A program made the position numbers and the translations under genes. A stretch of DNA of 64,000 nt from an uncultured Methylocystaceae bacterium (lineage in GTDB: Bacteria > Pseudomonadota > Alphaproteobacteria > Rhizobiales > Beijerinckiaceae): assembly GCA_903870245.1 (NCBI GenBank), contig CAIQCB010000062.1, positions 62,001 to 126,000 of the forward strand, read 5' to 3'. Shown in pieces: positions 1 to 64,000 of the stretch; the first letter of the stretch is position 1; each line of letters opens with the position of its first letter. The notes under the pieces were generated by a model. The model was not told the DNA's origin and ran no database searches. It saw nothing but the letters and a program-made list of their open reading frames with translations.

Positions 1-698
1 ATCGCGAGCGCGAGTTGCGAAAACACGTCCGGCGGAGTCAGTATCGCCGCTATGACGAATACAATCACGATGGCGTAACGTCGCTGTTCAGAAAGAAACT
101 GCGACGAGACGATCCCGGCCTGGCCGAGCAGCGTTAAAATCACCGGCGTCTGGAACACCACTCCGAAGGCGAAGACCAGCGTCATAATCAGCGACAGATA
201 TTCCGACACGCGCGGCAAGAGTTCGATCTGCGCCTTGCCGGGCTCGTTGGCCTGCTGCATGCCGATGAAGAAGCGCAGGAGATTCGGCATGACCAGAAAA
301 TAGACGATCAGCGCGCCGATCAGGAAAAACGCTGGCGTCGCGAAAAGATAAGGCTGGAAGGCGGCGCGTTCATGCCGATAAAGACCGGGCGCGACGAAGG
401 CGTAGAGCTGCGCCAGCACCACCGGACAGGACAAAAACGCCGCCATGAACAGCGCCACCTTGATCTGCGTGAAGAAATACTCCTGTGGCGCCGTGTAGAT
501 CAGCTTGGCTTCCGGGCCGGCGACCTGCGTATAGGGGATCACCAGGAGATTATAGATATCCTTGGCGAAGAAAAAACAGATCAGGAACATGACAAGAAAC
601 GCGAGCAGCGATTTGATCAAACGCTCGCGCAGCTCCATCAAATGTTCGATGAGCGGCGCCTTGCTGGCCTCGATCTCCGCCTCGTCGGCTTCGTTCAT
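1..698 (-). CDS. tatC: Sec-independent protein translocase subunit TatC (3' end cut by window edge)
   Basis: TatC is the multi-spanning receptor of the twin-arginine translocase; it binds the RR signal peptide of folded cargo and recruits TatB and TatA in the inner membrane. Reading down from the ATG at 698 gives about 232 residues. The family motif HLMELRERL lies near the N-terminus, several hydrophobic helices follow, and the cytoplasmic-loop type motif AILTPPD is near the visible end. The last part of the protein lies beyond position 1. The start overlaps the tatB stop by four bases (ATGA), so the two are translationally coupled. Identification is secure. Confidence 0.96.
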   Translation of the reverse strand, partial: MNEADEAEIEASKAPLIEHLMELRERLIKSLLAFLVMFLICFFFAKDIYNLLVIPYTQVAGPEAKLIYTAPQEYFFTQIKVALFMAAFLSCPVVLAQLYAFVAPGLYRHERAAFQPYLFATPAFFLIGALIVYFLVMPNLLRFFIGMQQANEPGKAQIELLPRVSEYLSLIMTLVFAFGVVFQTPVILTLLGQAGIVSSQFLSEQRRYAIVIVFVIAAILTPPDVFSQLALA

Positions 699-1087
699 GT
701 GCGGGCGTCCCCGTCGGAGAGAGTGTCCTTGTCTGGCGTGTCCTCCGGCGTGGCGGGTTGGGCGGGTTCCTTCGGCGACAATCTGGTTTGGGCGGCGATC
801 GCCTCAGTCATCTGCTTGCGCGCCTCGATCAATGGATCGAAAGCGGCGTCCAGCTCTACCGGGTTGCGCAGAACGTTTTTTGCTGCATCGACCTCCTTGC
901 GCAGGGCGTCAATTTCGGCCTCGCGCATCGCCTCCATGAAGTGGCCCTGAAACTCCGCCGCCATGCGCCGCATACGCCCGGTCGCCTGTCCCAGGGTGCG
1001 CAGCACGCGCGGCAAATCTTTCGACGGAATCGCCACAAGCGCGACAATGCCGATCACCAGAAGTTTACCGGGGTCGAGATCGAACAT
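695..1087 (-). CDS. tatB: Sec-independent protein translocase subunit TatB
   Basis: A 130-residue TatB. It begins MFDLDPGKLLVIGIVALVA, the short N-terminal membrane helix of the family. An amphipathic and then long helical region follows (about residues 22-95), rich in Arg, Glu and Lys, with a Pro/Asp/Thr-rich disordered tail. TatB forms the substrate-receptor complex with TatC. The length is normal for alphaproteobacterial TatB. It overlaps tatC by four bases and follows tatA after about 48 bp, so the three genes form one unit. Confidence 0.95.
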   Translation of the reverse strand: MFDLDPGKLLVIGIVALVAIPSKDLPRVLRTLGQATGRMRRMAAEFQGHFMEAMREAEIDALRKEVDAAKNVLRNPVELDAAFDPLIEARKQMTEAIAAQTRLSPKEPAQPATPEDTPDKDTLSDGDART

Positions 1088-1135
1088 GTGCCCCTGGAGT
1101 GCCCGCCGCGCGGGGATTTGGATGCGCCTGCGGTA

Positions 1136-1348
1136 TCAGACCTTGTTGCCGTCGGCGGATTTATCGTCCAGCGCGCGCGTTTCAACCGGCTTGTTCTCGG
1201 CGGCTTCCTCTTCCGCAAGGCCTTTCTTGAATGCCTTGATGCCCTTGGCGACATCGCCCATCACATCGGAGATTTTGAATTTGCCGCCGAAGAGAACGAA
1301 AACCACGCCGCCCACGACGATCCAGTGCCAGATCGACAGACTGCCCAT
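1136..1348 (-). CDS. tatA: Sec-independent protein translocase subunit TatA
   Basis: A 70-residue TatA, the pore-forming subunit. It starts [20 protein letters not shown], followed by the [14 protein letters not shown]-type hinge and amphipathic helix and a charged tail. A longer reading from an upstream ATG at 1378 is possible. I chose 1348 because a strong GGGAGG lies eight bases before it and the protein then begins at the conserved N-terminus. It comes first in the tatABC unit, downstream of scpB. Confidence 0.94.
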
Positions 1349-1438
1349 TTTAACGGCCTCCCAGGCGCAAAAACCCATGAATCGGATGAAGATAAATTAA
1401 GCCTCCGGCCCCGCAAAAACAAGGCGAGGGTCTGGTGC

Positions 1439-2197
1439 TCAAGCCGTGTCGTCCTCATTCTCCCCGGATGGGAAGTCGAGAGGCTCAGGCGCTTCCAGAA
1501 ACTCCATCTCCAGCATAGCCGGCGCTTCGTCCTCCAGAGGGTCTTCGTCGTCACGCAGCGCCTCGTCGTCGGAGGGCTGCGGCACGCCGAAGCCCTTGGG
1601 CAGTCGTCCGTCGAACAAGCCGGCGCCCTTGAGTTCCTCTAGCCCGGGCAAATCGCCGATCTGCTCAAGGCCGAAGTGCAACAGGAAGGCGTCTGTGGTG
1701 CCATAGGTGATCGGCCGGCCAGGCGCCTTGCGCCGGCCGCGAAGCCGAATCCAGCCGGTCTCCAGCAAGACGTCCAGCGTGCCCTTGGAAATGGCGACGC
1801 CACGAATTTCCTCGATCTCGGCGCGGGTCGTCGGCTGGTGATAGGCGACGATCGCCAGGGTCTCCAGAGCGGCCCGCGAGAGCTTTTTCTCCTCGACCCG
1901 CTCACGCGAAAGAATCCATGACAGATCGCCGGCGGTGCGGAAAAACCATTTCTTGCCGACGCGCGTCAGATTCACGCCGCGCGCGGCGTAATGGTCGCGC
2001 AGACGCGCCAGAACATCGTCAAGGCTGACGTTCTCATCAATCCGACGCGATAACTCGCTCTCATCGAGCGGTTCTGCGGCGGCGAAGAGCATCGCCTCGA
2101 CAATGCGTTCGGCCTCGCGCAGCGCCGCATTGAGGCGCGCAAGTTCCTCGTCGTTATTCACATCGAACAATTCGATTTTCTCGGCTGGCTGCGCCAA
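1439..2197 (-). CDS. scpB: Segregation and condensation protein B
   Basis: ScpB is the winged-helix (kleisin-associated) partner of ScpA in the SMC condensin that compacts and segregates the chromosome. The core has the family pattern AERIVEAMLFAAAEPL near the N-terminus and LAIVAYHQPTTRAEIEEIRG in the second winged helix. An acidic tail (about the last 60 residues) is typical of alphaproteobacteria. The frame is open up to 2317, but that would overlap scpA by about 100 bp. I prefer the TTG at 2197, 16 bp after the scpA stop, preceded by GGGGAG at good spacing. This gives 252 aa. Confidence 0.92.
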   Translation of the reverse strand: MAQPAEKIELFDVNNDEELARLNAALREAERIVEAMLFAAAEPLDESELSRRIDENVSLDDVLARLRDHYAARGVNLTRVGKKWFFRTAGDLSWILSRERVEEKKLSRAALETLAIVAYHQPTTRAEIEEIRGVAISKGTLDVLLETGWIRLRGRRKAPGRPITYGTTDAFLLHFGLEQIGDLPGLEELKGAGLFDGRLPKGFGVPQPSDDEALRDDEDPLEDEAPAMLEMEFLEAPEPLDFPSGENEDDTA

Positions 2198-2213
2198 TCC
2201 GCTGTCTCCCCGA

Positions 2214-3038
2214 TCAAGTCGCCGGCGCCGGAACAGCTCCGGCGGACGACTCCTGTGGCTCCGGCGGACGGCGACGCACCCACAAGGGCGCGAAAGGCCG
2301 ATCCTGCCGTATGTCAAAACGCCCTTCCCGCACCATTTCGAGAGAAGCGGTGAAGGCCGAGGCGCGCACCGTGCGCGCCGTTTGCATGTCGGAACAATAA
2401 TGGATCAGATAATCGTCGAGAACGGTCCACTCCGCCGCGACCCCGGCGAGACGCTCCAGCGCTTCTCGCGCCTCAGCGAGCGACCAGACCGTTCGTTGCC
2501 GAACAACAACGCGAGAGGTCGCCGTCTTTTGGCGCTGGCGGGCGTAGGCCGAGAGCAGATCGAACAGCTTGGCCTGATATTTCGGCTGGGAGATCGTTTC
2601 GATCCCCTCGGGTCCGCCGCGCATGAACATGTCTCGGCCAAGCTGGGCGCGTCGGGTCAGACGATCAGCGGCAAGGCGGATGAGTTCAAGCCGGCGCAGC
2701 CGTTCGGCGAGCGCGGCGGCGAGTTCGGCCGCCGAGGGCTCCTCGTTGTTTTTGGGCTGTTCTGGCAGCAGCAATCGCGACTTGAGAAAGGCGAGCCACG
2801 CCGCCATCACCAGATAATCTGCGGCCAGCTCCAGCCTGACCTTGCGGGCGGCGTCGATGAAGGCGAGATACTGTTCGGCGAGCGCGAGTATGGAAATACG
2901 AGCCAGATCAACCTTTTGTCGGCGCGCCAGCTCTAGCAAAAGGTCGAGAGGCCCCTCGAATCCGTCGACGTCGACGAGGAAGGCCTCCCCCTCGTCGCGC
3001 GGTCCGTCCTCCAGCTCAAACGCCAGTTCCTGGGCCAT
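2214..3038 (-). CDS. scpA: Segregation and condensation protein A
   Basis: A 274-residue ScpA kleisin. The conserved FEGPLDLLLELARRQKVDL segment lies around residues 27-45, followed by LAEQYLAFI and the AADYLVMAAWLAFLKSRLLLP helix. It bridges the two Smc heads. A C-terminal winged helix (FTASLEMVREGRF) is visible. scpB follows directly. In many relatives nagZ lies immediately upstream; here a divergent hydrolase and a long inserted block come between. Confidence 0.95.
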   Translation of the reverse strand: MAQELAFELEDGPRDEGEAFLVDVDGFEGPLDLLLELARRQKVDLARISILALAEQYLAFIDAARKVRLELAADYLVMAAWLAFLKSRLLLPEQPKNNEEPSAAELAAALAERLRRLELIRLAADRLTRRAQLGRDMFMRGGPEGIETISQPKYQAKLFDLLSAYARQRQKTATSRVVVRQRTVWSLAEAREALERLAGVAAEWTVLDDYLIHYCSDMQTARTVRASAFTASLEMVREGRFDIRQDRPFAPLWVRRRPPEPQESSAGAVPAPAT

Positions 3039-3273
3039 TACGATCCCTTACGCGACTCGCCGCGCCACAACGCCATAACTGGCCGGGAGAATGGTTGTTT
3101 TGCCCGGCCGTCGCAAGCCGGGGACCGTTTGCTAACCGGCAATCCACAGGATTGACCGGTTTCATCCGGACCCGCCGCCGGCGCCGCCGCCAGGCCTGTG
3201 ACGAATATCCTTGCAATTTACAGGTCGGCGCATGTTAGAAGGCGGCCTGCCGTTTTTCAGCCAAGGGACGCCA

Positions 3274-3948
3274 ATGCCCGAAGTCATATTCACCGGCCCC
3301 GCAGGCCGGCTCGAAGGCCGTTTTCATCAGTCCGCCACCCGGGGCGCGCCGCTGGCGATCATCCTGCATCCGCATCCGCAATTTGGCGGCACGATGAACA
3401 ACCAGATCGTCTATAATATGTATTACTCCTTCGCGGAGCGCGGTTTCTCGGTGCTGCGCTTCAATTTCCGCGGCGTTGGCCGTTCGCAGGGCAATTTCGA
3501 TCATGGCGCGGGCGAACTGTCAGACGCCGCCGCCGCCCTTGACTGGGCTCAAGGCGTCAATCCCGAGGCGCGCGCCTGCTGGATCGCCGGCGTCTCCTTC
3601 GGTTCATGGATCGGCATGCAACTATTGATGCGCCGTCCGGAGATCGAAGGTTTTATCTCGGTTGCGCCGCCGGCCAATCGCTTTGATTTTTCCTTCCTCG
3701 CCCCCTGCCCGTCCTCGGGTCTCTTCGTTCACGGCGATCTCGACCGCGTCGCGCCGCTCAAGGAAGTGACGCCGCTCATCGAGAAGTTAAAGACGCAGAA
3801 AGGCATTGTCATTGAACATGCGGTGGTTGAAGGCGCCAATCACTTTTTTGAGGATCGGGTCGAGCCACTGATCGCCTATGTCGACGCCTACCTTGACCGG
3901 CGTCTGGGCAATCCGACGCGCATCGCTATTCCCGCGCGCGGCGATTGA
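3274..3948 (+). CDS. alpha/beta hydrolase (dienelactone-hydrolase/CocE-like fold)
   Basis: A 224-residue cytosolic alpha/beta hydrolase. It shows the oxyanion segment HPHPQFGGTMNN, the strand-turn FNFRGVGRSQG, a nucleophile elbow GVSFGSW (Ser in GxSxG), an acid in HGDLDRV and a C-terminal His in EGANHFFE, so the catalytic triad looks complete. The substrate cannot be told. The reading frame extends upstream to 3211. The ATG at 3274 has AAGGGA just before it and matches the usual N-terminus MPEVIFTGPAGRLEG of this conserved alphaproteobacterial family. It is divergent from scpA, and its stop abuts the anmK stop with no base between. Confidence 0.85.
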   Translation: MPEVIFTGPAGRLEGRFHQSATRGAPLAIILHPHPQFGGTMNNQIVYNMYYSFAERGFSVLRFNFRGVGRSQGNFDHGAGELSDAAAALDWAQGVNPEARACWIAGVSFGSWIGMQLLMRRPEIEGFISVAPPANRFDFSFLAPCPSSGLFVHGDLDRVAPLKEVTPLIEKLKTQKGIVIEHAVVEGANHFFEDRVEPLIAYVDAYLDRRLGNPTRIAIPARGD

Positions 3949-5070
3949 TCAACTCGCGCCCATCGCCGGCGCCCGCGCCAGCAAGCCGCCTGGCAAGGGC
4001 CCCGGCGCGCCGGTGGTTGAGGGGAAGGTGAGCGGCAGTCCCTGCGCCACCCGCGCCGCCAGATAAGCGAAGGCCTGCGCCTCCATGGCGTCCGCTGACC
4101 AGCCGACCGCGTCCGCCGTCGTCACCTTGCACGGCAGCCGCATGACCAGTTCGCGCACGAGGATCGGATTGCGCGCGCCGCCGCCGCACACGATGAGCAA
4201 TTGCGGTTGCGCCGGCAGGTGCGGAAACAGACGCAGCACCGAGGCCGCCGTGAAGGCGGTCAACGTCGCCGCCGCATCTTCTGTCGAGAGCCGCAAAACC
4301 GCGTCAAGCGCGAAAGCGTTTCGGTCGAGGGATTTTGGCGGCGGCTGATCGAAGAAGGGATGCGCCAGCATACGGAGCAACGCCGCTTCATTGACGCGAC
4401 CGCGCGCCGCCATATGGCCGTGACGGTCGATGGGCGCGCCGGTGCGCTGAAGCATCAGATCGTCGATGAGCGCATTACCCGGTCCGGTGTCGCAGGCAAT
4501 GGGCGGTTCGCCATCGGCCACATAGGTGACATTGGCGACGCCGCCGATATTCAGCAGCGCCACCTCTCCCTTCATACCGCCGGCTGCGACCAGCGCGCGA
4601 TGAAACACCGGCACGATTGGCGCCCCCTCGCCGCCCGCCCCGATGTCGGCGGCGCGGAAATCCCAGGCGACATCAATCCCGAGACGCGCCGCGAGCGCCG
4701 GCCCATCGCCGATCTGCACAGTCAGGCGTTCTCTGGGCCGATGCAACACGGTCTGGCCATGGAAGCCGACCAGATCGACGGTCGTCGGCTCGATTCCATT
4801 GGCGGCGAGAAAATTCTCCACCGCTTCGGCGTGACGATCCGTCACCATGCGTTCGGCGAAGGCCAGCACACCGGGCCGCGCGTCGCGATCCGTCAATGTC
4901 GCCGCCTCGCCCAGGGCGTTGCGTAACAGGGCGCGATCGGAGTCATTGTAGGGAAAATGCCCGGAAGGCCCGAGCGCCACCTGCGCATCGCCGTCCGTCT
5001 CGACGAGCGCGACGTCGACGCCGTCCATGGATGTGCCGGACATCAGGCCAATGGCGCGATAACTGGGCAA
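3949..5070 (-). CDS. anmK: Anhydro-N-acetylmuramic acid kinase
   Basis: AnmK opens and phosphorylates 1,6-anhydro-MurNAc to MurNAc-6-phosphate in peptidoglycan recycling. The 373-residue protein has the N-terminal ATP-binding motif GLMSGTSMDGVDVAL, the segment VGFHGQTVLHRP, the substrate segment VAWDFRAADIGAGGEGAPIVP and CDTGPGNALIDDLM, all diagnostic. Length is normal. It is the last gene of a minus-strand run whose earlier members include nagZ, which releases GlcNAc from the same muropeptides. The two recycling steps therefore share a neighbourhood, though four genes separate them. Confidence 0.95.
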   Translation of the reverse strand: MPSYRAIGLMSGTSMDGVDVALVETDGDAQVALGPSGHFPYNDSDRALLRNALGEAATLTDRDARPGVLAFAERMVTDRHAEAVENFLAANGIEPTTVDLVGFHGQTVLHRPRERLTVQIGDGPALAARLGIDVAWDFRAADIGAGGEGAPIVPVFHRALVAAGGMKGEVALLNIGGVANVTYVADGEPPIACDTGPGNALIDDLMLQRTGAPIDRHGHMAARGRVNEAALLRMLAHPFFDQPPPKSLDRNAFALDAVLRLSTEDAAATLTAFTAASVLRLFPHLPAQPQLLIVCGGGARNPILVRELVMRLPCKVTTADAVGWSADAMEAQAFAYLAARVAQGLPLTFPSTTGAPGPLPGGLLARAPAMGAS

Positions 5071-5103
5071 GCGAATCTCTCCAGAAGGCCGGAAGCTAGC
5101 AGG

Positions 5104-7194
5104 TCAGACGCCAGAGCGCCGCCCCTCCCAGCCCCAGGCCGCTACAACGGCGCCAAGCAGCGCCAGCATCGCCCAGAGCCCCAGCCCCAGCGGCGCGACC
5201 TCGACGCCGACCAGCGTGGAGGCCCCGGTTTGTTTGATTCCGATCCAGTCGCCGCCGGCGAAGCGTCGCGCGTCGCGCATCTCGACAAGGCGCGGCATAT
5301 TGATGGCGTCGCTGTTCACGCTCAGGCGCCGAACGCTGCCGCCGGTTTCCTCGGTGAGCGGTTTCAACTTCTCGGTCGTGGAGGCGACCTCGCGAAACTC
5401 GCGCGGATTGGGCGGGCCGACAGTGACGAGCGCCGTCAGCCCATCATTCTCGAAGCGCCACAGACCGGTTTCGTCCGCCGCAAATTGCGCGCGCCAGAGG
5501 CCGGGTTCGACCTCGTTCGGCGTCGTCTCGCGCGAATGGCCAGAGGGCGACGTCGCCTTCACCGGCGTAATCGCGTCTTTCAGGGTCTGGCGTTCGATGG
5601 TCACGGAATTGCCCTGAGCCGTTGCACGCAACGCCTCCTCTTCGAGATCGGGCTCCTTCATCAGCCAATGCGCCAGCCGGCGCGTGAGATCTGCGTAGGG
5701 ACCGCCGCCGTCATAACCGCGCGCCCAAAGCCAAATCTGATCGGAAAGCAGCAGGGCCACTCGCCCCTGCCCCTCATGCGATAAAACAAGCAGGGGTTTG
5801 TCCTTCGCCCCGGTCATGATTGACGCGCCCTTGACCACGCTGGCGTCGACCTGTCGGAACCATTCGCTCCAGCTCGGCGGCTCGGCTTTGGCGCCGGCGA
5901 GTCCCCGCGTGACCGGATGTCTCTCGCCCTCCTTGCTGACATGGGCGCGAAACGCCTGCTCGTGCAAAACGCCATCGGGTCGCGCCGGTAGAATATCCTC
6001 AAGCGGCGAGTAATAGAGTCCTCGCGTTGAGGCGAAATCCGGTCCCACCGCCGCAAGAAAAGCGCCGCCATTTTCAACAAACCGATGGATATTATCGAAA
6101 TAGACGGAGGGCAGCAGCGTCTGACTCGAATAACGATCGAAAATGATCAGATCGAATTCATTGATCTTGCGCCCGAAGAGATCGGCTGTCGGGAATGCGA
6201 TCAGCGACAGCTCCGAGGCCGGCGTGAGATCGAGCTTGTCCGGCGGACGTAAAATCGTGAAATGCACAAGTTCGACATTGGCGTCTGCACGCAACAGATT
6301 GCGCCAGGCGCGTTCGCCCGGATGCGGCTCGCCCGAAACAAGCAACACCTTGAGCCTGTCACGCACGCCCTCGATTGTCGCCACCGCCTTGTTGTCGGCC
6401 AAAGTCAGTTCTCCGGGCGCGGGCGGAATATCCAATTCGACAATATTGGCGCCGCCATGAGCGATATGAACCGGAATATTGACGATGTCGCCCGGAACGG
6501 GACTGTAGGTGGGCAGCGCCTCTCCGTCGCGGCGCACGGTTATCGGCGTTCGCGCATTATCGCCGCCAGTGTCGACGACCCGCGCCCGGATCACCTGATC
6601 CTTGCCGACAATCCCGAAACGCGGCGCCTCGACAAGCTCGATGCGGCGGTCGCGTTCCCTTTCGTGACCGGTGATCAGCGCATGAACAGGCGCGTGAAAT
6701 CCCGGCGCCGCCGCTTTGGCCGGAATGTCATGCGCTACGCCGTCGGTCACGAGAATCGCCGCGCCGATGCGCTCGGGCGGGATATCCTTGAGCGCCGCGC
6801 CAAGCGCCGTGAAAAGCTGCGTGCCATTATCGCCGCCCGTCGCATTGGAGACGCTGACGACGCGCGTATCGATATCGCCGAATTTTTTGAGCGAGGCGTC
6901 AAGCGCCTGTGCGGCGGCGGCGGTCTGTTGCAGGCGCCCGCCAAAATTCTGGCTCTCGCTCCGATCGAGCACGATGGCGACCAGCGTTTTTTGTGGATTG
7001 CGTTTTTCACGCACAAGCGAGGGATCAGCAAGCGCTGCAAGCGTCAGCGCCATCGCCAGCGCGCGCAGAACAAGACCGCGCTGACCGCGCATCGCGCCGA
7101 AAACCAGCGCAGCTATCGCAAGTGCGCCAAGGGCGACAAGCGCCCACCATGGCAAGAGGGGCGCAAAGACGAGTTGCAGTTCGCTGAAGCTCAC
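5104..7194 (-). CDS. Membrane-anchored VWA / glutamine-amidotransferase-like protein of a MoxR cluster
   Basis: A 696-residue protein whose exact role is unknown. Two hydrophobic helices lie at the N-terminus (about 12-36 and 41-57). Next is a von Willebrand A-like domain with an intact MIDAS motif DRSES (77-81) and the later strand AAILVTDG. Then comes a Rossmann-like segment (LKVLLVSGEPHPGERAWRN...) of the class I amidotransferase-like type without an obvious Cys-His pair. A last helix sits near the C-terminus (GLGLWAMLALLGAVVAAWGW). The N-terminus overlaps the preceding gene by four bases, so it is the last member of a coupled four-gene set with moxR, DUF58 and DUF4159 proteins. Confidence 0.75.
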   Translation of the reverse strand: MSFSELQLVFAPLLPWWALVALGALAIAALVFGAMRGQRGLVLRALAMALTLAALADPSLVREKRNPQKTLVAIVLDRSESQNFGGRLQQTAAAAQALDASLKKFGDIDTRVVSVSNATGGDNGTQLFTALGAALKDIPPERIGAAILVTDGVAHDIPAKAAAPGFHAPVHALITGHERERDRRIELVEAPRFGIVGKDQVIRARVVDTGGDNARTPITVRRDGEALPTYSPVPGDIVNIPVHIAHGGANIVELDIPPAPGELTLADNKAVATIEGVRDRLKVLLVSGEPHPGERAWRNLLRADANVELVHFTILRPPDKLDLTPASELSLIAFPTADLFGRKINEFDLIIFDRYSSQTLLPSVYFDNIHRFVENGGAFLAAVGPDFASTRGLYYSPLEDILPARPDGVLHEQAFRAHVSKEGERHPVTRGLAGAKAEPPSWSEWFRQVDASVVKGASIMTGAKDKPLLVLSHEGQGRVALLLSDQIWLWARGYDGGGPYADLTRRLAHWLMKEPDLEEEALRATAQGNSVTIERQTLKDAITPVKATSPSGHSRETTPNEVEPGLWRAQFAADETGLWRFENDGLTALVTVGPPNPREFREVASTTEKLKPLTEETGGSVRRLSVNSDAINMPRLVEMRDARRFAGGDWIGIKQTGASTLVGVEVAPLGLGLWAMLALLGAVVAAWGWEGRRSGV

Positions 7195-9992
7195 TGACCA
7201 AGCCTTTCCAGCAAATCGCGGACATGCACCTGATCGGATTTATAATTGCCTGTCAGCGTATACATCACGAGATTGACGCCGCCGCGAAGGGCCATCTCGC
7301 GCTGGCGCGCGCCGCCGGGCGTCAGCGGATACATTGGCTGACCGCCTTTATCCTGGGCCCATGCGCCGGCGAGATCATTAGAAGTGATGACGATTGCAGA
7401 GACGCTATCGGTGGCGCGTACAGGACGCGCCTCGCCACTGTCCTTTGACTCCGGCGGCAGCGCCTCCACCCATGTGTCGCCGGTGACATAACGACCGACG
7501 AAATTATCCAGGAGATAAAAGGTTTTGGTGATGACATGATCGCTCGGCGCGATTTCAAGCTCCGGAAGATCGAGGTTTTTTGAGAAATCTCGCAACCATT
7601 GCCCCTCCGGCGTTGGCGCATCGCCGGGGCGTTGCATCAGAGCGTCGCGCGTATCGAAAATGATCGTGCCGCCCTGTTTCATATAGGCGGAGACTTTCGC
7701 CGCCGTCTTGGCCGAGGGCTGCGGCGCGCCGGCGACGATCGGCCAGTAGAGCATCGGATAGAAGGCGAGTTCATCCCGCGCTGGATCGACGGCGGCGGGC
7801 TCTGCCGGCGCAAAGGACGTTCGCGCCGTGAGCGCCAAAGATAAGCCTTCGAGACCCGCTCGGGCGGTTTCGTCCACCTGTCGGTCCCCCGAGACCACAT
7901 AGGCCAGGCGCGCCTTGAGCGCCGCCTCGCGGTGATGCGTGGCGATTGATGAAGCCGGGTCATCTCCGGCCCACGCATCATTATGCGGCAAGACTAAGAA
8001 GATCATTGTCATCACGCCGACCGTCGCGCCAAATCCGCGCCAGACGCGCTTGCCCGACATCAGGGACGACATCAGCGTATCAACGATGAGTGCGACCAAC
8101 GCCAGCGCCAGTAATGGCGTACGGAAATCATAAAGACGCGTCGCTTGCAACGGGCGAGGGTCCTGGCCGGCAGCGGCGAAATCGAAAGGCTTCAACGTGT
8201 CTTTCGCGCCCAATGTCTGTACGGCGACAACCCTGTCCCCGGCTTCATAAAAGCCGGGAGGATGTTCGGCGCGCGCCGGTCCTGTGAAGCCAGACGTAAT
8301 GGGTTGAGCCAGTGGCGAGGGCTCGCCGAGCACGCCAAAACCGTCAAGCGTGCGTTTGGGCGCAAATATTCGCGCATCATTCGTATTTAAAGCCTGCGTA
8401 GCGCTAGCGTCTTCGACATTCGACGCCGGCGCGGACTGCGGAGAAAGATCGACGATGCGTTTCAACATATCGACGAAGAGGCCCGAGATCGGCAGATTCG
8501 ACCAGCTTGTGTCGGCGTTGACGTGAAAAAGAACGATCATTCCCTTGCCGCGACGCTCGGCGGTGACAAGCGGCGTGCCATCATCCAGTCGCGCCCATGT
8601 TTTCGCCGCCAGACCCGGATCGGGCTCGGCCAGCACCTGGCGTTGAACGCTGACATCCTTGCTGGCGGGCAAACCCGCGAAGGGACCAGAAGAGTCGAAA
8701 TCGGCAAGCGCTTTCGGCGTCTCCCAGGACATCGCGCCGCCCAAAACGCGGCCGTTACGACGAAGGCGCGTCGGCAGTAGCGTATCGGCGGCGTTGGCGA
8801 GACGAGGTCCCGCGAAGCGCACCAAAGCTCCGCCCTCCTCGACGAATTTCGTCAGGGCGTCGAAGCTCTCGCCCGGCGGGAGGCTGACATCGGCCAGCAC
8901 CACCACATTCGGACGTTCGGAGAGCAAATCCAGCGCTGGCTCGGCAGCGCCCGGTCGCGCCATGCGCGTTTGCGCAAAAGGCGAAAGGGCCTTCTCAAGA
9001 TAATGCAGTGGCGAGAGGAGCGGTTGAGCATCATCGGCCCCGCCGGCGATCATCGCAACGCGTTTGACAGTCGATTGAGAGTCAAGGAGCGTAACAGCTC
9101 CGGCGCTGTTCTCACCCTCGACGAGTAAAAGCGTAGCATCGTTGCGCACCTCTATGGGCAGATCGAAACGCGCGGTTGCGCGCAGCTTGTCAGCGAAATC
9201 GACCGTTACGCGTCCGAGCGTCCGTCCCATTTTGTCATGAGCAGACAGGGTCGCCTGCGCTGGACCGGCAAGAGAAGCGCGTAATACATCAACTGAAAGA
9301 CTTTTCGCAGTGTTCACAGGCCCCGCCAGCGCGAGCGGATTATGTTCGTCGCCGAGGGTCTCGACCTTCACGCCGGCCTCCGCAACCCCCTTCAGGGCCC
9401 TGGCGAAGGAGTCCTTATCGTCATGAGCTAGACCATCGCTGATCCAAACGATCCGGGAGCCGGGATGCGCTTTTACGAAGTCCGTAAGTTGTGCGGCGGC
9501 GACAGACCTGTCCGGCAAATAGGGTTGTGGACGCAAAGCTTGCAACCTCTGACGCGCCTGTCCAGCATCCGTCATCTGTGGCGACGCCTCGCCTGACAAT
9601 GGCGCAAGGGCGACGGTCGATCCAGCATGCGTGGCCTGGTCCAGAACCGCACCGGCGGCGGCGAGCCGTCGATCCCATGTCGGCGCCGAGGGCCAGCCAT
9701 CATCAATGATCAACAACGTCGGTCCGGCCTGCGACGCGAGCGGGCTCGACGGACTCCAGACCGGCCCCGCCATGGCCACAACGAGCGCTGCGGCAAGCGA
9801 AAGGCGAAGCGCCAGCAGCCACCAGGGCGTTTTTGACGGTGTGGGCGCATCGGGTTTCAATTCGCGCAGAATCTGGGTCGGCGGAAAATAAATTTCGCGC
9901 GGACGCGGAGGCGTCACCCGAAGCAGCCAATAGATCAACGGCAGCGTCAGCAGTCCGAGTAGCGCGGCGGGCGCGGCGAATGAGAAGCCCAT
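7191..9992 (-). CDS. BatA-N / DUF4159 membrane protein
   Basis: A 933-residue protein. The N-terminus (FAAPAALLGLLTLPLIYWLL..PPRPREIYFPP) is the BatA-type double-helix anchor seen in aerotolerance-related proteins. A VWA-like domain follows, with a degenerate MIDAS (IIDDGWPS replaces DxSxS) but a typical IVWISDGLAHDD strand. A second membrane pair is near the middle (PLLALALVALIVDTLMSSLMSG and GATVGVMTMIFLVLP). The C-terminal ~210 residues match DUF4159 (ELAFYPMLYWPIVAG, GGTIIFDTRDA, GVNLVMYTLTGNYKSDQVH). It overlaps both neighbours, indicating strict co-expression with the DUF58 and VWA proteins. The biochemical role of the family is not established. Confidence 0.82.
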   Translation of the reverse strand: MGFSFAAPAALLGLLTLPLIYWLLRVTPPRPREIYFPPTQILRELKPDAPTPSKTPWWLLALRLSLAAALVVAMAGPVWSPSSPLASQAGPTLLIIDDGWPSAPTWDRRLAAAGAVLDQATHAGSTVALAPLSGEASPQMTDAGQARQRLQALRPQPYLPDRSVAAAQLTDFVKAHPGSRIVWISDGLAHDDKDSFARALKGVAEAGVKVETLGDEHNPLALAGPVNTAKSLSVDVLRASLAGPAQATLSAHDKMGRTLGRVTVDFADKLRATARFDLPIEVRNDATLLLVEGENSAGAVTLLDSQSTVKRVAMIAGGADDAQPLLSPLHYLEKALSPFAQTRMARPGAAEPALDLLSERPNVVVLADVSLPPGESFDALTKFVEEGGALVRFAGPRLANAADTLLPTRLRRNGRVLGGAMSWETPKALADFDSSGPFAGLPASKDVSVQRQVLAEPDPGLAAKTWARLDDGTPLVTAERRGKGMIVLFHVNADTSWSNLPISGLFVDMLKRIVDLSPQSAPASNVEDASATQALNTNDARIFAPKRTLDGFGVLGEPSPLAQPITSGFTGPARAEHPPGFYEAGDRVVAVQTLGAKDTLKPFDFAAAGQDPRPLQATRLYDFRTPLLALALVALIVDTLMSSLMSGKRVWRGFGATVGVMTMIFLVLPHNDAWAGDDPASSIATHHREAALKARLAYVVSGDRQVDETARAGLEGLSLALTARTSFAPAEPAAVDPARDELAFYPMLYWPIVAGAPQPSAKTAAKVSAYMKQGGTIIFDTRDALMQRPGDAPTPEGQWLRDFSKNLDLPELEIAPSDHVITKTFYLLDNFVGRYVTGDTWVEALPPESKDSGEARPVRATDSVSAIVITSNDLAGAWAQDKGGQPMYPLTPGGARQREMALRGGVNLVMYTLTGNYKSDQVHVRDLLERLGQ

Positions 9993-10927
9993 CAGCGAAG
10001 CGCCTCGACGTCCTGAAGACCCATTGCAAGCGCCAGCGCCCCCTCGGCCGCCGGACGATCCGTATGATGCTGAAGGAAGCAGAAACCGGCGCCTCGCGCA
10101 GCCTCGGCAATCGCGTGTTTATGCGCGGCGTATCGTTCAGCATAGGCCCGCTGGAGTTGACGCGCGTCGCCGGCGTGAAAGGGCTCACCGCCATCGGTAT
10201 CGAGAAACAGCGTCTCGCCGTCGAAAGGTAGGGTCTCTTCGCTGGGATCGATCACCATCAGTAACGCTCCGCTGGCGCCGACCGCGGCGTAGGCTTTGAG
10301 TCTCGCCGCGAGTTCCTCGGGCGGGGAGAGAAAGTCAGAAATCATTACAATTTTGGCGCGCGAACCCAGACCTGCTTCAGGCGGCAGCTCCTGTCTTGCG
10401 GCTACTTCGGCGTTGGCGTGGAGCGCGCTTGCAAGTTGATCCACAACATTTCTGGCCGAGACGGGCGGCGTAAGTCCCAAAGCAGCGACGCGTTCGCCGC
10501 CGCGCACCAGCACGTCAGCGAGCGCCAGTCCCAGCGTGAGAGCGCGGGAGAGTTTATCTTCCGGAGCCAGTGACGAAGAAAAACTCATCGACGACGAGCA
10601 ATCCATCCACAAAAAATAATTTTGGGCAGCCTCCCACTCGCGCTCGCGCACATAAAGATAATCGCCGCGCGCCGAACGACGCCAATCAATGCGCGCCGCC
10701 GGCTCGCCCGAGGCAAAGGGGCGATATTGCCAGAAGGTTTCCCCGACGCCGGCCCGTCGTCGACCATGCAAGCCATAGACGACGCTGGCGGCGATTTCAT
10801 GCGCGCGCGCCGTCAGTCTGGGCAACCTTGCCGCAAGTTCTGACGCCGCCTCGCCACGATCTGGCGCGCGCTGCGCCGGATCGCGCCACTGTGTATCGAC
10901 GCCGCCGGAGAGGCTCATTCTAACCAA
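9992..10927 (-). CDS. DUF58 domain protein (MoxR partner)
   Basis: A 311-residue soluble DUF58 protein. The conserved core FWQYRPFASGEPAARIDWRRSARGD is at about residues 65-89. A VWA-like fold follows with an intact MIDAS DCSSS (109-113) and KIVMISDFLSP. DUF58 proteins usually accompany MoxR ATPases and are thought to present clients or metal centres to them. The gene overlaps moxR by eight bases at its start and the DUF4159 gene by one base (TGATG) at its end. Confidence 0.88.
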   Translation of the reverse strand: MVRMSLSGGVDTQWRDPAQRAPDRGEAASELAARLPRLTARAHEIAASVVYGLHGRRRAGVGETFWQYRPFASGEPAARIDWRRSARGDYLYVREREWEAAQNYFLWMDCSSSMSFSSSLAPEDKLSRALTLGLALADVLVRGGERVAALGLTPPVSARNVVDQLASALHANAEVAARQELPPEAGLGSRAKIVMISDFLSPPEELAARLKAYAAVGASGALLMVIDPSEETLPFDGETLFLDTDGGEPFHAGDARQLQRAYAERYAAHKHAIAEAARGAGFCFLQHHTDRPAAEGALALAMGLQDVEALR

Positions 10928-11924
10928 TCCGGGCGACGAGCTTGCGGATGATCTCTTCGACGCTCATCTCGCGGCGAGCAGAAAAATTAAGCGCCATACG
11001 GTGTCGCAGCACCGGCGGCGCCAGCGCCGCAACGTCGTCCAGCGAGGGCGCCAATCGACCCGTGGCAAGCGCCCGGGCGCGCGTCGCCAGCATCAACGCC
11101 TGTGCGGCGCGAGGGCCTGGTCCCCATGAGACATGCGGCGCGATCCCCGCGTCGCCCGTATCGGGCCGCGCGGCGCGCACCAGATCGAGAATCGCATCGA
11201 CAACGGCGTCGCCGACTGGCAGGCGTCGAACCAGACGCTGGATCGTTTCCAGTTCGCCGGCGACAAGCGCCTGCGTCGGCGAAGCGACGACGTCTCCGGT
11301 TGTTTCCAGCAATACCCGCCGTTCGCTGGCCCTGTCGGGATATTTCACGTCGATCTGCATCAGGAAGCGGTCAAGCTGCGCTTCGGGCAATGGATAGGTG
11401 CCCTCCTGCTCCAGTGGATTTTGGGTCGCCAGCACATGGAAAGGCTTGGGAAGATCGTAGCGCTTCCCGGCAACGCTAACATGATGTTCCTGCATCGCTT
11501 GCAATAACGCCGATTGGGTGCGCGGCGACGCGCGATTGATCTCGTCCGCCATCAGAAGCTGGGCGAAAATCGGTCCCTTGATGAACCGGAAATTTCGAGA
11601 GCGGTCGGCCCCCTCCTCCAGCACTTCGGAGCCGATGATGTCGGCGGGGAGAAGGTCGGGCGTGAATTGCACGCGTTGTTCGGCGAGGCCGAGGGTCTTG
11701 CCCAGCGTTTCCACAAGACGCGTCTTGGCCAGACCCGGCACGCCGACAAGCAGTCCATGACCGCCAGAGAGCAAGGTTACGAGCGATTGTTCGACAACCT
11801 CTTCCTGACCGAAAATAACCGCGCCAATTGCAGTGCGCGCTTTGGCGATCTGCTCAAGCGCTTTTTCAGCGGATTGGACGACGTCGGCGTCGAGAGGGGT
11901 CGGCGCGAGGGGGGCGGCGGTCAT
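10920..11924 (-). CDS. MoxR-family AAA+ ATPase
   Basis: A 334-residue MoxR-type AAA+ chaperone. Walker A GVPGLAKT is at 61-68, Walker B LLMADEIN at about 123-130, sensor 1 is FHVLATQNPLEQEGTYPLPEAQLDRF and the C-terminal lid contains HRMALNFSARREMSVEEII. Such ATPases assemble or activate VWA-containing and metal-containing complexes. It heads the coupled set moxR-DUF58-DUF4159-VWA and follows nagZ after 59 bp. In general family terms it resembles the MoxR of methanol-dehydrogenase operons, but no methanol dehydrogenase gene is present. Confidence 0.93.
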   Translation of the reverse strand: MTAAPLAPTPLDADVVQSAEKALEQIAKARTAIGAVIFGQEEVVEQSLVTLLSGGHGLLVGVPGLAKTRLVETLGKTLGLAEQRVQFTPDLLPADIIGSEVLEEGADRSRNFRFIKGPIFAQLLMADEINRASPRTQSALLQAMQEHHVSVAGKRYDLPKPFHVLATQNPLEQEGTYPLPEAQLDRFLMQIDVKYPDRASERRVLLETTGDVVASPTQALVAGELETIQRLVRRLPVGDAVVDAILDLVRAARPDTGDAGIAPHVSWGPGPRAAQALMLATRARALATGRLAPSLDDVAALAPPVLRHRMALNFSARREMSVEEIIRKLVARIG

Positions 11925-11983
11925 GGGCGGCTATCGTCTCCGGGCAAAGCGAGAGCTAGAAGTAGGCGCCGAGACGGCGTTTG

Positions 11984-12985
11984 TCACCCGGCGGCGAAAG
12001 CAGCCGCGAATTCTGCGCGTGCCGCTACCTCGTCAAACGGCGCGCAGGCTCGAACGCAGTCGAGCGCCCGGGCGGCGCGATCAAGAGCTTTGCCGGCAAG
12101 TATTGGCGCGCCTTCAGCGACCGGTCGCGCCTCTGCGAGATCGCCATTGCAATGCAGAACAATATCGCAGCCGGCAAGGATGGCGCGTTCGGCGCGAGAG
12201 CGGAAATCGCCGCTCAAGGCCTTCATCGACAGATCGTCGGTCATCAGGAGGCCATCGAATCCGATTTCGCGGCGAACAATTTCTTCGATAACGGTTTTCG
12301 ACCAGGTGCAGGGCGCATCGGGATCGATCGCGGTGTAAACGACATGCGCGCTCATCGCCATCGGCAGATCGGCGTTGGCCCGGAAGGGCGGGAAATCAAC
12401 CCGTTCAAGCTCAGCGCGGGGCGCGTCGACGACGGGCAATTCCAGATGACTGTCGGCGCGGGCGCGTCCATGGCCGGGAATGTGTTTCATGACCGGAGCG
12501 ACGCCGCCCGCCATGAGTCCTTCCGCTGCGGCCCGCCCCAGCCTGGCGACATCGGCGGGATTACGACTGTAAGCGCGGTCGCTGATGATTTCATGCGACC
12601 CGGGGGCCGGCGTGTCGAGAACAGGCAAACAGTCGACGTCAATGCCAACCGCCCGCAGATCTTGCGCGATGAGGCGCCCCCCGAGCCAGGCAAGACGCGA
12701 CGCCGCGTCGGCGCTGTCTCCCGCCGTTTCGAAGCGCGCCGCACTTGGGTAGGCCGGCCAATTCGGGGTCGTCAGGCGCTGAACGCGACCGCCTTCCTGA
12801 TCAACCAGAATGGGCGCGTCTCGGCCGAGAGCGTCACGGATTTCCTGGGTCAGGCGCGCGACTTGTTCGGGACTATCGACATTTCGACGAAAAAGAATCG
12901 CCCCCCAGGGAGACGCTTCGCGCAGGAAGACGCGCTCCTCATCATCGAGCACAAGTCCCTTTACCCCACAGATGAACGCCCGCAT
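11984..12985 (-). CDS. nagZ: beta-N-acetylhexosaminidase (peptidoglycan recycling, GH3)
   Basis: NagZ removes the non-reducing GlcNAc from anhydro-muropeptides in the cytoplasm. The 333-residue GH3 protein shows ILVDQEGGRVQRL, the catalytic-loop motif KHIPGHGRARADSH (about 167-180) and the nucleophile strand LLMTDDLSMKAL. The protein has no signal peptide, consistent with a cytosolic enzyme. It is preceded by the SPOR protein gene (48 bp gap), the standard order in alphaproteobacteria. The usual downstream neighbours scpA-scpB are displaced about 9 kb away. Confidence 0.95.
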   Translation of the reverse strand: MRAFICGVKGLVLDDEERVFLREASPWGAILFRRNVDSPEQVARLTQEIRDALGRDAPILVDQEGGRVQRLTTPNWPAYPSAARFETAGDSADAASRLAWLGGRLIAQDLRAVGIDVDCLPVLDTPAPGSHEIISDRAYSRNPADVARLGRAAAEGLMAGGVAPVMKHIPGHGRARADSHLELPVVDAPRAELERVDFPPFRANADLPMAMSAHVVYTAIDPDAPCTWSKTVIEEIVRREIGFDGLLMTDDLSMKALSGDFRSRAERAILAGCDIVLHCNGDLAEARPVAEGAPILAGKALDRAARALDCVRACAPFDEVAARAEFAAAFAAG

Positions 12986-13033
12986 CTCTGCTCCGCAAGA
13001 GTTCTTCAGGCGACGTTTGACGCCTCGTCAGGA

Positions 13034-15001
13034 TCAGTTGCCGACAGTGGCGCAGGCGTCGCCGCCCGTTTTCGCTTTGGCGCAGACGGCCTCGGCCACT
13101 TCCCTGGTCAGTCCGCCGACACGAACGCGGTAAACGGTCTTGTCGCCGGTTTTGACGGGCCGGTAGGTGAATTTGGCCCCGCCGGTCGCGCCGCCGTATT
13201 TGCCGGACAAGGTTTTAAGGAGCGTGCGGGCTTCGGCCTCGCTGTTCACCGAGGCGAACTGCGCCCAGTAGTTTCCGGCGGCGGCGGGTTTTGCGGCAGC
13301 TGGCGCGGTCGGCTGAGGAGCGGCCACTGCTGGCGGCGCCTGAAGCTCGACCGGGATTGCCGGAACGGCGACGGATTTAACCTTGCGCGGCTGCTGAACG
13401 ACTGAAGCTGGCGGCGGTTCGTGTGGTGCGTCTACGCGTCCGGCGCCCAGCTTGACGGCCCCGGGTGTCTCGGCTGGCGCTGCAACGTCCAGAGTAGAGT
13501 CCGCGTTTTGTTGGGGCGCCACGGAGGGATCGACCGCCTGCTCAAGATTTTTGACGACTTTTTTCACTGGCTCCGGTTCGTTGCGATCAAGCACGGCCGC
13601 AGCGCCGGCCGTCGGGGCGTCTGACTCCTCTTCTATCGTCGGCTTAACCTTCATCGGACCTTCCGGAGCTTCGATGGTCGCGATCTCACGGGAGCCGTCA
13701 ACGCCGGATCGATGCAGAAAACTCCATCCGATGCTGACGACAGCGAGCGCAGCGACGGCGGCGATCGCGTGCCAGGGACGTAATTTGCGGCGAAACACCT
13801 TCAACCCAGCAGGCGGAGGAGCGAGACGCGGGTCATGTACTTCACCCGCGGCGTAAGTCTCTTCATCGGAGTCAAATTCATCGAAGGCGTATTGCGATTC
13901 ATCCGGCCAGCCGCTGGTTGAGTCGTCGTAATGTTCCTCGCCGCCGTAACCGGCATGCCGATGCGGGGGGTGCGACGGATCGGTCGCCCGAATGTCGGGC
14001 GCTCGAACCGGATCAGTGGATTGATGATTGGAATAATGAGAGTCAGCGGATCGCGAGAGACTGTTCAGATCCTCTGTCGCTTGCGACGAACCCCTCGGTT
14101 CGGGGGTCGCAAGCCATGAATTTACAGGCGGAGCGAGGCCCGGAGCATCGCCATGCGACCCAAAAGGAACGCCAGCGGCGTTATCTTCGATCGGCAAGGT
14201 TCCACGCAGGAACATGTCAGAGGCGTCATAGGCGGGAGGCGGCGGCGCCGGCGGCGTGAAAGTCGGCGGTTGGAGTTCGCCTCCGTGCTGCGGGTCCCGC
14301 TTCGGAAGCGACGGCAATGGCGGCAACAGCGGCAGCGAATGTTGAATTTCTGGCAGGGGCGGCAGCTTCGGCAAGGACGACGACGTCGGCAACGACGGAA
14401 GGGTGGGCAGTGACGACACGGTCGGTGGTGACGGCACGGTCGGGATCTGCGGCAAAGCTGGAATTTGCGGCGTAGATCGTCCGGCTGACGATTGCGCTGG
14501 TATCGGCGGCGGAGAGATAGCGCGTGACGCAGGCGCTGCCGGCGCCCTTAAAGCAGGCGCTCGCATGGCTGGCGCAGGAACGCCAGGAACAGGAATGGTT
14601 GGCGCAGGAATGGCTGGTGGAGGCGCAACGGGCCGGGCAAGAGAAGGGGGCCTTGGCGCCGACAGGGGAGGAATCGGCGGCGCCGCGACCGGTCTTGGAG
14701 GTGGGGCAAAAGCCGGTTCAGGTCTGGTCGGCATGACCGACGCAGAAGGGTTAGCTCTGGGCGAAAGCTGTTGCGGTTTTAATGCAATCGCATCAGGCTT
14801 GTGGTTGGTTCGGGGTTGCGTCGGCGGCATACGTCTGGCGAGTTCGGCCAGAGGGTCTGGTCGGTTTTCGCGCATTGGCCCTGTTGATACAGGGATATCG
14901 AGCCGAATCGACGGTTTTTGTGAAGGGGGAGGGTTGGATCTGAGGCGTTTCTCCAGCTCTTCGATCTCGACGGCTGGACCTCTCGTCGTGGGTTCACGCA
15001 T
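13034..15001 (-). CDS. Proline-rich membrane protein with C-terminal SPOR domain
   Basis: A 655-residue envelope protein. Residues ~80-270 are extremely rich in Pro, Ala, Leu and Ser, with a run of LPxLP-type repeats around 185-235. An acidic/His segment follows, then one membrane helix (about 409-430, WHAIAAVAALAVVSIGWSFL) preceded by basic residues. A periplasmic linker leads to a SPOR domain in the last ~80 residues (YWAQFASVNSEAEARTLLKTL ... VYRVRVGGLTREVAEAVC). SPOR domains bind denuded septal glycan, so the large proline-rich part should be cytoplasmic and the SPOR end periplasmic, as in FtsN-like proteins. It lies between argS and nagZ, as in most relatives. Confidence 0.88.
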   Translation of the reverse strand: MREPTTRGPAVEIEELEKRLRSNPPPSQKPSIRLDIPVSTGPMRENRPDPLAELARRMPPTQPRTNHKPDAIALKPQQLSPRANPSASVMPTRPEPAFAPPPRPVAAPPIPPLSAPRPPSLARPVAPPPAIPAPTIPVPGVPAPAMRAPALRAPAAPASRAISPPPIPAQSSAGRSTPQIPALPQIPTVPSPPTVSSLPTLPSLPTSSSLPKLPPLPEIQHSLPLLPPLPSLPKRDPQHGGELQPPTFTPPAPPPPAYDASDMFLRGTLPIEDNAAGVPFGSHGDAPGLAPPVNSWLATPEPRGSSQATEDLNSLSRSADSHYSNHQSTDPVRAPDIRATDPSHPPHRHAGYGGEEHYDDSTSGWPDESQYAFDEFDSDEETYAAGEVHDPRLAPPPAGLKVFRRKLRPWHAIAAVAALAVVSIGWSFLHRSGVDGSREIATIEAPEGPMKVKPTIEEESDAPTAGAAAVLDRNEPEPVKKVVKNLEQAVDPSVAPQQNADSTLDVAAPAETPGAVKLGAGRVDAPHEPPPASVVQQPRKVKSVAVPAIPVELQAPPAVAAPQPTAPAAAKPAAAGNYWAQFASVNSEAEARTLLKTLSGKYGGATGGAKFTYRPVKTGDKTVYRVRVGGLTREVAEAVCAKAKTGGDACATVGN

Positions 15002-15058
15002 TACAAACCTCGATCTTTGAGCTTATGCAACTCATGCCGATGGACCCCATAGCGCGCG

Positions 15059-16840
15059 TCAACGCATTTCCTCCGGGGCGCTCACCCCAAGAATTCCCAA
15101 TCCCGAAGCCAGTACAGCAATCATGCATAATACCAGGGAAATCCTCGCCTGCGTCATCTCTCTCATCTCAGAGTTAACAAAACGCACTGTTGGATGATCC
15201 TTTCCCCGGTTCCAGTGAGAGTGAAACTGGCTGGCGAGATCGTGAAGGAAAAAAGCTATTCGGTGCGGTTCGTGCGCCGCAGCCGCAGACTCGATAACCC
15301 TCGGATACTGCGCGAGAGATCTCGCCAGCTCTTTTTCACCCTCGTCCTGCAATAGGTGTAGCTGCGCGTCGACATGTGCAAGAGGGGCCAGGTCCAGGTC
15401 CGGAAAGGCCGCTTTCGCCTGTCGCAGGACCGACTTCGCCCGCGCATGGGCGTATTGAACGTAGAACACCGCGTTGTCTTTGGATTGTTCGATCACCCTC
15501 GCGAGATCGAAATCAAGCGGCGCATCGTTTTTGCGATACAGCATCATGAAACGCACGGCGTCGACCCCAACCTCATCCACGACCTCACGCAGGGTGACGA
15601 AGTCGCCGGCCCTCTTGGACATCTTCACCGGCTCGCCGTTGCGCATCAGCTTGACGAGCTGACAGAGTTTCACGTCGAGCTTGACGGTCCCGGCCGATAA
15701 CGCTGCAACCGCCGCGTTCATTCTTTTCACATAGCCGCCGTGATCGGCTCCCCAGACATCAACGAGCGTGCCGTAGCCTCGATCAATCTTATCCTTGTGA
15801 TAGGCGATGTCGGCGGCGAAATAAGTCGGAGACCCGTCGGATTTCTTCAGCGCCCGATCAACGTCGTCGCCGAAATCCGTCGATCTGAACAAGGTCTGCT
15901 CGCGATCTTCCCAATCTTCCGGCAACTGGCCCTTCGGCGGCGGCAGGCGACCCTCATAGACGAGCCCCCTGCCCCGCAACCAGTCAATGGAGGCCTCGAT
16001 CGGCGAAACGCCGTTAACGACGGCGTGCAGCGCGCGTTCTGAAAAGAAATGGTCATGCCGGATATTCAGCGCTGCTAGATCGGCGCGGATCATCTCCATC
16101 ATAGCGTCGATAGCGGCTTTTTTAACGATAGGCAGCCACTCGATCTCCTGCAGATCGAGCAGCGACCGACCATGCGCCGTCGCGAGTTGCGCGCCTACCG
16201 GTTTGAGATAGTCGCCGGGATAGAGTCCTTCCGGAATGACGATGGTCTCGCCGAGCGCCTCGCGGTAGCGCAAAAACGCCGAGCGGGCGAGCACATCAAC
16301 CTGCGCTCCTGAATCATTGATGTAGTATTCGCGGGTCACCTTGCAGCCAGAAAAGGCCAGCAGGCTGGCGAGCGCGTCGCCGAACACAGCGCCGCGACCA
16401 TGCCCGACATGCATCGGGCCGGTCGGATTGGCGGAAACGTATTCGACATTGACTCCGCCACGCAGGGCCCCGGCGCGTCCTTTCTCGGGACGTCCATAGT
16501 TTTCTGGATTGCGCAAGACTGCGCGCAGAACGTCGGCGTAAAGCTCCGGGTGGAGGCGGATGTTGATAAATCCCGGCCCGGCGACCTCCGCTGCGATGAC
16601 GCCGTCGGAGGCCTTGAGCCTCTCGCAAATAGCCTCGGCGAAAGTACGCGGCGCGCCAAAACCCGCCTTTGCCTCTTTGGCGAAGACCATCGCCGCATTG
16701 CAGGCGAGATCGCCAAGACCTGAGTCCTTCGGCGGTTCGACAACAAAACGGGAGGGTTCGTAAGAGACGAGTTTTCCCGTCGTGACGAAATCGTCAAGAA
16801 TGGCGGCGACGCGTCCGTGGAAGATATCGAAGAGATTCAT
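15059..16840 (-). CDS. argS: Arginyl-tRNA synthetase
   Basis: ArgRS, class I, charges tRNA-Arg. The 593-residue protein has the N-terminal additional domain starting [11 protein letters not shown], the HIGH-type motif HVGHGRGA preceded by VSANPTGPM, and the KMSKR signature as KMSKRAGD, with a C-terminal anticodon-binding helical domain. An in-frame ATG nine codons upstream (16867) exists, but the family N-terminus MNLF fits the ATG at 16840. It lies between dgt and the SPOR protein gene. All catalytic elements are present. Confidence 0.96.
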
Positions 16841-16903
16841 GGAGTCCAGACAGGCAATAGAGAGCATCGGGAATCGAACCGGTGGTTTAGCAGTTTGATC
16901 CGA

Positions 16904-18094
16904 TCAAATCACCCGCTTCTCCCCTGCAGACCCGAACAACCGCCTGGCTTCGCCCAACGCGTATCGGTCGGTCATGCCGGCGATGTAGTCGGCCACGACA
17001 ATCGCCCGTGCGGATTCGTCGCAACTGGCGGCGAGAGACGCCCATTCCGGCGGCATCAGCGCTGGCTGATCGAGAAAGGCAGGAAAAAGCCTGGAAATCG
17101 CATCCCTGGCCTGACGCCAGACATCCATCACCTTTTCATGGCGATACATGTTTTCGAACAAAAATCGCTTGAGATCGCGTTCGGCCGCGCGTTTTGATGG
17201 CGACAACGTCACCATGGCCTCCCCGGCCAGCCGGACCTCCGCCGCCGTCGACGGCGCCAGACAGGCGAGTTTCGCCAATGAGGTCTGGATCGTATCCTCG
17301 ACAAATCCGGTGATGACCCGACGCACGACCTCGTTGATCCGCCGTCCGCCATCAAGGCCGGGACGCCATATCTCAATGGAGCCGACAATTTCGGCGATAA
17401 AGGGAACCGCCGCGACAATATCCTCCAGCCGAAACAATCCGGCGCGCAGGCCGTCGTCAATGTCATGGCCGATATAAGCGATGTCGTCGGCCTGCGCGGC
17501 CGCCTGCGCCTCGACGCCGGCGAAACTGTCGAGCGCAAGCGGGAACAGCGCATCGTAGTCGGCTATGAAGCGCGACAGCGGCCGCGTCGCCCGGGGCCCG
17601 GCAAGAGGGCCATTGTGCTTGACGATTCCCTCCAGCGTTTCCCACGCGAGGTTGAGCCCATCGTAATCAGCGTAACGACGTTCGAGTTTGGTGACGATCC
17701 TCAGGGCCTGCGCATTATGATCGAAGCCGCCGAAGGGCTTCATGCAGGCTTCGAGCGCCTCCTCTCCGGCATGTCCGAAAGGCGTGTGCCCCAAATCGTG
17801 GGCGAGCGCCACGGCTTCGGCGAGATCTTCGTCGACCCGCAGGCACCGCGCCAGCGCCCGGGCGATCTGGCCTACCTCGATCGAATGAGTCAGCCGGGTG
17901 CGGAAATGATCGCCGTCGAGGGGCACGAAGACCTGGGTTTTGTGGGCCAGCCTGCGGAAGGCGGTGCAATGAATGATCCGGTCGCGATCACGCTGAAAGG
18001 CGCTGCGCGTCGGCGAGTCGTCGAGCGGATAGAGTCGCCCCTGCGACTGAGCGGCGTCACAGGCGTAGGGCGCGAGAGGCTGGCGGGGCGCCAC
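16904..18094 (-). CDS. dgt: dGTP triphosphohydrolase-like HD-domain protein
   Basis: A 396-residue HD hydrolase of the Dgt family, removing triphosphate from dNTPs and so controlling nucleotide pools. Visible motifs are [39 protein letters not shown] and the HD pair in [19 protein letters not shown], with later metal ligands in [17 protein letters not shown]. It starts the minus-strand run dgt-argS-SPOR-nagZ and is divergent from erpA across about 97 bp that must hold both promoters. Confidence 0.94.
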
Positions 18095-18191
18095 GGCGGC
18101 TCCTGTCGTTGAAAGGCGCGCGGAATAAACCTATGTTGCGCCGCATAAAGCCTTATATGTCAATTGAGCAAGCTGAGACGGAGGTCCGGTC

Positions 18192-18533
18192 ATGTCGAAC
18201 GGCGCGACGGCGAACATCGCCGTAACCGAACAGGCGGAAAAACGAATCGGCGTCCTGCTGTCATCGGAAGCGCCGGGTGCGGTGTTTCGGGTCTCGGTCG
18301 AGGGCGGAGGATGCTCAGGTTTCCAATATCAGTTCGCAATCTCTGCGGCTGCTGATGCAGAGGACGCCGTGATCGAGCAAAATGGCGCCAGGTTGGCGAT
18401 CGATCCTGCCTCTCTTGGCTTTCTGCTCGGAGCCCGGATCGATTTCGTCGACGATCTGATGGGGCAATCGTTCCGGATTGATAATCCGAACGCCACCGCC
18501 TCCTGCGGCTGCGGCACCAGTTTCTCGATCTGA
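18192..18533 (+). CDS. erpA: A-type iron-sulfur carrier protein (ErpA/IscA family)
   Basis: A 113-residue A-type carrier that passes Fe-S clusters to apo-enzymes. The three cysteines of the family are present: C41 in GGGCSGFQY and C105/C107 in SCGCGTSF. The order dgt / A-type carrier in divergent orientation is common in Hyphomicrobiales, where the protein is usually annotated ErpA. A good GGAGG ribosome site precedes the ATG. The ErpA versus IscA naming is less certain than the family. Confidence 0.88.
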   Translation: MSNGATANIAVTEQAEKRIGVLLSSEAPGAVFRVSVEGGGCSGFQYQFAISAAADAEDAVIEQNGARLAIDPASLGFLLGARIDFVDDLMGQSFRIDNPNATASCGCGTSFSI

Positions 18534-18613
18534 CAGATCTCAACACGCCAATGCCGCCTTGACCTCAAAATGACTCGCCTCGACAATCGCGGCGTCGAGA
18601 CGGGAGGTTAAGC

Positions 18614-19504
18614 TTGGAATCGCTATTTATTGGCCATGCCTATATCGACGTCACGATGCGCGCCGACCGGGTGCCGAGCGGCGACGAAAAAATGGTGGCG
18701 CAGGATTACGCTGTCAGTTTTGGCGGCAACGCTGTCACCGCCGGTTTCGCCTGTGCAAGGCTCGGACATCATGTCGATCTGCTGACTACTGTGGCTCGGG
18801 ACTGGCTGGGTCATATGTTTGTCGACATGGCCCACGCCTACGGCGTTCGCGTCCATTCGCGACGCGTGGCCCGGTCGTCTCTCTCTTTTGTCTTTCCCAG
18901 GGACGGCAAACGCGCCATTCTGCGGGCCCGCGACGACGCCTATCTTCAGCCAATCCCGCGAATCGGAATCGACAAGCTCAAACTGCTCCATCTCGACGGC
19001 CATATGGCCGATGCGGCCCTCCATTACGCCAGGCTCGCGCGCGAGAGGGGCATTCTTGTCTCGCTTGATGGCGGCGCCCTGCGACCGGGAATCGAGGAGC
19101 TGTGCCGATTTATCGATGTGGCGGTCGTGGCGGAGAAATTCTGCGAGCAGTTGACGCTCACCAAGCTGGAGACTCTCGACTGGCTCAAGGCCAAAGGCTG
19201 CCGGATCGGCGCGGTGACCAGCGGAGCCGGGGGCGTGCTCTGGTATGATGAGATCGGCGAGGTTCGTCATATGCCGTCGCTAAAGGTTCCCGCAGAAAAA
19301 ATCATAGACACCTCTGGCGCGGGCGACGTGTTTCACGGAGCCTATTGCGCTTCCTATCTGGACCAGCCGAAGGCGCCCTGGCGGTCGCATTTTGAATTCG
19401 CCCGGGCCGCTTCCGCCTATAAAATCCAGCATCTCGGCAATGAAGCCGGTCTGCCGACGCAGGAGGACGTGGCGGCGGCCCGCGCCGCCTTCCCCGAGGC
19501 CTGA
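18614..19504 (+). CDS. PfkB-family sugar kinase
   Basis: A 296-residue ribokinase/PfkB-type kinase. The N-terminal substrate region is SFGGNAVTAGFACARLGHHVDLLT, and the ATP/catalytic signature DTSGAGDVFHGAY is at 232-244 with the catalytic Asp at 238. The substrate cannot be read off; adenosine, ribose or a sulfo-sugar-type relative are all possible. The start is a TTG at 18614 with GGGAGGT six bases upstream, the best initiation signal nearby. It follows erpA after 80 bp on the same strand. Confidence 0.88.
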   Translation: MESLFIGHAYIDVTMRADRVPSGDEKMVAQDYAVSFGGNAVTAGFACARLGHHVDLLTTVARDWLGHMFVDMAHAYGVRVHSRRVARSSLSFVFPRDGKRAILRARDDAYLQPIPRIGIDKLKLLHLDGHMADAALHYARLARERGILVSLDGGALRPGIEELCRFIDVAVVAEKFCEQLTLTKLETLDWLKAKGCRIGAVTSGAGGVLWYDEIGEVRHMPSLKVPAEKIIDTSGAGDVFHGAYCASYLDQPKAPWRSHFEFARAASAYKIQHLGNEAGLPTQEDVAAARAAFPEA

Positions 19505-19604
19505 AGACGACGCGCCCTAACGCAAGCTGGTTCCGGCCTGAACCCTCAGAGCCGCCTCGCTGGCGATTCCTTTTAGCGATCTCCGCCTGGGACTCTCCGG
19601 GGGC

Positions 19605-19633
19605 TTGGCAAAGCGACCGGGCGCTTGTATACG
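19605..19633 (+). promoter_or_regulatory. Sigma-70 promoter of tRNA-Asn
   Basis: TTGGCA (19605-19610), a 17-base spacer, then TATACG (19628-19633). The predicted transcription start near 19640 lies a few bases before the tRNA. Hexamers and spacing are close to the housekeeping consensus. Confidence 0.72.
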
Positions 19634-19644
19634 CCCTGTCACGT

Positions 19645-19720
19645 TCCCCGATAGCTCAGCTGGTAGAGCACGCGACTGTTAATCGCTAGGTCGTAGGTTC
19701 GAGTCCTACTCGGGGAGCCA
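19645..19720 (+). tRNA. tRNA-Asn (anticodon GTT)
   Basis: A 76-nt cloverleaf. The acceptor arm TCCCCGA/TCGGGGA is perfect, the D arm carries AGCTCAGCTGGTAGAGC, the anticodon loop CTGTTAA holds GTT at 19678-19680, and the T arm is GTAGGTTCGAGTCCTAC. CCA is encoded at the 3' end. It stands alone, with its own promoter directly upstream. Confidence 0.97.
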
Positions 19721-20304
19721 TTTCAACCAAAAACCTGCTTTTATCCGCGATCGCCGCCGGCGAGGACCTGTCCCCTGCCCGGAAAATCGACCGGGCTATT
19801 GCGAGATTTTAGGCAATCTGGACAGAGCGGGGCCCTTCGCCCATCCGCCAACCTGCGATTGGCGGGCTTTGCCTCCCCCTGCCTTTCACATTGGCTTTTT
19901 TTCCTACTGAAGCCCTCTGGCGCCCATTCACGCCCTCGCGCGCCCAACTGTGCCTTTGCCGCCGGAGAGGCCGGATCATCCTCGACATCTTACGGGAACG
20001 ACCCTTTCTCTTGTCAGAAAAGACCTGTGCGGAATGCTTTTACGGAGGCCGGCAATATCGACCGTCTGTTCAATCCGCCGCGTTACTGGTTAATTGCGGA
20101 CGCTATCAACATGTCGGTCATGCCGCCGATTTTGGTGGTTACGTCGATCTCGCCTGATCCGGTTCATGGCTGAGATCCATGCGGATAAATCTCTTTTTGA
20201 GACGCCGCTTTTCAACTGTTCGCCGCCCAACGACCGCCATCAGGGCGCCGATAGGAAGGGTTCGCCCGAGCGTAGGTAAACTATCCGCGTTACCGCCTCG
20301 CCCC
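19721..20304. other. Non-coding stretch after the tRNA
   Basis: I see no convincing gene here. Open frames on the plus strand (about 19799-20173 and 19891-20157) have no ribosome site and an unnatural composition (Arg/Pro/Ser-rich, no recognisable domain). A short hairpin CCGCCAA...TTGGCGG followed by GCTTTGCC lies near 19850-19880 and could end a transcript. A degraded gene or an unrecognised small RNA cannot be excluded. Confidence 0.4.
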
Positions 20305-20535
20305 TCATCGTGCGCAAGAGAAGACGACGGCGGCGCCGAAGTCCCTGATCGGCGCGGCGCGCGCATAACCCTTTCCGGCGCAGAATTGATCGATCTGAAT
20401 CAAGGCTGCGTAACGATCGGCCCCATAAGCGAGTTCGTATTTGTTGTCTCCGATCCGTCCCGGCGATTTATAAGGCCCGACTGCGCAACCTGCCAGCAGC
20501 GTCAGGCACCCAAGCGCGAGTATGTATCGGTTCAT
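20305..20535 (-). CDS. Small putative lipoprotein
   Basis: A 76-residue protein beginning MNRYILALGCLTLLAGCAVG, with a clear lipoprotein signal peptide and lipobox (LLAGC), so the mature protein would start at Cys17 and be only about 60 residues. Two further cysteines (FCAGKGY and FSCAR) could form a disulfide in the periplasm. No family recognised. A possible weak promoter TTGATG-17-TTCAAT lies upstream on the minus strand around 20590-20620. It stands alone between non-coding stretches. Confidence 0.68.
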   Translation of the reverse strand: MNRYILALGCLTLLAGCAVGPYKSPGRIGDNKYELAYGADRYAALIQIDQFCAGKGYARAAPIRDFGAAVVFSCAR

Positions 20536-21387
20536 TTCAAGGCGCCTTGATGTGTTGCCAGACCTTCAAAGAAGGCGGACGGGGCGTCATTGAACCTGTT
20601 TGCGGCTTGACCATCAAGATGTGAATCCTGACCTGACGAAGAATACGCCTTAACTCTTGCCGCTCGATTTACACAGATCTGGGACGCCGACAGGACAAGC
20701 ACCCGAGCCCTCGCGAAATCCGCGTATATCTCTACTTGTCGTTGGTCGTCCCGATATTGATGAACCGCAACTTTTAATCGTTCACAACGGCGCTTTCATC
20801 ATAGATGAAGCGTGTTCAAAGATGAAGATTTTGCCGTTATGCGGAGTGTTGAGAAAAGCTATGTCATCGCTCCAAATCGCACTTGAACGATCCTCCCTGC
20901 CGGATCATTCCATCTCCTCAACACTGTCATCCGAAGCGTTGTCGGGATCGAAGCGATTGTTGATCGACGTTAACCCTCGATATCTGCGCAAACAAAATCA
21001 GCAATAAGACTGTCATTGATCTGTACAAAAAACCCTCTGCCCCTGAACGCATATGAGCCGGTGGCGTCTTGCGAAGAAGGCAAGGCGCAACAATCCATGG
21101 CTTGCGTTTTCTCGATCAGAGCCGAACAGGGCGACCGGTCAAAACCGCACGGATTATATTTTTTTTCGATTTCCAGCATAGGTCGCAAAGAACAAAGCAT
21201 AAACATATTATTTGGCGGTGACGTCACGAATTTCACGGGTAGTAAAATAAGCTTTCGGGACGGCAGGGATGATGCCTTTGCCGGTCAAATTGCCGCCAAA
21301 CATTCGGCGCTTGTCATTCTCCGCTGGCGCGCCTCAGGCGGAAAGCCCGGCTCCATGCGGTTTCGAGCGCGAGCAACAGGAGACTCG
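20536..21387. other. A+T-richer stretch without a recognisable gene
   Basis: About 850 bp, visibly richer in A and T than its surroundings. A 116-codon plus-strand frame (20657-21007) and an upstream extension of the channel-like gene (from 21016) are open, but neither has a ribosome site, a conserved motif or typical codon use. A perfect palindrome GTGACGTCAC lies at 21218-21227 and could be an operator for the following gene. Otherwise I see nothing in it; it may be an eroded insertion. Confidence 0.4.
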
Positions 21388-21855
21388 ATGATCTGGGCGG
21401 AGGATTGGGCCTGGGGCGCGCTGGCCTCGGTTCTGCTGATTTTTTTTCACGTCAGCGGGCTTTTCGTTATGTCGATTTTCATCTTCCACGACAGGATTGT
21501 CAGGCTCCGGTCGCGGTCGATCTTCGTCTCGATCCTGGTGTTTTCAGTCTTGGGAACGGGCGCGGTGCTGATGCACGCGCTGGAGGCCGCCGGCTGGGCG
21601 GGGCTTTACTGGCGCCTTGGCGCTGCGGACGAATATTCTGACGCGCTTTTGCACTCCCTCGGCGCTTATTCGACGATGGGAGACACGACGATTGTCTTCG
21701 AAAAGCAATGGCGGCTCATGTTGCAAATCGAGTCGCTGACCGCCGCTGTGACGCTTGGACTGACGACGGCCTTTCTGTTCAGCGCCTTGAACCGCTTGCA
21801 GCGGGTGATCGAGAGCGGGCGGGAAAAGTCGGAAAATTCGAGCCCGCAGACCTGA
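21388..21855 (+). CDS. Two-helix channel-like membrane protein
   Basis: A 155-residue membrane protein. Hydrophobic helices lie at about 7-28 (GALASVLLIFFHVSGLFVMSIFIF), 37-56 and 104-126. Between the last two is DALLHSLGAYSTMGDTTI, which looks like the pore helix and filter of two-TM potassium channels, with STMGD in place of the usual TxGYGD. Ion selectivity is therefore doubtful. The ATG at 21388 is preceded by AGGAG at six bases; the frame stays open upstream, but that part does not look coding. Family assignment is an inference from the arrangement. Confidence 0.62.
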   Translation: MIWAEDWAWGALASVLLIFFHVSGLFVMSIFIFHDRIVRLRSRSIFVSILVFSVLGTGAVLMHALEAAGWAGLYWRLGAADEYSDALLHSLGAYSTMGDTTIVFEKQWRLMLQIESLTAAVTLGLTTAFLFSALNRLQRVIESGREKSENSSPQT

Positions 21856-21916
21856 CAACCCTGAAGAACCAGAAAGACAGGTCGAGTCGCCTCTTTACAG
21901 CCTTCCGGGCCGGTAA

Positions 21917-22336
21917 TCAGTTCGTTGCAGCTTCCTCGCCGGCATCGAAGGGATCCATTCCTTTTTTGGGGCTGCTCGCAGGCTTGCGCGCTGCGGCAGA
22001 AGCCGCCACGCCGGTCGCCAGCCTGCGGTTGGCGGCCTTTGCGGCGTCCAGCTCCCGCCCGGCGGCGCGCGCGGCGGCGTTGACGTCGGTTGGCGTCTCG
22101 GCCTGTGTTGGGTCAAGGGGGCGGTAGTCGAGTTCCCAATCCGGCGGGCGAGTTTTGACGACAAAATCAGGCGCCGGCGGGACTTTGTCATGCAAACCGG
22201 TCGACTCGCCAATGTCTCCGATAATCCGGCCGGGAGACCAGATGTCCTGTGAGGCCTCCTGCGCCTGCGTGGTCATACGGGGCGCAAGGAGACAGAAAAC
22301 CACAATTGCGGCGCTCCCCGCAGGACAACGCATCAT
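21917..22336 (-). CDS. Exported protein of unknown function
   Basis: A 139-residue protein with a Sec-type signal peptide (MMRCPAGSAAIVVFCLLAPRM, cleavage likely after TQAQ). The mature part has an Asp/Pro-rich N-terminal half (DKVPPAPDFVVKTRPPDWELDYRPLD) and an Ala/Arg-rich helical C-terminal half. GAGGGA stands eight bases before the ATG. No family recognised. It lies on the minus strand, convergent with the channel-like gene and downstream of the TPR protein gene, with which it may be co-transcribed. Confidence 0.66.
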   Translation of the reverse strand: MMRCPAGSAAIVVFCLLAPRMTTQAQEASQDIWSPGRIIGDIGESTGLHDKVPPAPDFVVKTRPPDWELDYRPLDPTQAETPTDVNAAARAAGRELDAAKAANRRLATGVAASAAARKPASSPKKGMDPFDAGEEAATN

Positions 22337-22420
22337 CTGCGATCCCTCTGATTTATTGAATTTTGGATCATAGACATATTCCGCAATCTCACAAGCTCAG
22401 GGCGTCTTCAAGGATTGATG

Positions 22421-22978
22421 TCAGATGTCGCGTCCTTCGACCTCAATCTTCAGACGCTCCTCGGTTTTGCGCAGGTCTTCGTTCATTGGCTGAAGCGCAA
22501 GCGCTTTACGGGTCGCGGCGAGCGCCTGCTTCTTGTCGCCAGAACGCTCGGCCAGCGCGCCCTGCATCGCCAGCGCATCAAAGCGGCCGGGCTCCTTGAG
22601 CAGCGAAGTCTCCAGATCGGAAAGAGCGCCGGCGTCGTCGCCTGACGCAGCGCGCGCACGGGCGCGGCGCACGTAACCATCGGCCCAGTTGGGAGCAAGC
22701 GTAATGACATAGTCCAGCAGTTGACGGGCAAGCGACGGCGCCCCGGCCGCCTCGGCGGCCTGCGCGCGGGCGGCAAGAAGGTCGATGGTGTCAGAATTGG
22801 CGCGCGCCCAGCGATTCAACAGGGCGTCGGCGATATGTCGGGATTCGAGAGCGTCCCCCGCTTTCGCCAGACGATCCAGAAGCTGTTCGACACTATCCTC
22901 GGCGACGGCCGACGCTCCGACAGGAAAGGCCAGAGCGACGAAAACGACAGCCAGGATCACAAACAAATTTTTCATCAT
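22421..22978 (-). CDS. Exported tetratricopeptide-repeat protein
   Basis: A 185-residue periplasmic protein. The signal peptide MMKNLFVILAVVFVALAFPV ends after ASA. About three to four TPR units follow: residues with A..A..A spacing such as LLDYVITLAPNWADGYVRRARARAASGD, then ALSDLETSLLKEPGRFDALAMQGALAERSGDKKQALAATRKALALQP. TPRs act as protein-binding scaffolds. The frame is open to 23116, but the signal peptide and an AGGA eight bases upstream set the start at 22978. It is divergent from the carrier-protein gene. Confidence 0.82.
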   Translation of the reverse strand: MMKNLFVILAVVFVALAFPVGASAVAEDSVEQLLDRLAKAGDALESRHIADALLNRWARANSDTIDLLAARAQAAEAAGAPSLARQLLDYVITLAPNWADGYVRRARARAASGDDAGALSDLETSLLKEPGRFDALAMQGALAERSGDKKQALAATRKALALQPMNEDLRKTEERLKIEVEGRDI

Positions 22979-23209
22979 AGAAAAAATCCTAGCGAGAGAC
23001 GGACCGGCCCGCAACTGGCGGAGACTGTCGCAAACGATCCTCATCGGTTCAGAAATTTTTAACCAGAAACCAAGCTTTTGTGTAACTGTGGCATTCTCTG
23101 CACACCTGCAAGCCAATTGTTGATCCCCTGTTCATATTTTCAAACCCATAACATCACCGATTACGGACGACGGTCGCGTGATGCGCGCGTCGGTTTTCGG
23201 AGGACTCAA

Positions 23210-23470
23210 ATGATCGACACTATTCGCCGTCTCGTGAAGCAGAACGGCAAGCTGCATACCCCGGTCGAGGCGCTATCGACGACTGACAATCTCTACTCTG
23301 CAGGACTGACGTCCTTTACAGCGATCCGCGTGATGCTGGCCCTCGAAGAAGCCTTTGACGTTGAATTTCCGCCAGAGCTGTTGCGTCGCCAGAATTTCGC
23401 ATCGATTGAAGCGATCATCGAAAGTCTCGGCAAGGCTACGCCTATCTCTAAACTGCGCCGCGTCGCCTGA
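23210..23470 (+). CDS. Orphan acyl/aminoacyl carrier protein
   Basis: An 86-residue carrier protein starting MIDTIRRLVKQNGKL. Helix II reads SAGLTSFTAIRVMLALEEAFDVEFP, where the Ser of LTS takes the place of the phosphopantetheine serine in the usual DSL motif (Asp replaced by Thr). GGAGG lies eight bases before the start. It is too divergent to be the housekeeping AcpP, and no fatty-acid or polyketide gene is nearby. From memory, GLTSF-type carrier proteins occur with seryl-tRNA-synthetase-like amino acid:carrier-protein ligases; none lies in this window. Confidence 0.82.
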   Translation: MIDTIRRLVKQNGKLHTPVEALSTTDNLYSAGLTSFTAIRVMLALEEAFDVEFPPELLRRQNFASIEAIIESLGKATPISKLRRVA

Positions 23471-23538
23471 CGCGGGAGTTGTCTCGCGCCTTGGTCCTGT
23501 TCGCTGCGGGAGAGGCTGTCGTTTCGGCCGGCGCAATG

Positions 23539-23567
23539 TTGCCGGAGGCGTTGGGCTAGGCTATCTC
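23539..23567 (+). promoter_or_regulatory. Putative sigma-70 promoter of ilvD
   Basis: TTGCCG (23539-23544), 17-base spacer, TATCTC (23562-23567). The start of transcription would be about 40 bases before the TTG start codon of ilvD. Confidence 0.45.
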
Positions 23568-23613
23568 TTGTGAAACCGCGCTAAAATGATTGCGCTATAC
23601 CGGAGATAAAGAC

Positions 23614-25446
23614 TTGCCGCCCTATCGTTCACGCACCACGACCCATGGCCGCAATATGGCGGGAGCCCGCGGCCTCTGGCGCGCCACCGGCATGAAGGAC
23701 AGCGATTTCGGCAAACCGATCATCGCCGTCGCCAACAGCTTTACGCAATTCGTGCCGGGCCATGTCCATCTCAAGGACCTCGGACAGCTTGTCGCCCGCG
23801 AGATCGAGAAAGCGGGCGGCGTCGCCAAGGAATTTAACACTATCGCCATCGACGACGGCATCGCCATGGGGCATGACGGGATGCTCTATTCCCTGCCCTC
23901 GCGAGATCTCATCGCCGATAGCGTCGAATACATGGTCAATGGCCATTGCGCGGACGCGCTTGTGTGTATTTCGAATTGCGACAAGATCACTCCCGGAATG
24001 TTGATGGCGGCGATGCGCCTGAACATACCGGCCGTCTTCGTCTCCGGCGGACCGATGGAGGCCGGTAAGGTCGTGATCAAGGGCAAGGAGCATGCGCTCG
24101 ATCTTGTAGACGCCATGGTCGCCGCCGCCGACGACTCTGTTAGCGAAGCGGATGTCGCCGTAATCGAGCGCAGCGCCTGTCCGACCTGCGGGTCCTGCTC
24201 CGGCATGTTTACCGCCAATAGCATGAACTGCCTCACCGAGGCGCTTGGCTTATCCTTGCCCGGCAATGGTTCCGTGCTGGCCACCCACGCCGATCGCAAG
24301 CGTCTGTTTGTGGAGGCCGGGCATCTCATCGTCGATCTGGCCCGCCGACATTACGAACAAAACGACGATAGCGTGTTGCCGCGTTCGATCGCCAGCTTCA
24401 AGGCCTTCGAGAATGCGATCGCGCTCGACATCGCCATGGGCGGTTCGACCAACACCGTTCTGCATCTCCTCGCCGCCGCGCATGAGGCGCAGGTGAATTT
24501 CACCATGGCCGACATCGACCGCATGTCCAGACGCGTTCCGGTTCTTTGCAAGGTGGCGCCGGCAAAAGCCGACGTGCACCTCGAAGACGTTCATCGCGCC
24601 GGCGGCGTGATCGCCATTCTCGGAGAATTGCACCGCGCCGGTTTGCTGCATGGCGACCTGCCTACCGTTCACAGCCGAACAGTCGCCGACGCCATCTCCC
24701 TTTGGGACATCAGCGTCACCGAGAGCGAAACGGCTAAAACCTTCTTCCGCGCTGCGCCCGGCGGCGTTCCTACTCAGGTCGCTTTCAGTCAGGAGCGGCG
24801 TTATGAAGAACTCGACGCCGATCGTTCAAATGGCGTCATCCGCGACGCTGCTCACGCCTTCTCAAAGGATGGCGGACTCGCCGTGCTCTTCGGTAATCTT
24901 GCCGAGGATGGCTGTATTGTCAAAACCGCCGGCGTAGATGAGTCGATCCTGAAATTCAGCGGTCAGGCGCGTGTGCTGGAGAGCCAGGACGCCGCCGTCT
25001 CGGCGATCCTCACCGGCGAGATCAAAGAAGGCGATGTCGTTGTCATCCGTTATGAGGGTCCGCGCGGCGGTCCAGGCATGCAGGAGATGCTCTATCCGAC
25101 GAGCTATCTGAAATCGAAAGGCTTGGGCAAGGCCTGCGCGCTCATTACGGACGGACGCTTCTCGGGCGGCACATCGGGGCTTTCAATTGGCCATGTCTCG
25201 CCGGAGGCCGCCGAAGGCGGAACCATCGCGCTTGTAGAGGATGGCGACCGCATCGAGATCGACATCCCCAATCGCAGGATCACCCTTGTCGTCGATGACG
25301 CCGAACTCAATCGACGCCGCGCTGCGCAGGCCGCTAAAGGTTTCATGCCGGCCAAGCCGCGTCCGCGCAAAATCTCAACGGCCTTACGCGCCTATGCCGC
25401 CTTCACCACAAGCGCCGCGCGCGGCGCCGTGCGCGAAGTGCCGTAG
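23614..25446 (+). CDS. ilvD: Dihydroxy-acid dehydratase
   Basis: IlvD dehydrates 2,3-dihydroxy-isovalerate and -methylvalerate in valine/isoleucine synthesis. The 610-residue protein begins [25 protein letters not shown]. Cluster-binding cysteines occur in [11 protein letters not shown] and [18 protein letters not shown], and the C-terminal signature [23 protein letters not shown] is present. I chose the TTG at 23614 because it fits the family N-terminus and has GGAG eight bases before it; an in-frame TTG at 23590 is less suitable. It is a single-gene unit, convergent with holB. Confidence 0.95.
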
Positions 25447-25515
25447 TGCATTTACCGGTCTGATTGAATCAGATCGGGCTCTGGTCTTTTGTTTTGTCGC
25501 GATTTCTTTTGGCGA

Positions 25516-25543
25516 AACGTTTTCCGCTGCGGCGGAAAACGTT
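25516..25543. terminator. Inverted repeat between convergent ilvD and holB
   Basis: Twelve-base arms AACGTTTTCCGC / GCGGAAAACGTT with a four-base loop. It lies between the ilvD and holB stops and is symmetric, so it could stop both transcripts, although no long T-run follows on either side. It may also be a dispersed genomic repeat. Confidence 0.55.
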
Positions 25544-25563
25544 CCAAGTTCAAATGAAGTCTG

Positions 25564-26649
25564 TCAGGCGATTGCGCGTTCTGCGCCGGCGAGACGATCA
25601 AAAATCGCCAGCGCAAGCGCCTTTTTATCAAAATTGAAAACCTCCGTTTCACGCGCGAGCGCATGAATCTCGTCCCAGGCGCGGGCGAAACCGGCAAGCT
25701 GGGCCGGCGAAGCCCCAGCGCCGGCGAGGGTGCGCACTCGCCGGTCCATGTGGCGTTGCAGGGCGCGCATGAAGGTTTCGTAAGCGGCTTCGTTATCGCG
25801 ACCGGTCAGCTTGTCGGCCAGCATATGGACGCCAATCCAATCAATTTGCGGCAGGCGTTCGAAGAGTTTCGCAATCGTGGCGTCGAAGGCGAGCGCATCG
25901 CCATCAAGCAATCGCAACGCCTCCCGCACCGATCCTTCGGCGCGCGCTGCGGCGGCCTTGATTTCTTGCGCCGGACGAAGGGACCATGGCGCTCCGAGCG
26001 CGTCAATGGCATCAATGATCTCTATCTCCGACAAGCCGCCAAGCATGAGTTTGCGACAGCGCGAACGGATTGTTGGCAGAATGCGACCCGGCTGGTGCGC
26101 AATCAGCAGAAACAGCGATCGCGCCGGAGGCTCCTCGATCGACTTCAATAAGGCGTTGGCGGCGGAACGATTAAGGTCATCCGCGCAATCGACGATGCAA
26201 ACCCGCCAGCCGCCGGTCCCTGACGCCTGATGAAAAGCGTTGATCGCCTTGCGCACATCGTCAACGCGAATTTCGGTGAAATGTTTTCCCGGTTTCGTTT
26301 TATCGTTCCACTCGCGACGCAGGAGAAACATATCGGCCAGAGCCAGTGACGCGATGCGACGCGCCGCCGGATGATCTTCCGGAACCGAGAGATCGGCGAC
26401 GCCTTGCACAAGCGCCGCCGCTGGATCGGGATTCGCCAGTAGGAAGCGCGCAAGCCGCCAGGCCAGCGTCGCCTTGCCGACGCCCTCCGGTCCGCCAAGA
26501 ATCCAGGCCTGCGCCATGCGATTGCGACGATAGGCGTCAAGCAATTCATGCTCGGCGGCGGCGTGGCCAAAGAGCTTTTGCGTAACGCGCGGATGAGGCG
26601 CGTCTCCGAAACGATCGCTTTCAGGCGTTTCGACAAAATCGCGGCTCAT
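25564..26649 (-). CDS. holB: DNA polymerase III subunit delta' (clamp loader)
   Basis: A 361-residue AAA+ clamp-loader subunit. The P-loop-like segment GGPEGVGKAT is at 52-61 and the family segment VDCADDLNRSAANALLKSIEEPP is followed by the sensor region IAHQPGRILPTIRSRCR. The delta' subunit opens the sliding clamp with tau/gamma and delta. It follows tmk with a four-base overlap, the typical alphaproteobacterial order rlpA-dac-tmk-holB. The metG gene often found next is absent; convergent ilvD takes that place. Confidence 0.93.
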   Translation of the reverse strand: MSRDFVETPESDRFGDAPHPRVTQKLFGHAAAEHELLDAYRRNRMAQAWILGGPEGVGKATLAWRLARFLLANPDPAAALVQGVADLSVPEDHPAARRIASLALADMFLLRREWNDKTKPGKHFTEIRVDDVRKAINAFHQASGTGGWRVCIVDCADDLNRSAANALLKSIEEPPARSLFLLIAHQPGRILPTIRSRCRKLMLGGLSEIEIIDAIDALGAPWSLRPAQEIKAAAARAEGSVREALRLLDGDALAFDATIAKLFERLPQIDWIGVHMLADKLTGRDNEAAYETFMRALQRHMDRRVRTLAGAGASPAQLAGFARAWDEIHALARETEVFNFDKKALALAIFDRLAGAERAIA

Positions 26650-27320
26650 TGGGCGGCCATTCGTCTGACGCCATCCACCAAACGGACCGCGATCAGGTCA
26701 CGAATGGTCTGCGACACCTCCGCAACCGAACGCGTCGCGTCAATCACACAGCAACGAAGCGGATGACGCGCGGCGATATCGAGAAAGGCGTCGCGCAAGG
26801 AACGGTGAAAATCTATATTCTCCGCCTCGAAACGATCGACATTGACGCCGATCTGGCGGCGCGCAGCAGCGCGCGCCAGTCCTGTTTCCGGCGGCAAGTC
26901 CAGGATGAAGGTGAGATCCGGCGCAGTGGCGCCGACGGCGGCGCGTTCGAGTAAATCAATATCGCGCCGGGAAACGCCGCCGCGAGCGCCCTGATAGGCG
27001 CGGGTAGAGTCCGCGAAGCGGTCGCTGAGCACCCAGCCGCCCCGCGCAAGGGTCGGTTCAATGAGCCTGTCGACATGATCGATACGCGCGGCCGAAAAAA
27101 GCGTGGCTTCGGCGAGTGGGCCCAGCGAGGCGATTTTTCCCGAGAGTAAAATCTCTCGCAATCGCTCCGCCTTCGGCGTACCGCCTGGTTCGCGCGTCGA
27201 CGTGACATCAACGCCGCCGTCACGAAGATGTCTCGCCAGAAGTTCGATCTGTGTCGATTTACCAGCGCCCTCGCCACCCTCAAAGGTAATGAACCTGCCC
27301 CTGTGCGACCCGCCGATCAT
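26646..27320 (-). CDS. tmk: Thymidylate kinase
   Basis: Tmk phosphorylates dTMP to dTDP. The 224-residue protein has the P-loop FEGGEGAGKST (13-23), the DR-Y motif in SDRFADSTRAYQGA and the lid/substrate region ERAAVGATAPDLTFILDLPPETGLARAAAR. Start and stop overlap neighbours (four bases each), so it is coupled to both the carboxypeptidase-like gene upstream and holB downstream. Confidence 0.95.
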   Translation of the reverse strand: MIGGSHRGRFITFEGGEGAGKSTQIELLARHLRDGGVDVTSTREPGGTPKAERLREILLSGKIASLGPLAEATLFSAARIDHVDRLIEPTLARGGWVLSDRFADSTRAYQGARGGVSRRDIDLLERAAVGATAPDLTFILDLPPETGLARAAARRQIGVNVDRFEAENIDFHRSLRDAFLDIAARHPLRCCVIDATRSVAEVSQTIRDLIAVRLVDGVRRMAAQ

Positions 27321-28513
27321 TTTTTACCGGCCAATTTCTGATAAAGTGCTCCGGCGGCGAGTTCGTAGAGCGCATCGAAAAACCGTCCCGTCAAGGAACC
27401 ATTGTCAATAGTTTCCGCCGTTTGCAGGGATTGGGTAAGCGCTAGCGCATCGCCGCGACGGATTTCCAGTCTACCGACTGGCGCGCCGGCGGCGACAGGC
27501 GCCATCACCGGGCCTTCGTATAAGATCTTTCCGGTAAGTTTCGTTTCGCCCGATCGAGGCAAAAGCATGCGCACGTCGGTCTTAGACGTCAGGGACACCG
27601 AGCTGCGCGCTCCCCCGTAAACGACCGCCAGACCAATTGGATCGCCGGCCTTGAACAACACTCTCTCTTCGAAACTCCGGAACCCCCATTGCAGAAGTTT
27701 CTGGGCCTCGTCGGCTCGTTCTTTTGCTGTTTTGGCGCCGAAGACGGCGACGATCAGACGTCGTCCGTCCTGAGTTGCGGAGCCGACAAGGTTGAAAGTC
27801 GAAGCATCGGAAGCCCCGGCGACCAGGCCATCCGCTGCGGGGCTGAGAGTCAGCAGCGGGTTACGATTCTGTTGACGAATTTTGTTGAAGGTAAATTCCT
27901 TCTCGCCAAAGTAATGATAATACTGCGGATAGGCGGATATGACATGCGCGGCGAGGCGGGCCATATCGCGAACGGTTACTTTTTGTTCGTTGCTTTCCTT
28001 GCCCCAAGGACTGGCGAAGCGCGAACGTCCAAGACCCAGTTCGGCGGCGCGCTTGTTCATCCGCGCGACAAACGCGTCTTCGGAGCCGGCGACGCCTTCC
28101 GCCAGCACGAGCGCCGCGTCATTTCCGGACACGACCAGCAATCCCCTGAGAAGTTCATCGACCGAGGCCGTGCTTTTGACAGGCAGAAACATCGCCGCAC
28201 CGCCGGATGGGGCGCCGCCGTTACGCCAGGCGTAATCTGAGACCGGAAGCTTGTCGCTCAGTTGCAATCGGCCTGCGGCCAATTCGGCAAAGATCAGCTC
28301 TGCCGTCAGAATCTTGACTATCGCGCCCGGCGCCGCCGGCGCATCGGCGGCTTTCTCGAAAAGCGCCGTATTGGTGCCGGCGTCGATTAAAATCGCGTTG
28401 GGAACGCTGGTTTGCATGTCCTGGGCGCTGGCGATTGACGCACAGGACGACAACAGGAGCGCCAATGCGAAGCTCAGGGAAGATGCAAGGAAATTTATCA
28501 AGGGAGAGCGCAT
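27317..28513 (-). CDS. D-Ala-D-Ala carboxypeptidase (PBP5/DacA-type) homologue with lost catalytic motifs
   Basis: A 398-residue exported protein of the serine peptidase S11 family. The signal segment is at about 8-30; LLSSC is lipobox-like. The fold is recognisable, including the C-terminal PBP5 beta domain (about 285-355) and an amphipathic C-terminal helix. The catalytic SxxK motif reads GAIVK (Ala64 instead of Ser, codon at 28322-28324), and KTG reads VAG (231-233, codons at 27815-27823). Only SGN (129-131) is intact. As written it cannot form the acyl-enzyme, so it is probably a pseudo-enzyme that binds or scaffolds rather than a carboxypeptidase. The frame is uninterrupted and it is coupled to tmk, so it is kept under selection. 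Confidence 0.88.
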   Translation of the reverse strand: MRSPLINFLASSLSFALALLLSSCASIASAQDMQTSVPNAILIDAGTNTALFEKAADAPAAPGAIVKILTAELIFAELAAGRLQLSDKLPVSDYAWRNGGAPSGGAAMFLPVKSTASVDELLRGLLVVSGNDAALVLAEGVAGSEDAFVARMNKRAAELGLGRSRFASPWGKESNEQKVTVRDMARLAAHVISAYPQYYHYFGEKEFTFNKIRQQNRNPLLTLSPAADGLVAGASDASTFNLVGSATQDGRRLIVAVFGAKTAKERADEAQKLLQWGFRSFEERVLFKAGDPIGLAVVYGGARSSVSLTSKTDVRMLLPRSGETKLTGKILYEGPVMAPVAAGAPVGRLEIRRGDALALTQSLQTAETIDNGSLTGRFFDALYELAAGALYQKLAGKK

Positions 28514-28593
28514 TCCGGTGGCCCCGCGACCCCTGCGTCACAAACCTCAACCATTACGCCCATCATAATGAATTGCAATCGACACGCTGCAAA

Positions 28594-29427
28594 CTAGCGC
28601 GCGCGGCTCTCGCTCTCGGCGCCCTCGACTGAAGCGGTGTTGGGGATAACGGGAGTTTCGTTGGTGGTATCCGGGCCGGCATAGGCGAGCGGGGCGTTTT
28701 CCGGCTCAAGCGCCGCAGCGGCGACGCGGCTCGGCGCCACATCCCTCAAGGCGGTCATGACAGGTTCTTCGCCGTCAAGGCTCGCCGGTTCGCTCTCGCG
28801 CAGTGTAGCCAGCAGCCTGGCGTCTTCGTCGCCGCCTAGATCGGCTTTCCCGATCCATTCGACCTTTACTTTCGCCGTGCCGGCGGCTTTGAAGTCCAGC
28901 GCCTCGGCGGTGCGTTGCGAGACGTCCATCACCCGACCGCCATGATAGGGGCCACGGTCATTGACGCGAACTATGATCGAGCGATCGTTTTTCAGATTAG
29001 TGACGCGCGCATAGCTGGGCAGCGGCATGGTCGGATGAGCGGCGGTGATCGATGTGCGGTCGAAGACTTCGCCATTGGCCGTCCGCCGACCATGAAAATC
29101 CGAACCGTACCATGAGGCCATGCCGACGGCGCTAAAGGGTTTCTCGCTTGGATAATAGGTTTTGCCGGCAATCCTGTAGGGTTTGCCTACCATATAATTG
29201 CCGCCGCCTTTCGGGGCCGCTTCGCCGTCGGCGATAACGCGCGGACTGGTCTTTACGCCGTATTTTGTGTTGAATTTACCGGTCGTCGCCAGTCCCGCAT
29301 AATAAGGCGTTGGGTCAGAGGTCGAGGCGCAGCCCGTGAGGGCCAGGGCGGCAAAAAAGACCGGAATTTTCAAGAAGCGCGAGGACTGCGGAAAAAGAGA
29401 GCGGAGCTGGTCTCGAAACACGCGCAT
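28594..29427 (-). CDS. rlpA: RlpA-type septal lytic transglycosylase lipoprotein
   Basis: A 277-residue RlpA. The N-terminal lipoprotein signal is FLKIPVFFAALALTGCAS. The double-psi beta-barrel has ASWYGSDFHGRRTANGEVFD, ITAAHPTMPLPSYARVTN and VRVNDRGPYHGGRVMDVS; the Glu, His and Asp linked to catalysis in RlpA are present. No C-terminal SPOR domain is visible; the last ~80 residues are low-complexity. RlpA cleaves glycan strands lacking stem peptides. The frame is open to 29505 through an in-frame repeat, but the ATG at 29427 has AAGGA at good spacing and gives a proper signal peptide. It is followed by the dac-like gene after 80 bp. Confidence 0.9.
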   Translation of the reverse strand: MRVFRDQLRSLFPQSSRFLKIPVFFAALALTGCASTSDPTPYYAGLATTGKFNTKYGVKTSPRVIADGEAAPKGGGNYMVGKPYRIAGKTYYPSEKPFSAVGMASWYGSDFHGRRTANGEVFDRTSITAAHPTMPLPSYARVTNLKNDRSIIVRVNDRGPYHGGRVMDVSQRTAEALDFKAAGTAKVKVEWIGKADLGGDEDARLLATLRESEPASLDGEEPVMTALRDVAPSRVAAAALEPENAPLAYAGPDTTNETPVIPNTASVEGAESESRAR

Positions 29428-29461
29428 CAAACTTTTCCTTCGCCCCGCCGGCACGTGGCCC

Positions 29462-29515
29462 TGTTGCATCGCATCGACTTGTTGCATCGAATGGACTTGT
29501 TGCATCGAATGTCCA
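29462..29515. repeat. Three tandem 18-bp units upstream of rlpA
   Basis: Units at 29462-29479, 29480-29497 and 29498-29515 share tgttgcatcg-atg-act, the third with a diverged end. On the rlpA strand each unit reads ATGCAACA and, because 18 is a multiple of three, all three ATGs are in frame with rlpA. They lie 35 to 88 bases upstream of the preferred start. Confidence 0.85.
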
Positions 29516-29657
29516 AACGCCCTGTTAACGGCTCACGGCATCGCCGCTCTGGTCCCGGAGGAGGCGGTTGGATTCGGACGAAAATGCGGCTTTGGATGTC
29601 AACGACAGGCGTCCCAGCCGATTTGCAGGAGGACTGTGGCTCAGGCGCCACAGGAGA

Positions 29658-31460
29658 TCAGGTCGCCCTGGCCAGGTCGACGATGACGCATTGCGGACGC
29701 TCGATCCCCCGAAAATAGTTGGGCGAGATCCTGACCGCGACATGAAACAGGTCGCCGCGTCCACGCGTCAGGGTTTCGCCTAATGGCGTTCCAACGGCCC
29801 GAAACGCCATTGCCTCTGTGCTGGCGCCATCTGCAGACCGGAGCCGCGCTCGTAAATGCGTTTCGCCGACCTTCATCGCATCGACAAGCCGTTGCTCGGG
29901 CAGGACGAAAACAGGCTCCGGGTTGCCCTGTCCAAACGGTCCGGCCTTTTCCAATCGCCGCAAAAGGTCGTGATTGACGCCGCGTCCGGAGACCGCGCCG
30001 TCGATAACCAGTGCGTCATGCGCCAGCGTCGCCTCGACGCCTTCAATCAGGTTGTCGTTCATAAAAGAGCGAAATCCGTCAAGCTGGGCGCGGTTGAGGG
30101 TGACGCCGGCGGCCATGGCGTGACCGCCGCCCTTCTCAACCAGCCCGAGTTCGACGCATCGTCTAACTGCGCGACCGATATCGACGCCTCCTAAACTTCT
30201 ACCTGAAGATGTTCCTTTTTCTCCATTAAAAGCAATGGCAAATGATGGCAAATTAAATCTTTCCTTGAGGCGACTGGCGATAAGGCCGACAACACCGGGA
30301 TGCCAATTTTCGCCGGCGACGACAAGGCAGCCTGGTCGGTTGGTTGTGGTCAATTCAACCTCAGCCAACGCAATGGCCTCCTCCAATGTCCTGGTCTCGA
30401 TGACGCGTCGGTCGGCGTTCAGGCGATCCAGCTCCATCGCGAGCCGCGCCGCCTCGGCGGGGTCAGAGAGGGTCAGCAGACGCGCGCCAAGACTAGCGTC
30501 GCCGATCCGGCCGCCTGCATTGATCCTTGGCCCCAGCGCAAAGCCGAGATGCGAGGCTCGCACAGGCCCTTCCAGCCGGGCGGCCTGGATCAGCGCCGAC
30601 AGACCGACTCGCCCTCGGCCCTGCATGACCTGAAGACCCTTGACGACGAAGGCCCTGTTAAGTCCGGTCAACGGAGCAACGTCGGCCACCGTCGCCAACG
30701 CGACCAGGTCAAGCTCCGCCAGAAGGTCGGGCGGCGGGCGCGCCGGCGTCCACCACTCTCGTCGGCGCAATTCGCGAGTTAAGGCAACCAGGGCGAGGAA
30801 AACCACGCCGGCGGCGCACAGACCGCCCTGACCGGAGAGATCGTCCTGGCGATTGGGATTGACGACAATGCCTTCGGGGAGCTCGATCGGCGCCTGGTGG
30901 TGATCGAGAACGATGGCGTCCATGCCCTGAGCCCGCGCCTCGGCCAGCGCGGCATGGCTGGTCGTGCCGCAATCGACCGTGACCAGAACAGTCGCGCCCT
31001 GCCCTGCGAGGGTTCGGATCGCCTCGACGTTTGGACCATATCCCTCGAAAATTCTGTCCGGGATGTGCAGCAGCGGTTCCGGCGCGCCGGCGGCGCGCCA
31101 GTAATCGACCAAAAGGGCGCCCGAACAGGCGCCATCGACGTCGTAATCCCCGAAGATGGCGACCGACTGGCTCTCTTGAATGGCGTCGGCCAGCCGCGTG
31201 ACGGCGGCGTCCATGTCGCGAAGACAGGAGGGATCAGGCATCAGCGCGCGCAGGGTAGGATCGAGATATTGAGCCGCCGAGGCGGCGTTGACGCCACGAC
31301 CGGCGATAATGCGGGCAGTGAGATCGTCGACGCCATGCGCTTGCGATAAAGACAGCGCAATCGCCTCGCCGAAGCCGTCCAGCCGGGCGCGCCATGGCCG
31401 ACCGAGAATGGAGCGTTCGACGCCGAGATAGGCCGGGCCGTGCGCGTGAGGAATCGTCAT
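29658..31460 (-). CDS. recJ: Single-stranded-DNA-specific exonuclease RecJ
   Basis: RecJ is a 5'-3' ssDNA exonuclease of recombination and mismatch repair. The 600-residue DHH-family protein shows FGDYDVDGACSGAL (103-116), TVDCGTTS, VLDHHQAP (DHH at 186-188) and the C-terminal DHHA1 motif GGGHAMAAGVT. Length is normal. A 7-bp hairpin CTGTGGC/GCCACAG just after the stop (about 29635-29654) could help end the message. It lies upstream of rlpA on the same strand and is divergent from the epimerase-like gene. Confidence 0.95.
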   Translation of the reverse strand: MTIPHAHGPAYLGVERSILGRPWRARLDGFGEAIALSLSQAHGVDDLTARIIAGRGVNAASAAQYLDPTLRALMPDPSCLRDMDAAVTRLADAIQESQSVAIFGDYDVDGACSGALLVDYWRAAGAPEPLLHIPDRIFEGYGPNVEAIRTLAGQGATVLVTVDCGTTSHAALAEARAQGMDAIVLDHHQAPIELPEGIVVNPNRQDDLSGQGGLCAAGVVFLALVALTRELRRREWWTPARPPPDLLAELDLVALATVADVAPLTGLNRAFVVKGLQVMQGRGRVGLSALIQAARLEGPVRASHLGFALGPRINAGGRIGDASLGARLLTLSDPAEAARLAMELDRLNADRRVIETRTLEEAIALAEVELTTTNRPGCLVVAGENWHPGVVGLIASRLKERFNLPSFAIAFNGEKGTSSGRSLGGVDIGRAVRRCVELGLVEKGGGHAMAAGVTLNRAQLDGFRSFMNDNLIEGVEATLAHDALVIDGAVSGRGVNHDLLRRLEKAGPFGQGNPEPVFVLPEQRLVDAMKVGETHLRARLRSADGASTEAMAFRAVGTPLGETLTRGRGDLFHVAVRISPNYFRGIERPQCVIVDLARAT

Positions 31461-31587
31461 TCGGGCAGTTTACTCCCTGCTGTGCGGCGCAGGGAGGAAA
31501 ACATTGGGTTTCCCTGCCGCCCGTTCAAACCTGTGTTTGTTGTCGCTCGTGACTGCCCGATCGCCCTCGTACGGCTAAATTGAGGGG

Positions 31588-32463
31588 ATGGACGAAACGA
31601 TTCTTCTCACCCGCCCCGACGGCGACCTGGTCGAAATCTTGCCGCTCGGCGCAGAACTCCATCGCTGGCGGGCGCGCGGCGTCGAATTGATCCGGGAGCT
31701 TGACGAAACCGTCTGGGATCGCACCGCCCCGGTGCTTTTTCCGGTTGTTGGCTGGACACGGAACGGCGAGGTTCGCGTGGATGGCCAGACCTATCCGCTT
31801 GGCTTGCATGGTTTCGCCTGGCGCAAGCGTTTCGCCGTCGCAGACCGGCGCGAGGATTTTCTGAGGCTCATCCTGACCGACGACAACGAAACCCGGGCTC
31901 TCTATCCTTTCCACTTTCGCTTCGAGGCGACGTTTCGTCTCGGCGACGGATGGCTGGAGAACGCGCTGATTGTGATCAATACCGGCGCCCGCCCCCTGCC
32001 CTACGCCTGCGGCTTGCATCCCGGATTCCGCTGGCCTTTCGCCGGTTCGACCGCGCGGCATTCGATCCGCTTCGAAAAAGCCGAACGTCAAACTGTTCCG
32101 GTTATCGCGACGGGCGGACTTTTTTCGCAGGCGACGCGGGCCATCCCACTCGAGGGCGACACACTGCCACTGGAGCCATCGTATTTCGCCAGCGACGCGC
32201 TTTGTTTCCTGAACATCGAGAGCAAGAGCCTTGTCTATGACAACGGCGCGGGCGCCCGGCTGCATGTGGCGCTGGAGGATTTCCCTCATGCCGGCTTATG
32301 GACGCGTCCGCCTGCGCCATATCTTTGCATCGAACCATGGACCGGACATGGCGACCCGGTGGATTTTGCCGGCGACCTCCGTGACAAACCCTCCATGCGG
32401 ATGCTGGAGCCCGGCGCCGTCGCCCGTCACGCAGCGACTTTCGCTCTTGAGGGAGAAATCTAA
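31588..32463 (+). CDS. Aldose 1-epimerase-family protein
   Basis: A 291-residue galactose-mutarotase-fold protein. Visible are LPLGAELHRWRARGVELI, APVLFPVVGWTRNGEV, YPLGLHGFAWRKRF (His for catalysis) and LHPGFRWPF (second His), ending with CIEPWTGHGDPVDF. This pattern is closer to the aldose-epimerase subgroup that includes YeaD and LacX-like proteins than to classical GalM. The sugar is unknown. It is divergent from recJ and followed by the cysteine synthase gene after 104 bp. Confidence 0.87.
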   Translation: MDETILLTRPDGDLVEILPLGAELHRWRARGVELIRELDETVWDRTAPVLFPVVGWTRNGEVRVDGQTYPLGLHGFAWRKRFAVADRREDFLRLILTDDNETRALYPFHFRFEATFRLGDGWLENALIVINTGARPLPYACGLHPGFRWPFAGSTARHSIRFEKAERQTVPVIATGGLFSQATRAIPLEGDTLPLEPSYFASDALCFLNIESKSLVYDNGAGARLHVALEDFPHAGLWTRPPAPYLCIEPWTGHGDPVDFAGDLRDKPSMRMLEPGAVARHAATFALEGEI

Positions 32464-32567
32464 CTCGACCACATGCGCGATTTAGGGAGTATTTTCCCTC
32501 CCCGGGGCGTTCAAATTCCGTCTGACATGTTTTACCAACTGTCGTTCGTCACTTTCAGGAACCGACT

Positions 32568-33608
32568 ATGACCATCGCCGCCAGCGTGATTGACGCCATC
32601 GGACGCACGCCTCTCATCGAACTCCGCGCCGCCTCGCAAGCGACGGGCTGCCGTATTCTAGGCAAGGCGGAATTCATGAACCCCGGCGGTTCGGTCAAGG
32701 ATCGCGCGGCGCTGTTCATTGTCAGGGACGCCATCGAGCGCGGCGCGCTGAAGCCCGGCGGAACGATTGTCGAGGGGACGGCGGGCAATACTGGCATCGG
32801 CATCGCGCTGGTCGCCAACGCAATGGGTTTTCGCACGGTAATCGTGATCCCCGAGACGCAAAGCCAGGAAAAGAAAGACATGCTGCGGCTCCAGGGCGCG
32901 CAGCTTGTCGAGGTGCCCGCAGTCCCCTACGCCAATCCCAATAATTACGTGAAAATTTCCGGGCGGATCGCCGAACGTTTGGCGAGGGAAGAGCCCGCCG
33001 GCGCAGTCTGGGCCAATCAATTCGATAATATCGCCAACCGTCAGGCGCATATCGACACAACTGGCCCCGAAATTTTTGAAGCGCTCGACGGCAAGGTCGA
33101 TGGGTTTGTATGCGCTTGCGGCACCGGCGGCACGCTCGCCGGCGTCGGCATGGCGCTGAAGGCGCGCAATCCGGAAATCCGGATCGGCCTTGCCGATCCC
33201 TTTGGCGCGGCGCTCTACTCTTATTACACCACCGGCGTTCTGAAGGCGGAGGGCTCGTCCATCACAGAGGGCATCGGACAGGGCCGCATCACCGCCAATC
33301 TCGAAAAGGCGCCTATCGACGTCGCCTATCAAATCCTGGATCGGGAAGCCCTCGATATCGTCTTCGCGCTGGCCCAGGACGAAGGCCTGCTGCTCGGCGG
33401 CTCGTCCGGAATCAACATTGCCGGCGCCATGCGGCTTGCCCGGGAACTTGGCCCCGGCCACACAATCGTGACGATCCTTTGCGACGGCGGGGCGCGTTAC
33501 GCGTCGAAACTGTTCAATGTCGAATTTCTGCGCAGCCAGAACCTGCCGACCCCGCCCTGGCTTGAAAACAGCGTTCGCATCGATCCGGGTTTCGTCGATC
33601 CGTCATAA
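32568..33608 (+). CDS. cysK: Cysteine synthase (O-acetylserine sulfhydrylase A type)
   Basis: A PLP enzyme making cysteine from O-acetylserine and sulfide. The 346-residue protein shows IGRTPLIELR, the PLP lysine K44 in NPGGSVKDRA, the substrate loop EGTAGNTGIGIA, the phosphate-binding CGTGGTLAGVG and GGSSGINIAGAM. It is about 30 residues longer than E. coli CysK owing to a C-terminal extension, as in some alphaproteobacterial forms. AGGA precedes the ATG. Its stop overlaps the mobA stop by six bases (TCATAA), a tight convergent pair. Confidence 0.93.
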   Translation: MTIAASVIDAIGRTPLIELRAASQATGCRILGKAEFMNPGGSVKDRAALFIVRDAIERGALKPGGTIVEGTAGNTGIGIALVANAMGFRTVIVIPETQSQEKKDMLRLQGAQLVEVPAVPYANPNNYVKISGRIAERLAREEPAGAVWANQFDNIANRQAHIDTTGPEIFEALDGKVDGFVCACGTGGTLAGVGMALKARNPEIRIGLADPFGAALYSYYTTGVLKAEGSSITEGIGQGRITANLEKAPIDVAYQILDREALDIVFALAQDEGLLLGGSSGINIAGAMRLARELGPGHTIVTILCDGGARYASKLFNVEFLRSQNLPTPPWLENSVRIDPGFVDPS

Positions 33609-34226
33609 AATCTGCGCGGCTATCGCGGCGGCTCTGGAAACGTCTTCGGGTCGGTTGACGTTGAAAAACGGATCGTAAGGAGAAACCGGCCATTCCACTT
33701 CGACATGGGCATGCCGGTCGATAAAGGCGGAAACCTTGCGCTCGCCCTCCTGTCTCAGCGCGGCGCGCAACGGCTCGCATAATGACAAATCCCACAGGGC
33801 GATGGCGTGATGCGTCCGCCCGCCTGAGGCCGCAACCGCGATGGCGGCGCCGGTTTTTTTAATGGCCGCCCTCAAGCGGGAAACAAGATCGTCCGGCGGA
33901 AACGGTGTATCGGAGGGGGCGCTGAGCAACAATCGGGCCTGCGGCCAATGGGCAATGGCGTAGTCCATTCCGGCGAGAACGCCCGCAAGCGGACCGGCAT
34001 AATCCTCGACGCTATCGGCCATGACCGGCAGGCCGAAGTCGACGAAGCGCGCAGGGTCGCCGTTGGCGTTGATCGCCAGATGCGCGCACTGGGGGGCGAG
34101 CCGCGCGATGGTGTGAGCGATCAGCGGCCGGCCGTAGAGCAATACAAGCGGCTTGTCGCCGCCGCCCATCCGGCGCGCGAGACCGCCGGCCAGCAGAACG
34201 CCGCAAACGGATGGTTCCGACGACAC
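33603..34226 (-). CDS. mobA: Molybdenum cofactor guanylyltransferase
   Basis: MobA links GMP to molybdopterin to form MGD, the cofactor of DMSO-reductase-family enzymes, many of which are Tat-exported. The 207-residue protein has the nucleotide-binding signature VLLAGGLARRMGGGDKPL at 10-27, NANGDPARF, and DTPFPPDDLVSRL. No mobB is fused. Other Moco steps (mog) occur near the right end of the window. Confidence 0.93.
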   Translation of the reverse strand: MSSEPSVCGVLLAGGLARRMGGGDKPLVLLYGRPLIAHTIARLAPQCAHLAINANGDPARFVDFGLPVMADSVEDYAGPLAGVLAGMDYAIAHWPQARLLLSAPSDTPFPPDDLVSRLRAAIKKTGAAIAVAASGGRTHHAIALWDLSLCEPLRAALRQEGERKVSAFIDRHAHVEVEWPVSPYDPFFNVNRPEDVSRAAAIAAQIL

Positions 34227-34279
34227 ACCGGGCCTCCTAAGGAATCAAAGTCGCAGACAGCGCGGCTGCTTCCACGACG

Positions 34280-35215
34280 TCAATTGCGGAGGCCTAACAG
34301 ATTTTTGAGCGCTTTGGCCATGGAGTGGATTTTCACAACAGGTCCGACCTCCACCAGCGCAACGCCCAGCAGGATCAGGACGCACCCCAGCGCCGCCGCC
34401 GGCGTTAAGGGCTCGGAGAGCATAAAAGCGCCTGCAATCGCGGCGAAAACCGCCTCCAGCGACATGATTAACGCCGCCTCAGGCGCCGGCGTGTAGCGTT
34501 GCGCGAGGATTTGAAAGGTGAAGGCGACGCCGCCGGAAAGCAGACCGGCGAAAAGGATTGAGGGAATCGCGGCATCGAGGCCCACGCCGAATCCATCGAC
34601 TGTCGACGACTCGAGAACAAAACCCGCAACCAGACCCATCGCTGCGACAACGCCATATTGAAAGCAGGCCAGAAAAAACGGCCGTTGCGCCCGCTTGAGG
34701 AAGATCGGCGCCAGGGCGATGTGCGTTGCCCACGAAATATCGGCAAGCAGAACGAGGGCGTCGCCCGAATTCAAGCGCCGCAGAGGGCCTTTGACCGTCA
34801 AGAGCCAGGCGCCAGTCAACGATAACAGGCAGGCTGCGATCAGAACGGCGCGAGGTTTGACGCCCGTCAACGCCCAAACGATCAACGGTACGAAAATAAC
34901 GTATAGAGCCGTGAGAAACCCGCCATTGGTCGCCGTTGTCGTGACAAGACCCGACTGTTGCAGGCCAGCGCCTGTAAACAGACACAGGCTGATCAGCGCG
35001 GCGAGACCAAGGTCATTTGCGGCAAGTCTGACAACTGTCGATTGTCGCGCCTCATAGAGGGCGAAGGGGACGAGCGTCAGAAACGACAACAGAAAACGCA
35101 CGCCGACGAAGGTCAGCGGCCCCATACTTTCATTCGCCTGTTTCTGGGCGATGAAGGTGGCGCCCCAGATCAACGTGCCCATCAGGAGCATGAGATCGGC
35201 GCGAAAGCGGTTCAT
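34280..35215 (-). CDS. EamA/DMT-family exporter
   Basis: A 311-residue inner-membrane protein with ten predicted helices in two EamA repeats. The first begins LMLLMGTLIWGATFIAQKQA, followed by PLTFVGVRFLLSFL; the second has ALVLLADISWATHIALAP and EAALIMSLEAVFAAIAGAFMLSEPLTPAAALGCVLILLGV. This pattern is typical of drug/metabolite exporters; the substrate is unknown. It follows mobA's upstream side on the same strand with a 53-bp gap. Confidence 0.9.
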   Translation of the reverse strand: MNRFRADLMLLMGTLIWGATFIAQKQANESMGPLTFVGVRFLLSFLTLVPFALYEARQSTVVRLAANDLGLAALISLCLFTGAGLQQSGLVTTTATNGGFLTALYVIFVPLIVWALTGVKPRAVLIAACLLSLTGAWLLTVKGPLRRLNSGDALVLLADISWATHIALAPIFLKRAQRPFFLACFQYGVVAAMGLVAGFVLESSTVDGFGVGLDAAIPSILFAGLLSGGVAFTFQILAQRYTPAPEAALIMSLEAVFAAIAGAFMLSEPLTPAAALGCVLILLGVALVEVGPVVKIHSMAKALKNLLGLRN

Positions 35216-35237
35216 GAAAAGAACTCCGACCGCCGAT

Positions 35238-36281
35238 CTAGCCGTTTCGCGGTCGCGATATTCTGGCTGACAGCGCGCTCCAGGCTTCTGCGCCCGATTT
35301 CGTGAGGTAGCCCAGGGCCGGACGGAGCGTCAGAGCCGCCTGGATCATCGGGTTCGCCAAAATGCCGTAGATGGAGTGCGGCGCCGCGCCGGCGTTATCG
35401 GCTCCATAAACGAGGCGCGGATTTTTCTGCGGCGGAATTTCCAGCGTTCCGAAGGCCCGATCCCAGATCGCAAGAACGCTGCCGAGATTACGATTGTAAT
35501 GCGCCGGATCACGCGAATGATGGATCTGGTGATGAGCGGGGCTGAGAACGAGGTTCCCCCAGAATCCGCGAAACGGTATCCAGAACTGTGAGTGTTGAAG
35601 ATGGCCGATGGTCCACAGGAAAATGATGAACAGGATGTTCTTACCGTCGACAGCGAAGGATTGGGTTTGCTGATTAAACAGCCATTCGAGGACTCCAGAC
35701 GCGCCGCCGATGAAGAAGGCGAGCATGTAGCCAAAGACGATATTGTCGATGGGATGATTGCGGAAATTGGTCAGCGGGGTGAGCACGTCCGCGGTATGAT
35801 GAAGCTTGTGGAACTCCCATAGAAACGGCACGCGATGCTTCAGATAATGATCGACCCAATAGCCGATCTCATAGGCCAGAAACAAAACGACCGTCGAGAA
35901 GAGCTTCATCCACAAAGAGCAGCAATCCAGAGGACTGATTGCGCCAAAAAGATTGTTGAGCAGACCGTGAACCGATGATGCAACGGTATGCGCTGAGACG
36001 ACCAGCCCCGTCACAACGGCAGGCATAAAGACGACGCTGATAATGAAGAGCTGGACATCGGCAAGCGTCGACTCGCGTAGCCAGAGATTTTGGCCGAAGA
36101 TCGCCCGCCCCAGCGCCCGAAAATTTGTCCGCCCGCGCCGCCGCCAGTGAAGCCAGGCGAGCGCGCCACATCCGATGGAGAGTGAGGTCGCCAGCGACCA
36201 GATCGAGAAAATCGACCCCGGCGAAGTGAATTCGAGGTTCAGGCGATGAAGGGAGAAACGAACGGCGCTGTTCAGGTCCAT
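35238..36281 (-). CDS. Sterol desaturase / fatty acid hydroxylase family membrane protein
   Basis: A 347-residue di-iron membrane oxygenase-type protein. The histidine boxes are visible: HYLKH, EFHKLHHTADVLTPLTNFRNHP, and HHQIHHSRDPAHYNRN, with a preceding HLQHSQFW. Several hydrophobic helices surround them. Members hydroxylate or desaturate lipids, sterols or hopanoid-like molecules. No lipid gene is adjacent, so the substrate is open. The ~184 bp upstream of its start separates it from tsf and includes the tsf terminator. Confidence 0.88.
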   Translation of the reverse strand: MDLNSAVRFSLHRLNLEFTSPGSIFSIWSLATSLSIGCGALAWLHWRRRGRTNFRALGRAIFGQNLWLRESTLADVQLFIISVVFMPAVVTGLVVSAHTVASSVHGLLNNLFGAISPLDCCSLWMKLFSTVVLFLAYEIGYWVDHYLKHRVPFLWEFHKLHHTADVLTPLTNFRNHPIDNIVFGYMLAFFIGGASGVLEWLFNQQTQSFAVDGKNILFIIFLWTIGHLQHSQFWIPFRGFWGNLVLSPAHHQIHHSRDPAHYNRNLGSVLAIWDRAFGTLEIPPQKNPRLVYGADNAGAAPHSIYGILANPMIQAALTLRPALGYLTKSGAEAWSALSARISRPRNG

Positions 36282-36390
36282 CGATGACTATCCATGCGCA
36301 GAAGTTTCGCGCCAATCCGGGTCGGTCGGAAGTATCGACTGATCAAAAGAATTCGACAAGGTCGGGTCGGCCTCTGAGACCGACATTGGT

Positions 36391-36422
36391 CAAAAACACA
36401 AAGGGGCGCATGATGCGCCCCT
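36391..36422 (-). terminator. Rho-independent terminator of rpsB-tsf
   Basis: On the minus strand a near-perfect hairpin AGGGGCGCAT/ATGCGCCCCT (36402-36422) is followed by TTTGTGTTTTTG. It lies 45 bp after the tsf stop. Confidence 0.82.
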
Positions 36423-36466
36423 CTGACACTCCATCCATATGCGGCGCGATTTGATATGCTGCGCGA

Positions 36467-37393
36467 CTAGCCTTTAGCGGCGGCGGCGACTTCGGCGGCG
36501 AAATCGCTGGTCGCTTTCTCGATGCCCTCGCCCAGCGCATAGCGCACAAAGCCCTTAATGGCGATCGGCGCGCCGGCCTTGCCCTCCAGCTCCTTCACCG
36601 CCTGCGCAACAGTTTTGCCGGCATGATCCGGGTGGTTCGACACCTGATCAAGCATGCAGACCTCCTTGGCGTAGGTCTTGATGCCCGAGTCGATGATCTT
36701 TTCGAGAACATTGGCCGGTTTCCCGGCGTTTTTCTCGGCAAGCAACTTCTTTTCACGCTCGATGATCGCCGGGTCGAGGCCAGCGGCGTCCAGCGCCTGC
36801 GGATTGGCGGAGGCGACATGCATGGCGAGCTGGCGCGCCAGCGCGGCAAGAGCCTCCTTGTCGCCCTTCGATTCGAGAGCGACGATGACGGCGATTTTGC
36901 CCTGTCCGTCGACGACCTGCGAATGGACGTAGCGCCCAACGACTCCATCCGCGACAGCAATCGCGGCCGCCCGGCGCAGCGTCAGGTTTTCACCGATCGT
37001 CGCAACAGCGCTCGTGATCGCCTCGGCGACAGTGCCGCCTCCCGGATAGGACTCTTTACCCAGCGCCTCGGCGTCGGCCTTGCCGGTTTTGAGCGCAACA
37101 TCAGCAATGTTTTTGACCAACGCCTGGAAATCGCCGTTGCGGGAAACGAAATCGGTCTCCGAGTTGATCTCGACGACGACGCCTTTCGTGTCGGAGACGG
37201 CGGCGGCGACAAGACCTTCGGCGGCGACCCGGTCGGCCTTCTTGGCGGCCTTGGACAGACCTTTTTTACGCAGCCAGTCGACTGCAGCCTCGAAGTCTCC
37301 CTCGACGGCGGTTAGCGCCGCTTTGCAGTCCATCATGCCGGCGCCGGTGCTCTCCCGCAATTCCTTGACGAGACCGGCGGTAATCGTAGCCAT
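36467..37393 (-). CDS. tsf: Elongation factor Ts
   Basis: EF-Ts exchanges GDP for GTP on EF-Tu. The 308-residue protein begins [27 protein letters not shown], the universal N-terminal UBA segment. [11 protein letters not shown] and the core repeat [22 protein letters not shown] follow. Length is normal. It lies 151 bp downstream of rpsB; a GGGCGNCGAC hairpin in that gap (about 37480-37507) may attenuate readthrough. Confidence 0.97.
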
Positions 37394-37544
37394 GAGCGAA
37401 ATCCTTCTGTCTGATTGAGTCTTGTCGGCGACGCCAGTTTCGCGCGGCGGCCGGGACGACCCCGATTGCTAATTTGAGACGGGCGCCGACCCGAAGGAGT
37501 CGACGCCCGAAGATGCGATGCGAATAAAAACGCCAGGACGACGA

Positions 37545-38552
37545 TTATGCGGACATCAACGCGCGCGCCTGATCGGTCCAGTTATCGCGGGTGATGCGGC
37601 CGTTAAGCTTGAGATCAGAATCGAGCTTTTCGATTTCCGTCGCCGTCAGGGCGGCCAGCTGCCAGTAATGGAAAACGCCGGCGTCGTTCAATTTCTTGAC
37701 CAGTTGCGGTCCCACGCCCGTCAATTTGGCGAGATCGTCGGGGGCGCCGCGCGGAGCGCTGAGCGGCTCAAAAGCCTCGCCCCCCGTCGCCGTCGCCGTA
37801 TCGGCCACAGCCGGCTCAGCATCGGGGCTCTCCATTGAGCCGATGTCAATGCCGAGGGCGCCCTGTCCACGCGAAATGCCGTCGATCGCGGCACGGGCGA
37901 TGAGGTCGCAATACAAAGCAATGGCGCGGCCAGCGTCGTCGTTGCCCGGAATGGGATAGGCGACTCCGTCAGGATCGCAATTCGTGTCGAGAATCGCGAC
38001 AACCGGAATCTTGAGGCGATTGGCCTCCTTGATCGCCAGCTGCTCCTTGTTGGTGTCGATGACGAAAATCATGTCCGGGGTGCCGCCCATATCCTTGATG
38101 CCGCCGAGCGCGCGTTCAAGCTTGTCGCGTTCGCGGGTCAGGAGCAAACGCTCCTTTTTTGTAACGCCCTGGGCGCCGGCGGAGAGAATCTCTTCCAGCT
38201 TGCGAAGCCGGTTGATCGAGCCGGAAATCGTCTTCCAGTTGGTCAGCGTGCCGCCGAGCCAGCGGGAATTGATGTAATATTGTGCGCTGCGTCTCGCGGA
38301 GTCGGCGATTTGGTCCTGCGCCTGGCGCTTGGTGCCGACAAACAGAACGCGACCGCCTCTGGCCACAGTGTCGGAAACGGCCTTGAGCGCCTGATGCAGC
38401 AAAGGCACGGTCTGGGCCAAATCGATGATGTGAATATTGTTGCGGGCCCCGAAGATATAAGGGGCCATCTTCGGGTTCCAGCGATGCGACTGGTGGCCGA
38501 AATGAGCGCCAGCCTCAAGAAGGCCACGCATGGTGAAATCGGGAAGCGACAT
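37545..38552 (-). CDS. rpsB: 30S ribosomal protein S2 with alphaproteobacterial C-terminal extension
   Basis: S2 is 335 residues here, about 90 more than in E. coli. The ribosomal core runs [29 protein letters not shown] to about residue 245. The tail (after an acidic/Ala/Thr linker) is a helix-hairpin-helix-like domain: [33 protein letters not shown] lies seven bases before the ATG at 38552; the upstream in-frame ATG at 38585 is not needed. It starts the rpsB-tsf operon. Confidence 0.97.
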
Positions 38553-38666
38553 GTTAATTCTCCGGTTTGACCTCGGCGAAAGCAAAGTGAATAAGCCGGA
38601 GACCGGCCACCGGAAACGGCTCCTTGAAGCAGGAGTCGTAAAGCTTTCGCCTGTGGAATGGCCGGG

Positions 38667-38695
38667 CTTATAGGTGATAGACCCCTGCCGCGCAA
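38667..38695 (-). promoter_or_regulatory. Sigma-70 promoter of rpsB-tsf
   Basis: On the minus strand TTGCGC (38695-38690), 17-base spacer, TATAAG (38672-38667). This leaves a leader of about 110 nt before rpsB, room for S2 autoregulation. Confidence 0.65.
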
Positions 38696-38916
38696 GCTCA
38701 GTTCAAGGACGTCGCGCCCAAGCGCTCACGTCGGCGACGCTTAACAAGGACGCTCCGGCCGGCTGGAAGGCCGGAAATCGAAGCTCTTCACCTCTAAAAC
38801 GACATCGAGTCGAAAAAAATTTCATCTGCGCCGCGACGTTCTGTCGCACTTTATTACTTTGTTTATAAAGGGAAAACTATCATTTTTTGGGGCTTTTTGA
38901 CGCCTCTGAATGCGCA

Positions 38917-38945
38917 TTGCCAAGAATTTTAAATCGGGCTACGGT
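38917..38945 (+). promoter_or_regulatory. Sigma-70 promoter of the 63-aa membrane protein
   Basis: TTGCCA (38917-38922), 17-base spacer rich in A/T, TACGGT (38940-38945). The start of transcription would fall about 50 bases before the ATG at 39001. Confidence 0.6.
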
Positions 38946-39000
38946 GATTCCGATGCTTCCGAAGCATTCTGGTCAAATAACAAAACATGGGGGAAATATC

Positions 39001-39192
39001 ATGGCCGTTTCCGTTCACAGTGGCGGTTCCATTGGCAAGGCGCTGATTTACGTCGCCGCTTTTGTGGCGTTCGTCGTTGTTGCTCTGACCTGGGTTCCGG
39101 ATTGGATTTCGCCCGAGGGCACCAACGGCACCGGCAACCGCAACGGTATCCAGGGCGATGGCGTTGGCTCGACCGCGCGTATGATTCAGTAA
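39001..39192 (+). CDS. Small single-span membrane protein of unknown function
   Basis: A 63-residue protein with one hydrophobic helix (about 13-31, GKALIYVAAFVAFVVVALTW). A short polar tail with a Gly/Asn/Thr-rich segment (GTNGTGNRNG) follows. GGGGGAAA lies a few bases before the ATG, a promoter lies upstream and a strong terminator downstream, so it is a complete single-gene unit and probably well expressed. I do not recognise a family. An upstream open frame to 38887 is not needed. Confidence 0.75.
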   Translation: MAVSVHSGGSIGKALIYVAAFVAFVVVALTWVPDWISPEGTNGTGNRNGIQGDGVGSTARMIQ

Positions 39193-39250
39193 GTTTGACA
39201 TGCCGCCGAGGAAGTTTGCTTCCCGGCGACATTGACGACGAACTTAGAGA

Positions 39251-39288
39251 GCCGACGCTTCCGATCACGGGCGTCGGCTTCTTTTTTT
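39251..39288 (+). terminator. Rho-independent terminator
   Basis: Hairpin GCCGACGC (39251-39258) / GCGTCGGC (39271-39278) followed by TTCTTTTTTT. It ends the transcript of the 63-aa membrane protein. Confidence 0.9.
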
Positions 39289-39338
39289 GACCGGATCGTC
39301 CTGTGACCCGGCATACTCTGGAATTATTTACCCTCCGC

Positions 39339-39376
39339 TTGCCATGAACTCGGCGAATTGCCATGAACTCGGCGAA
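39339..39376. repeat. 19-bp direct tandem duplication at the histidine kinase start
   Basis: Two exact copies of ttgccatgaactcggcgaa (39339-39357 and 39358-39376). Each carries an ATG; because 19 is not a multiple of three, only the second (39363) is in frame with the kinase. Confidence 0.9.
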
Positions 39377-40883
39377 AGGCGCGGGGATCGAACAAGCCAG
39401 ACCCGCGCCTCCCGGGAAGTTCCTTCAGGTTCCGATGCCCGCTTCCCGCCACTCTCTTTCGACGGAAATCCTCAGCCTGATCTCCGCCTTCGCCATTCTG
39501 GCGCTCGCGGGATTTGTTACATACCGGGCTGATGAGCATCGCCGCCAAAGCGCCAGCTCCTTGCGTCATACGCTTGAGGTCGAGAGCGCTCTGCAAAGAT
39601 TTTATGGAGCTTTAAGACGGGTCGAGAGCGAGGAGCGCGGCTATTTGCTGACCCGCGATCCCCAATATCTCAATCCGGATGCGGATGTTTCCACCCGGAT
39701 CTATGAAGCGCTGGACACCGTCGCAAGGCTCGTCGACACCTCGCCCGAGCAAAGCGCGCGGCTTGCGCAAATCCGGCCGATCCTCAAGGAGCGTCTTGAT
39801 CTGTTGACGCTGAAAATCGACCTGACAAAGACAGGTCGATTGAATGACGCCATCCATTTGTTGCGAAGCGGGGGCGGCAAGGAACTGATGGATGAAATCG
39901 ACCAGCTCGTTTCGGCGATGATCTCCGAAGAGGAACTGCAATATCGTCAAAGAGACGAAACGCTTCAGCAGGCCAGTCGATCTTTGCAGACAGCGATCGC
40001 CTCGATGATTCTTGTTCTCGTCGGCGTCGTCGTTTTCACCATCGCGTTGTCGCAGAGGCAAATGTCGGCGTTACAATCGTCACGAGAGTCGCTTCAAAAT
40101 GCTTACGACAGGCTGATCGAAGAGTCCTCGCGGCGCGAAACCGTCGAGGCGCAATTGCGGCAATCGCAAAAACTTGAGGCGCTCGGCCAGCTGGCCGGCG
40201 GCGTCGCGCATGATTTTAACAATCTTCTCGGCGTGATCGTTGCAAGCCTCAACATCCTGGGCCGCAAGCTCCGGCGTAATGAAGGCGGTTACGACGAACT
40301 GATCGAATCGGCTCTCGACAGCGCCGACAGCGCAAGCGGTTTGATCAAGAGACTGCTCGCCTTTTCGCGCATCCAGCCGCTTGCACCCGAACCTCTGGAC
40401 GCCAATCTGTTTGTCTCTGGCATGTCGCAGATGCTGACCCGGACGCTGGGCGAGAATACAACTCTCGAAACAGCGCTCTCAGACGGATTATGGACGACAA
40501 AAGTCGACGCCGCCGAACTCCAGAACGCCATTCTGAATCTCGCTGTCAATGCGCGCGACGCCATGCCCGACGGCGGCCGATTGACCATTTCATCCAGTAA
40601 TCGTCACGTCGATGCAACCGAGGCGTCAAAGACGGTCGATTTGAAACCGGGGGATTATGTCGTCGTATCGGTCAGCGACACCGGCGCAGGAATGACGCCG
40701 GATGTTGCAGGCAGGGCGTTCGATCCCTTTTACACGACAAAACCTCCCGGCAAGGGCACAGGCCTTGGATTGTCGCAGGTGCATGGTTTCGTGCGACAAT
40801 CCGGCGGTCAGGTGACTATTCGCAGCGCTCCTGGCGCAGGAACGACCATCGAACTCTATTTGCCGCGTTACGTCGACGCATGA
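39363..40883 (+). CDS. CHASE3 sensor histidine kinase
   Basis: A 506-residue inner-membrane histidine kinase. TM1 is at ~35-54, a CHASE3-type periplasmic four-helix sensor at ~57-208 (YGALRRVESEERGYLLTRD), and TM2 at ~211-230. A coiled coil leads to the HisKA phospho-acceptor H283 in LAGGVAHDFNNLLGVI, then the ATPase domain with NLAVNARDAMPDGG, SDTGAGM and GKGTGLGLSQVHG. There is no receiver domain, and no response-regulator gene is adjacent, so its partner is elsewhere. No strong ribosome site precedes the ATG at 39363; the ATG at 39435 is an alternative start. The next gene follows after 31 bp on the same strand. Confidence 0.9.
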   Translation: MNSAKGAGIEQARPAPPGKFLQVPMPASRHSLSTEILSLISAFAILALAGFVTYRADEHRRQSASSLRHTLEVESALQRFYGALRRVESEERGYLLTRDPQYLNPDADVSTRIYEALDTVARLVDTSPEQSARLAQIRPILKERLDLLTLKIDLTKTGRLNDAIHLLRSGGGKELMDEIDQLVSAMISEEELQYRQRDETLQQASRSLQTAIASMILVLVGVVVFTIALSQRQMSALQSSRESLQNAYDRLIEESSRRETVEAQLRQSQKLEALGQLAGGVAHDFNNLLGVIVASLNILGRKLRRNEGGYDELIESALDSADSASGLIKRLLAFSRIQPLAPEPLDANLFVSGMSQMLTRTLGENTTLETALSDGLWTTKVDAAELQNAILNLAVNARDAMPDGGRLTISSSNRHVDATEASKTVDLKPGDYVVVSVSDTGAGMTPDVAGRAFDPFYTTKPPGKGTGLGLSQVHGFVRQSGGQVTIRSAPGAGTTIELYLPRYVDA

Positions 40884-40914
40884 CGTCGTCGCGGCCAGCC
40901 GCAGGAGCGCCGCA

Positions 40915-41661
40915 ATGGCCGACGATAGCCTGAAAGGAAAGATCTCTACATTTCTCTTCACCAGCGTGCTTGCGGGTCTCGTCACGACAGCTTTCAACTA
41001 TAAGAGCTGGAGCGAACAGGCTCGGCTCGACCTCGTGAAGTCCAGTCTTACCGAGGCGGCCCAAACATTCGATGAAGCGGCGAAACTAATGGCCGCGCGC
41101 AATTATCACGCTTTTCGCGTCATCCGTTATATCGCCGACCCGGATCAACAGGCTTTCAACGCCGAGATTGCGAAACTCGACGCCGCCGTCGCCAACTGGA
41201 ACCTGAATTACCCGGAATTATTGCAGGATTTTCAGTTCACTCTGGAAATAGGTCCGGGTGGAGGCTTGTTGCCCTACTCATCCTTCAGCACAGCAGGGCT
41301 TGAAAAAAGGTTGCGTTGCAATCGTCCGTTCGACGCCAACAACGAAGACCAACCCGCCGACTGGAACAGTCCGACATGGCTGCTGGCTTCCCTGCATCAA
41401 TGCTATATCCGCTCGGCCATTCGACGAAAGGCGACGGAATTACGCGGGAAATTATTCTCTCCATCAAACAGGCTCCTGACCGCAACGGAGACGGCGGAAC
41501 GCATGCAGGCGATCGAACCCACGATAAAGGAGCTTGACGACACCATCAGCGATCTCGAAACCCACGCCAATGAAACCATGGTTGCGGCGAAGAAAGCGAT
41601 CCAGCGGATTCGCAACGCCACCAGAACCCGAAGCTATCTGGATTATTTGCGCAATTGGTGA
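40915..41661 (+). CDS. Unknown protein with N-terminal membrane helix
   Basis: A 248-residue protein. One hydrophobic segment lies near the N-terminus (about 9-26, STFLFTSVLAGLVTTAFNY), then a long helical region (SLTEAAQTFDEAAKLMAARN), a middle part with two cysteines, and a C-terminal coiled coil (about 190-240, ETAERMQAIEPTIKELDDTISDLETHANE). AGGAG stands seven bases before the ATG. No family recognised. It is probably co-transcribed with the histidine kinase, so a role as sensor partner is possible but unproven. Confidence 0.72.
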   Translation: MADDSLKGKISTFLFTSVLAGLVTTAFNYKSWSEQARLDLVKSSLTEAAQTFDEAAKLMAARNYHAFRVIRYIADPDQQAFNAEIAKLDAAVANWNLNYPELLQDFQFTLEIGPGGGLLPYSSFSTAGLEKRLRCNRPFDANNEDQPADWNSPTWLLASLHQCYIRSAIRRKATELRGKLFSPSNRLLTATETAERMQAIEPTIKELDDTISDLETHANETMVAAKKAIQRIRNATRTRSYLDYLRNW

Positions 41662-41754
41662 ATGATTAAAGCCAAGGGGTTCTCATGATACGAGCCGCTC
41701 GTTGCGGGCGCCAAACAGCTGACATGGCCCAAGAGCGGTCTCTCCACAAACAAA

Positions 41755-42744
41755 CTAACTCTCCGCCCTCAGAGGCCGCATCAACAAGGCCTCAATCGCG
41801 TCATCGACGCTCAAATGTCCAGCGATGATTGCGTCGACAGACTGTGCAATGGGCATATCGACTCCCAGCTCCTGCGCCATCTCAATCAGAACCCGCGCCG
41901 TGAAGGCGCCTTCGGCCAATTTGCCTTGCGTCGCCTCGGCGAGCGTTTTACCGGTTCCGAGCCCCTGCCCCAGTGAAAAATTGCGCGATTGCGCCGAGCC
42001 GCAGGTCAACACCAGATCGCCAAGACCCGACAATCCCATCAGCGTCTCCTGACGGGCTCCCATCGCGCGACCGAGCCGGGTCAATTCGGCGAAGCCGCGC
42101 GCAATCAGCGCGGCAAGCGCGCTGGCGCCGAGTTGCCTACCGGACGCCATGCCGGCGGCGATGGCAAGCACGTTCTTCGCCGCGCCGCCGATCTCGACGC
42201 CGCGCACGTCGGTCGTGCGATATAAGCGGAAACGCGGCGTCGAAAGTTGTTCGCACAAATGCTGCGCCAGCCTGTCGTCTGAGGCGGCCAATGTCACTGC
42301 GGTCGGAAGCCCCCGGCACACGTCGGCGGCGAAACTCGGGCCGGAAAGCACAGCAACTTGAACCTCTGGAGCCTCACCGGCGACAACCTCGCTCATGAAC
42401 TTGTGGTCGCCGCGTTCGATGCCTTTTGCGCAGACAACGAAAGTCGCGCCAGCGGCAAGATGTGGACGCGCGCTGCGCACGACCTCGCGCATGGATTGCG
42501 CCGGCGTGACGGCAAGCACGATCGCCGCGTCGCGCAAACATGATATGTCGCCGGTCGGCCGCACAGCCGGATCAAGCAAAAGACCAGGCAAATGCCGCCT
42601 GTTTTCGCGATCGCGCGACAAAGCTTCGACATGCAGCGGATCGCGCGCCCATAAAGCCACTTGCGCGCGACCCTGGGCCGCGACATTGGCGAGCGCCACG
42701 CCCCACGCGCCGGCGCCAAGAACGGCGACTGTCTCCCGAGTCAT
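41755..42744 (-). CDS. gpsA: Glycerol-3-phosphate dehydrogenase [NAD(P)+]
   Basis: GpsA reduces dihydroxyacetone phosphate to sn-glycerol-3-phosphate for phospholipids. The 329-residue protein has the Rossmann motif VAVLGAGAWGVALANVAA, VVCAKGIERG, LSGPSFAADV, and the C-terminal domain with GVEIGGAAKNVLAIAAG (catalytic Lys) and SRNFSLGQGLG. The frame is open to 42780, but the ATG at 42744 overlaps the PLD gene stop as ATGA, so it is translationally coupled. Confidence 0.95.
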   Translation of the reverse strand: MTRETVAVLGAGAWGVALANVAAQGRAQVALWARDPLHVEALSRDRENRRHLPGLLLDPAVRPTGDISCLRDAAIVLAVTPAQSMREVVRSARPHLAAGATFVVCAKGIERGDHKFMSEVVAGEAPEVQVAVLSGPSFAADVCRGLPTAVTLAASDDRLAQHLCEQLSTPRFRLYRTTDVRGVEIGGAAKNVLAIAAGMASGRQLGASALAALIARGFAELTRLGRAMGARQETLMGLSGLGDLVLTCGSAQSRNFSLGQGLGTGKTLAEATQGKLAEGAFTARVLIEMAQELGVDMPIAQSVDAIIAGHLSVDDAIEALLMRPLRAES

Positions 42745-43310
42745 CTTAAACCGATCCGTTGATTGTCGGGCCGCGCCCACAAATGTTCAAAAACGTCCAG
42801 AAAGCGTCCCGCCGCCTGCGGACTTTCAAGAACGATCAGGTCATTATCCTGATAAGACCCGGCCGAGAACGAAAAATTCGCCGAGCCGGTGCGCACCAGG
42901 CGTTCGTCGATCTGGAAAGACTTCAAATGCATATAATCGCGCGTCGCGGCCTTGCGACGCACTTCGACGTTCTGCGTGTTCGCCAGCGACGCCAGCGCCT
43001 CGCCGCTGCGCGCGCTTTCCTCGCCGTCCAGATAGACCCGCACCTTGACCCCACGCGCCGCCGCGCGCGCGAGGGCGTTGATGACGCCACGATCCGTCAG
43101 AACAAAACCGGCGAGATCGATGCTACGCCGCGCGCCGCCGATCAGACGCGCGTCGATGGCTCCGAAACCCTCGCCGGGACCGTAAAACAATCTCACGCCG
43201 GCGACGATCGGCTCGGGCGCGAGAAGCCCCGCCGCCTGCGGCCCGGGCGTGACCAGAAAAACGATGAGCGCGACAAGGAAAGCGGTGGCTGAACGCCTGC
43301 GCGGCCTCAT
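42741..43310 (-). CDS. Exported phospholipase D-like protein with one HKD motif
   Basis: A 189-residue protein with a basic N-terminus and a signal/anchor helix (SATAFLVALIVFLVTPGPQA). A single PLD motif HLKSFQIDERLVRTGSANFS is present, followed by NDLIVLESPQAAGRFLDVFEHLW. Single-HKD proteins of this size are usually Nuc-type endonucleases acting as dimers in the periplasm. The frame extends back to 43433 inside tsaD; the ATG at 43310 gives a proper signal peptide, though its ribosome site is weak. It lies between tsaD and gpsA. Confidence 0.82.
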   Translation of the reverse strand: MRPRRRSATAFLVALIVFLVTPGPQAAGLLAPEPIVAGVRLFYGPGEGFGAIDARLIGGARRSIDLAGFVLTDRGVINALARAAARGVKVRVYLDGEESARSGEALASLANTQNVEVRRKAATRDYMHLKSFQIDERLVRTGSANFSFSAGSYQDNDLIVLESPQAAGRFLDVFEHLWARPDNQRIGLR

Positions 43311-43356
43311 GCGCGGGGGAGCGCCTGATGGTTTCTCGTTGCGAAACTGGCGGCGC

Positions 43357-44418
43357 TCAGGCTTTGCCGTGGTGAGCGTCGCTGCTGGACGGATCGAGCG
43401 GCCAGCGTGGCCGGGGCGCAAAGGCGAGATCATTGGTTAATCCCCGTCTCAGCCGCTCCAGCCCGGCCCACGCGATTATCGCGCCATTATCCGAACACAG
43501 GTTTGGCGGCGGCGAAATGAAACGCAAGCCGCTTTCGGCGCATAATCTTGTCAGTGCGCGGCGGATGGCGTTGTTGGCGCCGACGCCGCCGCCAATGACA
43601 AGCCCGTTGGCGCGTCCCGACGCTTCGCCAAACATTCTGAGCCCATTACGCACGCGATCAACGAGGACGTCGACAATAGCGGCCTGAAAAGACGCGGCGA
43701 GATCGCGTTTGTCCTGCTCGCCAAGCGCGCCGAGCTTGAGGATCTCCTGACGCGCCGCCGACTTCAGGCCGGAGAGCGAGAAATCAGCGCCGGGACGGCC
43801 CAGCATGGGCCGGGGCAAATCGAATCTTTGCGGATCGCCTTCAAGCGCCAGGCTCTCAAGCTGCGGGCCGCCGGGATAAGGCAACCCCAACATCTTCGCG
43901 ACCTTGTCGAAGGCTTCGCCGGCCGCGTCATCGACCGTCGACCCCAGTCGACGGTATTCGCCAACGTCGCGAACCGCGACAAGTTGCGTATGTCCGCCCG
44001 ATATGAGTAGCGCGACATAGGGAAAATCCAGACGATCCGTCAGGCGCGCGGTCAGCGCATGGGCTTCGAGATGATTGACCGCGATAAAGGGTTTACCGGC
44101 TGCGAGCGCCAGGGCTTTGGCCGCCGTGAGCCCGACCAGCACGCCGCCGATCAACCCCGGCCCGGCAGCGGCGGCCACGGCGTCGATCTGGGAAAGATCG
44201 ACTTTTGCATGCGCCAGCGCGCGGACAATGAGCGGAGCCAGCGCGTCGATATGGGCGCGCGCCGCAATCTCCGGGACCACGCCGCCATAGGCGGCGTGAC
44301 GCGCGATCTGACTTAGGACTTCGTTGGAAAGAATCTGTCCGCTCTCGCCGCCCAAAATATCCGACACGACCGCTGCGGCGGTTTCGTCGCAGGTCGTTTC
44401 GAGGCCGAGAACACGCAT
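43357..44418 (-). CDS. tsaD: tRNA N6-adenosine threonylcarbamoyltransferase
   Basis: TsaD transfers threonylcarbamoyl to A37 of ANN-decoding tRNAs (t6A). The 353-residue ASKHA protein begins [18 protein letters not shown] and has the metal-binding [23 protein letters not shown] and [16 protein letters not shown]. Length is normal. In many relatives hemC is divergent next to it; here a ~9.6-kb block separates them. Confidence 0.96.
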
Positions 44419-44475
44419 GTTTGCTCCTGAGGCAGACTAACGGAAAATGCCTAACCGATGGATGTTTGCAAAGGG

Positions 44476-45249
44476 TTACCCAACATCCACGTCTGGCGTG
44501 CGCCACATCAGGTGCTGACCGCTGTCTACGGCGATCATCTGGCCCGTGACGCTTTCGGCGCCATCGAGGTAAACAACGGCCTCGACGATCTGAGACAGCG
44601 GCACGGCGCTCTCAAGCAACACATGTCGGGTTTCATGCTCGAACGCAGCGACGTCGAGCATCTCGTTGGGCAACACCGGCCCTGGTCCCACGGCGTTGAC
44701 GCGAATTCGAGGCGCATAGGCTTGCGCAAGGGTTTGCGTTGCGGCCCAGAGTCCGGCCTTGGCCAGCGTGTAGGTGAAAAACTGCGGCGTAAGACGCCAG
44801 ACGCGTTGATCGATGAAATTGATGATCGAGCCGCGCCGGGAATCCGGCAGCGCGGCGGCGAAGGCCCGGGCCAGTTGCACGGGAGCCCGCAAATTGACGG
44901 CCAGATGACGATCAAAGCGCTCATTGGTGAAATCGAATGCCGTATCGACCTCGAAGATCGAGGCGTTGTTCACGAGGAGGACAGGCGGTCCAAAGAATTC
45001 TGCCGAACGCGCTACAACCTCATCGGTAGCCACGGGATCGCCAAGATCGGCCAGGACAAAGGCTGCACGACCACCCGCAGCGACAATATCTTTCACTGTG
45101 AGGGTCATGGCCTCGGCGGAATGCGTATGGCCATGCAAGACGACTGGTCGACCGCTCTGCGCAAACCGCTCGGCGACAGCGCGGCCGATCCGGCGCACGG
45201 CCCCGGTGACCAGAACAGGCGAGGACGAAGGATCGATGATGGTCGGCAT
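44476..45249 (-). CDS. Pteridine-reductase-like short-chain dehydrogenase
   Basis: A 257-residue SDR. The N-terminal motif TGAVRRIG (15-22) matches the TGxxxRxG form of pteridine reductases rather than the usual TGxxxGxG. The active site has FIDQRVWRLTPQFFTYTLAKAGL: an Asp takes the place of the SDR serine, followed by YxxxK, the Asp-Tyr-Lys arrangement of PTR1/FolM-type enzymes. So it probably reduces dihydropteridines to tetrahydro forms. It lies 14 bp after the gene at 45264-45596 and before tsaD. Confidence 0.82.
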   Translation of the reverse strand: MPTIIDPSSSPVLVTGAVRRIGRAVAERFAQSGRPVVLHGHTHSAEAMTLTVKDIVAAGGRAAFVLADLGDPVATDEVVARSAEFFGPPVLLVNNASIFEVDTAFDFTNERFDRHLAVNLRAPVQLARAFAAALPDSRRGSIINFIDQRVWRLTPQFFTYTLAKAGLWAATQTLAQAYAPRIRVNAVGPGPVLPNEMLDVAAFEHETRHVLLESAVPLSQIVEAVVYLDGAESVTGQMIAVDSGQHLMWRTPDVDVG

Positions 45250-45263
45250 CTCGTGCGACAGAG

Positions 45264-45596
45264 CTATTGTTGAAAGACGATGCGCGCCTGCAACAGCAAC
45301 GCGGTCATTTCGCTGGCGATGGCGGCGTCGCTGAGCTCCTCGTCTAGCTCCTCCAGTTTGTGGACCGAGGTGCCGTGTATGACCTCGGGATTAAAACCGG
45401 CAAGAGCCGCAAGCGCAAAGGCGCTCCTCGGGCAGGCGAGCGGATCGCCGATATTTTGAGAAAAAACCATAGCTTCCCGCTCCGTGCATCCGGCGCAATA
45501 CATAATGATTTCGTTGCGGGTCGCCTCGTCAAAAGGCCCTTCGCGCGCCTCCAGAGACAGAATCAGTTGCGCTGGTCTCGACATCTTTTCCGACAT
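45264..45596 (-). CDS. Small cytosolic protein of unknown function
   Basis: A 110-residue soluble protein. It has a CxxC-like pair in MYCAGCTEREAMVFSQ and a third Cys in DPLACPRSAF, and an acidic helical C-terminus (VHKLEELDEELSDAAIASEM). ATGs at 45596 and 45584 are both possible starts. No family recognised. It is 18 bp downstream of the giant GH94 gene and just upstream of the SDR gene, so it probably belongs to the same transcript. Confidence 0.62.
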   Translation of the reverse strand: MSEKMSRPAQLILSLEAREGPFDEATRNEIIMYCAGCTEREAMVFSQNIGDPLACPRSAFALAALAGFNPEVIHGTSVHKLEELDEELSDAAIASEMTALLLQARIVFQQ

Positions 45597-45614
45597 CTCA
45601 AAACATCCACCAGA

Positions 45615-48600
45615 TCAGGATATTTTCTTTCCACGGTATTCGACGCTTTCCAGACGCAGATCGCCCTTGGGCTCAAACGCGTCGGGACGAAGCTTCAGTT
45701 CACCGTTCTCGAATTCGATCCCCAGCATGGCGTAAGCCGCCGACATCATTCGCGCAGCGGCTCCCGTGTACCAGCTCCAGCCGCCATGTCCCACATAACC
45801 GGGGCCCTCGTAAACATCGGCCGGTTGCTGGTGCGGCGGCAAACCGTAAATATCCGCCTCGGCGGGCGTCGTCAGCTTGGAGATGGGGGAAATGGCGATC
45901 CATGTCTCGAAGGCCTGCCGGAACAGCGCTTCTGCGGATTGCGCGTCGCCCTCGGCGCGGGCCTGAACCGCGAGTTTCGCCAGCGCGTCAACAAACCACG
46001 ATACGCCATGCGAATACTGGCCGCCGTTTTCGCGAACGCCCGGCGGATATTCGGCGCTTCGGCCCGGATAGGGGCTGGAGTGCTCGTCATAGGCTGGCGT
46101 GACCAGCAGCACGCGGTTTGGACGGCCCAGAGCGGCGAGCGCGTTCTGGATTGTTTCTCGTCCACGCGAAGCGTCGACGGCATGGCTGAGTACAGGCCAT
46201 GAAGAGGTCATGGCGCTCATCGGATCAACGGGACGGCCATCGTCGGCGTAATCGCGCACATAACGATTTCCGATCCAGCATTTGTCGAGAGCGGCGCGTA
46301 ATTTGTCAGCACGCTCGCGATAGCGCGCGGCGCGGACCGCGTCGCCTTTCGACTCAAAGAGCGGCGCGATGTCCAACAGGATTCCATGCAGGAAGAATCC
46401 AAGCCAGACGCTTTCCCCGCGTCCCTTGGCGCCAACGAGGTGCATGCCGTCGTCCCAGTCGCCCGAACCAACCAGAGGAAGATCGTGCGCCCCGAAACGG
46501 GCGAGCGTGTAATCGATTGCGCGCGCGCAATGGCCAAGAAGCGTGTCCTTGTCACGCGACACCAGCGGCACCGTCGCCTCGCCCTCCTGTTCCTTTGGCA
46601 CAGGATTGGCTTCCAGGAACGGCTCGACCTGATCGAGAATGGCCTCGTCGCCGGTGCCCTTGACATAACGTATGGTTACGTAAGGCAGCCACAGATGCGG
46701 ATCTGAGGAATGAGTGCGGTCGGCGAGCCCGGTGCCGCCGTTGGGGGCGCGATGCCACCATTTGCAAGCGTCGCCTTCCAGATATTGATGACGGGCGTGA
46801 AGCAGGATTTGAGCGCGCGCCCGCTCCGGCGCGAGATGCACGAGCGGCAGAACGTCCTGCAACTGGTCACGATAGCCGGTGGCCCCTGAGCGCTGCGACG
46901 GGCCAGTGCGGCCCCACAAACGCGCCGCCAGCAGTTGATATGGCAGCCAGTCGTTCACGAGACGGTCGACGTCCGGACGATTGGTTTTGATCCTCAGAAC
47001 GGAAAGCTGGGCGTTCCAGGCTTTGCGGCTTTCCTCCTGTGCCTTGAGTGCATAGTTGACGTCGCGCCCAAGCGAGGCGAGCCGCTTGGCTTCGTCCATG
47101 TTTGTTGTTTGCCCGAGCGCCACGACGACCGTCGCCTCGCCGCCGCCGGGGATGTCGATGGCGCCACAAAAAGCGGCCACCTTGCGTTCGTGGTCCGGCG
47201 CGCCAGCGTCGGGATGGCCGTGTTCGACCATGTAGGGCAAGCGGGGATCCCGGCTTTCATGGCCAAGAAATCGGCGTCGCGAGGTTTCAGCGAATTCCGC
47301 CGGAATTGACGTCGAGACGAAAGCCCATCCCTTGACGAAGTTATTGCGCGGATTGCGATAGTATATTGTGCGCAGATCATCGTCGATCACCGATTCAACG
47401 GCGCCCAGACTTTCGGATGGCGTTTCGGCCAGCACAATCTCCATCGCCGGCACAATCTGCAGCAACCTTTCATGATCCGACATATTTCGGATACGCAACA
47501 ACTTGAATTCGATCGGCTCGGTCGGACTGACGAAGACCGTCATTTCCAGTTCGAGGGCGTCGCGCGTCGCACGATAGACGGCTTCGCCCGGCGCGAAGGT
47601 CACCTGATAATCAACGTCGCGTCGTCGCAAGGGCACGAAGGTGGGACTATGCGCATCGCCACGGGCGAGATCGTAGACGTAAATCATCTGGCCAGCCGGG
47701 GCCGTGCGGCCCTCGCCCATGCGAAAGGGCGTGAAGCTGTTCAGTCGCGAATTGCCGTGAAAGGAGAAGATGTCGCCATCGTTGGTCAGCACGGCGCCCT
47801 GCCCGACCGCATTGGCGATCACATGCGCAAATGGACGCGGCGTTCCTGGCCCTAGGGTCAGACGACGACCATCCTCCGAGAAAGCGAACCTGTGCGATTG
47901 CGGCGGCGGCGGCATGATCAAATTGCGTTGGCGCGACAAGGCCCTGTCGAGCGTCGCAGGCGCGGGCGGCACAATCTCCAGGTGGCGCGCGACGGCGTCC
48001 GTCGCCAGCCCCATGTTCTGCGCCCAACCGTCGAGGATGATTACCTCCGCCGAGCCGGAAGCTGCGATGTCGACCTCGACAAACAGACTCGCGCAGGGCT
48101 CGAAGCCATAAAGCAAGCCTTCATCGTCCGGATCGCGGGGATGGCTGAGGCCCAGCAGACTGTCCGGCGCCGTCGTTGGCCCCATGCCATAAAACCGTGA
48201 TTTTACATCTTCGTAACCGACGATCTTGAGCCGGGTGTCGGCGCCCGCGCCGATCGCATGAAAACCGATTTCCGGCGACAAACGACGATCGGCGTGACGC
48301 CGGGCCCCACCCTTGAGCAAGCGGTTTTGCGCAAAGATGGCGTTTAACGAACGCACATACCAAACACCGATATGCAGGGAGTTGTAGGCCGAATCTCGTA
48401 ACTCGACGCCTGTCTCGTTCAGAACCCATTCGCGCAGGCTGGCAAGCGTCAGTTTGCGGGCGCGCGGTTCGAGATTGACGATACGCAATCGCGTAACTTC
48501 AACGGCTTCGTCAGCCGCAAGCGACACACGGGCTTCGACGGCGAAACCATTCTGTTCGGTCATCAGAAAAAGACAATTTTCGCCGGCGTCGTTCAATGTG

Positions 48601-51059
48601 GCGGCGGCGCCGCATCGCGTCGGCGCTTCGCCAAGCGACCACAATTCGCCGCCCTCTTCGCGCAGATAGACGAAACGGCCGCGCGGATGCGCTGGGTCAT
48701 CCGGTCGTCGGGTTAGATCGATAGGTGGGCCGCCGCGCGCTACGCCCTCAATGCGCAAGGCGCCCTGACTGTCCTGAAACCACTCGCTGGTCATCAGCCC
48801 GTTTGTGAGTTTTAGCGGGCGCGATCCGGGCGAGCCGCCGGCGCCGGTAACGCCTTCAAGCGGGATCTTTTGCGCCTGAGCCAGTCGCGCGAGCAGGAAC
48901 ACCACAAGCCCCAGCGCCACGAAGGCGGCGTAAATCAGATAACCGCCGACCAGATAGGTGTAGGACGGCGGTCGCGACTGAACGAGTTGTTCCGCGCCGC
49001 TCCAGGCCTTGTCCCACTCCGCGCCATGAGGAATGTAAAACGGCAACAGCAAAGGCAACCATGTGCCAAAGCGGCGAATGCCCTCGGGAATAGCGCGGCT
49101 AATTTGCTCTTTGCCGACGAATTGCGCGGCTTTCTCATCCAGCGCGTCCCCGCCGACGAAGGACAGGTTTACCAGCGTTGCGACGCGAAGACCCATGTGA
49201 TCGAACCAGATCAGCACGCGCAAGGCGTCATAGGCGAGCATGGCCATGAAAATATCTACGCTCCACGACCGGAATTCGCCTTCAGGCAAAACGTAATTCA
49301 TCCAGGTGGCGACGCCGGTGCGGATCAAGCCGTCCTGATTGTACCAGGTGGGATCGGGGGCGGCCTTCAGGAATGAATAGATGACCGGCGCCATCCAGAG
49401 GCCCCATCGCAACACCCGAACGGCGTTTTCAATGAGCATGTCGAGGCCTTCCCAACTCGCCAGTTGACGCAGAGGCCGGAGGCTTCGGGTCATCAGCGCG
49501 GTCAGAAAGAAAAGATTGATCGAGAACAGGGGAGCCGCAAACACCCACTGAATAACGCCGGAAAAAGACTCGTCGTAAAGCAGGCGCGCGGCGCCATCCA
49601 CGGGTCCGAGATCGGTCGTTCCCCATTTCGAGAAGAGCGGCCTGATGATGTAATTTTCAACCGGCCGCCCGTCGCGGGCGTAATCAAGAGAATTATAGGC
49701 GGCAAACTTCTTAAGTATGGTTTCGACCTGGCCTATATCAAGATACCAGGCGACGGCGCCGGCGACAAAACCACCAAGCAGAATTCCCAGCGTATAAACA
49801 CGCCAGCTCCGGAAATGCTGTCTGCGCTTCCTGGACAGCTCGGCGCCGTCGAAAGCCGCGTCGACTCCGGCGTAAACCAGCGCACCGGCAATAAAGCCGA
49901 AAGCGAAACGTTCCCATCCTCCGGCCGCCGGTAAATTCATTGACAGGCCGATGGCTACCGCTGCGCCGGCGACAACGCCACGCGCGTAATTTGAGGGGCG
50001 CGCGAAGCATTCCTGAAGCCGCCCCAAAAATGGCGGCGTTGAGTCGGTGCTCTCAACAATGGCCCGGCCCAGTGGGAAAACGAACGCGCCGAGCGCAGCG
50101 GCTCCCAGAGGCCCGGTCGCCGAGATCAAACCCGCCAGCGGCGGGAATGAAGCCGCCAGACCCGCCCCCAAAACCACGCCCATGAAAACCAGGCCGTAAA
50201 TGAATCCCTTTTCGGCGCCAACGCGCCAGTCGTGATAGACCACGGCTGACAACGAAGGCGTCGCTCGCAGCAAACCCGCCAGAGATTGTGTGACCAGATA
50301 AGTTTCCCCCCACAGTCCGGCCTGTGCAAGGCCCACCAGCAACGCGGCGCAAATCGCGGCGAGCGGCCTTGGCAGATAGGGAGTCGCGTAGAGCGTTTCA
50401 GCCGAGGCGATGAAAGGGGTGAGCGAGGCCAGGAAGGCGGCGCCGAGCAAGATATGGTGCGGTCGCCACTGGGTGGGCAGGAAACGCCCCAAAGCCAGCG
50501 GCACGCCAACGACCACCGCCTCGTTCAGCAAGAATAACACTAGCGTGCGACCAAGCACCTTTCGCAACGCTTCGGGCGCCTCAACGCCAAATAACAGCGC
50601 CCCCCCGAGTTGTGTCACAGGCGGCGCGCCAAGCGCCAGCACAAGGCTGAAAATGAAGGGCAGCGCGAACAGGCCCGCGCGCAGGGCGATCCGCGACCTG
50701 GCGGCCAGCCCGGAGACGCCCAAAACGTAAAGACCGGCGGCGACTCCCGCGCCGACCGATGAAAATCGTATGATTTGATCCAGCGTCTCGGGCGCGCGCC
50801 AGAGCGGATTGGCCGGATCGCAGAAATAGGCAAAAAGCGTGATTACGATAAAGTCGATTGCGCTGGCCGCAGCCTGACGAGGCAGATCATGCGTCGGACG
50901 CAGCAAATAGATCGCGGCGGCGCCGGCAATCCCGGCGAGAATCGATCTGTCCCTGCCCTGCGCCGCTTCCATCACGCAGAGGCCGGTCAAAGCGAGACCG
51001 ATTAACAGGCGAACAATCACACCGCCAGACGTGTTCCCTTCGTTGCGGACCGCCGCCAT
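45615..51059 (-). CDS. Giant membrane protein with C-terminal GH94-type phosphorylase module
   Basis: A 1,814-residue protein. Residues 1 to ~731 hold many hydrophobic helices and no glycosyltransferase motif. From ~745 two beta-sandwich domains (about 745-1040 and 1080-1325) lead to a GH94-type (alpha/alpha)6 domain with SGATGYRDQLQD (1391-1402), VGSGDWDDGM and VRENGGQYSHG, ending GHGGWSWYTGAAARMM. The C-terminal half resembles that of cyclic beta-1,2-glucan synthase NdvB/ChvB, which is ~2,800 residues with a GT84 domain; that domain is absent here. It may therefore trim, phosphorolyse or export a glucan rather than make one. Orientation relative to the membrane cannot be decided from sequence. 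Confidence 0.83.
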   Translation of the reverse strand: MAAVRNEGNTSGGVIVRLLIGLALTGLCVMEAAQGRDRSILAGIAGAAAIYLLRPTHDLPRQAAASAIDFIVITLFAYFCDPANPLWRAPETLDQIIRFSSVGAGVAAGLYVLGVSGLAARSRIALRAGLFALPFIFSLVLALGAPPVTQLGGALLFGVEAPEALRKVLGRTLVLFLLNEAVVVGVPLALGRFLPTQWRPHHILLGAAFLASLTPFIASAETLYATPYLPRPLAAICAALLVGLAQAGLWGETYLVTQSLAGLLRATPSLSAVVYHDWRVGAEKGFIYGLVFMGVVLGAGLAASFPPLAGLISATGPLGAAALGAFVFPLGRAIVESTDSTPPFLGRLQECFARPSNYARGVVAGAAVAIGLSMNLPAAGGWERFAFGFIAGALVYAGVDAAFDGAELSRKRRQHFRSWRVYTLGILLGGFVAGAVAWYLDIGQVETILKKFAAYNSLDYARDGRPVENYIIRPLFSKWGTTDLGPVDGAARLLYDESFSGVIQWVFAAPLFSINLFFLTALMTRSLRPLRQLASWEGLDMLIENAVRVLRWGLWMAPVIYSFLKAAPDPTWYNQDGLIRTGVATWMNYVLPEGEFRSWSVDIFMAMLAYDALRVLIWFDHMGLRVATLVNLSFVGGDALDEKAAQFVGKEQISRAIPEGIRRFGTWLPLLLPFYIPHGAEWDKAWSGAEQLVQSRPPSYTYLVGGYLIYAAFVALGLVVFLLARLAQAQKIPLEGVTGAGGSPGSRPLKLTNGLMTSEWFQDSQGALRIEGVARGGPPIDLTRRPDDPAHPRGRFVYLREEGGELWSLGEAPTRCGAAATLNDAGENCLFLMTEQNGFAVEARVSLAADEAVEVTRLRIVNLEPRARKLTLASLREWVLNETGVELRDSAYNSLHIGVWYVRSLNAIFAQNRLLKGGARRHADRRLSPEIGFHAIGAGADTRLKIVGYEDVKSRFYGMGPTTAPDSLLGLSHPRDPDDEGLLYGFEPCASLFVEVDIAASGSAEVIILDGWAQNMGLATDAVARHLEIVPPAPATLDRALSRQRNLIMPPPPQSHRFAFSEDGRRLTLGPGTPRPFAHVIANAVGQGAVLTNDGDIFSFHGNSRLNSFTPFRMGEGRTAPAGQMIYVYDLARGDAHSPTFVPLRRRDVDYQVTFAPGEAVYRATRDALELEMTVFVSPTEPIEFKLLRIRNMSDHERLLQIVPAMEIVLAETPSESLGAVESVIDDDLRTIYYRNPRNNFVKGWAFVSTSIPAEFAETSRRRFLGHESRDPRLPYMVEHGHPDAGAPDHERKVAAFCGAIDIPGGGEATVVVALGQTTNMDEAKRLASLGRDVNYALKAQEESRKAWNAQLSVLRIKTNRPDVDRLVNDWLPYQLLAARLWGRTGPSQRSGATGYRDQLQDVLPLVHLAPERARAQILLHARHQYLEGDACKWWHRAPNGGTGLADRTHSSDPHLWLPYVTIRYVKGTGDEAILDQVEPFLEANPVPKEQEGEATVPLVSRDKDTLLGHCARAIDYTLARFGAHDLPLVGSGDWDDGMHLVGAKGRGESVWLGFFLHGILLDIAPLFESKGDAVRAARYRERADKLRAALDKCWIGNRYVRDYADDGRPVDPMSAMTSSWPVLSHAVDASRGRETIQNALAALGRPNRVLLVTPAYDEHSSPYPGRSAEYPPGVRENGGQYSHGVSWFVDALAKLAVQARAEGDAQSAEALFRQAFETWIAISPISKLTTPAEADIYGLPPHQQPADVYEGPGYVGHGGWSWYTGAAARMMSAAYAMLGIEFENGELKLRPDAFEPKGDLRLESVEYRGKKIS

Positions 51060-51270
51060 ACGCCCCCTCCAGCCGTTTTCAACGGCGATCGTTCCGCGAC
51101 AGTTATGCCGGAATATCGTTAATCGGCGGTATCAGCGGAATTTACGCTGATTTCACTTGCCGGAGGCAATAGCAAAAGTCGACCCCCTCGTCTTGCGAAC
51201 AGGCGAGAGACCTTCGCGACCGACGCAACTGGGTCTATAAAGCCAAAATGGCTGCTGCGGGTTCGCAAGC

Positions 51271-52011
51271 ATGAGCGTTCAGGACAAGATGGAAGACACT
51301 TCGCCGTCGATGGCAACCAAACCCGCTGCTAACGCCGTGACGGTTCCCTCAGCCGTCGACGCGCCGGCCGATGAGGCTGATTTTCCGCCTCGTCCCGATC
51401 ATGGCGCCTCTGCGTCCCTCGAGCCCCGGGTCGCCTCACTTTCGTTGGCCTTGCGTCGGGCGCGGATCGAAAACGCCGAGCAATCCCTGGCGCGCGTCGA
51501 TGTGCGCGCTGCGGAGTTTGCGCGTCTGGAGATGCTGGCCGAGGCTCTGGCCCCGGTTTTGGCCCAGACCCCGGAGGATTGCGATCTGTTCGACGTCGCT
51601 ATCGCGCGCGGCGCGACACCCCGCCTTTTCATCGACCACATCGGTTTCGTCGAGATGGCGAGCGACCGGCGGACCTATCGTTTTCTGCAGGACACCCGTC
51701 ACGGTCGGATCACATTGATCGAGAGCGACAGAATCGAAGAACTCGTCGATGCCGTCACCGACTATATCGCCCACCGGTTGATCGAACGCGACAAAGCCCT
51801 CGCCATCGATCACGCCAGCGGCGGCGCCTTCGCCGGGATTCGCCGGGCCACGGATAGGACGACGCCGCGAAAGTCTTTTCCGGAGTTGCTCGACGCCAGC
51901 GCCGGCTTTCAGGCCTATCTTTTTTTGGTTGAGGTTTGCGGCGCGACCGTATTCTTCACAATGCTGGCGGCGATCGCCTATTGGGTCTACCGGGGGAGCC
52001 TTTCCGGGTGA
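51271..52011 (+). CDS. Unknown protein with C-terminal membrane helix
   Basis: A 246-residue protein. The first ~45 residues are Ala/Pro/Asp-rich and disordered. A helical region follows (SLSLALRRARIENAEQSLARVDVRAAEFARLEMLAEALAP), then a mixed domain with FIDHIGFVEMASDRRTYRFLQDTRHGRITLIESDR. A single membrane helix is at the C-terminus (about 216-238, AYLFLVEVCGATVFFTMLAAIAYWVY), so it looks tail-anchored. The ribosome site is weak. No family recognised by name, but the folded middle part looks like a real protein. It is divergent from the GH94 gene. Confidence 0.72.
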   Translation: MSVQDKMEDTSPSMATKPAANAVTVPSAVDAPADEADFPPRPDHGASASLEPRVASLSLALRRARIENAEQSLARVDVRAAEFARLEMLAEALAPVLAQTPEDCDLFDVAIARGATPRLFIDHIGFVEMASDRRTYRFLQDTRHGRITLIESDRIEELVDAVTDYIAHRLIERDKALAIDHASGGAFAGIRRATDRTTPRKSFPELLDASAGFQAYLFLVEVCGATVFFTMLAAIAYWVYRGSLSG

Positions 52012-52017
52012 CTCCAC

Positions 52018-52905
52018 TCATCCGATAGCGACAGCCGGCGTTTCCACAATTTCCCCCGCCACATTGAGCTCCCGCCTGCGCATGGTGATCCGCACGCCGC
52101 GGTCCTCGCGCAGGATCTCGAAGAGATTATAGGCTGCTGCGGGATAATGGCCGCCCGGTCTGGCCGAGGCGGAAGCGACGCCAACAACCGGCGCATCGAC
52201 GCCGTGGGGACCGGCGATCCGTGACAGACTCGGCTTGTGATTGTGGCCATGAAGGATAAGTTCGGCGCCATGTCTGGCGATCACAGCCTCGAAGGCGCCG
52301 GCGTCGTCGAGCCCCCGCAAAATACGGGCGCCGCCGACGTTGGGCGGATGATGGACGAACACCACCCGCGTCAGCCCCTCAGCTCTGGTTCGGTCTAGCA
52401 GGACGCCGAGTCGCGCCAATTGCTCGGGCCCGAGCCGGCCCGAAGCGATGAAGGGACCTGTCGGGACGCCCGAATCCAGACCGATCAGGGCGACGCCGCC
52501 GCGTTTGCGAACATAAGGATAGCCATTCTGCGTCCCATCGCCGGTCGTCCATGGCGCAAATGTCTCGCGAAGCAGTTGGGTCGCCTCGACAACATAGGCG
52601 TCATGATTTCCGGGCGTGAAACTGACCTGTTGAGGCGAGCCTAGCGTGGACAGCCAATCCCTGGCTTGCGCAATCTCGGCGGCCAGTCCGATATTGACGA
52701 TATCTCCGGTCATCAGCACGTGATCGGGCGTCTGCGCCTTCAAATCCGCGACGATTCTGGCCAGCACGCCCATATCGTGCTGACCAGCCCGCTTATACAG
52801 CCAATTGGCGTAGCCTGTGGCCCGCTTGCCGAGCAGTTCAGCCAGATTGGGGCGAGGGATGGGTCCGATATGCGCATCGGATAGGTGAGCCAATAAAAAT
52901 GACAC
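52018..52905 (-). CDS. Calcineurin-like metallophosphoesterase
   Basis: A 295-residue phosphoesterase with all metal-binding blocks: LAHLSDAHIGP (DxH), MTGDIVN, FTPGNHDAY, VFVHHPPN and LHGHNHKP. Such proteins hydrolyse phosphodiesters (for example cyclic nucleotides or UDP-diacylglucosamine-like substrates); which one is unknown. The frame extends to 53019, but the GTG at 52905 begins at the conserved strand VSFLLAHLSDAH with GGAG upstream. It lies between, and convergent with, the gene at 51271-52011, and is divergent from the NUDIX gene. Confidence 0.88.
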   Translation of the reverse strand: MSFLLAHLSDAHIGPIPRPNLAELLGKRATGYANWLYKRAGQHDMGVLARIVADLKAQTPDHVLMTGDIVNIGLAAEIAQARDWLSTLGSPQQVSFTPGNHDAYVVEATQLLRETFAPWTTGDGTQNGYPYVRKRGGVALIGLDSGVPTGPFIASGRLGPEQLARLGVLLDRTRAEGLTRVVFVHHPPNVGGARILRGLDDAGAFEAVIARHGAELILHGHNHKPSLSRIAGPHGVDAPVVGVASASARPGGHYPAAAYNLFEILREDRGVRITMRRRELNVAGEIVETPAVAIG

Positions 52906-52970
52906 GCTTTTTCTGTCTCCGTCGCCGCAGACGACTAGAGCATCACGCGGGCTTTTGCCATAGTCGCGGC

Positions 52971-53477
52971 ATGTCCGTCTCTCAGGCCTCCGCGCCCGTC
53001 GATCCTCATCAACCCTCATTGAGGGCGCGGCTGGTTCATCGGGCCATCACCTTTGCAGCGCTTTTTAATCGCCCGATGACGCTGGGCGTGCGCGCTTTGG
53101 TGATCGATTCCGACAATCGCGTTATGCTGGTGCGTCACACTTATGTGACGGGCTTCTATTTGCCCGGCGGCGGCGTGGAGGCGGGCGAGACCATGGCCGG
53201 TTCTCTGGCGCGGGAGCTTGTCGAGGAATGCGGCGTTCATATTGTCGGGGAGCCGGAATTGCGGGGGATGTATCTCAATCGACGCAGTTCGCTGCGCGAT
53301 CATGTCGGTCTCTATGTGGTTCGCGAGTTTCGCTATGACGGACCGCGTCCACCCAACCGTGAAATCGCCGAAAGCGGTTTCTTTCCCGTCGAAAGCTTGC
53401 CTGAGGATGCGACGCCCGCAACAAGGGCGCGTATCGCAGAGCTGTTTGGCAATGCGCCGCTTTCGCCCTACTGGTGA
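52971..53477 (+). CDS. NUDIX hydrolase
   Basis: A 168-residue protein with a perfect Nudix box at residues 67-89 (GGGVEAGETMAGSLARELVE..CGV; all positions of GX5EX7REUXEEXGU fit). It is preceded by VRALVIDSDNRVMLVRHTY. The substrate, a nucleoside-diphosphate-linked compound, is not identifiable. The ATG at 52971 is chosen because upstream codons are Arg/Cys-rich and overlap the divergent gene's start. The EF-hand gene follows after 19 bp. Confidence 0.9.
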   Translation: MSVSQASAPVDPHQPSLRARLVHRAITFAALFNRPMTLGVRALVIDSDNRVMLVRHTYVTGFYLPGGGVEAGETMAGSLARELVEECGVHIVGEPELRGMYLNRRSSLRDHVGLYVVREFRYDGPRPPNREIAESGFFPVESLPEDATPATRARIAELFGNAPLSPYW

Positions 53478-53496
53478 GCACATCTGCAAGGCTGAG

Positions 53497-53991
53497 ATGA
53501 AACAGGCTTTTTTTTCTCTCGTTGCGCTGACCATGGCGCTTCTCATCTCTTCGGCGGGGCACGCGCAAAGCGACGCCGAGCATGTGCTCGATGCGATGTT
53601 CTACAATTTCGACGAGAATCGCGACGGGGTCATTGACGCCGGGGAGGCAGACCGATTCACGGCGCGCAGCTTCGCCGAAATGGACCCCGGCCGCAGCGGC
53701 AGGATCAGCCGAACAGCCTTTCGCGCGTATAGTTTCGGTCTGGCCGACGTCGCCGCACAGCAGGGCGACACGGGCCGGTACAACGCCGCCAAGGACGCCA
53801 TTTTCAATGGCTGGAGCCATGGCGCCGACACGCTTTCCCGCGCCGGTTACCGCGCCGGCGTTCTCGCCGACGCCCGGGCCTCCATGCGAAAAAAACGCGC
53901 CGGAAAGCATCGGGGAGCGGATTTGCGAATCGATCGCGCCGCTTTCGGGCGGATTTCGTTTATCCAACGCCTGATGAACGCCTTGCAGTAG
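53497..53991 (+). CDS. Exported EF-hand protein with tightly spaced loops
   Basis: A 164-residue periplasmic protein with signal peptide MKQAFFSLVALTMALLISSAGHAQ. Loop 1 DENRDGVIDAGE (39-50) is a canonical EF-hand. Loop 2 DPGRSGRISRTA (63-74) keeps Asp1, a Pro at position 2 and Gly6 but lacks the other acidic ligands. Only 12 residues separate the loops. Two more EF-like but ligand-poor segments lie near WSHGADTLSRAG (about 109-120) and HRGADLRIDRAA. Spacing and Pro2 recall lanmodulin, but metal selectivity is unknown, and with one complete loop the affinity may be modest. AAGG precedes the ATG. Confidence 0.83.
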   Translation: MKQAFFSLVALTMALLISSAGHAQSDAEHVLDAMFYNFDENRDGVIDAGEADRFTARSFAEMDPGRSGRISRTAFRAYSFGLADVAAQQGDTGRYNAAKDAIFNGWSHGADTLSRAGYRAGVLADARASMRKKRAGKHRGADLRIDRAAFGRISFIQRLMNALQ

Positions 53992-54053
53992 CCGTTACGT
54001 CGTGACACGCAAGGATCATTCAGACTTCTTTGGTTCACCCAGGGTCGTATAAA

Positions 54054-54980
54054 ATGACAATCAAAAGCTTGCGCATCGGCACACGCGGCAGCCCGCTGGC
54101 GCTTGCGCAGACACGAATGACCCGCGCCGCCCTCGCCCGTGCGCATGGCGTGCCAGAAGACCACTTCCTGATCGAGATCATAAAGACGACCGGCGACCAA
54201 ATACAGGATCGGCCGCTGTCCGAGGCCGGCGGCAAAGGGCTCTTCACCAAGGAGCTGGATAGCGCTCTGATCGCTGGAGCCATTGATTTCGCTGTGCATT
54301 CCTCCAAGGATCTGCCAACCTATCTACCGGCGGAGATCGTCATCGCCGGCTTTTTGCCACGCGAAGATCCCCGCGACGCTTGGATCGGGCGGGATGGTCT
54401 GACGCTCGACGCCCTGCCCCGGGGAGCTGTCGTCGGCACAGCCTCGTTGCGCCGCGCCGCCCAGGTGAAGCGCAAACGTCCCGATCTTCTCACCACCCTC
54501 TTGCGCGGCAATGTCGAAACGCGGCTACGGAAGGTGAAAGAAGGCGAGATCGACGCTACCTTGCTGGCGCTCGCCGGCCTGAAACGTCTCGGCCTCGACG
54601 AACACGCCACCGCCCTGCTCCCGCTCGACGAATTTCCGCCCGCCGCCGGTCAAGGCGCCATCGGCCTCACGGCCCGCGCCGACGACGCTGAAACCAGGAC
54701 GGCGCTGGCGCCGCTGCTCGACGCGGCCACGGGCCAGGCGCTCGCCGCCGAACGCGCTTTCCTGACCGCCCTCGATGGCTCCTGCCGGACGCCCATCGCC
54801 GGACTGGCGCGCATCGAGGGCGATCGGCTTTCCTTTTACGGCGAAGTGTTGATGGCCGACGGCAGCGAGACCTGGAAGGTGCAGCGGGACGGCCGCGCCA
54901 TCGACGCCGCCTTGCTGGGCGCCGACGCCGGGAAGGAGATTGTTTTGCGCCTGCCGCATGGCGTCGCGGGGTTAATGTGA
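54054..54980 (+). CDS. hemC: Porphobilinogen deaminase (hydroxymethylbilane synthase)
   Basis: HemC condenses four porphobilinogens to hydroxymethylbilane. The 308-residue protein shows IGTRGSPLALAQT, EAGGKGLFTKELD, AVHSSKDLPTYLP, GTASLRRAAQVKRKRPDL, RGNVETRLRK and the dipyrromethane-cofactor Cys244 in LDGSCRTPIAG. The in-frame ATG at 54030 is nine codons upstream, but the family N-terminus begins at 54054. It is coupled to hemD by a four-base overlap. Confidence 0.96.
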   Translation: MTIKSLRIGTRGSPLALAQTRMTRAALARAHGVPEDHFLIEIIKTTGDQIQDRPLSEAGGKGLFTKELDSALIAGAIDFAVHSSKDLPTYLPAEIVIAGFLPREDPRDAWIGRDGLTLDALPRGAVVGTASLRRAAQVKRKRPDLLTTLLRGNVETRLRKVKEGEIDATLLALAGLKRLGLDEHATALLPLDEFPPAAGQGAIGLTARADDAETRTALAPLLDAATGQALAAERAFLTALDGSCRTPIAGLARIEGDRLSFYGEVLMADGSETWKVQRDGRAIDAALLGADAGKEIVLRLPHGVAGLM

Positions 54981-55678
54981 AACAGGCCCTGCTGTTGCGC
55001 GCCCGTGAAGACGCGGCGCGCACAGGGGAAAAACTGCGTGCGCTGGGTTATGCGCCCGTTCTCTCGCCGGTACTGGAGATCGTTGCGACCCATGCCCCCC
55101 TGCCACATGGCGATTTTGACGCCGTGTTGGCCTCCAGCGCCAAGGGCATTGAGGCCGTTGCGGATTTCTCCAGGCTTGAGTCCCTGCCCTTTCATCTGGT
55201 TGGAGCCAAAACCGCCGCCGCGGCGCGCGCGCGTGGCCTCGAACCGCACATCGTCGCCGGCGCCGCAGAGACGATCCTGCCTTTGCTGCTTTCGGCCTAT
55301 GAGCAGCCGGCTAGTTTCCTTTATCTCGCCGGCCGGGATCGTCAGCCGGCGCTTGAGGCGGGGTTAAGGGCGAAGGGTCATCGCGTCACCGCCATCGACG
55401 TTTACGAGGCGCGCGCCGCGAGCTCACTGACCGAGGCGGCGCGCGACGCCCTGCGCGCCAACAGCATCGATGTCGCGCTTCATTATTCGCGACGCAGCGT
55501 TGAGATTTTCCTGCGGCTGGCGGAAATGGAAAAACTCACGCCGGCGCTGTCGAAGATCAGGGCGCTGGCGCTTTCGCAGGATGTCGCAACCCCGCTGCAG
55601 GCCATGGGGTTGCGCGTTGAGGTAGCTGCAATGCCGGACGAGGCGGGATTGCTCGCGCTGCTTGACGAAACGCCATAG
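54977..55678 (+). CDS. hemD: Uroporphyrinogen-III synthase
   Basis: HemD cyclises hydroxymethylbilane with D-ring inversion. The 233-residue protein is poorly conserved, as usual, but shows the HemD pattern LLLRAREDAARTGEKLRALGYAPVLSPVLEI, ASSAKGIEAV, YLAGRDRQPALEAGLRAKGHRVTAIDVYEA and YSRRSVEIFL. It starts with GTG at 54977, overlapping the hemC stop. Its stop is nine bases from that of convergent cysG. Confidence 0.9.
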   Translation: MKQALLLRAREDAARTGEKLRALGYAPVLSPVLEIVATHAPLPHGDFDAVLASSAKGIEAVADFSRLESLPFHLVGAKTAAAARARGLEPHIVAGAAETILPLLLSAYEQPASFLYLAGRDRQPALEAGLRAKGHRVTAIDVYEARAASSLTEAARDALRANSIDVALHYSRRSVEIFLRLAEMEKLTPALSKIRALALSQDVATPLQAMGLRVEVAAMPDEAGLLALLDETP

Positions 55679-55687
55679 CGATCAAAA

Positions 55688-57064
55688 TCAGCAGTTATCG
55701 ACCAGGGCATAACCAATCAGCACCATGACCGGCCCGACAAGCGTTTCCTCCGCCACCTTTGTTGGCAAGTCTGCGATGGTGCCGCGAATGACCCGCTCCT
55801 CCGGCGTCGAGGCGCGTTCGATCAAAAAGGCGGGCGTGTCGGGCGCAAGTCCCTTTTCCAAAAGCCGCGTCGAGAGCGCCGGCAGGGTGCGGTTGCCCAT
55901 GTAGACTGCGGTTGTCGCGCGCGGATCAGCAAGAGCGGCCCAATCGAAATCATCAGGAAAAACGCCGTCCTTGGTGTGGGCGGTGATGAATTGAAGGCGC
56001 CGGGCCGTTTCGCGACTGGTCAGCGATGCGCCAATGGCGGCGGCGCTGGCGCAGGCGGCGGTCACGCCCGGAACGATCTCGATTTCCAGGCCAGCGGCGC
56101 GCATGGCGGCGATTTCCTCGTTTGCGCGGCCGAAGATCAGCGGATCGCCGCCTTTCAAACGCACGACATGCTTACCGTCCTTCGCCAACGACACTAACAG
56201 GGCGGATATCTCTTCCTGGCGAACGGACGGCGCGTAGCCGCGCTTGCCGACGTTGATCCTCGTCGCCTCCCGTCGCGCGAAATCGAGAATGCCGGCCGGC
56301 ACCAGATCGTCAAACAATACGACATCGGCGCCCGCCAGCGCTCGCATCCCCTTGAGTGTGATGAGCTCGGGGTCGCCTGGTCCGGCGCCGACCAGCGTCA
56401 CCCGCCCCCGGGCTACGGCGGGACCCGCCGCGCGGGTTTCGGCGAGCAAGGCGTCGCGATCGCTCTCCCGGGGGGGGCGCTCGATATCGCGAAAGGCCAG
56501 TCGCGTGAAACGTCGCCAGAAATCGCGACGCCCGGTAAAATCCAGTCCCGAAGCCAAAACGCTGGGCCGCCAGTCCTGCGCGGCGCGCGCCCAGGCGGTG
56601 AAACTCGCCGGCACAAGCGACTCGATGCGACCCCGCACCGCCTGCGCGAACACAGGCGATGCCCCGCAGGTCGATACGCCGATCACCATGGGCGAGCGAT
56701 TGACGATGGCGCCCATGATGAAATCGCTCATCCCCGGCCGATCGGCGAGGTTGAGAGGAACCCCGGCGGCGTCGGCGGCGGCGCGCGCCAAAGCGGCCTC
56801 GGCGTCGTCGAATGTGGCTCCGAAGGCCAGCGCAACGCCCGTGAAATCATCTGCTGTGACGGCGCGGGAATGCAAAATGACATTGTCTCGTCCGGCAGCC
56901 AGTTCACAAATTTTTTCGCATGGGTCCGCAGTAAAAACATCGACCCGGGCGCCAGTGGCGGCCGCAAGATCAACCTTCCAGGCGGCGCCCTCGGAACCGC
57001 CGATGACGATCACCTTTTTGCCCGCCAGCGGAAAAAACACCGGCAGGGTGGCGAGGGGTTGCAT
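55688..57064 (-). CDS. cysG: Siroheme synthase (precorrin-2 dehydrogenase / uroporphyrinogen-III methyltransferase)
   Basis: A 458-residue fusion. The N-terminal ~200 residues are the NAD-dependent dehydrogenase/ferrochelatase (KVIVIGGSEGAAWK, NLADRPGMSDFIMGAIVNRSPMVIGVSTCGASPV). The C-terminal ~250 residues are the SAM uroporphyrinogen methyltransferase (VTLVGAGPGDPELITLKGMRAL, VRLKGGDPLIFGRANEE, VPGVTAACASAAAIG). It takes the product of hemCD to siroheme for sulfite/nitrite reductases. The NAD-loop GGSEGAA is less canonical than GGGxVA. The frame is open to 57460, but the upstream codons do not look like protein; the start is 57064. Confidence 0.94.
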   Translation of the reverse strand: MQPLATLPVFFPLAGKKVIVIGGSEGAAWKVDLAAATGARVDVFTADPCEKICELAAGRDNVILHSRAVTADDFTGVALAFGATFDDAEAALARAAADAAGVPLNLADRPGMSDFIMGAIVNRSPMVIGVSTCGASPVFAQAVRGRIESLVPASFTAWARAAQDWRPSVLASGLDFTGRRDFWRRFTRLAFRDIERPPRESDRDALLAETRAAGPAVARGRVTLVGAGPGDPELITLKGMRALAGADVVLFDDLVPAGILDFARREATRINVGKRGYAPSVRQEEISALLVSLAKDGKHVVRLKGGDPLIFGRANEEIAAMRAAGLEIEIVPGVTAACASAAAIGASLTSRETARRLQFITAHTKDGVFPDDFDWAALADPRATTAVYMGNRTLPALSTRLLEKGLAPDTPAFLIERASTPEERVIRGTIADLPTKVAEETLVGPVMVLIGYALVDNC

Positions 57065-57386
57065 GACGTCTGTGGATATTTCGTCGGGGCGTCGGGTCAC
57101 GGCTTGAGATGGTTTAAGGCGTCCTTGCAGGCGTCTTCGCCGCAAAAGGACGCCAGATATGAAAGCTGGCCAATTCCTATAAGACATTAAATGATTGGCG
57201 GCGAGTTTTGAATGATATGGGAAAAAGAGAAAGACATTTGAGAATTTAACGCAGGCGCAACAGCCTTCGACAAGTATGGGAGAACGTTTCCCAATAGCCC
57301 CGCCCGCTCCATCCAACATAGAGGCAAAATAAAGAAAAGCGGCCTCGCGGGCCGCTTTCCGTAACTTTGAACCGACCGCTCGCGGC
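57065..57386. other. Intergenic region upstream of cysG
   Basis: No gene is seen. It contains the cytochrome c terminator (57325-57358), a GGGAGAACGTTTCCC near-palindrome at about 57279-57293 and an A+T-rich part around 57180-57250 likely to hold the cysG promoter. I could not fix hexamers with confidence. Confidence 0.5.
57325..57358 (-). terminator. Rho-independent terminator of the cytochrome c gene
   Basis: On the minus strand a hairpin AAAGCGGCC/GGCCGCTTT (57336-57358, five-base loop) is followed by TTTTCTTTATTTTG. It lies about 30 bp after the cytochrome c stop. Confidence 0.85.
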
Positions 57387-57782
57387 TTACTTTTTCTTGC
57401 CGTCGGCGCCGAAGGACGAAAGATATGCCCACACGTCGTCCCCGTCCTTATCTGCGGCAAGACCCTGGAAAATCATCTTTGTGCCGCCGACTTTGGCTTT
57501 CGGGTTCTTGATGAACTCCTTGAAGGTCGCCTCGTCCCATGTGAGGCCAGAGTTTTTCATGGGCTCGGAATAGTTGTAGCCTTCAACCGAGCCAGCCTTG
57601 CGGCCAGAGACGCCGTTCAGGTTCGGTCCGACAGCGTTCTTGGCGCCCTCGCCGATCTGATGACAGGCCTTGCACTTGGCGAAGACCTTCTCGCCCGCGG
57701 CGGCATCGCCAGCGAATGCATTGCCGGCGGAAACGGCGAGAGCGACGCTCGCAACGAGCGTCAGCAGGGAGATCGACTTCAT
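57387..57782 (-). CDS. Periplasmic class I cytochrome c
   Basis: A 131-residue c-type cytochrome. The signal peptide is MKSISLLTLVASVALAVSAGNAFAG. The heme motif CKACH is at 37-41, GPNLNGVSGRKAGSVEGYNYSEPMK is in the middle, and a likely axial Met103 is in GTKMIFQGL. It resembles cytochrome c2/c550 electron carriers of alphaproteobacteria. GGAAC before the ATG at 57782 gives the correct signal peptide; an ATG six codons earlier (57800) is less suitable. It is a single-gene unit with its own terminator. The electron donor is not deducible. Confidence 0.93.
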   Translation of the reverse strand: MKSISLLTLVASVALAVSAGNAFAGDAAAGEKVFAKCKACHQIGEGAKNAVGPNLNGVSGRKAGSVEGYNYSEPMKNSGLTWDEATFKEFIKNPKAKVGGTKMIFQGLAADKDGDDVWAYLSSFGADGKKK

Positions 57783-57964
57783 CCTTGTTCCTTTCCTCAT
57801 ATGTCGGCGCTTGCGTAGGGCGACCGCTTCTTGTCCGTCCCAGGCAATCGCCTCGGGAAATCGTTTATCGGCCGGAAATTAAACGAAACCGGCCAAAGAA
57901 ACAATACGCCCCGATCCGTCTTTCAATAGATCATCAAGCTTGAACGGAACATGAACCATGTCCG

Positions 57965-58597
57965 TCATGTGACCCGACGGAGAGTCAGATTTACGCGCGC
58001 GCCAAATTTTGACAGCGACTCGGGCAAAGTCGCCGTCAGAGTAGGAAGAATTCTGTCGACCCCATGAAAGCAAAGGCGCGCCGGCCCCGTCATAACGAGC
58101 GCGTCACCCGCAGAAAGGATCAACGAAACTGTCGGTTCTGCGCGTTTCCGGCCGCCAATGCGAAACCGGCAGTCGGCGCCGAGCGAAACCGACAGAATTG
58201 GCGCATCGAAATCCTGCTCGTCGCGATCCTGATGCAGCCCCATACGAGCTTTGTTGTCGTAGACATTGACCAGACAGGCCTCGGGCGGTCTGGGATAGCC
58301 GGTTAAAACACGCCATGCCTCAAGCAGCGCTTCCGGTATAGGAGGCCAAGGCTCCCCCGTTTGCGGATGGCGCGGCTCATAACGGTAGCCATGTTCGCGA
58401 TCGCTCATCCAGCCAAGAGGTCCGCAATTGGTCATCCTGACCGACATGGGAACGCCAGTTCGCGGCATGTGAGATACAAAAAGCGGCGCCGCAGCGATCG
58501 CATCGGCAATGGCTGCCGCCAGTCCCGCCTGAGCGGCGGGATCAAAAAAACCCGGCATGTGACAAACGCCCGGCGCCGGCTGGATGATCGCCGTCAT
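57965..58597 (-). CDS. alkB: Alpha-ketoglutarate-dependent DNA repair dioxygenase AlkB
   Basis: AlkB oxidatively demethylates 1-methyladenine and 3-methylcytosine in DNA. The 210-residue protein has the Fe(II) ligands H122 and D124 (LHQDRDE), H178 (CFHGVDRI) and the 2-oxoglutarate-binding arginines in RVNLTLRR (R201, R207), plus the substrate-lid region MTNCGPLGWMSD. All catalytic residues are there. It is a stand-alone gene without an ada neighbour, divergent from the membrane protein gene. Confidence 0.94.
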   Translation of the reverse strand: MTAIIQPAPGVCHMPGFFDPAAQAGLAAAIADAIAAAPLFVSHMPRTGVPMSVRMTNCGPLGWMSDREHGYRYEPRHPQTGEPWPPIPEALLEAWRVLTGYPRPPEACLVNVYDNKARMGLHQDRDEQDFDAPILSVSLGADCRFRIGGRKRAEPTVSLILSAGDALVMTGPARLCFHGVDRILPTLTATLPESLSKFGARVNLTLRRVT

Positions 58598-58797
58598 GGC
58601 CTCCTCAAATGACTGTGTCTCTCTAGATGGCTATCCAAGCGACGCTCGCCTACCACAGCGGCGCTTGAAGACGGCGCTGGCATGGCGAAAATGCCCCCCG
58701 CACAGCCTCAGCGCAAGAGTTGCGACAAGAGGTATGATAATTGCGATTCGCGGACGCCGTCGCAGAGACGGGACGCATAATTCCGGAACCGGATCTA

Positions 58798-59580
58798 ATG
58801 GCGGACTCTGATAATCTTCTCACTTCGGTCGTATCCAGTTACGCCAACGCGCGCGGCTTTCTCGCGCGCGCCAGTTCGCTTTTTACCCTTGTCACCTACA
58901 AGGTCGCGCGCGGAAAGCCTGAGGAGTCGATCTCCGATCTCGATAAAAAATTCGGGCTCGAAGCAAGCCAGCAACAAGCGCTGTTTGCGCTGGCCGCGTC
59001 AAAAGGCGGCCCGGCGTTCATCGACGAAAAAATTCAGGACATAAACCGGATGGCGTTTCATCGCTCCGCCTTTGCGCTCAACGCGCTCGCCCAGTTGTTT
59101 TTCGTCGATCTCCCGGCGCAAGTCGGCGTATCGTTTATCTACATGAAACTGGCGCTGGTCGTGGCGAATGCGCTGCTGGCGCTATACGCGCATATTTCGC
59201 TGGACTGGACGCTCGACGATCTGATCGCAGGTCCCGACGCCCTGCCGCCGAAACGGCGTTTCTTCGGCCTGGCCGTCAACCCGCGTTACAACAAGGCCGT
59301 TAAGAACCGCTCGCGACCTTATGCGCGCGAGGCGTGGAAGGAAAAATCGTTGTTCCGGCCGGCGTATTTCGTCAACGCCGCAACGATTTTCTTCGGAACG
59401 CAGTTCATTTTGCCGCTGGAGCGACTGATTTTTCCCTTCGGCATGTTGTTTGGCAAGATCATCGGGCTTATCGCGACCGCAATCGCCGCCTTTGACGTCT
59501 GGCGGGGCGTCAAGTCGGGCGACGACGCGCGCGTCGCCCGAGAGAGGGAGGTCAGCGTCTATCGTGACCTCAACATCTGA
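58798..59580 (+). CDS. Membrane protein of unknown function
   Basis: A 260-residue protein. The N-terminal ~100 residues are soluble and helical. Two or three hydrophobic helices follow in the middle (FALNALAQLFFVDLPAQVGVSFIYMKLALVVANALLALYAHI) and another pair near the C-terminus (TIFFGTQFILPLERLIFPFGMLFGKIIGLIATAIAAF). The loop between them is basic with several Tyr/Arg. No family recognised. The ATG at 58798 has a weak ribosome site; the frame is open upstream to 58741. Its stop abuts the gpmA stop with no spacer. Confidence 0.75.
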   Translation: MADSDNLLTSVVSSYANARGFLARASSLFTLVTYKVARGKPEESISDLDKKFGLEASQQQALFALAASKGGPAFIDEKIQDINRMAFHRSAFALNALAQLFFVDLPAQVGVSFIYMKLALVVANALLALYAHISLDWTLDDLIAGPDALPPKRRFFGLAVNPRYNKAVKNRSRPYAREAWKEKSLFRPAYFVNAATIFFGTQFILPLERLIFPFGMLFGKIIGLIATAIAAFDVWRGVKSGDDARVAREREVSVYRDLNI

Positions 59581-60207
59581 TCATTCGTCGAGAACGGTTT
59601 TCGTCGCTACGGTTGAGTCCGCATTGAGTTGGTAGATGATGGGAATGCCGGTGGCGATCTCCAGAGTCGGCACGGTGTCTGGCGTGAGCTGATCGAGCAC
59701 CATCGCCAGCGCGCGCAGGGAATTTCCGTGTGCTGCGACAAGAACTCTCTCGCCGCGCATCACCGGCGGCAAGATACGCTGGCAGTAAAAGGGCAAGACG
59801 CGCGCCACCGTATCCTTGAGACTTTCTCCGCCCGGCGGCGGCACGTCGTAGGAGCGCCGCCACAGGCGCACCTGCTCTTCGCCCCACTTGTCGCGCGCCT
59901 CGTCCTTGTTGAGGCCGGAGAGATCGCCGTAATGTCGTTCATTGAGCGCGCGGTCGCGAACGGTCGTCACGTTGGATTGGCCCAACTCCTCGAAAATGAG
60001 CGACATCGTGTGCTGGGCGCGCAGCAGGGCCGAGGTGAACCCGACGCTGAACAGAATATCGCGCTTGCGCAATTCGCGTCCGGCGCGGCGCGCCTCCTCG
60101 ACCCCCAACGGCGTGAGATCAGGATTCTTCCAGCCGGTGAAGAGATTTTTTGCGTTCCATTCGCTTTGTCCGTGCCGGACAAGGACGAGCGTGCGACTGA
60201 TATTCAT
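59581..60207 (-). CDS. gpmA: 2,3-bisphosphoglycerate-dependent phosphoglycerate mutase
   Basis: GpmA interconverts 3- and 2-phosphoglycerate. The 208-residue histidine phosphatase-superfamily protein has the phospho-acceptor motif [41 protein letters not shown], the second His in [13 protein letters not shown] and a C-terminal GIPIIYQLN. It is somewhat shorter than E. coli GpmA, as is usual for alphaproteobacterial forms. The long N-terminal reading to 60552 overlaps dapB and is rejected. It follows dapB after 16 bp. Confidence 0.95.
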
Positions 60208-60223
60208 TGGCGATTCTCGAAAC

Positions 60224-61039
60224 TCATGCGCCTGAAAGTCCCAAAACGTCGGCCATGGAATAGAGTCCCGATGGTTTTCCGCGCGTCCACAGCGCCGCCG
60301 CCAGAGCGCCGCGCGCAAACACGCCGCGATCCTCGGCGCGATGGGAGAGTTCGATCCTCTCGCCGGCCCCGGCGAAAATGACCGTGTGATCGCCGACGAC
60401 GGTGCCGCCCCGGAGGCTGGCGAACCCGATTTCCCCAGTCGGCCGCGCGCCGGAGACGCCATCGCGCCCGCGTGCGCTATGGGCGGCGAGATCGACGCTA
60501 CGGCCCCGCGCAACCGCCTCGCCGAGCAAAAGAGCCGTGCCGGAGGGGGCATCGACCTTCAGACGATGGTGCATCTCGACAATCTCGGCGTCCCAGGCCG
60601 GTCCCAGCGCCTTCGCGGCGCGCTCGACCAGAACGGCGAGCAGATTAACGCCAAGGCTCATATTGCCCGATCGCACGATGGCCGTGTCACGCGCAGCCCG
60701 GGCGATGGATTCGAGATCGTCGTTCGAAAAACCGGTGGTGCCGATGACATGCGCCACTTTTGCCTGCGCGGCGGCGTGCGCCATGGCGACCGTGGCCTCG
60801 GGTCGAGAGAAATCGATAACGACATCAGCGTTGGCGAGCGCCGCGTGGATGTCGCTGGTCACCAGCACGCCATTTGGTCCCTGCCCGAAAGCGGCGCCGC
60901 TATCGACGCCAAGGGTCGAAGAGCCGGCCGGCTCAAGCGCGGCGACCAGCTTCACGCCAAGCGTGTCGGGGACGACCTGGGTCAGCATGCGGCCCATGCG
61001 GCCAGCAACGCCCAGGAGAACCAGACGCAAATCGCTCAT
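60224..61039 (-). CDS. dapB: 4-hydroxy-tetrahydrodipicolinate reductase
   Basis: DapB carries out the second committed step to diaminopimelate/lysine, feeding peptidoglycan. The 271-residue protein shows [42 protein letters not shown] and the catalytic [19 protein letters not shown] (His-His and Lys). Length is normal. It is followed by gpmA, a common pair in relatives. Confidence 0.96.
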
Positions 61040-61148
61040 AACTAAGATACCTCGCCGCAGGGGGAAGCAGGCGCGCCGACGGGCGCCGGCTTTCTATACA
61101 GCCGGGATGGCGGGTTGAGAAGCGGCGCAGAACCCGGAAAATGAAAGG

Positions 61149-61174
61149 AATAACCACCCGAACGGGTGGTTATT
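61149..61174 (-). terminator. Rho-independent terminator overlapping the mog stop
   Basis: Twelve-base arms AATAACCACCCG/CGGGTGGTTATT with a two-base loop, followed on the minus strand by TCCTTTCATTTT. The TAA of mog lies inside the 3' arm (in plus coordinates 61170-61172). Confidence 0.8.
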
Positions 61175-61715
61175 TGACGGCCGGCCGAAAGGTTTTCACC
61201 TGTGCCGGATCGGTGTCGATCCAGGCTGCGCCAATCAGGTCAAGGCAGTAAGGCGTCGCCGGCATCACCGCGTTGAGGCAAAGCTCGATGGCGGCGGGCT
61301 TGCCCGGCAGATTGATCGCCAGACATTTGCCGCGATGCGCCGCCAGCTGTCGCGATAATATGGCCGTAGGGGTTTGCGACAAGGACGCCTGCCGCATCAA
61401 TTCGCCGAAACCGGGCATTTCGCGCGGACAGGCGGCGAGAGTCGCTTCGGGCGTGAGATCACGCGGGCTCGGGCCGGTGCCGCCGGTGGTCACGACGAGA
61501 TCGCAGCCGACATTGTCGGCGAGGTCGATCAGCGTATCGCGAACGCTCTCAAAGCCGTCCGGGATCACCCGCCGCTCGATGCGATATGGGGTAACGAGAA
61601 CGCGGGCGAAATAGGCCTCAATCGCGGGGCCGCCCTTGTCTTCGTAGACGCCGGCGCTGGCGCGGTCGGAGACGGTGACGACGCCGATAACAGCGGGTTT
61701 TTTGGCTTCGGTCAT
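61170..61715 (-). CDS. mog: Molybdopterin adenylyltransferase (MogA/MoaB family)
   Basis: Mog activates molybdopterin by adenylation for molybdate insertion. The 181-residue protein shows GVVTVSDRASAGVYEDKGGPAI, VVTTGGTGPSPRDLTPEATLAAC (the GGTG-type signature) and CLAINLPGKPAAIELCLNAVMP. The start is the ATG at 61715, with GGAGG eight bases upstream; an ATG nine bases earlier (61724) is inside that ribosome site. The ~300-base leader is discussed separately. Together with mobA in this window it marks use of Moco enzymes. Confidence 0.93.
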   Translation of the reverse strand: MTEAKKPAVIGVVTVSDRASAGVYEDKGGPAIEAYFARVLVTPYRIERRVIPDGFESVRDTLIDLADNVGCDLVVTTGGTGPSPRDLTPEATLAACPREMPGFGELMRQASLSQTPTAILSRQLAAHRGKCLAINLPGKPAAIELCLNAVMPATPYCLDLIGAAWIDTDPAQVKTFRPAVK

Positions 61716-61720
61716 AAAAA

Positions 61721-61841
61721 ACACCTCCGGGACGCTTTCTGGCGCCTCGGAGGAAGTTTGTCAGCAGGGGGAACGCTGCCCAGGAGAAACGCCCGGCCTG
61801 ACGGCCGGGCGAAGCTCCCTGGGCGTTCGGGAGGTGTCCGG
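61721..61841 (-). ncRNA. Structured leader of mog, candidate molybdenum-cofactor riboswitch
   Basis: In the 5' leader of mog a strong nested fold is visible: GAACG/CGTTC (61771-61775 with 61824-61828), CCCAGG/CCTGGG (61779-61784 with 61818-61823) and an inner 8-bp hairpin GCCCGGCC/GGCCGGGC (61791-61810). The flanks hold an exact 8-base complement: GGAGGTGT at the ribosome site (plus 61721-61728) and ACACCTCC upstream (plus 61830-61837). Closing this stem would hide the Shine-Dalgarno. Moco riboswitches are known on Moco-synthesis genes, which fits; the class is inferred, not verified by alignment. Confidence 0.5.
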
Positions 61842-62007
61842 CGTGAGCCGAACGAACATCCCAAAGAGACGGAAGCGGACCAACGACAGGCGTTTGTTCG
61901 CATCCCCGCTACGATGAACTCCCAAAGGCGAAAATGGGAGGCCTCCGCGCTGAACTCTCAATTCTCACGCGTTGCCGTGTGAGCGGATCGAGTCGATCAG
62001 CTTCGCA

Positions 62008-62038
62008 GCTATAGGGTGTGCACGCAGCCTCCCTGCAA
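62008..62038 (-). promoter_or_regulatory. Possible promoter of mog
   Basis: On the minus strand TTGCAG (62038-62033) and CTATAG/TATAGC (62014-62008) with about 18 bases between. It would give a ~290-nt leader that includes the structured element. The rest of 61842-62137 shows no gene. Confidence 0.35.
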
Positions 62039-62137
62039 ACACCCGGATTTTCGCCAATTATGCATTGGATTTCGACGAGGCGTCGTTTCGACGTCCGACA
62101 AGAGCGCCCGACATAGGCGAAGGATAGGCGCCCGAGG

Positions 62138-63976
<1,839 letters not shown>

Positions 63977-64000
63977 TTAATCGCGCCTCCTCAAGAGAGG

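Follow-up and report, generated by a model that had tools for sequence, protein, structure and literature searches.

Penicillin-binding protein 5 (PBP5, DacA, b0632) is the major DD-carboxypeptidase of Escherichia coli (PMC2909392) and combines a Peptidase_S11 domain, a PBP5_C domain and a C-terminal amphipathic helix. Replacement of the nucleophile in an otherwise whole protein, as in the laboratory mutant PBP5(S44G), is described as abolishing both penicillin binding and activity, and the mutant protein also loses its localisation at midcell, which its authors ascribe to lost interaction with the substrate (PMC2909392). The same inactive protein makes E. coli cells bulge merely by being present, and either titration of divisome proteins or interference with elongation is proposed as the cause (PMC5596342). 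Peptidase domains that are degenerate by nature are found among the LytM factors, such as DipM and EnvC, which are retained as regulators of wall enzymes and where, in the case of DipM, the groove of the degenerate site is reported to be a docking site (PMC10336132); however, these proteins have a metallopeptidase fold and belong to an unrelated family, and the likeness to the protein described below is therefore an analogy of working only. A different architecture is represented by the DD-carboxypeptidases CrbA of Caulobacter and DD-CPase1 of Bradyrhizobium, in which a SPOR domain is reported (PMC10336132, PMC5567381). In this article, we describe an orthologue of PBP5 that has lost catalytic residues in nature; we found no published account of this loss in the open-licence literature, from which subscription papers are mostly missing.

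The gene lies in a stretch of 64,000 nucleotides from an uncultured Methylocystaceae bacterium, referred to here as the window. It occupies positions 27317..28513 of the minus strand, starts with ATG and encodes 398 amino acids. Directly upstream on the same strand, and separated from it by 80 bases, is rlpA (28594..29505, 303 amino acids), which encodes a DPBB lytic transglycosylase; downstream the stop codon overlaps by 4 bases (27317-27320) with the ATG of the thymidylate kinase gene tmk (26646..27320, minus strand), and tmk is followed by a holB-like gene for the DNA polymerase III delta-prime subunit (25564..26649, minus strand). The coupling to tmk and the position after rlpA are thus as first described. 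rlpA is also found directly upstream of the corresponding gene in E. coli K-12, where the order is mrdA-mrdB-rlpA-dacA and then ybeD-lipB instead of tmk-holB, and in Sinorhizobium meliloti. In the window RlpA, Pfam recognizes the lytic transglycosylase domain only, with no SPOR domain at E 0.001. A scan for promoters and terminators gave no promoter signal beyond chance, with 2 promoter-like sites where 1.8 would be expected. The longest open reading frame of the window, at 45615-51059 on the minus strand, is a single frame of 1814 amino acids.

The domain composition of the window protein is that of PBP5, with Peptidase_S11 at residues 32-262 (E 8.4e-54) followed by PBP5_C (PF07943, E 9e-15) at residues 281-369 (27407..27673, minus strand). 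The predicted structure (pLDDT 83.2) has PBP5 of Pseudomonas and PBP6 and PBP5 of E. coli as its best matches in the PDB. A C-terminal helix is predicted at residues 374-395 (27329..27394, minus strand), and its part 374-391 is amphipathic with a hydrophobic moment of 0.37, reached by 2.7% of shuffled sequences, compared to 0.43 in E. coli; the segment resembles the membrane anchor of PBP5 and is predicted to bind the membrane. Given the S11 and PBP5_C domains and a gene order like that of E. coli, we regard the gene as the orthologue of PBP5. None of the NCBIfam equivalog models scored above its own cut-off for this protein or for the S. meliloti copy. We also considered whether the protein is a lipoprotein, as the signal peptide ends in an LSSC stretch that resembles a lipobox, and rejected the idea since, by eye, the window protein is the sole carrier among 17 sequences.

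Alignment with E. coli PBP5 (32% identity) locates the changes, all on the minus strand. The AIVK that begins at residue 64 aligns with S44-K47, so that alanine stands in the place of the SxxK nucleophile Ser44 (codon 64, 28322..28324) and the lysine corresponding to Lys47 is kept (codon 67, 28313..28315). The third motif, KTG, is replaced by VAG at codons 231-233 (27815..27823), i.e., Val-Ala stands for Lys213-Thr214 of Lys213-Thr214-Gly215. Lys213 of E. coli PBP5 has a role in carboxypeptidase activity. The SGN at codons 129-131 (28121..28129) aligns with S110-N112, and the equivalents of Ser110 and Asn112 are both kept. A fourth difference is at codon 106 (28196..28198), where alanine replaces the equivalent of Ser87, a residue that is serine in 98.4% of 128 intact rows of our alignment (rows of the family together with some from other families). 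The features of a PBP5-type S11 peptidase are thus divided: the succession of S11 and PBP5_C and the SxN motif are present, and the serine of SxxK and the KTG motif are missing. The original prediction, that a PBP5/DacA fold with SGN but with AxxK and VAG is encoded here in an intact frame, agrees with all these observations, the fold and C-terminal domain being retained as far as sequence matching and the model can indicate.

Within the genus, an operon-type protein was present in 36 of the 39 genomes searched; the nearest named record is a Methylocystis metagenome-assembled genome. SxxK, SGN and KTG are all present in 30 of these 36 copies, and the remaining six, including that of the window genome, are changed. 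In the sister Methylocystis genome (G035, 78% identical; equal in sequence to record JALRFG010000122.1, Methylocystis sp. JZJ.7), the equivalent places are occupied by ATVK and AAG. The other four (G022, G024, G037 and G016) have MTG instead of KTG and retain SxxK. In the tree, the window and G035 proteins are sisters (SH-aLRT 100) and a trio of MTG copies forms the sister group of both (98), which suggests that loss of the lysine probably preceded that of the serine in this lineage. Relatives with SxxK and KTG at the same site had been named as evidence against an inactive form. They make up 30 of the 36 genus members, but since G035 shares the loss and the nearest clade of three genomes combines SxxK with MTG, these intact copies date the loss rather than refute it.

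Selection on the PBP5 protein outlasted the loss of its catalytic residues. Between the window genome and G035, which both lack Ser64, Lys231 and Thr232, dN/dS of the PBP5 gene is 0.110 and does not exceed that of four neighbouring genes (tmk 0.184, holB 0.111, rlpA 0.223, recJ 0.123); the two S11 paralogues have 0.106 and 0.157. These NG86 estimates are rough where pS is near 0.6. With the catalytic residues gone and selection still acting, the protein qualifies as a pseudoenzyme. An equivalent loss in a second genome together with a dN/dS of 0.11 argues against both a sequencing error and a recent pseudogene, which upholds the initial judgement that neither an error nor a recent frameshift is involved.

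A look for a separate active DacA elsewhere in the genome had been suggested, and the window genome does contain two further S11 proteins with intact motifs, one of each of two paralogue types. The one with a SPOR domain carries SxxK, SAN and KTG and resembles CrbA and DD-CPase1, which presumably are likewise S11 proteins, with SPOR where PBP5 has PBP5_C. We looked for both types in 29 genomes whose operon copy is degenerate and added the best 30 S11 matches (29 of the SPOR type) found in 31 genomes of the family that have no operon copy. SxxK, SxN and KTG are present in all 88 scorable entries of the 90 obtained. Three genes had been fetched twice (L245/L300, L255/L302 and L271/L301), the last being a fragment at a contig edge in which KTG alone is visible, and the distinct scorable genes are intact in 86 of 86 cases, including all 58 distinct scorable copies (60 entries) of the SPOR type. 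A general decay of S11 proteins in these genomes is thereby ruled out for the paralogues examined; so far as these genes show, the loss belongs to the operon gene, and carboxypeptidase activity can come from the paralogues. Compensation by additional S11 copies was not a rule, as the S11 totals per genome are 2-5 where the operon copy is degenerate (45 genomes) and 3-5 where it is intact (35 genomes). In four genomes of one genus code, g27, a second intact S11 copy that resembles the operon type more than the usual paralogues do occurs in stretches without rlpA or tmk (L179, L180, L181 and L182); the operon copy has AxxK in two of the four, and the match to the second copy at L182 (G102) was reported with one TGA.

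The original prediction treated the inactive form as a peculiarity of this one gene, which does not hold: the same operon copy lacks catalytic residues repeatedly across the order, which we take, from the lineage of Methylocystis and Sinorhizobium, to be Hyphomicrobiales. In our draw from the family, the operon type was found in 118 of 149 genomes at E 1e-60; 93 copies have all seven letters of the three motifs, one or more catalytic residues are missing in 24, and one copy is truncated before SxxK. In the order as a whole, at least one catalytic residue is missing in 81 of the 292 distinct operon copies examined and in 14 of 44 family codes, counts that come from a sample influenced by hand, with a few named loci that carry no family code, and that do not represent a rate. 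The 81 copies comprise 64 of 263 in a first set and 17 of 29 fetched later. The sample of the order was assembled from 60 stretches picked by hand among the matches listed, 21 loci among those with the best scores in that list, and new loci from two sets of chosen genomes (29 from 40 and 29 from 30). The last 30 genomes belong to five families, of which two have MreC and the other three were known, or suspected, to be degenerate. Proteins were taken as stop-to-stop frames, so their N-termini are inexact. No internal stop occurs in the operon-type matches listed.

Among the 64 degenerate copies of the first set, the residue missing most often is Lys231 (49 copies), followed by Ser129 (33), Thr232 (29) and Ser64 (13); losses of Asn131 (5), Lys67 (3) and Gly233 (1) are rarer. 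No single residue takes the place of Lys231, where M, A, V, L, F, S, Q, T, G, I and N all occur. Copies that lack Lys231 or Thr232 alone may retain some activity or penicillin binding, and the seven in which only Thr232 is missing (KVG, Rhodoblastus-like) are the least certain of the degenerate cases. With the motif columns removed before tree building, parsimony on the resulting 267-row tree requires a minimum of 17 changes if any loss is counted, and of 15 for Lys231, 14 for SxN and 7 for Ser64; these tallies include all changes and not losses alone, come from trees made by a quick method with a single-matrix model, and leave out the far rows L049-L055, the truncated L168 and the paralogues. 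All sampled copies are degenerate in three families (10 of 10 in f24, 11 of 11 in f42 and 3 of 3 in f11, where all three motifs are gone), and all 11 of the more distant named copies (L045-L055) are intact. In f11, the three copies (L447, L448 and L450) have NxxK, YAN or HAN, and alanine for the glycine of KTG across three genus codes; such a similar replacement of all three motifs may reflect a new site common to these copies and not drift. In two copies of another family (L368 and L372, f13), the SxxK lysine is gone as well, SxN and KTG are changed, and the frame is open.

Degenerate motifs were also found in all three named Sinorhizobium and Shinella copies. In S. meliloti Ak57, rlpA, an annotated D-alanyl-D-alanine carboxypeptidase (UIJ96504.1), tmk, the gene for DNA polymerase III delta-prime and metG follow one another, and UIJ96504.1 has SLAK, LAN instead of SxN and ATG instead of KTG. 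The motifs of Sinorhizobium sp. M103 are identical to these, and the Shinella sp. copy has FAN and VTG. Four putative DD-carboxypeptidases of S. meliloti are tabulated in PMC7327166, and the operon gene may be one of them. A record of 3.72 Mb labelled as S. meliloti plasmid pSymB (L418, CP090106.1) carries rlpA-dac-tmk-holB-metG. The label may belong to a chromosome instead, judging by what we take to be the usual size of pSymB.

The changes concentrate at the active site, unlike a random decay. Among 78 columns that are at least 95% conserved in the 128 intact rows, Lys231 and Ser106 stand out, each with changes in 12 of the 15 degenerate groups, and the next most changed column follows with 6 of 15. 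Ser106 is lost in 46 of 64 degenerate rows versus 8 of 203 others, including four outgroup rows, and in 12 phylogenetically independent pairs its loss and catalytic loss went the same way in 8.1 pairs on average and the opposite way in 0.0 (median p 0.008). Ala106 is also present in 8 of 12 intact copies of families f12 and f32, so we consider the loss of Ser106 a correlate and not a marker of inactivity. Conservation of YHYFGEKEF in alignment A2 was set aside since YHYFGEKE had been a search pattern and was hence selected for. In 13 pairs of degenerate copies, dN/dS ranges from 0.02 to 0.29 with a median of 0.172, compared to a median of 0.082 in 11 intact pairs; for these pairs, which were chosen by us and not matched for divergence between the two sets, the approximately twofold higher ratio indicates that constraint is partly relaxed yet far from gone.

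The operon type was not found at E 1e-60 in 31 family genomes, and a repeated search of these with a profile gave only shorter, paralogue-type matches in 29 and no match at E 1e-20 in the other two. In 26 of the 31 genomes tmk was found, and rlpA is directly upstream of it in 25, with no S11 gene found in those stretches; the stretch of the 26th contains no rlpA. The five genomes that also lack a tmk match may be incomplete assemblies. Absence of the gene from 26 genomes that have tmk indicates that the role of PBP5 is dispensable and that the gene can go cleanly, and the 25 genomes that keep rlpA beside tmk appear to count against an obligatory link between PBP5 and RlpA. In one genome in which no operon-type PBP5 was found (L407, G095), the tmk match contains one in-frame TGA.

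Degenerate copies tend to occur where MreC is not detected. At E 1e-5, none of the 45 genomes whose copy is degenerate gave an MreC match, versus 6 of 35 with an intact copy (Fisher p 0.005, relatedness ignored); the 80 genomes were chosen by us, some of the degenerate ones are incomplete (e.g., 66%, 78%, 81% and 82%), and 29 of the 35 intact-copy genomes likewise have no MreC match. No degenerate copies were found in f12 (0 of 5) and f32 (0 of 11), and the three tested members of these families carry MreC. Agrobacterium is reported to lack RodA and PBP2, and "dac" is described as synthetically essential in an Agrobacterium mutant without one group of LD-transpeptidases (PMC11527210); according to a review, modelling has LdtD meet the hinge domain of PBP5 (PMC12729407).

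We consider it probable, though far from certain, that the window gene is a PBP5 orthologue that has turned into a pseudoenzyme and is kept for a non-catalytic role, probably based on contact, in lineages without MreC. By analogy with PBP5(S44G) (PMC2909392), the window protein would be neither acylated nor able to cleave D-Ala-D-Ala, and, going by the comparison of sequences, its loss is one case of a recurrent, in-frame change under apparent purifying selection that affects the operon gene across the order and spares the paralogues examined. A function by contact could outlive catalysis, and this may be why the membrane-anchored protein is kept; most likely it would belong, in a structural or regulatory capacity, to the machinery that builds the wall in the periplasm. 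The DD-carboxypeptidase activity would come from the two S11 paralogues with intact motifs, of which one has a SPOR domain. Perhaps, too, the absence of the MreC elongasome permits the change: inactive PBP5(S44G) is engineered and harms the shape of E. coli, whereas the natural form is maintained (PMC5596342), and where the MreC machinery that it would otherwise disturb is missing, an inactive PBP5 could be tolerated. Still more tentative is a wider proposition, which we hold to be doubtful, that in Hyphomicrobiales without MreC, PBP5 was repeatedly and independently made a non-catalytic structural part of a growth machinery based on LD-transpeptidases and PBP1.

The original prediction proposed a protein that binds stem peptides or partners, perhaps as a regulator of RlpA or the divisome. 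A decoy that binds stem peptides without cleaving them, so that pentapeptides are shielded or growth sites are marked as has been suggested for E. coli PBP6a, would fit the SGN and Lys67 kept in the window protein and the loss of Lys67 in only 3 of 64 degenerate copies. We find it unlikely, because the losses extend to the pocket itself (Lys231 in 49, Ser106 in 46, Ser129 in 33 and Thr232 in 29 of the 64) and because the mislocalisation of PBP5(S44G) is read as lost interaction with substrate (PMC2909392); loss of the Lys213 equivalent in 49 copies would in particular make plain binding of stem peptides the weaker half of that proposal. Had the activity become redundant, the residues might instead drift slowly in a gene heading for deletion. 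The clean absence from 26 genomes that have tmk, which rlpA still directly precedes in 25, and the roughly doubled dN/dS of degenerate pairs are what such neutral decay would leave; but dN/dS stays within 0.02 to 0.29 in all 13 pairs, no internal stop occurs among the operon-type matches listed, whole families are degenerate in every sampled copy and the changes cluster at the active site, all of which renders decay rather improbable.

Changed chemistry, in which the remodelled site still works with a different substrate or mechanism, at least where Ser64 and Lys67 are kept (51 and 61 of the 64 degenerate copies, respectively), strikes us as quite improbable given that the window protein has no nucleophile and that position 231 has taken up varied residues and no single new one. 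An error of sequencing or assembly, for which one could cite the 66 contigs of the window assembly, is negligible when three catalytic codons and position 106 all differ and G035 repeats the serine-to-alanine change and has AAG at the same places.

If an orthologue of PBP5 repeatedly lost catalysis while selection on it continued, it follows that PBP5 has a second function, masked by catalysis, which would be open to study here without interfering activity. The protein would also be a candidate for a part in organising wall growth where MreC is not found or where, as reported for Agrobacterium, RodA and PBP2 are missing (PMC11527210). The annotation of the S. meliloti operon gene would then be corrected, and, under the wider and doubtful proposition on Hyphomicrobiales, the annotated DD-carboxypeptidases in the rlpA-tmk operon of Sinorhizobium and its relatives would be scaffolds rather than enzymes.
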